DNA from: a virus
IMG/VR virus record: IMGVR_UViG_3300025674_005699
Location: 1-24,787 of that record
DNA: 24,787 bases
Reading direction: 5' to 3' (one strand)
The position numbers and the translations under genes are program-made. Shown piece after piece: positions 1-24,787 of the stretch (position 1 is the first letter of the stretch; each line of letters opens with the position of its first letter). Under the pieces are notes generated by a model. The model saw only the letters and a list, made by a program, of their open reading frames with translations, was not told the origin of the DNA and searched no databases.

Positions 1-1521
1 CAAGTACAAGATTTAATGCAATGCATGGATCCTGATTTAGGGTATCTATACTTTGCCGAACACTTTGCCTACATTCAGCACCCTGTAAAAGGCAAATTGT
101 TATTTGCACCGTATGAATATCAATTACGATTGATGAATAGTTATCATAGTTATAGATTTAATATCAATATGATGCCTAGACAAACAGGCAAAACTACTTG
201 TGCAGCAATATATCTTGCGTGGTACGCAATGTTTAATCCAGATCAAACTATTCTTATTGCTGCACACAAATACACAGGTGCGCAAGAAATTATGCAACGT
301 ATTAGGTATGTATATGAACTTTGTCCTGATCATATTAGAGCAGGTGTTGTATCCTATAACAAAGGCTCAATAGAATTTGAAAATGGCAGCAGAATAGTAA
401 GTCAGACAACAACAGGCACTACAGGGCGTGGTATGAGTATTTCATTACTATACTGTGACGAGTTTGCATTTGTGCAACCTAACATTGCAGATGAATTTTG
501 GACTTCGATTTCACCTACACTTGCAACAGGTGGTCGTGCTATTATTACAAGTACACCTAACTCAGACGAAGATACATTTGCTAATATTTGGAAACAAGCA
601 GAAGATAAGTTTGACGAATTTGGAAACGAAAGCGAAACAGGTAGAAACGGATTTCATAGTTTTCTTGCTAGTTGGGACGAACATCCTGATCGTGATAAAA
701 AGTGGAAAGAAGACGAAATTGGACGTATAGGAGAAGAACGTTTTCGTAGAGAATATGGTTGTGAATTTTTGGTATTTGATGAAACACTTATATCAAGTTT
801 ACACCTTGCAACTATGGAAGGTATTTCACCTACTATCAACATGGGGCAAACACGTTGGTATAAAAAGCCTAGTGCCAAATATAACTATGCTGTTGCATTA
901 GATCCATCAATGGGCACAGGAGGTGATAACGCAGCAATACAAATCGTAGAACTACCTACATATGAACAAGTAGGAGAATGGCAACACAATACAACAGGTA
1001 TTCCAGGACAAATTAGAGTTCTTAGAGATATTTGCACGTACTTAGAATCAGAAAGAAAAACTGATAACGGTATATATTGGAGCGTTGAAAATAACGGATT
1101 AGGCGAAGCAGCATTGCTTGTTATTTCTGATCTAGGCGAAGATCAAATACCTGGACTGTTTATAAGTGAACCTATTAGAAAAGGCCACGTTCGTAAATTC
1201 CGCAAAGGATTTAACACAACGCACAGTGCAAAAGTTACTGCATGTGCTAGAATGAAAACTATGATAGAAAACAATAAACTAATTGTTCGTAGCAAACCAT
1301 TTATATCAGAACTAAAAAACTATGTTGCAACAGGAAGCAGTTATCAAGCAAAGCCGGGTCAAACCGATGACTTAGTAAGCAGTATGTTACTTGCTTTACG
1401 AATGATAAATGTAATGAAAGATTGGGATGTAAACATTTACAATTCTTTTTCACAAATGGACGGACCAGGAGAAGAAGACTATGAAATGCCGATGCCTATC
1501 TTTATTAGCAGCAACTATTGA
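1..1521 (+). CDS. 17: Terminase large subunit gp17 (DNA-packaging ATPase/nuclease), 5' partial
   Basis: This is the packaging motor subunit that pumps DNA into the prohead and cuts the concatemer. The reading frame is open from base 1 with no upstream stop, and the first Met (base 16) lies only about 53 residues before the Walker A motif. T4 gp17 has about 160 residues there, so the true start lies outside the window. Counting from base 1, the visible motifs are Walker A (PRQTGKTT, about residues 59-66), Walker B (YCDEF, about 151-155, with catalytic Glu) and a coupling motif ITSTP (about 182-186). An RNase H-like nuclease follows, with acidic residues in ALDPSMGTGGD (about 300-310), VENN (about 362-365) and TDDLVSSM (about 455-462). 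These match the Asp/Glu/Asp triad known for T4 gp17. The stop is followed 11 bases later by the next gene. Identification is firm; only the N-terminus is missing. Confidence 0.95.
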   Translation, partial: QVQDLMQCMDPDLGYLYFAEHFAYIQHPVKGKLLFAPYEYQLRLMNSYHSYRFNINMMPRQTGKTTCAAIYLAWYAMFNPDQTILIAAHKYTGAQEIMQRIRYVYELCPDHIRAGVVSYNKGSIEFENGSRIVSQTTTGTTGRGMSISLLYCDEFAFVQPNIADEFWTSISPTLATGGRAIITSTPNSDEDTFANIWKQAEDKFDEFGNESETGRNGFHSFLASWDEHPDRDKKWKEDEIGRIGEERFRREYGCEFLVFDETLISSLHLATMEGISPTINMGQTRWYKKPSAKYNYAVALDPSMGTGGDNAAIQIVELPTYEQVGEWQHNTTGIPGQIRVLRDICTYLESERKTDNGIYWSVENNGLGEAALLVISDLGEDQIPGLFISEPIRKGHVRKFRKGFNTTHSAKVTACARMKTMIENNKLIVRSKPFISELKNYVATGSSYQAKPGQTDDLVSSMLLALRMINVMKDWDVNIYNSFSQMDGPGEEDYEMPMPIFISSNY

Positions 1522-1527
1522 TAAATA
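1520..1527 (+). promoter_or_regulatory. Late-promoter-like octamer GATAAATA
   Basis: The box matches the T4 late promoter octamer TATAAATA at seven of eight positions. It overlaps the terminase stop codon and ends six bases before the ATG at 1533. If it works like a T4 late promoter, transcription would start at or very near that ATG, giving a leaderless mRNA. The motif is short and AT-rich, so chance is a real alternative. Confidence 0.35.
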
Positions 1528-1532
1528 ATACT

Positions 1533-2939
1533 ATGCAGAACTTTGACAACATAGCATCTGACCTATTTAATAAAATCAGAGGTCGTTTTCCTAGCGTAAC
1601 AATCGGCAACGAAAACGGCGAAATAACCAACGAACCAAAAGAAGCACGTTTTTTTGATTTTGGTTATTATAACGAAGGACGTGATTTAGGCAAGGTAAGT
1701 ATCAATTTAGATACTGAAGACGGACTAGTGGTAATTGTAGGTAGAGACATTGTATCAAATGAAGAGCAAAATGTACAAACAGAATGGTATAACTTTCTAA
1801 AAGAATTACGTACATTTGCTAAAAAAAGGCTTATGAAGTTTTCAGTAAGAGACATTAACAAATCAAATCTAAACAAAAGAGATTATGACTTTTTAGCCAC
1901 AAATCGCAAATCGGAGAATCCCATGTCAGAATCAAGAATGTATGGAACTAACAAAACAAGTTATCAAAAAATAGGTAATGCAAGACTTGCTATTAAACAT
2001 ACAGCACCAATTGAAGAAGGCGAAAATCGTACTAAAAAAATTGGTGCTATTTACATTGAAAGTGCAGGCGGCGAAAGATTTAAATATCCTTTTAACCATC
2101 TAAGCGGTGCAAGAGCAATGGCAAGACATGTTAGTGAAGGCGGAAATGCTTATGATTCATTTGGCAAATATATCTCCGGTTTGTCAGAAGAATTAAGTAA
2201 ACTAAATTCATTTAAAAAGTATATGAATCGTTCAAGCGTAATGGCTGAAAGTTTAGCAGGCTATATGGATGTAGTAAGTGAAAGAGTAAACGAAGTTAGA
2301 AAAACAATTCAAAATTTACAAAAAGAATCATACTATTCACAGGCTGTAGAAAATTTTGTAGAAACAGAAGCAAAAGAAGTTCCAGAAGATATTGCAGATA
2401 GCTGGATTGATCAACTTACAATTAAGCAGTTCAACGAAGAACTAAAAGATGTATTTCCTTATATCTATAACTTAGTAGGCGAATCAATGAAGCCAGAAGA
2501 ATTAGGTCCAGATGATTTACTAGGCGAAGAAAGTGCTAGTGTAGAGGCTGAAGAACGTAAGGAAAAAGCAAAACAAGAATCAATCGATGATATGTTAGAA
2601 GCAGGAATTGCTGCCCTAATGGGACAATTTGCTGAAGGCGAAGATGATATGCCAACAATGACTATTGCTCCGCCCGATCAAGAGCCTATGCAACAAAAAC
2701 CAAAAACACCAATTGGAGAATTTATTCTAAGTTATTTTGACAGAGAAACAGGCAAATTTCCAAAAGGCGAGACAGCAGTATTAACTGCGGTGCAAAAAGA
2801 TTACGGCGACGAATATGTCAAACCTGCCGCTAAAATGATTAAAAAAGTAGAGGCTATGGTTGCACAACGTAAGGCTAACGAATTACGTAATAGTATGCAT
2901 CCTGAAACAGACGCAATCAAAACGTTAGCAGGAGTTTAG
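1533..2939 (+). CDS. Hypothetical protein, 468 residues, between terminase and gp32
   Basis: I do not recognise a characterised family. The protein is hydrophilic, without a signal peptide or membrane segment. The N-terminal third is mixed alpha/beta in character. A central part (about residues 155-215) carries IESAGGERF and NHLSGARAMARH. The part from about 250 to 385 is rich in Glu, Lys and Ala and probably helical, with a very acidic stretch near 345-385. A Pro/Gln-rich linker (about 387-402) precedes a C-terminal helical domain. An in-frame TTG at 1518 would overlap the terminase stop, but the ATG at 1533 is preferred because it directly follows a late-promoter-like box and needs no rare start. 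No clear Shine-Dalgarno sequence is seen. Its place after gp17 suggests a late or virion-associated role, which is inference only. In T4 the sheath gene 18 follows 17, so the order here differs. Confidence 0.8.
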   Translation: MQNFDNIASDLFNKIRGRFPSVTIGNENGEITNEPKEARFFDFGYYNEGRDLGKVSINLDTEDGLVVIVGRDIVSNEEQNVQTEWYNFLKELRTFAKKRLMKFSVRDINKSNLNKRDYDFLATNRKSENPMSESRMYGTNKTSYQKIGNARLAIKHTAPIEEGENRTKKIGAIYIESAGGERFKYPFNHLSGARAMARHVSEGGNAYDSFGKYISGLSEELSKLNSFKKYMNRSSVMAESLAGYMDVVSERVNEVRKTIQNLQKESYYSQAVENFVETEAKEVPEDIADSWIDQLTIKQFNEELKDVFPYIYNLVGESMKPEELGPDDLLGEESASVEAEERKEKAKQESIDDMLEAGIAALMGQFAEGEDDMPTMTIAPPDQEPMQQKPKTPIGEFILSYFDRETGKFPKGETAVLTAVQKDYGDEYVKPAAKMIKKVEAMVAQRKANELRNSMHPETDAIKTLAGV

Positions 2940-2958
2940 AATTTCTTACAAAAATTCT
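2938..2958 (+). terminator. Weak hairpin after the 468-residue protein gene
   Basis: AGAATTT (2938-2944) and AAATTCT (2952-2958) form a perfect 7-bp stem with a 7-base loop directly on the stop codon. The stem is AT-rich and only a broken T-tract (CTCTTATT) follows. It could be a weak terminator or a 3' end stabiliser, and chance is possible. Confidence 0.25.
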
Positions 2959-3010
2959 CTTATTATCGATCGACGCGAAAGATATTAAGACCTTTTTGTA
3001 GAAACAGTGA

Positions 3011-3070
3011 CAGTGCCAGGGGCTCCCAACCGTCTGCCTAGGTGGACAAATGAGGCCCCGGCGCAGTCCA
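3011..3070 (+). ncRNA. GC-rich foldable element upstream of gp32 (possible structured RNA)
   Basis: This stretch is far richer in G and C than anything around it. GCC (3015-3017) can pair with GGC (3060-3062), and GGGGC (3019-3023) with GCCCC (3055-3059). TC (3024-3025) pairs with GA (3052-3053) if G3054 is bulged, giving an outer stem of about 10 bp with two bulged bases. Inside, GTCTGC (3032-3037) pairs with GTGGAC (3042-3047) around a CTAG loop, using two G-T pairs. No U-tract follows on either strand, so it is not a simple terminator. It lies before the probable gp32 promoter, so it may belong to the upstream transcript or be its own small RNA. T4 gene 32 has a known autoregulatory mRNA pseudoknot, but that lies within the leader, and homology is not shown. 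It has no tRNA features. Confidence 0.4.
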
Positions 3071-3074
3071 AGTT

Positions 3075-3123
3075 AAAAAAAATAAAAAAAACAGTTGACA
3101 AGATAAATAACTTTGTGTAGTAT
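3075..3123 (+). promoter_or_regulatory. Sigma70-like promoter with A-tract UP element for gp32
   Basis: A perfect -35 hexamer TTGACA (3095-3100) is followed after 17 bases by TAGTAT (3118-3123), a four-of-six match to the -10 consensus. Directly upstream is a tract of eight A, one T and eight A (3075-3091), in the position expected of an UP element. The predicted start near 3130 leaves a leader of about 55 bases before gp32. TATAAA (3121-3126) is a less well spaced alternative -10. Confidence 0.6.
3102..3109 (+). promoter_or_regulatory. Late-promoter-like octamer GATAAATA upstream of gp32
   Basis: The same GATAAATA octamer as at 1520-1527 lies inside the spacer of the sigma70-like promoter. 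A T4-type late start would fall near 3115, about 70 bases before gp32. T4 gene 32 is known to be transcribed from more than one class of promoter, so a dual promoter is plausible, but this is inferred from a short AT-rich match. Confidence 0.35.
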
Positions 3124-3142
3124 AAAGATAATGTGCTACACA
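3114..3142 (+). promoter_or_regulatory. Inverted repeat overlapping the gp32 promoter -10 region (operator candidate)
   Basis: TGTGTAG (3114-3120) and CTACACA (3136-3142) are perfect inverted repeats separated by 15 bases. The left arm overlaps the predicted -10 hexamer and the right arm lies just after the predicted start site. This fits a dimeric repressor site. If transcription starts at the upstream late box instead, it could form an RNA hairpin in the gp32 leader. Both readings are inference. Confidence 0.35.
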
Positions 3143-3184
3143 TAAAGGCACATAGAACATAGGCATATATAAGGAGGCATTACT

Positions 3185-4183
3185 ATGGCATCACTAGCAG
3201 AAATTCGTGCAAAGTTAAAAGAACAAGAAAATCGCCCAAGTGGCACGACATCAGGCGGCGATAACGCAATTTACCCATTTTGGAATATCAAGGAAGGCGA
3301 TAGTGTAACTATGCGCTTCTTGCCAGACGGCGATGATTCGAACACTTTCTTTTGGAAAGAACGTTTGATGATCAAACTGCCGTTTGCAGGAATCAAAGGT
3401 CAAACTGATTCACGTCCAGTACAAGTACAAGTACCTTGTATGGAAATGTATGGCGAATCATGTCCAATCTTGGCAGAAGTTCGTGGTTGGTTTAAAGATC
3501 CAAGTCTTGAAGATATGGGTCGTAAGTATTGGAAAAAACGTTCTTATATCTTTCAAGGATTTGTATCAGATAATCCATTGGCAGATGACAATACTCCAGA
3601 GAATCCAATTCGTCGATTTATTATTGGTCCTCAAATCTTTCAGATCATTAAGCAGGCTCTTATGGATCCTGATATGGAAGAATTACCAACAGATTATACT
3701 GCTGGTGTGGATTTCCGTCTTAATAAAACTTCAAAAGGTGGTTATGCTGATTACGGTACATCAACTTGGGCACGTAGAGAGCGTCCACTAAGCGATACTG
3801 AAATGGCAGCAGTGAACACACACGGCTTGTTTAATCTCAATGACTTCCTACCTAAAAAGCCAGGTGAAGTAGAAATTAAAGTTCTTACTGAAATGTTTGA
3901 AGCAAGCGTTGACGGTGAAGCATATGATGCAGATCGTTGGAGCAATTACTTCCGTCCAGCAGGTATGTCAGCAGCAACAGGTGATCCAAATGTAGCACCT
4001 GCTAGTCCTGCACCACAGCCAGTAACAGCACCTGCTCCAGTAGCAGAAACTGTAAGTGACACTGGTTGGCAAGATCCTGCTCCAGCAGCAACTCCAAATC
4101 CTGCTCCAGCAGCAGCACCTGCACAAGAAAGCGGAAACGCACAGGACATTCTTGCAATGATCCGTGCAAGACAAAACCAATAA
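3185..4183 (+). CDS. 32: Single-stranded DNA-binding protein gp32
   Basis: This protein coats single-stranded DNA during replication and recombination and works with UvsX and the UvsY-type mediator encoded just downstream. The N-terminal basic segment MASLAEIRAKLKEQ is the cooperativity arm typical of the family. It is followed by the OB-fold core, with YPFWNIKEGDSVTMRFLPDG near residues 30-49 and the CMEMYGESCPIL region near 85-96. Only two Cys (85 and 93) are seen there, so the four-ligand zinc site of T4 gp32 is incomplete. The C-terminus (about 265-315) is an Ala/Pro-rich linker coded by short repeats, ending in a short helix, AQDILAMIRARQ, that may be the partner-binding tail. Start choice is firm: a consensus AAGGAGG (3171-3177) lies seven bases before the ATG. 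Confidence 0.93.
   Translation: MASLAEIRAKLKEQENRPSGTTSGGDNAIYPFWNIKEGDSVTMRFLPDGDDSNTFFWKERLMIKLPFAGIKGQTDSRPVQVQVPCMEMYGESCPILAEVRGWFKDPSLEDMGRKYWKKRSYIFQGFVSDNPLADDNTPENPIRRFIIGPQIFQIIKQALMDPDMEELPTDYTAGVDFRLNKTSKGGYADYGTSTWARRERPLSDTEMAAVNTHGLFNLNDFLPKKPGEVEIKVLTEMFEASVDGEAYDADRWSNYFRPAGMSAATGDPNVAPASPAPQPVTAPAPVAETVSDTGWQDPAPAATPNPAPAAAPAQESGNAQDILAMIRARQNQ
4074..4114 (+). repeat. 17-bp direct repeat in the gp32 C-terminal linker
   Basis: ATCCTGCTCCAGCAGCA occurs at 4074-4090 and again at 4098-4114, a 24-base period, with a related copy (CACCTGCTCCAGTAGCA) starting near 4029. It encodes a Pro-Ala linker. Slipped-strand expansion is the likely origin. Confidence 0.7.
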
Positions 4184-4197
4184 TATAGGAGACAAAG

Positions 4198-4389
4198 ATG
4201 CAAGTATCTGACAAACTAAAATCTATTGACAATTATTTCAGTGTGAATATTCTAGATAACGGATATTTCATTGAAGTCTCGGGTAGAAATCATGAAGATG
4301 ATTATGCTACAGCCAAAGTAATGTACAATACTGCCGATGAAATGATCGAAGGTGTACGTTCACTTACATCAATGGACTTGAGTGACTAA
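4198..4389 (+). CDS. Small hypothetical protein between gp32 and uvsX (63 residues)
   Basis: The function is not recognised. It is a soluble, acidic 63-residue protein, with a strand-rich first half (FSVNILDNGYFIEVSG) and a helical second half. A clear AGGAGA ribosome site (4187-4192) precedes the ATG. Its TAA shares a base with the uvsX ATG (TAATG), so the two are probably translationally coupled. The tight packing between two recombination genes argues that it is real and may be an accessory factor; no function is claimed. Confidence 0.75.
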   Translation: MQVSDKLKSIDNYFSVNILDNGYFIEVSGRNHEDDYATAKVMYNTADEMIEGVRSLTSMDLSD

Positions 4390-5471
4390 TGGCAATTAAG
4401 GCATTTGATCCGAGTAAATTCCGTAAAGACTTGACAAAGTCAATTAGCGGAATGAGTGCAGGTTTCAATGATCCGACTGATTGGATCAGCACTGGTAACT
4501 ATGCACTCAACTATTTGATCTCAGGGGACTTCCATAAGGGAGTCCCATTGGGAAAAGTTACTGTTTTCGCTGGCGAGTCTGGCGCAGGCAAATCTTACAT
4601 TTGTTCAGGCAACATTGTTAAGGCTGCACAAGATCAAGGTATCTTTGTAGTTCTTATCGATTCTGAGAATGCACTCGACGAGTCATGGTTGAAAGCACTT
4701 AATGTAGATACAAGTGAAGAAAAATTACTTAAACTAAACATGAGTATGATCGATGACGTTGCTAAAACTATTTCAGTATTCATGACAGACTATAAATCTA
4801 TGGCAGAAGAAGATCGTCCAAAGGTACTATTTGTAGTTGACTCATTAGGTATGTTACTAACACCTACTGATATTGATCAGTTTAACAAAGGTGATATGAA
4901 AGGTGATATGGGTCGTAAGCCTAAGCAATTGACCGCACTTGTTCGTAACACTGTTAACATGATCGGTAGTTGTAATGTAGGCTTAGTATGTACTAATCAC
5001 ACTTATGCATCACAGGATATGTTCGATCCAGATGATAAGATCAGTGGTGGTCAAGGCTTTATCTATGCATCATCTATCGTAGTAGCAATGAAAAAATTAA
5101 AACTAAAAGAAGATGAAGATGGTAATAAAGTTAGCGAAGTACGTGGTATTCGTGCAGGTTGTAAGGTAATGAAAACACGTTACGCAAAACCTTTCGAAGG
5201 CGTACAAGTAAAGATTCCATACGAAACAGGTATGAATCCTTATAGTGGACTTGTTGATTTGTTCGAAGCAAAAGGCATGATTGAAAAACAAGGCAATAGA
5301 TTAAAATATACAACAAGCACAGGCGAAGAATTGTTAGAATATCGTAAAAACTGGAAAGGCGAATTACTCGACAGGGTCATGACGGATTACCTCGAAAAAG
5401 AACGTAATGTGGTAAATACCGGCACTACAGAAGAAGTAGATGACCACGAGGAGTTAGTCGAAAATGAATGA
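4389..5471 (+). CDS. uvsX: UvsX, RecA-like recombinase
   Basis: UvsX forms filaments on single-stranded DNA and catalyses strand invasion, driving recombination-dependent replication in T4-like phages. Walker A is GESGAGKS (residues 62-69). Walker B is KVLFVVDS (about 145-152), and a RecA-type NHTY segment with a following ISGGQGFIYASS loop matches the L2 DNA-binding area. The length of 360 residues is close to the family range (T4 UvsX is 391). The C-terminus is strongly acidic (EEVDDHEELVENE), as is common for regulation of RecA-type proteins. The start overlaps the preceding stop as TAATG. The 3' end overlaps the next small gene by eight bases. Confidence 0.95.
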   Translation: MAIKAFDPSKFRKDLTKSISGMSAGFNDPTDWISTGNYALNYLISGDFHKGVPLGKVTVFAGESGAGKSYICSGNIVKAAQDQGIFVVLIDSENALDESWLKALNVDTSEEKLLKLNMSMIDDVAKTISVFMTDYKSMAEEDRPKVLFVVDSLGMLLTPTDIDQFNKGDMKGDMGRKPKQLTALVRNTVNMIGSCNVGLVCTNHTYASQDMFDPDDKISGGQGFIYASSIVVAMKKLKLKEDEDGNKVSEVRGIRAGCKVMKTRYAKPFEGVQVKIPYETGMNPYSGLVDLFEAKGMIEKQGNRLKYTTSTGEELLEYRKNWKGELLDRVMTDYLEKERNVVNTGTTEEVDDHEELVENE

Positions 5472-5685
5472 AGAGCAGGCATGCGACATTTGGGATGTTT
5501 TTAAGATACACTTAGACAAAAAAGAAGTAGAAGCCGCTGCAGAGCGATATGTTGATCTTCTAGTGGACTACGGGTTTGATGATGTGCAATTAGAAGAAAT
5601 TCTAGGGCACGATAAAGTATTAGACAACGCTATCCTTTATTTCCTTGAAATGGATGAAGAAGATCAAGATGATTATGAGGAATAG
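5464..5685 (+). CDS. Small acidic hypothetical protein (73 residues) after uvsX
   Basis: The function is not recognised. The protein is very acidic, predicted helical, and ends in a run of Asp/Glu (MDEEDQDDYEE). No motif, signal peptide or membrane segment is seen. GAGGAG (5448-5453) gives a ribosome site about ten bases before the ATG, and the gene overlaps the uvsX end by eight bases. An acidic protein beside a DNA-binding recombinase could be a DNA mimic or regulator of UvsX, which is speculation. Confidence 0.7.
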   Translation: MNEEQACDIWDVFKIHLDKKEVEAAAERYVDLLVDYGFDDVQLEEILGHDKVLDNAILYFLEMDEEDQDDYEE

Positions 5686-5687
5686 AT

Positions 5688-6143
5688 ATGGGATGGTACT
5701 CAGAAGTATCAAGAAATATTTCTAAAATTCCAGACGCAATTTTGTACTTTGAAAAAGAGTTACAAGATGCACGTCAAGAATGTAAACTTGTAGGAAATGT
5801 TGAAAAGTCAGCAGCAGCAATGCCTGGTATTGTTGAACATAGATTTAATCAACTTCAAGAAATTGAAGCAATACTCAACTATCTAAATATTGAGCTACGT
5901 AGATTGCGTAGCTCATTTTTCAAAAAATATCTTGAAAATTATCAACGTGCGCTATCAAGTCGCGATGTTGAAAAATATGTCGACGGCGAAGCAGATGTTG
6001 TAGACTATGAAAAAATTATCAATGAATTTGCATTAATGCGTAACAAGTGGTTAGGTGTTTTAAAAGCACTTGATCAAAAACAATGGCAAATCACTAACGT
6101 TGTAAAGTTACGTGTAGCAGGTATGGAGGATGCAACACTTTGA
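5688..6143 (+). CDS. UvsY-position protein, possible recombination mediator (151 residues)
   Basis: The protein is almost all helical and highly charged, with a basic central segment (RRLRSSFFKKYLENYQRAL, about residues 71-89). T4 UvsY is a small (137-residue) helical mediator that loads UvsX onto gp32-coated DNA. Size, helical make-up and place directly after gp32 and uvsX fit that role. The C-terminal layout (an acidic KYVDGEADVVDYEK region, then a helix with NKWLGVL and a final NVVKLRVAGMEDA) is broadly like the UvsY C-terminus. I do not see an alignment strong enough to name it. GAGG (5677-5680) is the ribosome site. A terminator-like hairpin lies inside the gene at 5891-5920. The stop overlaps the TTG start of the next gene. 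Confidence 0.7.
   Translation: MGWYSEVSRNISKIPDAILYFEKELQDARQECKLVGNVEKSAAAMPGIVEHRFNQLQEIEAILNYLNIELRRLRSSFFKKYLENYQRALSSRDVEKYVDGEADVVDYEKIINEFALMRNKWLGVLKALDQKQWQITNVVKLRVAGMEDATL
5891..5920 (+). terminator. Terminator-like hairpin inside the UvsY-position gene
   Basis: TGAGCTACG (5891-5899) and CGTAGCTCA (5907-5915) form a perfect 9-bp stem around a 7-base loop, followed at once by five T (5916-5920). This has the shape of an intrinsic terminator but lies mid-gene, in the codons for the ELRRLRSS segment. It might act as an attenuator of transcription into the downstream sugar genes. Translating ribosomes would be expected to suppress it. Confidence 0.45.
6126..6142 (+). promoter_or_regulatory. 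Ribosome site supporting a TTG start for the FkbM gene
   Basis: GGAGG (6126-6130) lies nine bases before TTG (6140-6142), which overlaps the TGA stop of the preceding gene (TTGA). There is no in-frame ATG before the conserved FIEIG motif, so this TTG is the best start. Confidence 0.65.
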
Positions 6144-6700
6144 CTGCAACTGAATGGTTTTATAAAGAAATTGGTAAAGATATCAAAGATGGATATTTTA
6201 TTGAGATTGGCGTAATGAATGGCAAAACTCAAAATACTACAAAAATTTTAGAATTCAAAGGATGGAAAGGTTTACTAATTGAACCTGTTCCTTCAAATGT
6301 AAGAGCAATTAAGAAAAATAGAACAACACCAGTTATTCAAGGTGCTGTGTGGAAAGAAGATGGGTATGTTGATATTATCGACGTAGGAGTAAGAGGACAC
6401 ACAGGTATAAAAGAAACACATGCTTATCCTGAAAAAGCAATTAAAACAATAAAGGCAAAAAGTTATAAATTTAGTAGTTTGCCTATTCCTAAACATATCA
6501 ACTACTTGCAAATTGATACAGAAGGTAGTGAACTAGAAATACTAGGTGCTATTGAAGATGATTATACAATAGATTATATTTGTATAGAAGATAATGCAGG
6601 TGTACAAAATAATGATAGTACATATCATAATTTTATGACTGATTGGGGGTATAAATTAATTTTTTCTGTCGCACAAGATAAAATTTATTGGAAAGGTTAA
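6140..6700 (+). CDS. FkbM-family SAM-dependent methyltransferase
   Basis: FkbM-family enzymes O-methylate sugars and other small molecules, and are common in polysaccharide gene clusters. The SAM-binding motif is FIEIGVMNGKT (about residues 20-30), followed by LLIEPVPSN (about 45-53), which fits the acidic ribose-binding strand. The family-typical IDTEGSELEILGA is at 125-137, and IEDN is at 149-152. The length of 186 residues is compact for the family. The gene starts with TTG, supported by GGAGG and stop overlap with the upstream gene. Its TAA overlaps the TAA of the reversed gmd gene. The likely target is a sugar made by the neighbouring genes; the exact substrate cannot be told. Confidence 0.88.
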   Translation: MTATEWFYKEIGKDIKDGYFIEIGVMNGKTQNTTKILEFKGWKGLLIEPVPSNVRAIKKNRTTPVIQGAVWKEDGYVDIIDVGVRGHTGIKETHAYPEKAIKTIKAKSYKFSSLPIPKHINYLQIDTEGSELEILGAIEDDYTIDYICIEDNAGVQNNDSTYHNFMTDWGYKLIFSVAQDKIYWKG

Positions 6701-7671
6701 CTGTATCTTTCCAAATCAGATTGTACCATCATTGTAATTAATTCTTCAAAACTTACACTAGGCTCCCAGCCTAGTTTTTCTTTGGCTTTTGTACTGTCGC
6801 CTTTAAGATAATAAAGTTCTGCAGGTCTTACAAATGCAGGATTTGTTAAAATTTTATCTTCCCAATTATCTATTCCAGCAGCACTAAATGCAGCATTACA
6901 TAGTTCTTTAATACTCCAAGTTTTGCCTGTTGAAATTACATAATCTTCTGGTGTGTCTTGTTGCATCATCATCCACATAGCTTCAACATAGTCACCTGCA
7001 AATCCCCAGTCTCTTCTAGGATCTAAATTTCCTAATTCAATTGTATCTTGCAGTCCTGCTTTAATGCGAGCAACACCGTCTGTAATTTTACGTGTAACAA
7101 ATTCTTTACCTCTAATGGGCGATTCGTGGTTAAACAAAATGCCACTAGTTGCATATAAACTATAACTATCTCTATAGTTTACAACCGCATTGTGTGCAAA
7201 TACTTTACTAAAACCGTAAGGTGATCTAGGACGCATAGGTGTAAGTTCGTTTTGTGTATGATTTTCTTCATAACTATTGCCATACATTTCACTTGTGCTT
7301 GCTTGATAAAATTTTGTATCAGGTGAATGTTGTCTCAAAGACTCCATGATATACAATGGACCCATTGCATCAACATTTGCTGTATGAATTGGTTCTTGCC
7401 AACTCAATCCTACAAAACTCATTGCAGCAAGATTATAAAGTTCGTGCGGCCTAGAAACTTTAATAGCATGATTAACACTACTAATATCTGTTACATCACC
7501 GTGTACAAATTTAATTTTACCAGTGATACCTAAATAATCAGTATTTGAATAATTTTGATTTACTCGTCTACTTGCAAAACCATATACTTCATAGTCTTTT
7601 TCTAATAGTAGTTTTGCTAGATAAGCACCGTCTTGTCCTGTGATGCCTGTAACTAATGCACGTTTCTTCAT
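6697..7671 (-). CDS. gmd: GDP-mannose 4,6-dehydratase
   Basis: GMD converts GDP-mannose to GDP-4-keto-6-deoxymannose, the precursor of fucose, rhamnose and perosamine-type sugars. The NADP-binding motif TGITGQDGAYLA (residues 8-19) is the family signature. The active site shows STSEMYG (125-131) and YGFSK (152-156, the Tyr-x-x-x-Lys pair). Other signatures are NHESPIRGKEFVTRKI (181-196) and DPRRDWGFAGDYVEAMW (217-233). At 324 residues it is slightly shorter than typical GMD (about 345-370). It is the only gene on the minus strand among those supported here. It converges on the FkbM gene with overlapping stops in GTTAAC and diverges from the glycosyltransferase gene at 7744. GGAG lies just before its ATG. 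Reverse orientation suggests it was gained as a separate insertion. Confidence 0.95.
   Translation of the reverse strand: MKKRALVTGITGQDGAYLAKLLLEKDYEVYGFASRRVNQNYSNTDYLGITGKIKFVHGDVTDISSVNHAIKVSRPHELYNLAAMSFVGLSWQEPIHTANVDAMGPLYIMESLRQHSPDTKFYQASTSEMYGNSYEENHTQNELTPMRPRSPYGFSKVFAHNAVVNYRDSYSLYATSGILFNHESPIRGKEFVTRKITDGVARIKAGLQDTIELGNLDPRRDWGFAGDYVEAMWMMMQQDTPEDYVISTGKTWSIKELCNAAFSAAGIDNWEDKILTNPAFVRPAELYYLKGDSTKAKEKLGWEPSVSFEELITMMVQSDLERYS
6757..6780 (+). terminator. Intrinsic terminator for rightward transcription, within the 3' end of gmd
   Basis: ACTAGGCT (6757-6764) and AGCCTAGT (6768-6775) form a perfect 8-bp stem with a CCC loop, followed by TTTTC and TTT. On the plus strand it lies 57 bases after the FkbM stop and could stop readthrough into antisense of gmd. 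It also encodes the LGWEPS part of GMD on the other strand, so coding constraint is an alternative explanation. Confidence 0.55.
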
Positions 7672-7743
7672 GTTATGCTCCGAACTTTTAATACGCAGTT
7701 ATTTATTTACTAAATATACGTACTTAATTGAATAAGGATTCTC
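7672..7743. promoter_or_regulatory. Divergent promoter region between gmd and the glycosyltransferase gene
   Basis: The 72-bp gap between two divergent genes must carry initiation signals for gmd, and perhaps also for the rightward sugar block. It is AT-rich, with ATATACGTA (7714-7722), a 9-mer also present upstream of the gene at 11720. On the minus strand AGTAAATA and AAATAAATAA are imperfect late-promoter-like strings. No clear -35/-10 pair was found. Confidence 0.4.
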
Positions 7744-8508
7744 ATGCGAACTTATAGAGTAGTTACATCACAACACGAACCGTACTACAATCAAATCGGA
7801 AAAGATTGTATTACTAGTTTTTTAGAATATTGGCCTGAAAATATTTCAATAGAATTATGGGCTGAAGGATTTACACCTGATATTGATAATCCTAGATTGG
7901 TTGTAAAAGATTTCGAAAAGGTTCGCAATGACTTAGATAAATTTTTAGAATTAATATATCCACATGTACCTCATGATCCTAACGGAAAAGATTTATTTTC
8001 TAGATATAAATTTAGTTGGATTAAAGGCCATGTAATTACAGCAGCATTACAAGAATGTGAACAGGATGTTTTTATATGGTTAGATAGTGATGTAATTACT
8101 AATAAAAAAATACCTTTAGAGTTTATAGAAAACTTATTACCGGAAGACACACTCTCTGTTGATATTCCAGCAGGCGGCAAAGTAAAAGGAAAAGAAGCAG
8201 AAACTGGATTTTTTATGCTTAATATGAAAGATAAAAATATACAACATGTTATTGACTTTTACAAATTGTGTCATAATTCCCTACAAATATTAAAAGTAAG
8301 TAGGAGACTAGATACAGGTGTATGGTGGACTGCTATACATACTGCCGAAAAGAAAGGCTCTAAATTAAAACATCTTGCAACAGCAGTTGATAGTATTGTA
8401 CCTTTTATGCACACAGAATTAAAAGAATATTTAAGACACTGGGTAACGAAAGCTAACAAGAGTAACTATCAAAAAGGTAAAGAAGTTACCATAGAGGAGA
8501 AATTATGA
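7744..8508 (+). CDS. DxD glycosyltransferase, GT-A-like (family paralogue 1)
   Basis: This is probably a nucleotide-sugar-dependent glycosyltransferase. FIWLDSDVIT (about residues 110-119) contains the metal-binding DxD motif. ETGFFMLN (153-160) is the acceptor-side motif shared with three other proteins in this window (starts at 14825, 15664 and 21514). The N-terminus begins with a short strand and a loop, RVVTSQHEPYYNQIGKDCITSF, as in the paralogues (which read TTFHREGLEKYGQRF or TTMNQEYYDLCGKRM). There is no membrane segment, so it is cytoplasmic. TAAGGA (7733-7738) supports the ATG. Its stop overlaps the next start as ATGA. Sugar donor and acceptor are unknown. Confidence 0.8.
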   Translation: MRTYRVVTSQHEPYYNQIGKDCITSFLEYWPENISIELWAEGFTPDIDNPRLVVKDFEKVRNDLDKFLELIYPHVPHDPNGKDLFSRYKFSWIKGHVITAALQECEQDVFIWLDSDVITNKKIPLEFIENLLPEDTLSVDIPAGGKVKGKEAETGFFMLNMKDKNIQHVIDFYKLCHNSLQILKVSRRLDTGVWWTAIHTAEKKGSKLKHLATAVDSIVPFMHTELKEYLRHWVTKANKSNYQKGKEVTIEEKL

Positions 8509-9809
8509 AAACAGTAGCATTTGTACCTGCAAAAGGAACTAGTGAAAGAATTGAAAATAAAAATTTACAAGTATTAGACGGAGAATATCTGTTTAAGCGT
8601 AAATTGAGACAGTTATTAGAATGTGAAGAAATAGACGAAGTTTGGCTAGACAGCGAAAGTGAAGAATTGCATAGATTAGCAAGAGACTTACCTATTAAAC
8701 ATCACTATAGAGATCCTAACCTAGCAAACAACAAAACCGACGGACATGCAATGTTTGCTAATGAATCTAGAGTTACAGATGCAGACATAGTGGTGCAAGT
8801 ATTATGTACAGCACCGTTTATAGACAAATCTGTGATTGATCCTGCACTAAGAGATCTAAAGAAAAGTCCTACTACAAGTTTAGTTGCTGTATCTGAGCAA
8901 AAATTATACTTATGGGACGATCACAAACCTGCATATGGCAATAGTATTCCTAATAGTGTAGATTTGCCAAATCACATCATCGAAGCAATGAGTTTTTATG
9001 CTGTAAAAACAAATGGTCAGCCTGTTGAAAAACGTTATACAGATAATGTTATGTTATGGCCTGTTACACCTTTACAATTAGTAGATATCAACAATCAAGA
9101 AGATCTTGTATTTGCAAGGGATATTTGTGCAGGACAAAGAGCAAAAAAAGTACAACAACTTAAAATGTTAAGTAAAAGTATTAGTAGTTGTTTGTTAAGT
9201 GATATTTGCAAAGAAAACGGTATTGATCATTTTTTAAGCAGTGAAATAAAATCTATGAACAACGGTACATTTTTAGGATATGCAAAAACTCTAAAACTAA
9301 AAGAATTACCACAAGATCAAAAAGACCCTGCATTACCACATTGGGAAGGCATATTTGATGCATTAGGAAGTTATGAATTTGTTGCACCGGGTGATGTAAT
9401 TATAGTTTCTACAGATGTAAAAGACAAAGCATACTTTGGTGATTTAAATGCACATTTTGCATATAGAAGCGGAGCAGTGGGTGTTGTTGTAGATGGACCA
9501 ACACGTGATGTAGATAGAGTTACACAAATTGGTTTACCATTATTTGCACATACTAGAATGCCTGACGATATTAGATACGAAGGTACACTTGAAGAAATGA
9601 ATATGCCAGTAACTGTTAACGGTGTAAGAGTACGCAACAATGATATTATTTTTGGTGATCCTGACGGTGTTGTGTGCATACCAGCAGAAAAATGGCAGTT
9701 TGTTTTTGAAGAAGTAAAAGCAGCACTCAAAAAAGAAATGCTTGTAAAATTTGAAGCAACCTTTGGCTCAGATCCTTTTGATGTACTAAACAATGTCGGA
9801 CTCTTTTAA
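8505..9809 (+). CDS. Fusion: CMP-sugar synthetase-like domain + RraA/HMG-aldolase-like domain
   Basis: Residues 1 to about 215 resemble acylneuraminate/CMP-ulosonate cytidylyltransferases. The nucleotide-binding loop VPAKGTSERIENKN (7-20) corresponds to the NeuA-type motif with conserved Arg, Lys and Asn, followed later by VQVLCTAPFID (97-107). Residues from about 222 onward resemble the RraA / 4-hydroxy-4-methyl-2-oxoglutarate aldolase family: PGDVIIV (295-301), FGDLNAHFAYRSGAVGVVVDGPTRD (311-335) and GDPDGVVCIP (384-393). The Arg334-Asp335 pair, needed for catalysis in true HMG/CHA aldolases, is kept. The fusion could couple a pyruvate-type aldol reaction on a 2-keto sugar acid with its CMP activation, which is inference. 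GAGGAG (8494-8499) precedes the ATG, which overlaps the previous stop (ATGA). Confidence 0.85.
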   Translation: MKTVAFVPAKGTSERIENKNLQVLDGEYLFKRKLRQLLECEEIDEVWLDSESEELHRLARDLPIKHHYRDPNLANNKTDGHAMFANESRVTDADIVVQVLCTAPFIDKSVIDPALRDLKKSPTTSLVAVSEQKLYLWDDHKPAYGNSIPNSVDLPNHIIEAMSFYAVKTNGQPVEKRYTDNVMLWPVTPLQLVDINNQEDLVFARDICAGQRAKKVQQLKMLSKSISSCLLSDICKENGIDHFLSSEIKSMNNGTFLGYAKTLKLKELPQDQKDPALPHWEGIFDALGSYEFVAPGDVIIVSTDVKDKAYFGDLNAHFAYRSGAVGVVVDGPTRDVDRVTQIGLPLFAHTRMPDDIRYEGTLEEMNMPVTVNGVRVRNNDIIFGDPDGVVCIPAEKWQFVFEEVKAALKKEMLVKFEATFGSDPFDVLNNVGLF

Positions 9810-10551
9810 TACCTATATCATAAACTATAATATGCCAGAGCATACGGATAAAATATATCGTATGCTTTGTAGATCAATGTTAGAAGAAGATATCTATATA
9901 CTAGATAACGGTTCTGACAAAGAACCCATGCATCCTAAAACTAGAATTCCATTACCAACAAATAGGAAAGTAAGCGGCGCTTATAGAGTAATTTTTGATA
10001 GAGAAATAATTCAAAAAAAATCTTTCTTTGTTACTATTACTACTAGTGCAACATTATTAAAACAAAACTATAAAAAAACTATTGTAAAAACTACAAAATC
10101 TTTAAAGAAAGAAAAATGGAGTGCAATATATTCTAAAATAGAAAATGTTGATGGTTGGGTAGATGTTGCTATACCTGAACAAATAGGAGTTGATAATTTT
10201 ATTAAAAATCCTATGTTTGCTCAGCCTATACTTACAATATGGAATACAAAATATATCAGCGAACTAAAAAGAAAAAAACATGGCTGGTATGATGTTGCAT
10301 ATCACCACGGACAAGGTGCAACTGAAGATATGCGTATGTACAATTTAAATACAGGATGGGATGAATTTACTACGCCATTGTTAAGTATAGATTGGTATAG
10401 AAATAGTACATTTAGAGAAGGCAGAGGAGAACATTCTCAGAGAGAATATTTTAAGCATAATAAACAAGAATTTAATGCTAGATTCAAAGAAAAATTTAAC
10501 ATGACACATCACCAAGTAAATGATTTTTTAAGTAAAAATAGGCGTAAATAA
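9793..10551 (+). CDS. GT2-like glycosyltransferase or related protein
   Basis: The N-terminus TYIINYNMPEHTDKIYRML followed by IYILDNGSDKEP resembles the opening strand and the acidic nucleotide-binding strand (LDNGSD) of family 2 glycosyltransferases. The middle has a Lys-rich helix (about 93-110). GWYDVAYHHGQGATEDMRMY (about 174-193) gives a possible acidic site (TED). The usual DxD is not obvious, so the activity is less certain than for its neighbours. The 252-residue protein is soluble. The gene overlaps the preceding one by 17 bases and has no clear ribosome site, so expression probably depends on coupling. Confidence 0.55.
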   Translation: MSDSFNTYIINYNMPEHTDKIYRMLCRSMLEEDIYILDNGSDKEPMHPKTRIPLPTNRKVSGAYRVIFDREIIQKKSFFVTITTSATLLKQNYKKTIVKTTKSLKKEKWSAIYSKIENVDGWVDVAIPEQIGVDNFIKNPMFAQPILTIWNTKYISELKRKKHGWYDVAYHHGQGATEDMRMYNLNTGWDEFTTPLLSIDWYRNSTFREGRGEHSQREYFKHNKQEFNARFKEKFNMTHHQVNDFLSKNRRK

Positions 10552-10554
10552 ACT

Positions 10555-11103
10555 ATGATTACTTGGCAAGAATTTTGGGCACGTGATGATTACATTCACG
10601 GAAAGACTGTAAATTTTAATATAGTTAATTCGTATATTAAATTTAAACCTAAATGTATCCTTGATATAGGATGTGGTTTTGCTACCGAATCAAAATTATT
10701 TCAAGAAACATACGGAAGTGAATTATATTTACTAGATGGTGAATTTTCTGAAAGCAATGGCACTAGACAAGTTAGATATGGGTCTGTTGAAAACATGTCT
10801 TTTTATAATAAAATTACAGACTTAAAACGTTATTACGATAGTCAAAATATGCAATATAATTTTGTAGATGCAAACAATATTCAAATAGATGAAAATGTAA
10901 CATTTGATCTTGTTTATAGTTTTTTAAGTTGTGGATTTCATTATCCTGCAAATACATATATGGATCTTATCAACAAACATACAAATGAAAACAGTTTTAT
11001 TATTATGGACATACGTAATTTAGAATCACAACAGAACATAGAAATTTTAGACGAAATTGTTGCACAACAAAAAAGTAGAAAATATCGAATACGTTTTGTT
11101 TAA
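10555..11103 (+). CDS. Class I SAM-dependent methyltransferase
   Basis: CILDIGCGFATES (about residues 34-46) is a clear motif I for SAM binding. LYLLDGEF (about 58-65) is the next strand, with the acidic residue contacting the ribose. TFDLVYSFLSCGFHYP fits motif IV. At 182 residues it is a minimal methyltransferase fold without an extra substrate domain. It sits between a glycosyltransferase-like gene and a sulfotransferase, so a sugar or polysaccharide substrate is likely, though not shown. The upstream sequence CGTAAATAAACT before the ATG lacks a Shine-Dalgarno sequence but contains TAAATA, as at other possible leaderless starts here. Confidence 0.8.
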   Translation: MITWQEFWARDDYIHGKTVNFNIVNSYIKFKPKCILDIGCGFATESKLFQETYGSELYLLDGEFSESNGTRQVRYGSVENMSFYNKITDLKRYYDSQNMQYNFVDANNIQIDENVTFDLVYSFLSCGFHYPANTYMDLINKHTNENSFIIMDIRNLESQQNIEILDEIVAQQKSRKYRIRFV

Positions 11104-11114
11104 AGAAATATAGT

Positions 11115-11684
11115 ATGGCATTATATATACCAAAAAAAGATATTTATTTTTTACACATACCTAAAGCAGGAGGCACCAGTGTAAGAGGATGGATTCAAAA
11201 TAATATTTCCTTCGATGTTGTAGGAGATAAGCATGATACTCTTTTAGATATAGAAAAAAAATATACTGTAAAAGATCATTTTGTTGTTGTAAGGAATCCA
11301 TACGCAAGAATTCATAGTTGGTTTTATTATCATGTAGATATAGCAAAAAAATGGAGCCATAAACCTAATAGATGGTCGTACTGGTTAGATTATGAAAGAA
11401 AAGGATTCAATTGGTTTATCCAAAATACTAATTGGATGCAAGGTGATATGGGAAAAACCCAAACAGAATTTTTTAATCATAAAGTAAAATTCTTATGTTA
11501 TTTAGAAAACATTCACGAAGATATAATTCCAGTAAAAAGATACTTGAATATAGAAGCAGATTTGCCTTTAAGTAATAAAAGTAATAAAAAAAGTATATGG
11601 CAAAATGATTATGATAAATCTAGTAAAGAAATCGTCAAAGAATATTTTTACAAAGACTTTGATATACTAGGATACAACCAATAA
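11115..11684 (+). CDS. Sulfotransferase (PAPS-dependent type)
   Basis: This is probably a transferase moving sulfate from PAPS to a sugar. The 5'-phosphosulfate loop is HIPKAGGTS (residues 14-22). The 3'-phosphate site is VVRNPYARIHSWF (58-70), with the expected Arg60 and Ser68. The end DFDILGYN is typical of bacterial and cyanobacterial carbohydrate sulfotransferases. It has 189 residues, no signal or membrane segment, and is cytoplasmic. It is flanked by methyltransferase and nucleotidyltransferase genes in the polysaccharide block. No PAPS-forming enzyme is seen in the window, so the donor would come from the host. Upstream AAATATAGT before the ATG has no clear ribosome site. Confidence 0.85.
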   Translation: MALYIPKKDIYFLHIPKAGGTSVRGWIQNNISFDVVGDKHDTLLDIEKKYTVKDHFVVVRNPYARIHSWFYYHVDIAKKWSHKPNRWSYWLDYERKGFNWFIQNTNWMQGDMGKTQTEFFNHKVKFLCYLENIHEDIIPVKRYLNIEADLPLSNKSNKKSIWQNDYDKSSKEIVKEYFYKDFDILGYNQ

Positions 11685-11696
11685 ACTTTTTTTAAG

Positions 11697-11715
11697 TTAT
11701 ATACGTATATAAATA
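11697..11715 (+). promoter_or_regulatory. Perfect 16-bp palindrome overlapping an exact T4 late-promoter octamer
   Basis: TTATATACGTATATAA (11697-11712) is a perfect palindrome. The exact late octamer TATAAATA lies at 11708-11715, just before the ATG at 11720. T4 late starts fall about six bases after the octamer, so the transcript would begin at the ATG. The palindrome could be a dimeric operator over the promoter. Confidence 0.5.
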
Positions 11716-11719
11716 CAGT

Positions 11720-12490
11720 ATGGAAAAAATTGTATTAGTAACAGGTGGGTTTGATCCACTTCACTCAGGTCATATTGATTATATGAAATCAGCAAAAGAA
11801 CTTGGTGACAAGTTATTTGTCGGAATCAACAGTGACGAATGGTTAACACGAAAAAAAGGAAGACCATTTATGCCGTTTACAGAACGTGCAGCCATTATTG
11901 AAAATCTTAATTTTGTAGATAGAATTGTTGCGTTTGACGATAGTGATAATAGTGCCTGTGGAGCAATTTTTAAAACTATGTCAACAACTGGAAAGACTAA
12001 AATTATATTTGCAAATGGTGGAGATAGAGACAGTGCTACAAACACACCAGAATATAAAACATTTGGCGATCATGCAGATGTAGAATTTGTTTGGGGTGTC
12101 GGCGGTACAGACAAGAAAAATTCAAGCAGTTGGATACTTAGTAATTGGGATAAACCTATAACAAAACGTGCTTGGGGAGAATACAAAGTATTAGACCGAA
12201 ACGGAGAATGGCAAGTCAAAGAACTTACATTTTACCAAGGCAAAGCGTTAAGTGATCAAAGACACTTTAAACGTAGTGAACACTGGCATGTTGTAGACGG
12301 TGTTATCAATATGTTTTTAGAAGATAAACAAGGTAAAAGAACTAGCACACTGTTAACACCAGGTGATAGTATTGATATACCTGTCGGCTGGTGGCATAAG
12401 GCAGTAAACATAGATAACAAAGACGCTAAAGTAATCGAAGTGTGGATGGGTAAAGAATTATCAGAAGACGATATTGAAAGAAGAGATTAA
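11720..12490 (+). CDS. Fusion: RfaE/TagD-type nucleotidyltransferase + phosphomannose-isomerase-type cupin
   Basis: Residues 1 to about 143 form a cytidylyltransferase-like domain. GGFDPLHSGHIDY (9-21) carries the HxGH motif, GINSDEW (35-41) and RPFMPFTERAAII (48-60) follow, and KNSSSWIL (133-140) fits the SSS-type nucleotide loop. The closest known domain is the C-terminal half of HldE/RfaE (ADP-heptose) or glycerol-phosphate cytidylyltransferase. Residues 148 to 256 match the C-terminal cupin of type II phosphomannose isomerase/GDP-mannose pyrophosphorylase: RAWGEYKVLD (150-159), RSEHWHVVDG (185-194), LTPGDSIDIPVGWWHKAVN (212-230) and a final SEDDIERRD. Candidate metal ligands are His182, Glu187 and His226. 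It may pair sugar isomerisation with nucleotide activation. No ribosome site is seen; a late-promoter box abuts the ATG. Confidence 0.85.
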   Translation: MEKIVLVTGGFDPLHSGHIDYMKSAKELGDKLFVGINSDEWLTRKKGRPFMPFTERAAIIENLNFVDRIVAFDDSDNSACGAIFKTMSTTGKTKIIFANGGDRDSATNTPEYKTFGDHADVEFVWGVGGTDKKNSSSWILSNWDKPITKRAWGEYKVLDRNGEWQVKELTFYQGKALSDQRHFKRSEHWHVVDGVINMFLEDKQGKRTSTLLTPGDSIDIPVGWWHKAVNIDNKDAKVIEVWMGKELSEDDIERRD

Positions 12491-13173
12491 TGAAGATATT
12501 TGTAGGTTATGATACTAGAGAAGATATTGCGTATCAAGTTTGTAAACATAGTATACTAAGCAAACAGCCAGCAGCTGATATACGTCCGTTAAAGCAGCAA
12601 GAATTAAGAGATTCAGGCTGGTATAAAAGAAAGGCTGATAAACTTGCTAGTACAGAATTTACATTTACAAGATTTTTGATCCCTGAACTTACAGATTTCA
12701 AAGGCTGGGCACTGTTTATGGATTGTGACATGATTCTTACAACAGACATTAAAGAATTGTTTGATCAAGCAGATGACAAATATGCTGTAATGTGTGTGAA
12801 GCATGATTACACACCTAAAGAAGGTACAAAGATGGACGGGCAAAAACAAACTATCTATCCACGTAAAAATTGGTCAAGTGTAATGTTGTTTAACTGTGCG
12901 CATCCTAGTAACGCAAAACTAACTCAAGAACTAGTTAACGACCCTGAAATAAACGGTGCATACTTGCATAGATTTAGTTGGTTAAATGATGAAGAAATTG
13001 GAGAACTGGATCACACTTGGAATTATCTTGTTGGTGTTTATGACGATGTAGAGACACCAAAATTAATACATTATACAGAAGGTGGTCCTTGGTTTGAAAA
13101 CTACCGTAACTGCGAATTTGCTGATCTATGGAAAAAAGAACTATACGAGATGATGGATGATATGTCTCTCTAA
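12490..13173 (+). CDS. GT8-like glycosyltransferase
   Basis: The protein starts with MKIFVGYDTREDIAY, typical of GT8-like enzymes. It has a DxD motif in GWALFMDCDMILTTDI (72-87) and a NWSSVMLFNC acceptor-side motif (127-136). HYTEGGPWF (194-202) resembles the C-terminal metal-binding His region of glycogenin-type folds. The 227-residue protein is soluble and retaining-type by family. It differs from the four WxDxD paralogues in the window, so it represents another enzyme class. Its ATG overlaps the previous stop (TAATG), indicating coupling. Donor and acceptor sugars are unknown. Confidence 0.85.
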   Translation: MKIFVGYDTREDIAYQVCKHSILSKQPAADIRPLKQQELRDSGWYKRKADKLASTEFTFTRFLIPELTDFKGWALFMDCDMILTTDIKELFDQADDKYAVMCVKHDYTPKEGTKMDGQKQTIYPRKNWSSVMLFNCAHPSNAKLTQELVNDPEINGAYLHRFSWLNDEEIGELDHTWNYLVGVYDDVETPKLIHYTEGGPWFENYRNCEFADLWKKELYEMMDDMSL

Positions 13174-13927
13174 AAATAAAACTGATCAATTTATTAATTT
13201 ATTTGCAAAAGGATCTGGATTAGAAATTGTAACATCGCCCGGAATAAAAGGTGATATTATATTTAGATCTATGGCAAAAAGAAAATTAATAAAAGAATGT
13301 TGGAAAACAGGTAGACAGTTTTATTATATGGACAGCGGATATATAGGAAATTATAAATCTCCAGGCAATCCATTAGGTTGGAAAGTTTGGCACAGAATTG
13401 TAAAAAATGATTTACAGCACAATCACATTATAGATCGACCAGATGATAGATGGCTTAGATTAGGACAAGAAATACATAAACCTAAAAAAGGCAAACATAT
13501 ATTGTTAGTAACACCTAGTGAAAAACCTTGTAAGTTTTACGGCATAGATAGAGACAATTGGGTCAAGGAAACAGTAGAAAAAATCAAACAATACACAGAT
13601 AGACCTATAGTGATTAGAGACAAAGCATCTAGACCAGAACGTATTGTAAAAACAATATATGATGATTTAAATAACTGCCACGCATTAGTAACCTATCAAA
13701 GTATAGCAGCAGTAGAAAGTGTGTTATATGGAGTACCTGCATTTACTCTAGCACCAACAGCAGCAGATGTTGTATGTGATCAAGACTTGAGTTTGTTAGA
13801 AAATCCTACAATGCAAGAAGAAGAAAAGATATATAAATGGGCATGTCACTTAGCCTACGGACAATTTCATACAGAAGAACTTAAAAGTGGCAAAGCATAT
13901 AGGATGTTGTTAAATGAAAAAAGTTAG
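13157..13927 (+). CDS. Capsule/Kdo-transferase-like protein (three-member family, copy 1)
   Basis: GKHILLVTPSEKPCKFYG (112-129), YTDRPIVIRDKASRPERI (146-163) and HALVTYQSIAAVESVLYGVPAFTL (175-198) recall the Rossmann-like C-terminal half of GT-B capsule polysaccharide enzymes. In those, a HTDRPI(V/I)xR strand is followed by a Ser-rich loop and GVPAF. The proteins at 13914 and 16562 share these blocks. This copy is the shortest (256 residues). It has IRDKAS where the others have R(G/P)HP, so it may differ in substrate or activity. The start lies 17 bases inside the previous gene, without a strong ribosome site. The 3' end overlaps the next gene by 14 bases. Confidence 0.65.
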   Translation: MICLSKNKTDQFINLFAKGSGLEIVTSPGIKGDIIFRSMAKRKLIKECWKTGRQFYYMDSGYIGNYKSPGNPLGWKVWHRIVKNDLQHNHIIDRPDDRWLRLGQEIHKPKKGKHILLVTPSEKPCKFYGIDRDNWVKETVEKIKQYTDRPIVIRDKASRPERIVKTIYDDLNNCHALVTYQSIAAVESVLYGVPAFTLAPTAADVVCDQDLSLLENPTMQEEEKIYKWACHLAYGQFHTEELKSGKAYRMLLNEKS

Positions 13928-14828
13928 AGTTTATTACGCAGGTATCCCGCCGAGAAATAAGAACCAAGAAAAAGTAAAAGTACTTGACAATTTTCACGAA
14001 GGTGTTCCTGTGCCCTGGAGTGAACAAGTTCATACTAAACACTGGCAGCCTTCCGATCTTGCTGTAATACAAGGATGGGTACATCCTGGAAGTCAGCGTA
14101 CACCGCATCTACAATTTAGACGTCTTATAATAGACAATCAAAAAGCAATAGGCAAACACACACTTGCAATTGATAGTAATCTTTTTCTTTATAGAGATCC
14201 AGGCAATACAAAGACTTATTTAAGATTTAGTTTAAATGATATATTTCCAAATACAGGTGTATATTTCGATAATAATCCGGATCCTGAGCGATGGCTACAA
14301 ATACAAAGAGATTTAAATATTGGATTAAAACCTTGGCGCAAAACTGGTAAACATATTCTTATTTGTATGCAACGTAATGGCGGCTGGAGTATGGGAGGAC
14401 AAGATGCTAATAAATGGCTAATGGCAACTATACACCAAATAAGGCAACATACTGATAGACAAATTATTGTAAGAGGACATCCTGGAGATAAGAAAAACAC
14501 AAAATGGCAAAAAATAAATATTCCTGGTGTAAAAATAAGTAACCAAGCAAGCATACTTGCAGACTTTTATAAATGTTGGGCAGTAGTAACATACAACAGT
14601 TCTCCTGGTGTAGCAGCAGCAATTGACGGAATTCCTGTGTTTGTAACAGACCCGTCACCTAATAAAAGTCAAGCATTTAAAGTTGCAAATTTTGATATTA
14701 GTAAAATAGAATATCCTTTGATGCCTGTGAGAGAACAATGGATTGAAAAAATTGCAATGAGTCATTATAATTTTGATGATTTAAAATCAGGTAAAGCGTG
14801 GTCGGTAATGAAGGATTATATAAAATGA
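13914..14828 (+). CDS. Capsule/Kdo-transferase-like protein (three-member family, copy 2)
   Basis: The 304-residue protein has two halves. The N-terminal half has IPPRNKNQEKVKVL and SDLAVIQGWVHPG (47-59). The C-terminal half has LKPWRKTGKHILICMQR (138-154), QHTDRQIIVRGHPGD (178-192), CWAVVTYNSSPGVAAAIDGIPVFVTDP (221-247) and EYPLMP (266-271). These blocks line up with the protein at 16562 and, less well, with that at 13157. The RGHP segment and the Ser-Ser-Pro-Gly loop with GIPVFV resemble GT-B capsule and Kdo transferase domains. This is fold-level similarity by eye. It overlaps the gene before by 14 bases and the one after as ATGA. Confidence 0.7.
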   Translation: MKKVRVYYAGIPPRNKNQEKVKVLDNFHEGVPVPWSEQVHTKHWQPSDLAVIQGWVHPGSQRTPHLQFRRLIIDNQKAIGKHTLAIDSNLFLYRDPGNTKTYLRFSLNDIFPNTGVYFDNNPDPERWLQIQRDLNIGLKPWRKTGKHILICMQRNGGWSMGGQDANKWLMATIHQIRQHTDRQIIVRGHPGDKKNTKWQKINIPGVKISNQASILADFYKCWAVVTYNSSPGVAAAIDGIPVFVTDPSPNKSQAFKVANFDISKIEYPLMPVREQWIEKIAMSHYNFDDLKSGKAWSVMKDYIK

Positions 14829-15664
14829 ATATTAGCGTAGTAACAACATTTCATCGAGAAGGTTTAGAAAAATATGGCCAACGATTTATTACTTCGTTTG
14901 AAGACAATGTAGATAAAAAAATTAAAATGTATGTATATGCAGAAGATTGCAATCCTATTGTCAAAGATACTGACCAAATTATAGTTTTAGATGCAAAACA
15001 AGTTTTACCAAAACTAAACAAGTTTAAAGAAACTTGGGGGAATGTTCCTAAAGCAAATGGCAAATGTCCATGGCCGGAAAGACGTCCTAGAGATCATCAT
15101 AAAGAATTTAAATGGGATGCTGTAAGATTTGCTAACAAAGTATATGCAGTATTTGACGCAGCAGAACGTTGTACTGACTGGTGTGTATGGATGGATGCAG
15201 ATACATATGTGCATAGTCCGTGGTCATATGAACAATTTAAAGAACTGTTGCCTGATGATAAATGGATGACATATGTAGGCCGCGGTAAAAAAGCAGCAAC
15301 ATGGCCAGAGTGTGGGTTTTATGGTTTGAATCTAAACAACAAAGTTGCTATAGAATTTTTACGTCAATTTGAGCATGTTTACGAAAATGCAGAAACAGGT
15401 ATATTCCAAATGGACGAATGGCATGACAGTTATGTGTTTGGAATAATACTAAACAGGATTAAAATAGATCATCCCGATGTTTATGATTATACTGAAGGAT
15501 TTATGATGAAAACTGCACATACAGGAGGTGGCGGCCATCCTCTAATTAACACAGAACTAGGACGTTGGATAGACCATATGAAAGGCGCAAGAAAGAATAC
15601 TGGAAAAAGTTTATCTAAAGACTTGATAGAAAAACGACAAGAAGCATACTGGGGAGCAATATAA
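14825..15664 (+). CDS. DxD glycosyltransferase, GT-A-like (family paralogue 2)
   Basis: It begins MNISVVTTFHREGLEKYGQRF, matching the N-terminal block of the paralogues. CVWMDADTYVH (120-130) carries the DxD metal site, and ECGFYGLNL (162-170) the shared second motif. EFKWDAVRFANKVYAVFDA (94-112) is the helix that precedes DxD in all four copies. A GGGGHP loop near 235-241 is unique to this copy. The protein is soluble, 279 residues. The reading frame could be extended to a GTG at 14798, but the ATG at 14825 overlaps the previous stop (ATGA) and matches the paralogues, so it is preferred. It ends with TAATG overlap to the next gene. Confidence 0.82.
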   Translation: MNISVVTTFHREGLEKYGQRFITSFEDNVDKKIKMYVYAEDCNPIVKDTDQIIVLDAKQVLPKLNKFKETWGNVPKANGKCPWPERRPRDHHKEFKWDAVRFANKVYAVFDAAERCTDWCVWMDADTYVHSPWSYEQFKELLPDDKWMTYVGRGKKAATWPECGFYGLNLNNKVAIEFLRQFEHVYENAETGIFQMDEWHDSYVFGIILNRIKIDHPDVYDYTEGFMMKTAHTGGGGHPLINTELGRWIDHMKGARKNTGKSLSKDLIEKRQEAYWGAI

Positions 15665-16575
15665 TGGCACACCAATGGCAACCAAATACAACTTACGATA
15701 AAGGTGTAGTTGTAAAATATGAAGAAGTAGTATATGTATGTAGAGAAGGACATGTATCTCTTAATACATTTGAAAAGAAAAGATGGATAAAACATATTGT
15801 AAATGAACTTGTACAAAATAGACGTGGAGGTGCTAAACGTTTTACTGCAATAAGTAGTATGGATCATAAGTATTTTAACAAATACGGAAGATACTTTTTA
15901 AAAAGTGTAATCCATAATCTTAACAAAGGAATACGTTTTGAATTGTATAATGAAGCTTTTCGTCCTAAACTTAAATCTAGAATTAGATTAAGAGGCTTTG
16001 ACTTAGGAGAAGAATATAATAAGTTTCAAGAACGCTGGTGGCCTGTAAATAAAAAAGTTGCAACATTTGCAAAAAAAGGTTTTACTATTATTGATGCAAT
16101 GGAAAACATTGATTGTGATAGACTAATTTGGTTAGATGCAGACTTAATTATCAATGCACCTATACACCCTCAATTGTTAGATTTACTTTCAGACGACAGA
16201 TATCTAAGCACTCACTTAGGCGTAGTGCATAATGTAGAAGGCAAAAGATGGTTTAGTTGTGAAACAGGATTTTTTATTCTAAATAAAAATCATAAACAAT
16301 TCAACGATTTTAAGGAAACATATAAAAACATCTACTACAATGACGATCATAAAGATATCCGTAGATTTTATGACGGAGAAGTTTATGGTAAAACTGTAGA
16401 AATAATGCAAGCCGCAGGAGCAGAAATGCTAGATTTAAATCCTGAACATGTACACAAAACATGTATGCCTAGAAGTGTTTTAGACCCTTATATGAAACAT
16501 TACAAAGCGGGATTAAAAGACGAAATAGATTACGGCCAAATAGCAAGGAAACTAGGACCAGATGGCCCTATTTAA
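15664..16575 (+). CDS. DxD glycosyltransferase with an N-terminal CBM5/12-like module (family paralogue 3)
   Basis: Residues 1-41 read like the short carbohydrate-binding repeat (CBM5/12-like) often found in phage tail fibres. The pattern is WQPNTTYDKG, VVVKY, VVYVCREGHVS and a closing KKRW, with the expected Trp, Tyr, Cys, His and Trp. From about residue 58 the protein is the glycosyltransferase family seen at 7744, 14825 and 21514: RFTAISSMDHKYFNKYGRYF (59-78), LIWLDADLIIN (154-164) and ETGFFILN (200-207). The module could hold the enzyme on its acceptor glycan or on a virion part. It is 303 residues, without signal or membrane segments. Both ends overlap neighbours (TAATG at the start, 14 bases at the end). 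Confidence 0.82.
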   Translation: MAHQWQPNTTYDKGVVVKYEEVVYVCREGHVSLNTFEKKRWIKHIVNELVQNRRGGAKRFTAISSMDHKYFNKYGRYFLKSVIHNLNKGIRFELYNEAFRPKLKSRIRLRGFDLGEEYNKFQERWWPVNKKVATFAKKGFTIIDAMENIDCDRLIWLDADLIINAPIHPQLLDLLSDDRYLSTHLGVVHNVEGKRWFSCETGFFILNKNHKQFNDFKETYKNIYYNDDHKDIRRFYDGEVYGKTVEIMQAAGAEMLDLNPEHVHKTCMPRSVLDPYMKHYKAGLKDEIDYGQIARKLGPDGPI

Positions 16576-17413
16576 TTTATGGACAAATTATGGCGCACTT
16601 AATTCTAAGCCTGTTTTTGATGCCTTTCGTGTTGGTGCTATTGCTAATGGTCATAAGTGTGTCGATAATAGCACTGATGGCATTGATGTCATATGGAGTG
16701 TCTTATTCAATGGCAGGATGGCTCCTAACCAAAAAATCTGGGAAGCAGCAAAAATAAAAAATAAACCCGTTGTTGTTTTAGAAGTTGGCGGTATACAAAG
16801 AGGCACAACTTGGAAAGTAGGAATAAACGGTATAAACGGAGACGCTTATTTTGGTGAACCAGATAACACTAATCATCGTGCTAGTGCATTCGGAATGGCA
16901 TTAAACCCTTGGCGCAAAGACGGCGAATACATTCTTGTATGTGGACAGCATGATAAAAGTCTACAATGGCAAGGCATGCCAAGAATGAGCAATTGGTTCT
17001 TAAATACATATGACGAAATACGTAAACATACAGATCGTCCAATAATATTTCGTCCACATCCACGCTGTAGGTTAGAACATATTGAACGTGGATTAAAGAA
17101 TGTAATCAGACAGGAGCCAAGGCACATTTATGGGACATATGATGATTTTGATATGGGGTTTGATAATATATGGGCTACTATTAGTCATAGTAGTAACCCT
17201 GGGTGCCATTCTATACTTCAAGGTGTCCCTGCTTTTGTTAGTACTTCTTCTCTTGCTTATCCTGTAGCCAACGACATAGACTTTTTACACGATATTGAAA
17301 ATCCTTTGATGCCTGATAGAATACAATGGCGCAACGATTATGCACATACCGAGTACACAATTACTGAAATTACAAACGGATTACCTTTAAAAAACTTGAC
17401 AAACAAACTATAG
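16562..17413 (+). CDS. Capsule/Kdo-transferase-like protein (three-member family, copy 3)
   Basis: The N-terminal half contains IDVIWSVLFNGRMAPNQKIWE (41-61), with VVVLEVGGIQRGTTWKVGING (70-90) after it. The C-terminal half has NPWRKDGEYILVCGQH (115-130), RKHTDRPIIFRPHPR (154-168), WATISHSSNPGCHSILQGVPAFV (204-226) and NPLMPDRIQW (247-256). These blocks match the proteins at 13914 and 13157. The FRPHPR and Ser-Ser-Asn-Pro-Gly motifs fit GT-B capsule or Kdo transferases. AGGA (16554-16557) gives a ribosome site within the previous gene. The protein ends the first sugar block, directly before the promoter at 17396. Confidence 0.72.
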   Translation: MALFNLWTNYGALNSKPVFDAFRVGAIANGHKCVDNSTDGIDVIWSVLFNGRMAPNQKIWEAAKIKNKPVVVLEVGGIQRGTTWKVGINGINGDAYFGEPDNTNHRASAFGMALNPWRKDGEYILVCGQHDKSLQWQGMPRMSNWFLNTYDEIRKHTDRPIIFRPHPRCRLEHIERGLKNVIRQEPRHIYGTYDDFDMGFDNIWATISHSSNPGCHSILQGVPAFVSTSSLAYPVANDIDFLHDIENPLMPDRIQWRNDYAHTEYTITEITNGLPLKNLTNKL

Positions 17414-17423
17414 ATGTTATATT
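17396..17423 (+). promoter_or_regulatory. Sigma70-like promoter abutting the gene at 17430
   Basis: TTGACA (17396-17401) is followed after 16 bases by TATATT (17418-17423). Transcription would start about seven bases later, at the ATG itself (17430), which has no Shine-Dalgarno sequence. The promoter would separate UvsW-region expression from the sugar block. Confidence 0.5.
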
Positions 17424-17429
17424 AATAAC

Positions 17430-18641
17430 ATGGATAAAGTTGAAAACATTGAAGATTTGTTGCATCTTATAACAGGATTAAAACAAACAGATTCTAAATA
17501 TAGTATTAATCCTTCTGATTCTAAGATTATCTATAGTATTGCAAGGCAAACGTTTAAAGGCACTGCACTTACTGATAGACAATATAATCTAATGAAACAA
17601 AAAATGTTTGACATGCAAGATCAATTTATCAAAAATGGCATAACAAACTTTCAAATAGCAGTTGAAACTTTAAAGCAACCTTTACGTACAATTAACAGAG
17701 AACAAAGTATTAAACTTGTTGATACTAAAGATGTTTTTGTTGATCAGCCATATGAGTCTATTAAAGATAAATGGACTTGGATGAAAATTAGATTTCCTTT
17801 TTCAAAAAAATTAATAGTTGCATTCGACAGTTGTAGTATTCCTTACCAACAAAAATATCACGTAAAGTCTACTCAAGTTCATTTTGTTAAAGTTACAGAA
17901 AACAACATCTATAGTCTAATATCTGTATTTCAATCAAAAAACTTCAAAATACAGCAGGAAATATTAGATGCATACAATGAAATAGTTTGTATCAAAGAAG
18001 AAGGCATAAAAAAATATTTGCCATATTATAAGAACGGTAAAATATATAATGCACCTAAAGATGCAAAATTAGATGATAAAGTTTTTACAGAATTAAAGGC
18101 ATACGATAATAGATTTATACATCAATATTATTTGCCTGAAAAAAGTTCTGAAGGTCACCTAATTGAAAAGATTGCTTATAGAAAAAATACGTATGTTTTA
18201 ATACAACCTAGTCAACATAATTTTGATTCAATTGTAGAGTCATTATTACAGTTAGAACGATTTCCTTTATTAGTTTTGATTGATGAACACGAAGCATACC
18301 GTCAAGTATCTGAGATACATAGAAGTTTAAAATATATTTTTCCTGATTCTGATCAAACTGTTTTATTTCGTGTAGAAAAAAATTCAGAACAATCTGATCT
18401 TAACAACTACATTTCAGAAAACAACTTAAACAACTGGCTTGACAAAAACACAAAAGTTGTGTATATTGCTAAAAACAAACTACCTAAACTATTGTTAAAA
18501 ACAGAATGGAAACCTTCTAGCGTGTATTGTGTATCATCTCATAGACCACACACAATGGTACAAACATATTACACTAGTATATGCGATTTAATTATACTTC
18601 ACGATGAGCGTGTTTCATATTTTGCAGGAAGAAACTATTAA
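17430..18641 (+). CDS. Hypothetical protein upstream of uvsW (403 residues)
   Basis: I do not recognise a family. The N-terminal 95 residues look like a helical domain (LLHLITGL, SIARQTFKGTALTDRQYNLMKQKM). The rest alternates strands and helices: LLVLIDEHEAYRQVSEIH (about 277-294), TVLFRVEKN, VVYIAKNKLPKLLLK (about 345-359) and SVYCVSSHRPHTMVQTYYTSICDLIILHDE near the end. That order, with a DEH triad and a final conserved-looking SSHRP segment, is faintly like a degenerate helicase core. No Walker A is present, so this is not a call. The TAATG overlap with uvsW suggests a functional link with that helicase. Confidence 0.75.
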   Translation: MDKVENIEDLLHLITGLKQTDSKYSINPSDSKIIYSIARQTFKGTALTDRQYNLMKQKMFDMQDQFIKNGITNFQIAVETLKQPLRTINREQSIKLVDTKDVFVDQPYESIKDKWTWMKIRFPFSKKLIVAFDSCSIPYQQKYHVKSTQVHFVKVTENNIYSLISVFQSKNFKIQQEILDAYNEIVCIKEEGIKKYLPYYKNGKIYNAPKDAKLDDKVFTELKAYDNRFIHQYYLPEKSSEGHLIEKIAYRKNTYVLIQPSQHNFDSIVESLLQLERFPLLVLIDEHEAYRQVSEIHRSLKYIFPDSDQTVLFRVEKNSEQSDLNNYISENNLNNWLDKNTKVVYIAKNKLPKLLLKTEWKPSSVYCVSSHRPHTMVQTYYTSICDLIILHDERVSYFAGRNY

Positions 18642-20104
18642 TGGCTAGTTGCAAATTAATTATCGAAGATGAAGTAAACATCAAACTAGAAGGACTAGAC
18701 GTAGATGTACGCCGCAAACTTTCCAACGCTCTTAAGTTCGAAGTACCTTATGCTAGGTATATGCCACAATACAAGTTGGGACGATGGGACGGTAAAGTTG
18801 CTTTTTTTGGCATTGGCGGTACAGGCTATGTTAATCATCTTGATGTTATTACTTCTGTTTTGGAAAAAAATAAAGTTTCAATTGTTGATATCGAAGATAG
18901 ACGACATGCTATACAGTTGGATTTCAAACAAGTAACAGAACGCTATTGGGCTGATCAGGGTGTATGTTGGCCCAAAGGTCATCCTGCAGAAGGCGAAGAA
19001 ATCATTCTGCGTGACTACCAAGTAGAAGCAATCAACAACTTTGCAAACAATCCACAAAGTCTACAACAGATTGCAACAGGTGCAGGTAAAACTATTACAA
19101 CTGCAACATTGAGTCACATGAGTGAAAAGTATGGACGCAGTTTAGTTATTGTGCCTAACAAGTCACTTGTAACACAAACAGAAGAAGACTATATAAATTG
19201 TGGACTTGATGTAGGTGTTTATTTTGGAGACAGAAAAGAGTTAGGTAAGACTCACACTATCTGCACTTGGCAGTCATTAAACATACTGGACAAGAAGCAC
19301 AAGGACGGAGAAGCAATACTATCACTGGCAGAGTTCTTAGATGGTGTGAGCACAGTAATTGTAGATGAGGTGCATCAAGCAAAAGCAGAAGTATTGAAAA
19401 ACTTGCTTACACGTAACTTAAAAAATGCTCCCATTCGTTGGGGACTAACAGGAACTATTCCAAAAGAAAAGTTTGAGTTTGAAAGTATACATGCAAGTTT
19501 AGGTCCAGTTATTGGAGAGATTACAGCAAAAGAATTACAAGACAAAGGTGTACTTGCACAATGTCATGTTAACATCATACAATTAATAGACACTGTCGTA
19601 CACAGTGGTTATCAAGAAGAATTAAAATATCTAGTTACAAATAAAGAAAGAATAGAATACTTAGGCAAAATTTTAAACAATGTAAAAAACTCAGGCAACA
19701 CTCTAATACTTGTAGATAGAATTTCAGCAGGTGAAATGTTACAAGAACTTATTCCAGGATCAACATTTGTTAAAGGCGATGTAAAATTAAAAGATAGAAA
19801 GGACGCATATGACGAAATTAACGAAGGAACAAATCACGTGGTCATTGCTACGTATGGCGTTGCTGCCGTCGGCATTAATATTCCTCGTATTTTTAATCTT
19901 GTTCTTATAGAACCAGGCAAGTCATTCGTAAGAGTTATTCAATCAATTGGTAGAGGCGTAAGAAAGGCAAAGGACAAAGACTTCGTGCAAATATGGGATC
20001 TTACAAGCACTTGTAAGTTTGCGAAGCGGCACCTTACCCAACGTAAAAAGTTTTATAAGGAAGCAGAATACCCATTCACAATAGAAAAAGTGGATTGGAA
20101 ATAA
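18641..20104 (+). CDS. uvsW: UvsW, superfamily 2 recombination DNA helicase
   Basis: UvsW unwinds branched DNA and R-loops and moves T4 from origin- to recombination-dependent replication. Motif I is IATGAGKT (144-151), motif II is VDEVH (241-245), motif III-like GLTGT is at 268-272, and motif VI is QSIGRGVRK (434-442). The N-terminal 110 residues contain the small substrate-binding domain with QYKLGRWDGKVAFF (43-56), as in T4 UvsW. The length of 487 is close to T4 (503). The ATG shares a base with the preceding stop, and the next gene starts on the base after the stop. Identification is firm. Confidence 0.95.
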   Translation: MASCKLIIEDEVNIKLEGLDVDVRRKLSNALKFEVPYARYMPQYKLGRWDGKVAFFGIGGTGYVNHLDVITSVLEKNKVSIVDIEDRRHAIQLDFKQVTERYWADQGVCWPKGHPAEGEEIILRDYQVEAINNFANNPQSLQQIATGAGKTITTATLSHMSEKYGRSLVIVPNKSLVTQTEEDYINCGLDVGVYFGDRKELGKTHTICTWQSLNILDKKHKDGEAILSLAEFLDGVSTVIVDEVHQAKAEVLKNLLTRNLKNAPIRWGLTGTIPKEKFEFESIHASLGPVIGEITAKELQDKGVLAQCHVNIIQLIDTVVHSGYQEELKYLVTNKERIEYLGKILNNVKNSGNTLILVDRISAGEMLQELIPGSTFVKGDVKLKDRKDAYDEINEGTNHVVIATYGVAAVGINIPRIFNLVLIEPGKSFVRVIQSIGRGVRKAKDKDFVQIWDLTSTCKFAKRHLTQRKKFYKEAEYPFTIEKVDWK

Positions 20105-20611
20105 ATGAGAATATTAACACTTGAAAACACAGCGTTTTCTTTAAATAAAGTTCCAGAAACAATTGACGAAGATATAAGATTTTCTATATTAGATAATAGT
20201 AATCCTAAAGAACCAGATTTCTTTTTTAATCCTTTGATTTTTTTAGAATCGTTTAATAGTCCAGCAGTTGTTTTAGAAATAAATGGAAACGAAATAACTA
20301 TGCCTCTTGATTGGTGTTTAGCAGTAGGATGTAGTCAAGCAGGTAGCGATTTAGAAGTATTGCCGTTAACAAGTCTAAACGAAAGAGGATTTGAAGCATT
20401 TCTTTTTAATCCATTAACAAGCACACATCCGCAGTTTGGTACTGTAGAAATAACAAATTTTTACAACGATGTAAAATGGTATTTTCCTAAAATGAGGAAT
20501 GGTCATTTACTAAGTATACCAATACAAGAAAAAGAAAATAGTCTTTGTGCATTTTTTGTAAAAGACGTTAATAGACAAAGTGAGATAATAGATTTTGGAA
20601 AACTACTATGA
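20105..20611 (+). CDS. Conserved-looking hypothetical protein after uvsW (168 residues)
   Basis: The function is unknown. The strand-rich protein has VLEINGNEITMPLDWCLAVG (56-75), LEVLPLTSLNERGFEAFLFNPL (83-104) and VKWYFPKMRNGHLLSIPI (123-140), ending CAFFVKDVNRQSEIIDFG. I recall similar PLTS...RGF..F.FNPL and DVKWYFPK strings in unannotated proteins of marine T4-like phages, but this cannot be checked here. There is no signal or membrane segment. The gene starts directly after the uvsW stop and ends in an ATGA overlap, so it belongs to the same operon. Confidence 0.78.
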   Translation: MRILTLENTAFSLNKVPETIDEDIRFSILDNSNPKEPDFFFNPLIFLESFNSPAVVLEINGNEITMPLDWCLAVGCSQAGSDLEVLPLTSLNERGFEAFLFNPLTSTHPQFGTVEITNFYNDVKWYFPKMRNGHLLSIPIQEKENSLCAFFVKDVNRQSEIIDFGKLL

Positions 20612-21189
20612 ATAATTTATGGAGACATTTAGATTTACCGTTTGAAATAAAACCGCCAACTGAGTTATTGAATATTCATTATGACTATCCGTTTAATGTA
20701 GCAGATGTTACAGAATTATGTGGATACACAAATGATGAAGTACAAGATTTTATTAGATCTTTGGATCCAGACTTGACACTTGATCTTATTGAAGGTTTTT
20801 ACACACCTCCTGGAGGCAGTATTCCTGTACACAACGACGGAGATATTTTGTGTAAAATGAATCAAAGTTTTGGTGAAGATGGTGGTATTCTTCGTTGGTG
20901 GAAAGCAAGTGAAATTTTTAAAAAACAACCTACAGTATCAGATGATCAAAGACAGTACGAAGGCGATGCTATTGATTATGCAGATAGAGACAACTGTACA
21001 TTTTTAGATCAAGTAAACACAAATCAACCAACACTAATCAATACCAATGTATTACACGATACATACAATCCACCAGATGCACCAGGAAGATGGACACTAT
21101 GTTTCAAGCCATTAATAAACTTGCAACCAATTACTTGGGATCAAGGAATAGAACTATTCAAAGACTACATAATAGGAGAAGCAACATGA
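20608..21189 (+). CDS. 2-oxoglutarate/Fe(II) oxygenase-like protein
   Basis: PPGGSIPVHNDGD (67-79) provides a His-x-Asp pair. PTLINTNVLHDTYNPPDAPGRWTLCFKP near residues 144-171 provides a distal His and a following Arg. That is the His-x-Asp...His...Arg layout of the double-stranded beta-helix oxygenases that hydroxylate proteins, sugars or lipids. Such enzymes are common in marine T4-like phages. The substrate is unknown. Fold assignment rests on these motifs by eye, and a cupin-like non-enzymatic fold is an alternative. It overlaps its neighbours at both ends (ATGA). Confidence 0.65.
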   Translation: MNNLWRHLDLPFEIKPPTELLNIHYDYPFNVADVTELCGYTNDEVQDFIRSLDPDLTLDLIEGFYTPPGGSIPVHNDGDILCKMNQSFGEDGGILRWWKASEIFKKQPTVSDDQRQYEGDAIDYADRDNCTFLDQVNTNQPTLINTNVLHDTYNPPDAPGRWTLCFKPLINLQPITWDQGIELFKDYIIGEAT

Positions 21190-21530
21190 AAGCAGGAAAG
21201 ATTTGGGGACAGACTGAACTCATCCACGCAAACGGTGTGCTAGAGTTTCACCGCATAGAATTCAAAGGTGGCTACAAGTGTAGCGAACACGAACACAGAT
21301 TTAAATGGAATGGCTTCTTTGTAGAGTCAGGCAAAATGCTTGTACGTGTTTGGCAAAAGGATTATGATCTAGTTGACGAAACTATTTTAGGTCCGGGAGA
21401 TTTTACACAAGTAAAGCCAGGTGTTATTCATCAGTTTGAAGGATTAGAGGACGGTGTAGCATTTGAGTTGTATTGGGCAGAATTTAACCACAACGATATT
21501 GTGAGACGTTCAGTTGGTACGCAAGTATAA
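21186..21530 (+). CDS. Single-domain cupin protein (114 residues)
   Basis: Cupin motif 1 is GGYKCSEHEHRFKWNGFFVESG, here from about residue 27 to 48, with His/Glu metal ligands. Motif 2 is LGPGDFTQVKPGVIHQFEG, about 71-89, with the terminal His. Small cupins in sugar clusters act as epimerases, isomerases or binding proteins, and the exact role is open. The reading frame extends upstream to 21090, but the ATG at 21186 overlaps the preceding stop (ATGA) and begins right before the domain, so it is the likely start. Confidence 0.8.
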   Translation: MKAGKIWGQTELIHANGVLEFHRIEFKGGYKCSEHEHRFKWNGFFVESGKMLVRVWQKDYDLVDETILGPGDFTQVKPGVIHQFEGLEDGVAFELYWAEFNHNDIVRRSVGTQV

Positions 21531-22257
21531 AAGACTAGGTACACGAAAGCAAACATATACGTTTATCACTACAATGAATCAAGAGTATTATGATTTATGT
21601 GGTAAACGTATGTTAGATACTTTTTTAGAATATGCAGATCCTAAATTTGAGATTTGTGTATTTGCAGAAAATGTAATATCAAATTTTAATAATAGAATAA
21701 AAGTATATGATTGGAATCATGTTTGTAGAAAAGATTGGGAAACTTTTTGTACAAAAACACAAAATAGTAAAGAAGTTAAGTTTGCAAAAAAAGGTCTAGC
21801 ATTTTTATATGCTTTGAAAAATATAAAAACAGATAAACTTATTTGGATAGATAGTGATATTATATTTCATCAAAAGTTTGACGGTAGTATTATTGACTTA
21901 ACTTTAGGTAAAGGAAAGCTCATTGGTTTATTTAATCATGCTTATTTAGAACTTGGAGGTTATAGTGCTGAAACAGGATATGTTATAATAAATCAAAAGC
22001 ATTCAGAATATAATAACTTTATTGACAAATATGAAATGTATTATAAAATGGAAAATAAACCAGAACAAATACAAAAATGGTATGACGGACAGGTGTGTAT
22101 GTTAGCAGCAAATCATTTTGAAAAATATGTTTTTGATTTATCAAGGTATAGACATAAACATGTAGATACTCATACACCTTTGAATCATTGTCCACTTAGT
22201 GATTACTTTACACACGACAAAGGCCCTGAAAAAAAGAAATGGTACAATAGAAAATGA
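21514..22257 (+). CDS. DxD glycosyltransferase, GT-A-like (family paralogue 4)
   Basis: The shared family blocks are TYTFITTMNQEYYDLCGKRM (14-33), KFAKKGLAFLYALKN (89-103), LIWIDSDIIF (109-118) with DxD, and ETGYVIIN (153-160). It is 247 residues and soluble. The start is unusual: there is no ATG before the conserved TFITT strand. A TTG at 21514, inside the preceding cupin gene, is the best start, and the in-frame ATG at residue 21 would delete the first strand. It lies in the second sugar block, separated from its three paralogues by the UvsW region. Confidence 0.8.
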   Translation: MVRKYKRLGTRKQTYTFITTMNQEYYDLCGKRMLDTFLEYADPKFEICVFAENVISNFNNRIKVYDWNHVCRKDWETFCTKTQNSKEVKFAKKGLAFLYALKNIKTDKLIWIDSDIIFHQKFDGSIIDLTLGKGKLIGLFNHAYLELGGYSAETGYVIINQKHSEYNNFIDKYEMYYKMENKPEQIQKWYDGQVCMLAANHFEKYVFDLSRYRHKHVDTHTPLNHCPLSDYFTHDKGPEKKKWYNRK

Positions 22258-23117
22258 AAATAGTATTAACAGGACATAAAGGATTTATAGGCAGTCATTA
22301 CTATAACTATGTGAAAGACACATATACTATTTTTGGATATGATCAAAAAGATGGTTATGAAAAAGATTTAAAATACTCTGACGTAACAGATGAATTGCCC
22401 GATTGTGATGTTGTATTTCATTTAGCAGCGACCAATGGTACTAAACTCTTTTATCAGCATCCAACAGATGTTTGTATCAACAACACACTGCCAACCATAA
22501 ACCTAATAAAACGCTATCACAGTACAAACACTAAGTTTGTATTTGCCAGCACTTGTGAAATATTTAACAGCACAGTTGACAACGGATATCATCATGTACC
22601 TACTGATGAATCAGTTCCTGTCATGTTTAATGATATAACTAACCCACGTTGGAGTTACAGCATACCAAAAGCATTAGGTGAAAACTTGGTGGCAAACAGT
22701 GGACTTGAGTATCTTATTATACGTTACTTTAATGTTTACGGTCCAAGGCAAATAGATCATTTTGTAAACGAGTTTATTGAACGCTGCAAACAAGGTAAGT
22801 ATTATATTAACGGCAACGACACACGCAGTTTTTGCTACGTAGACGATGCTGTGCGTATGACAGACATCTTGGTTAAAACAGGTAGCAATCAAACTGTAAA
22901 TGTAGGTAGAGATGTAGAAACGCAGATAAGTGTTGTAGCAAAACTAATCATGGGTTACATGGGTATTAATCCTGATAGATTAGAAATACGCCCAGGGCCT
23001 GTAGGCAGTGCTACACGTAGATGTCCTGACACAACATTAGTACAAACACTTACAGGATTTACAGACTATACACCCTTAGAAGAAGGATTAAAGAAAACAG
23101 TGGAAAGTTTATTATGA
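22254..23117 (+). CDS. NAD-dependent sugar epimerase/dehydratase (extended SDR)
   Basis: The Rossmann motif GHKGFIGSH (7-15) and HLAATN (56-61) are followed by FASTCEIFN (97-105) and the catalytic YSIPK (135-139). RYFNVYGPRQ (157-166) and RSFCYVDDAVRM (191-202) are standard for UDP-sugar epimerases and UDP-glucuronate decarboxylases. It is 287 residues, slightly short. Next to a UDP-sugar dehydrogenase it might act on a UDP-uronic acid (4-epimerisation or decarboxylation to a pentose), which is inference; a GDP-sugar is also possible because gmd is nearby. Both ends overlap neighbours as ATGA. Confidence 0.87.
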   Translation: MKIVLTGHKGFIGSHYYNYVKDTYTIFGYDQKDGYEKDLKYSDVTDELPDCDVVFHLAATNGTKLFYQHPTDVCINNTLPTINLIKRYHSTNTKFVFASTCEIFNSTVDNGYHHVPTDESVPVMFNDITNPRWSYSIPKALGENLVANSGLEYLIIRYFNVYGPRQIDHFVNEFIERCKQGKYYINGNDTRSFCYVDDAVRMTDILVKTGSNQTVNVGRDVETQISVVAKLIMGYMGINPDRLEIRPGPVGSATRRCPDTTLVQTLTGFTDYTPLEEGLKKTVESLL

Positions 23118-23908
23118 AACTAGGTATTATCGGAATGGGTGTTGTTGGCAGTGCTAACAGTGCCGGATTTGCTCTTTTACAGCATCAAGTTATTACACAC
23201 GACATTAAGTTCGACACAAGCATAGAAGATGTATTAGATACAGAGATTGTATTTGTTTGTGTACCAACACCAGATCTTAATGGAGACTGTGATACACAGA
23301 TTGTAGAGGAAGTATTAGATGATTTAAATACACTTAACTACAAAGGTATTGTGTGTATTAGAAGTACAGTTTCTATAGGATTTACAGAAACTATGATACA
23401 AACATATAACAACTTGATAATATGTTATTCTCCAGAATTTTTACGAGAACGTTGTGCAGCAGATGATTTTATTAACAATCAAACCTTGTTAGCAGTTGGT
23501 ACAAATGATCCATACGTTTTTAAAAAAATAAAAGAAGCTCACGGACGTTTACCTGAAAACATAAAACAACTTTCGCCTACTGAAGCAGAAGTTTTAAAAT
23601 ATTATAATAATGCATACGCTGCACTGCGTATAACTTTTGCAAATATTATGTATGAAGTTTGCGAAGAGTTTGAATGTGATTATAGTAAAGTAAAAGAAGC
23701 ATATGTTACTACGGGTAAAACAAATGACTTGTATTTAGATGTTAATAAACAGTTACGAGGTTACAGCGGAATGTGTTTACCTAAAGATGTAAATGCACTT
23801 GGTACATTATTAAAAAATCTTAACATGGAATATAAGTTGATTGAAAGTATATCTTCTGATAATAACAACTTTGTAAAAACAGTATTCAACGGAATGCGTG
23901 ATGCTTAG
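23114..23908 (+). CDS. Short UDP-glucose/GDP-mannose 6-dehydrogenase lacking the C-terminal domain
   Basis: This family oxidises the C6 hydroxyl of a nucleotide sugar to a uronate with two NAD. GIIGMGVVG (4-12) binds NAD, VCVPTP (48-53) and CIRSTVSIG (81-89) are family strands, and SPEFLRE (106-112) and TEAEVLKYYNNAYAALRITFAN (156-177) form the central helix. The catalytic Cys is Cys221 in GYSGMCLPKDVNAL. The protein stops at 264 residues. Usual members have 390-440 and a C-terminal nucleotide-sugar-binding Rossmann domain, which is wholly absent. The following small ORF does not supply it. It may still be active as a minimal form or may need a partner. It overlaps the epimerase gene as ATGA. 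Confidence 0.87.
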   Translation: MKLGIIGMGVVGSANSAGFALLQHQVITHDIKFDTSIEDVLDTEIVFVCVPTPDLNGDCDTQIVEEVLDDLNTLNYKGIVCIRSTVSIGFTETMIQTYNNLIICYSPEFLRERCAADDFINNQTLLAVGTNDPYVFKKIKEAHGRLPENIKQLSPTEAEVLKYYNNAYAALRITFANIMYEVCEEFECDYSKVKEAYVTTGKTNDLYLDVNKQLRGYSGMCLPKDVNALGTLLKNLNMEYKLIESISSDNNNFVKTVFNGMRDA

Positions 23909-24179
23909 ACCAAAAAATAAAGACCTAGCAGGAGAAGCACTAATATATGAAAGAGCTGGAGGTGTAGTTTATGCTAGGTTTAGAGACGAACCTAAAAAAA
24001 GCATATATCCAGGTAGATGGATTATAGGCGGTGATGCAGAAGGTGTTGCAAAAGCACAAGGATATCTAGGATACGACAGTTGGCGAGAACTGTTTGCTTT
24101 AGCAGATACACATCCTACACTGCGGAAACAACTTGACAAAACACTAAATCTCTATTATATTATAAAGGATGGAGACTAA
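23901..24179 (+). CDS. Small hypothetical protein (92 residues) upstream of kdsA
   Basis: The function is unknown. GGVVYARFRDEPKK, PGRWIIGGDAEGVAKAQGYLGYDSW and HPTLRKQLDKTLNLYYIIKDGD are the most distinctive segments. The aromatic and Gly-rich composition suggests a small folded domain. I recall like-patterned small proteins in marine phages, which I cannot verify. The ATG at 23901 is preferred over the GTG three bases before. The gene overlaps the preceding one by eight bases and ends one base before kdsA, so it is part of the same operon. Confidence 0.7.
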   Translation: MLRPKNKDLAGEALIYERAGGVVYARFRDEPKKSIYPGRWIIGGDAEGVAKAQGYLGYDSWRELFALADTHPTLRKQLDKTLNLYYIIKDGD

Positions 24180-24180
24180 C

Positions 24181-24787
24181 ATGAGAATTATTGCAGGACC
24201 GTGTCAACACGAAACACTAGAACAAAGTTTAGAGATTGCATCGGAGTGCAAACGTGTATGTGACTTGTTTGACATTGAATATATTTTTAAAGCAAGTTTT
24301 GACAAAGCAAATAGAACAAGCATAGCAGGCAAACGTGGAGTAGGAATGCCTGCAACTATGCAAGACTTTATTGATATTAAAGAAAAAATAAATGTTAAAA
24401 CATTAACAGACGTACATGATGTTATGCAGATAAAAGCAATATGTAATCAATTCAATTATGCAATCGACGTGTTACAGATTCCTGCATTTTTGTGTAGACA
24501 AACAGATTTAATTCAAGCAGCATGTAAAACAAATAAAATTGTAAATATCAAAAAAGGGCAATTCTTGGCACCTTGGGATGTTAAAGGTATACTAAGTAAA
24601 ACTGAAGGTGCTAGAGAAGTTTGGATAACCGAAAGGGGTACTAGTTTTGGGTATAATACTTTGGTCACTGATTTTACTGGCATCCAGTATATGCGTGACA
24701 ATTTTTCTGTTCCTGTGGTATTTGACGTCACACACTCAGTCCAGAAGCCAGGAGGCCAAGGTGACAGTAGTGGTGGGAATAGGGATT
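24181..24787 (+). CDS. kdsA: 3-deoxy-8-phosphooctulonate synthase (Kdo-8-P synthase), 3' partial
   Basis: KdsA joins phosphoenolpyruvate and arabinose-5-phosphate to make Kdo-8-phosphate, the committed step toward the Kdo of LPS and some capsules. The frame is open to the window end (202 codons of about 265-280). Hallmarks are IAGPCQHE (4-11), FKASFDKANRTS (36-47), LTDVHDV (95-101), VLQIPAFLCRQTDL (117-130), NIKKGQFLAPWD (142-153), TERGTSFGYN (170-179) and VVFDVTHSVQKPGGQGD (about 190-206, running to the window edge). Cys8 in AGPC marks the metal-dependent class; the metal-independent E. coli type has Asn there. His at about 196 fits a second metal ligand. GGAG (24171-24174) lies six bases before the ATG. 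Confidence 0.95.
   Translation, partial: MRIIAGPCQHETLEQSLEIASECKRVCDLFDIEYIFKASFDKANRTSIAGKRGVGMPATMQDFIDIKEKINVKTLTDVHDVMQIKAICNQFNYAIDVLQIPAFLCRQTDLIQAACKTNKIVNIKKGQFLAPWDVKGILSKTEGAREVWITERGTSFGYNTLVTDFTGIQYMRDNFSVPVVFDVTHSVQKPGGQGDSSGGNRD

Follow-up and report, generated by a model that had tools for sequence, protein, structure and literature searches.

A phage-encoded fusion of a NeuA-type CMP-sugar synthetase and an RraA/HMG-CHA-aldolase-type domain, a probable bifunctional enzyme of a CMP-ulosonate branch

The surfaces of many bacteria are capped by sialic-acid-like sugars; by altering these, phages gain or block infection. The CMP-nonulosonate synthetases NeuA and CMAS, which activate such sugars, are represented by the structures 9t4z (PpNeuA, CMP-Kdn), 6ifd (V. 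cholerae), 1eyr (N. meningitidis) and 1qwj (mouse); their known fusion partners are an esterase or a HAD domain. The second group of proteins relevant here is formed by the HMG/CHA aldolase of P. putida (3noj) and the RraA-like proteins 3k4i and 5x15, which have a common fold, a metal-binding Glu and a class II pyruvate-enolate site. D-X20-R-D is the motif by which HMG/CHA-RraA-type aldolases are described. In the P. putida enzyme R123 stabilises the pyruvate enolate, and D124 and E199 are metal ligands (PMC5065237). FlDet, a 2-keto-3-deoxy-hexarate dehydratase/decarboxylase, is an RraA-family enzyme that acts on a 2-keto-3-deoxy sugar acid (PMC8563752). Aldolase and CMP activation have been paired in a one-pot system consisting of sialic acid aldolase and CMP-sialic acid synthetase (PMC10795189). 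Searches of the open paper library turned up no paper that mentions RraA alongside nonulosonic acids, or alongside a cytidylyltransferase and a fusion.

The gene described here joins members of the first two groups in one chain. It is found in a 24.8-kb virus record, the whole of which is called the window below. The window carries a terminase large subunit, a single-strand DNA-binding protein, a UvsX-like recombinase and a DNA helicase, i.e. it belongs to a T4-like phage. Sugar genes are numerous in it. The fused gene begins with an ATG at 8505 and ends with a stop codon at 9807-9809. The main genes are:

7744..8508, plus strand: glycosyltransferase-like gene, 254 aa, upstream of the fused gene; its stop overlaps the start of the fused gene (ATGA)
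8505..9809, plus strand: fused gene, 434 aa; NeuA-type CMP-sugar synthetase at about residues 1-212, RraA/HMG-CHA-aldolase-type domain at about 226-434
9793..10551, plus strand: downstream gene, 252 aa, overlapping the 3' end of the fused gene
21090..21530, plus strand: cupin protein

A relative of this cupin immediately follows the fused gene in the viral contig L161, and in sister phages one immediately precedes kdsA. Another cupin, of the mannose-6-phosphate-isomerase type, is fused to a nucleotidyltransferase of the heptose-phosphate adenylyltransferase type at 11720-12490 of the window.

The first-pass annotation had proposed that a CMP-sugar synthetase is fused to an RraA/HMG-aldolase domain at 8505-9809. 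Both domains are recognized by Pfam above the curated cut-offs: CTP_transf_3 (PF02348) at residues 5-126 (E 5.6e-17) and RraA-like (PF03737) at residues 229-390 (E 8.4e-27). PHROGs gave nothing useful for the protein. A structure model calculated with close relatives only as input had a pLDDT of 71, and of less than 50 in the RraA core; it was superseded by a model for which divergent fusions were added (pLDDT 91.7). A long helix (residues 198-223) connects the two halves.

The fusion is intact in more than 30 viral contigs (34-100% identity) and in three bacterial genomes. Full-length relatives of roughly 64-100% identity occur in about 30 viral contigs, with contigs of 236, 256 and 167 kb among them, and four more divergent viral lineages (L131/L132, L133, L160 and L161) have the fusion at 34-41%. 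A Pelagibacteraceae single-cell genome encodes it at 60% identity, and the bacterial genomes G441 and G814 also encode it in full length. Among bacteria the fusion is rare. With the query genome G005 counted each time, it was found in one of the 397 genomes of the Pelagibacteraceae genome's family sample; the class sample had three carriers among 385 genomes (G005, G441, G667), and the phylum sample two among 399 (G005, G814). The copy in G667 (L098, 9168-10352), the fourth bacterial one, is truncated by an early stop at a T run; the gene is possibly a pseudogene, or else the stop results from a sequencing error. The fusion is absent from annotated phage records, in which only an RraA-like protein matched, at 29% identity, and from annotated plasmids, in which single domains only were found. 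Within clade 1, the window's relatives, dN/dS is 0.06-0.10 for the N-terminal half and 0.04-0.09 for the C-terminal half; both halves are under purifying selection. An assembly artefact was ruled out by these low values and by the full-length fusion in many independent assemblies and in bacterial genomes.

The N-terminal domain has the fold of the cytidylyltransferases of the NeuA/KdsB superfamily and is nearer to NeuA by both profile and Foldseek comparison. Its features are:

8505..9140, plus strand: predicted N-terminal CMP-ulosonate (NeuA-type) synthetase domain, from PF02348, profile matches and Foldseek
8523..8564, plus strand: nucleotide-binding loop VPAKGTSERIENKN, residues 7-20; K10, S13, R15, K19 and N20 are invariant in alignment A6
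8796..8819, plus strand: QVLCTAPF block, residues 98-105; its Gln precedes the position of N. meningitidis NeuA Gln104 by two residues
9084..9092, plus strand: metal motif D194-I-N196; D194 (NeuA Asp209) is invariant, and position 196 (NeuA Asp211) is N or D

A profile search of solved structures placed PpNeuA, labelled a CMP-Kdn synthetase by the depositors of its structure, at 2.5e-30 and murine CMAS at 2e-24; these two and the V. cholerae and N. meningitidis NeuAs rank on top, with KdsBs far behind. The domain model matches 9t4z with a TMt of 0.81, compared to 0.60-0.66 for KdsB. Curated kdsB models reach only 19-48 bits on the fused protein, far below their cut-offs of 155-281. The nucleotide loop retains the conserved S, R/K and KN, and its first basic residue is Lys, whereas solved NeuAs have Arg. 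In NeuA, Asp209 and Asp211 are the metal ligands and Gln104 belongs to the substrate site. The window and most fused relatives have Asn at position 196; L033-L037 and L161 have Asp. Thus the domain is like NeuA/CMAS in its fold, its nucleotide loop, the Asp209 equivalent and the NeuB and GT29 genes found in its company, but it is only about 15-20% identical to these enzymes, has Asn or Asp at the Asp211 position, carries the Gln104 equivalent two residues away, and is fused to RraA. Because its profile and fold are NeuA-like while position 196 varies and the substrate-site Gln is shifted, the domain appears to be a NeuA-type enzyme with a specificity of its own.

The C-terminal domain can be compared residue by residue with HMG/CHA aldolase:

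9180..9806, plus strand: C-terminal RraA-like domain (PF03737; Foldseek 3k4i, TMt 0.81-0.84)
9438..9443, plus strand: G312-D313, corresponding to aldolase G101-D102; Glu instead of Asp in many relatives
9504..9509, plus strand: R334-D335, corresponding to aldolase R123-D124; together with D313 they form D-X20-R-D
9735..9737, plus strand: E411, corresponding to the aldolase metal ligand E199; present in every complete relative, fused or split

RraA-like proteins are the best Foldseek matches, and 3noj is matched with a TMt of 0.67 (E 7.6e-14). In the alignment to 3noj, D102, R123, D124 and E199 correspond to D313, R334, D335 and E411. The two signatures of a class II pyruvate aldolase, D-X20-R-D and the metal-binding Glu of the C-terminal helix, are therefore both present, and D/E-X20-R-D plus the Glu is found in each complete relative examined, whether fused or unfused, even where identity falls to about 28%. 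The key motifs that had been noticed in both halves, VPAKGTSERIENKN and R334-D335, thus hold, and the structure comparison that had been called for bears out a resemblance to NeuA-type enzymes over KdsB and to RraA/HMG-CHA aldolase, with the aldolase catalytic residues in place.

The domain also differs from HMG/CHA aldolase. At the positions aligned with the phosphate-activation pocket of the P. putida enzyme (R40, H75, K147 and R195) its residues differ, as read by hand from the alignment. With this pocket not conserved, the acceptor side, i.e. the second half of the substrate, is predicted to differ, and the reaction may be one other than aldol cleavage. Furthermore, the domain is fused to NeuA, and its genetic company consists of CMP-sugar genes, not of genes for aromatic catabolism. 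Equivalog models for RraA, the RNase E regulator that binds RNase E/RhlB, score far below cut-off on the fused protein (40 versus 136 bits and 20 versus 241). FlDet, likened here by its description, offers an RraA-family precedent for action on a 2-keto-3-deoxy sugar acid, but it is a catabolic, stand-alone enzyme with a different reaction.

RraA, which PMC5065237 mentions, belongs to a family whose proteins assemble into rings and of which certain members work through binding to other proteins. The C-terminal domain could thus be catalytically silent or structural, promoting oligomerisation, like the HAD domain of vertebrate CMP-sialic acid synthetase, and the Asp/Glu variation at position 313 would agree with this. 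Such a role is nonetheless unlikely: none of the complete relatives departs from R334, D335, E411 and an acid at 313, dN/dS of the C-terminal half is as low as given above, and the same clusters also contain separate RraA genes, for which tethering cannot be the point.

These separate genes are the main new evidence for a link to ulosonates. All 36 RraA homologues found in viral contigs are either fused to, or clustered with, a NeuA-type gene, a figure to be read with the RraA-linked set having been found partly by RraA similarity and many contigs being fragments. Two kinds of unfused cluster can be distinguished. The first, RraA-NeuB-NeuA, occurs in the phage contigs L134, L135 and L136 and in the Pelagibacteraceae genome G105. 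The second, present in the phage L137 and in the alphaproteobacterium G781, consists of an Rpe-like protein, a DAHP synthase, a NeuA with a C-terminal KdsC-type phosphatase, and RraA. Its coordinates are:

L137, 2794-6507: four-gene cassette of the second kind
L099, 8677-12515: four-gene cassette of the second kind

The cassette follows the logic of the Kdo pathway KdsD-KdsA-KdsC-KdsB, with a pentose-phosphate enzyme that has a CBS region (in G781 this region of the Rpe-like protein matches KdsD/KpsF), a PEP synthase, a KdsC-like phosphatase and a CMP synthetase. It differs in using an Rpe-type epimerase for the SIS isomerase, DAHP synthase for KdsA and NeuA for KdsB, and in the addition of RraA. 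The cassette appears undescribed, and the product to be expected from it is a CMP-activated sugar of the heptulosonate type.

L137 is a sister of the window's phage, and its cassette sits exactly at the position of the fusion. The flanking proteins on both sides are 91%, 81%, 89% and 68% identical; the 89% belongs to the 254-aa glycosyltransferase-like gene, on the same side of the cassette, and the 68% to the 252-aa downstream gene on the other side. The NeuA and RraA of the cassette are only 32% and 28% identical to the respective halves of the fused protein. We read this as a putative swap of equivalent cassettes.

The phylogenetic trees are in agreement. The NeuA tree places 16 fused and six cluster-linked NeuAs in one clade (94/91), apart from 25 unlinked NeuAs, for which no RraA was detected nearby within a check that spanned about 1.5-kb flanks for most bacterial loci. 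Fused NeuAs form a single clade (98/90, starred). In the RraA tree the fused domains are likewise one clade (84/89), sister to the RraA of the second kind of cluster (95/86, starred). One origin of the fusion fits these topologies, probably from a neighbourhood like that of the second kind. The RraA of the first kind is placed elsewhere, so RraA seems to have entered ulosonate clusters at least twice. In both trees the Pelagibacteraceae copy is nested among the phage sequences, a position that suggests exchange of the gene between phage and host.

Genes for ulosonate handling recur around these proteins. A gene of the GT29 sialyltransferase family directly precedes the fused gene in L131/L132 and adjoins the RraA gene in the L134 cluster, and on annotated plasmids, relatives of the N-terminal domain have a NeuB gene (E. 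coli) or a GT29 gene (Paracoccus) nearby. Recurrence of NeuB, DAHP synthase/KdsC and GT29 in the clusters, and of NeuB or GT29 beside the plasmid relatives, argues against the proposal that the N-terminal domain activates a non-ulosonic substrate while the RraA half processes an unrelated keto acid. The proposal draws on the displaced substrate-site Gln, on the frequent Asn at the Asp211 position and on the many distant NeuA-like relatives in clusters of no assigned product, and is considered improbable.

Several other loci of the survey deserve mention. On the mobilizable E. coli plasmid p2-S1-ZIM-01-A (L103, 5995-8905) a "hypothetical" NeuA-like gene is followed by inositol monophosphatase and NeuB. 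In a Pelagibacteraceae genome (L056, 542-1492) a pyruvate-kinase-like gene, identified by eye, is directly upstream of a NeuA-like gene. The phage contig L036 (IMG/VR 3300031519_000139) encodes at 14796-15983 a protein of the RuBisCO large-chain family (PF00016, E 2.1e-36), possibly RuBisCO-like, next to a sugar nucleotidyltransferase. The T4-like phage contig L042 encodes, as judged by eye, a porin-like protein and a tripartite-transporter-like receptor (13649-14587 and 20387-21259). MptE-like (PF01973) scores were below cut-off on neighbours in L036, L042, L133 and L162, and a Maf-type transferase beside the fusion is a lead only.

The window also contains a Kdo gene, as had been reported:

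24169..24786, plus strand: kdsA (Kdo-8-phosphate synthase), truncated where the contig ends; matched by KDO8P synthase models at E 1.2e-81 and 1.1e-77

Its presence had made Kdo-like sugars an attractive guess, and among the larger contigs checked in the window's clade only the 33-kb fragment G787 is without kdsA. The guess does not hold up well. In sister phages kdsB directly follows kdsA, 15 kb from the fusion, so that these phages own a separate kdsA-kdsB pair; the N-terminal domain is NeuA-like, with KdsB profiles and folds scoring lower; and fused relatives in phages outside the clade occur without kdsA. Kdo is probably not the sugar, and activation of Kdo or a Kdo analogue derived from the phage's kdsA is highly improbable.

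The distribution of synthases bears on the task of the RraA domain. An ulosonate synthase (NeuB or DAHP/Kdo8P synthase) is present in four of the four viral contigs with unfused RraA. The larger contigs of the window's clade have kdsA and no NeuB, and neither NeuB nor DAHP/Kdo8P synthase is present in the five fused viral contigs outside that clade, two of which measure 160 kb and 118 kb. Contigs may be incomplete, so these absences carry little weight. Two of the three bacterial fusion genomes checked (G005 and G441) have NeuB elsewhere. This pattern might indicate a self-contained enzyme, in which the RraA domain would condense pyruvate with an aldose, CMP activation and PPi release would pull the aldol step, and a PEP-dependent synthase would be dispensable. 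The coupling of aldolase and CMP synthetase does make CMP-sialic acids in vitro (PMC10795189). That system, like the fusion, pairs a reversible pyruvate aldolase with CMP activation, but its enzymes are separate, and its aldolase, NanA, is an unrelated one of the Schiff-base type. The self-contained enzyme is a possible but doubtful reading: the host could supply the acid, as NeuB in G005 and G441 illustrates, and the window's own clade carries kdsA. Furthermore, a PEP-dependent synthase is present wherever RraA is unfused; therefore RraA is not simply the synthase and would have another role there. To our knowledge, RraA-type aldolases work on small acids and not on sugars of 7-9 carbons. Rather unlikely, too, is the broader proposal of a phage-spread single chain that converts pyruvate, an aldose and CTP to a CMP-ulosonate by an RraA-type metal aldolase without a PEP-dependent synthase, together with a broader CMP-ulosonate pathway, so far undescribed, in which RraA performs one step and which would probably extend to CMP-heptulosonate made through DAHP synthase.

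The fused protein is instead probably a bifunctional enzyme of a CMP-ulosonate branch, an ulosonate being a sialic-acid-like 2-keto-3-deoxy sugar acid. That both halves serve one such pathway is the best supported reading of the sequence comparisons, because of the domains, their kept catalytic residues, the linkage to ulosonate synthases and the common ancestry. The NeuA-type domain would convert the ulosonate with CTP and Mg2+ to CMP-ulosonate and PPi. The RraA-type domain would be a class II (Mg/Mn) pyruvate-enolate enzyme with the free ulosonic acid, or the compound immediately preceding it, as substrate. Its likeliest reaction would be reversible C3-C4 aldol chemistry, with supply or clearance of the keto acid coupled to activation. 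Condensation driven by CMP activation, retro-aldol control of the pool and other enolate chemistry, e.g. dehydration, remain as candidate roles. We infer the direction of the aldolase step, the activity of both halves and the ulosonate as their common metabolite; Asn196, the displaced NeuA Gln and the altered HMG/CHA phosphate pocket count against the bifunctional reading. The original idea, a single polypeptide that both handles a 2-keto-deoxy sugar acid and couples it to CMP, is well supported as a pathway assignment by the split operons, the cassette swap and the shared clades.

With the CMP-ulosonate, the phage or its bacterial host would modify a glycan that is phage-directed or lies on a surface. 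If RraA is a regular partner of CMP-ulosonate genes, this would assign a function to RraA proteins that are now named by similarity only, and would provide a ready-made aldolase-synthetase fusion for CMP-sugar production. It would also mean that the synthesis of surface glycans includes a step not recognised so far and may involve a new sugar, a CMP-heptulosonate.
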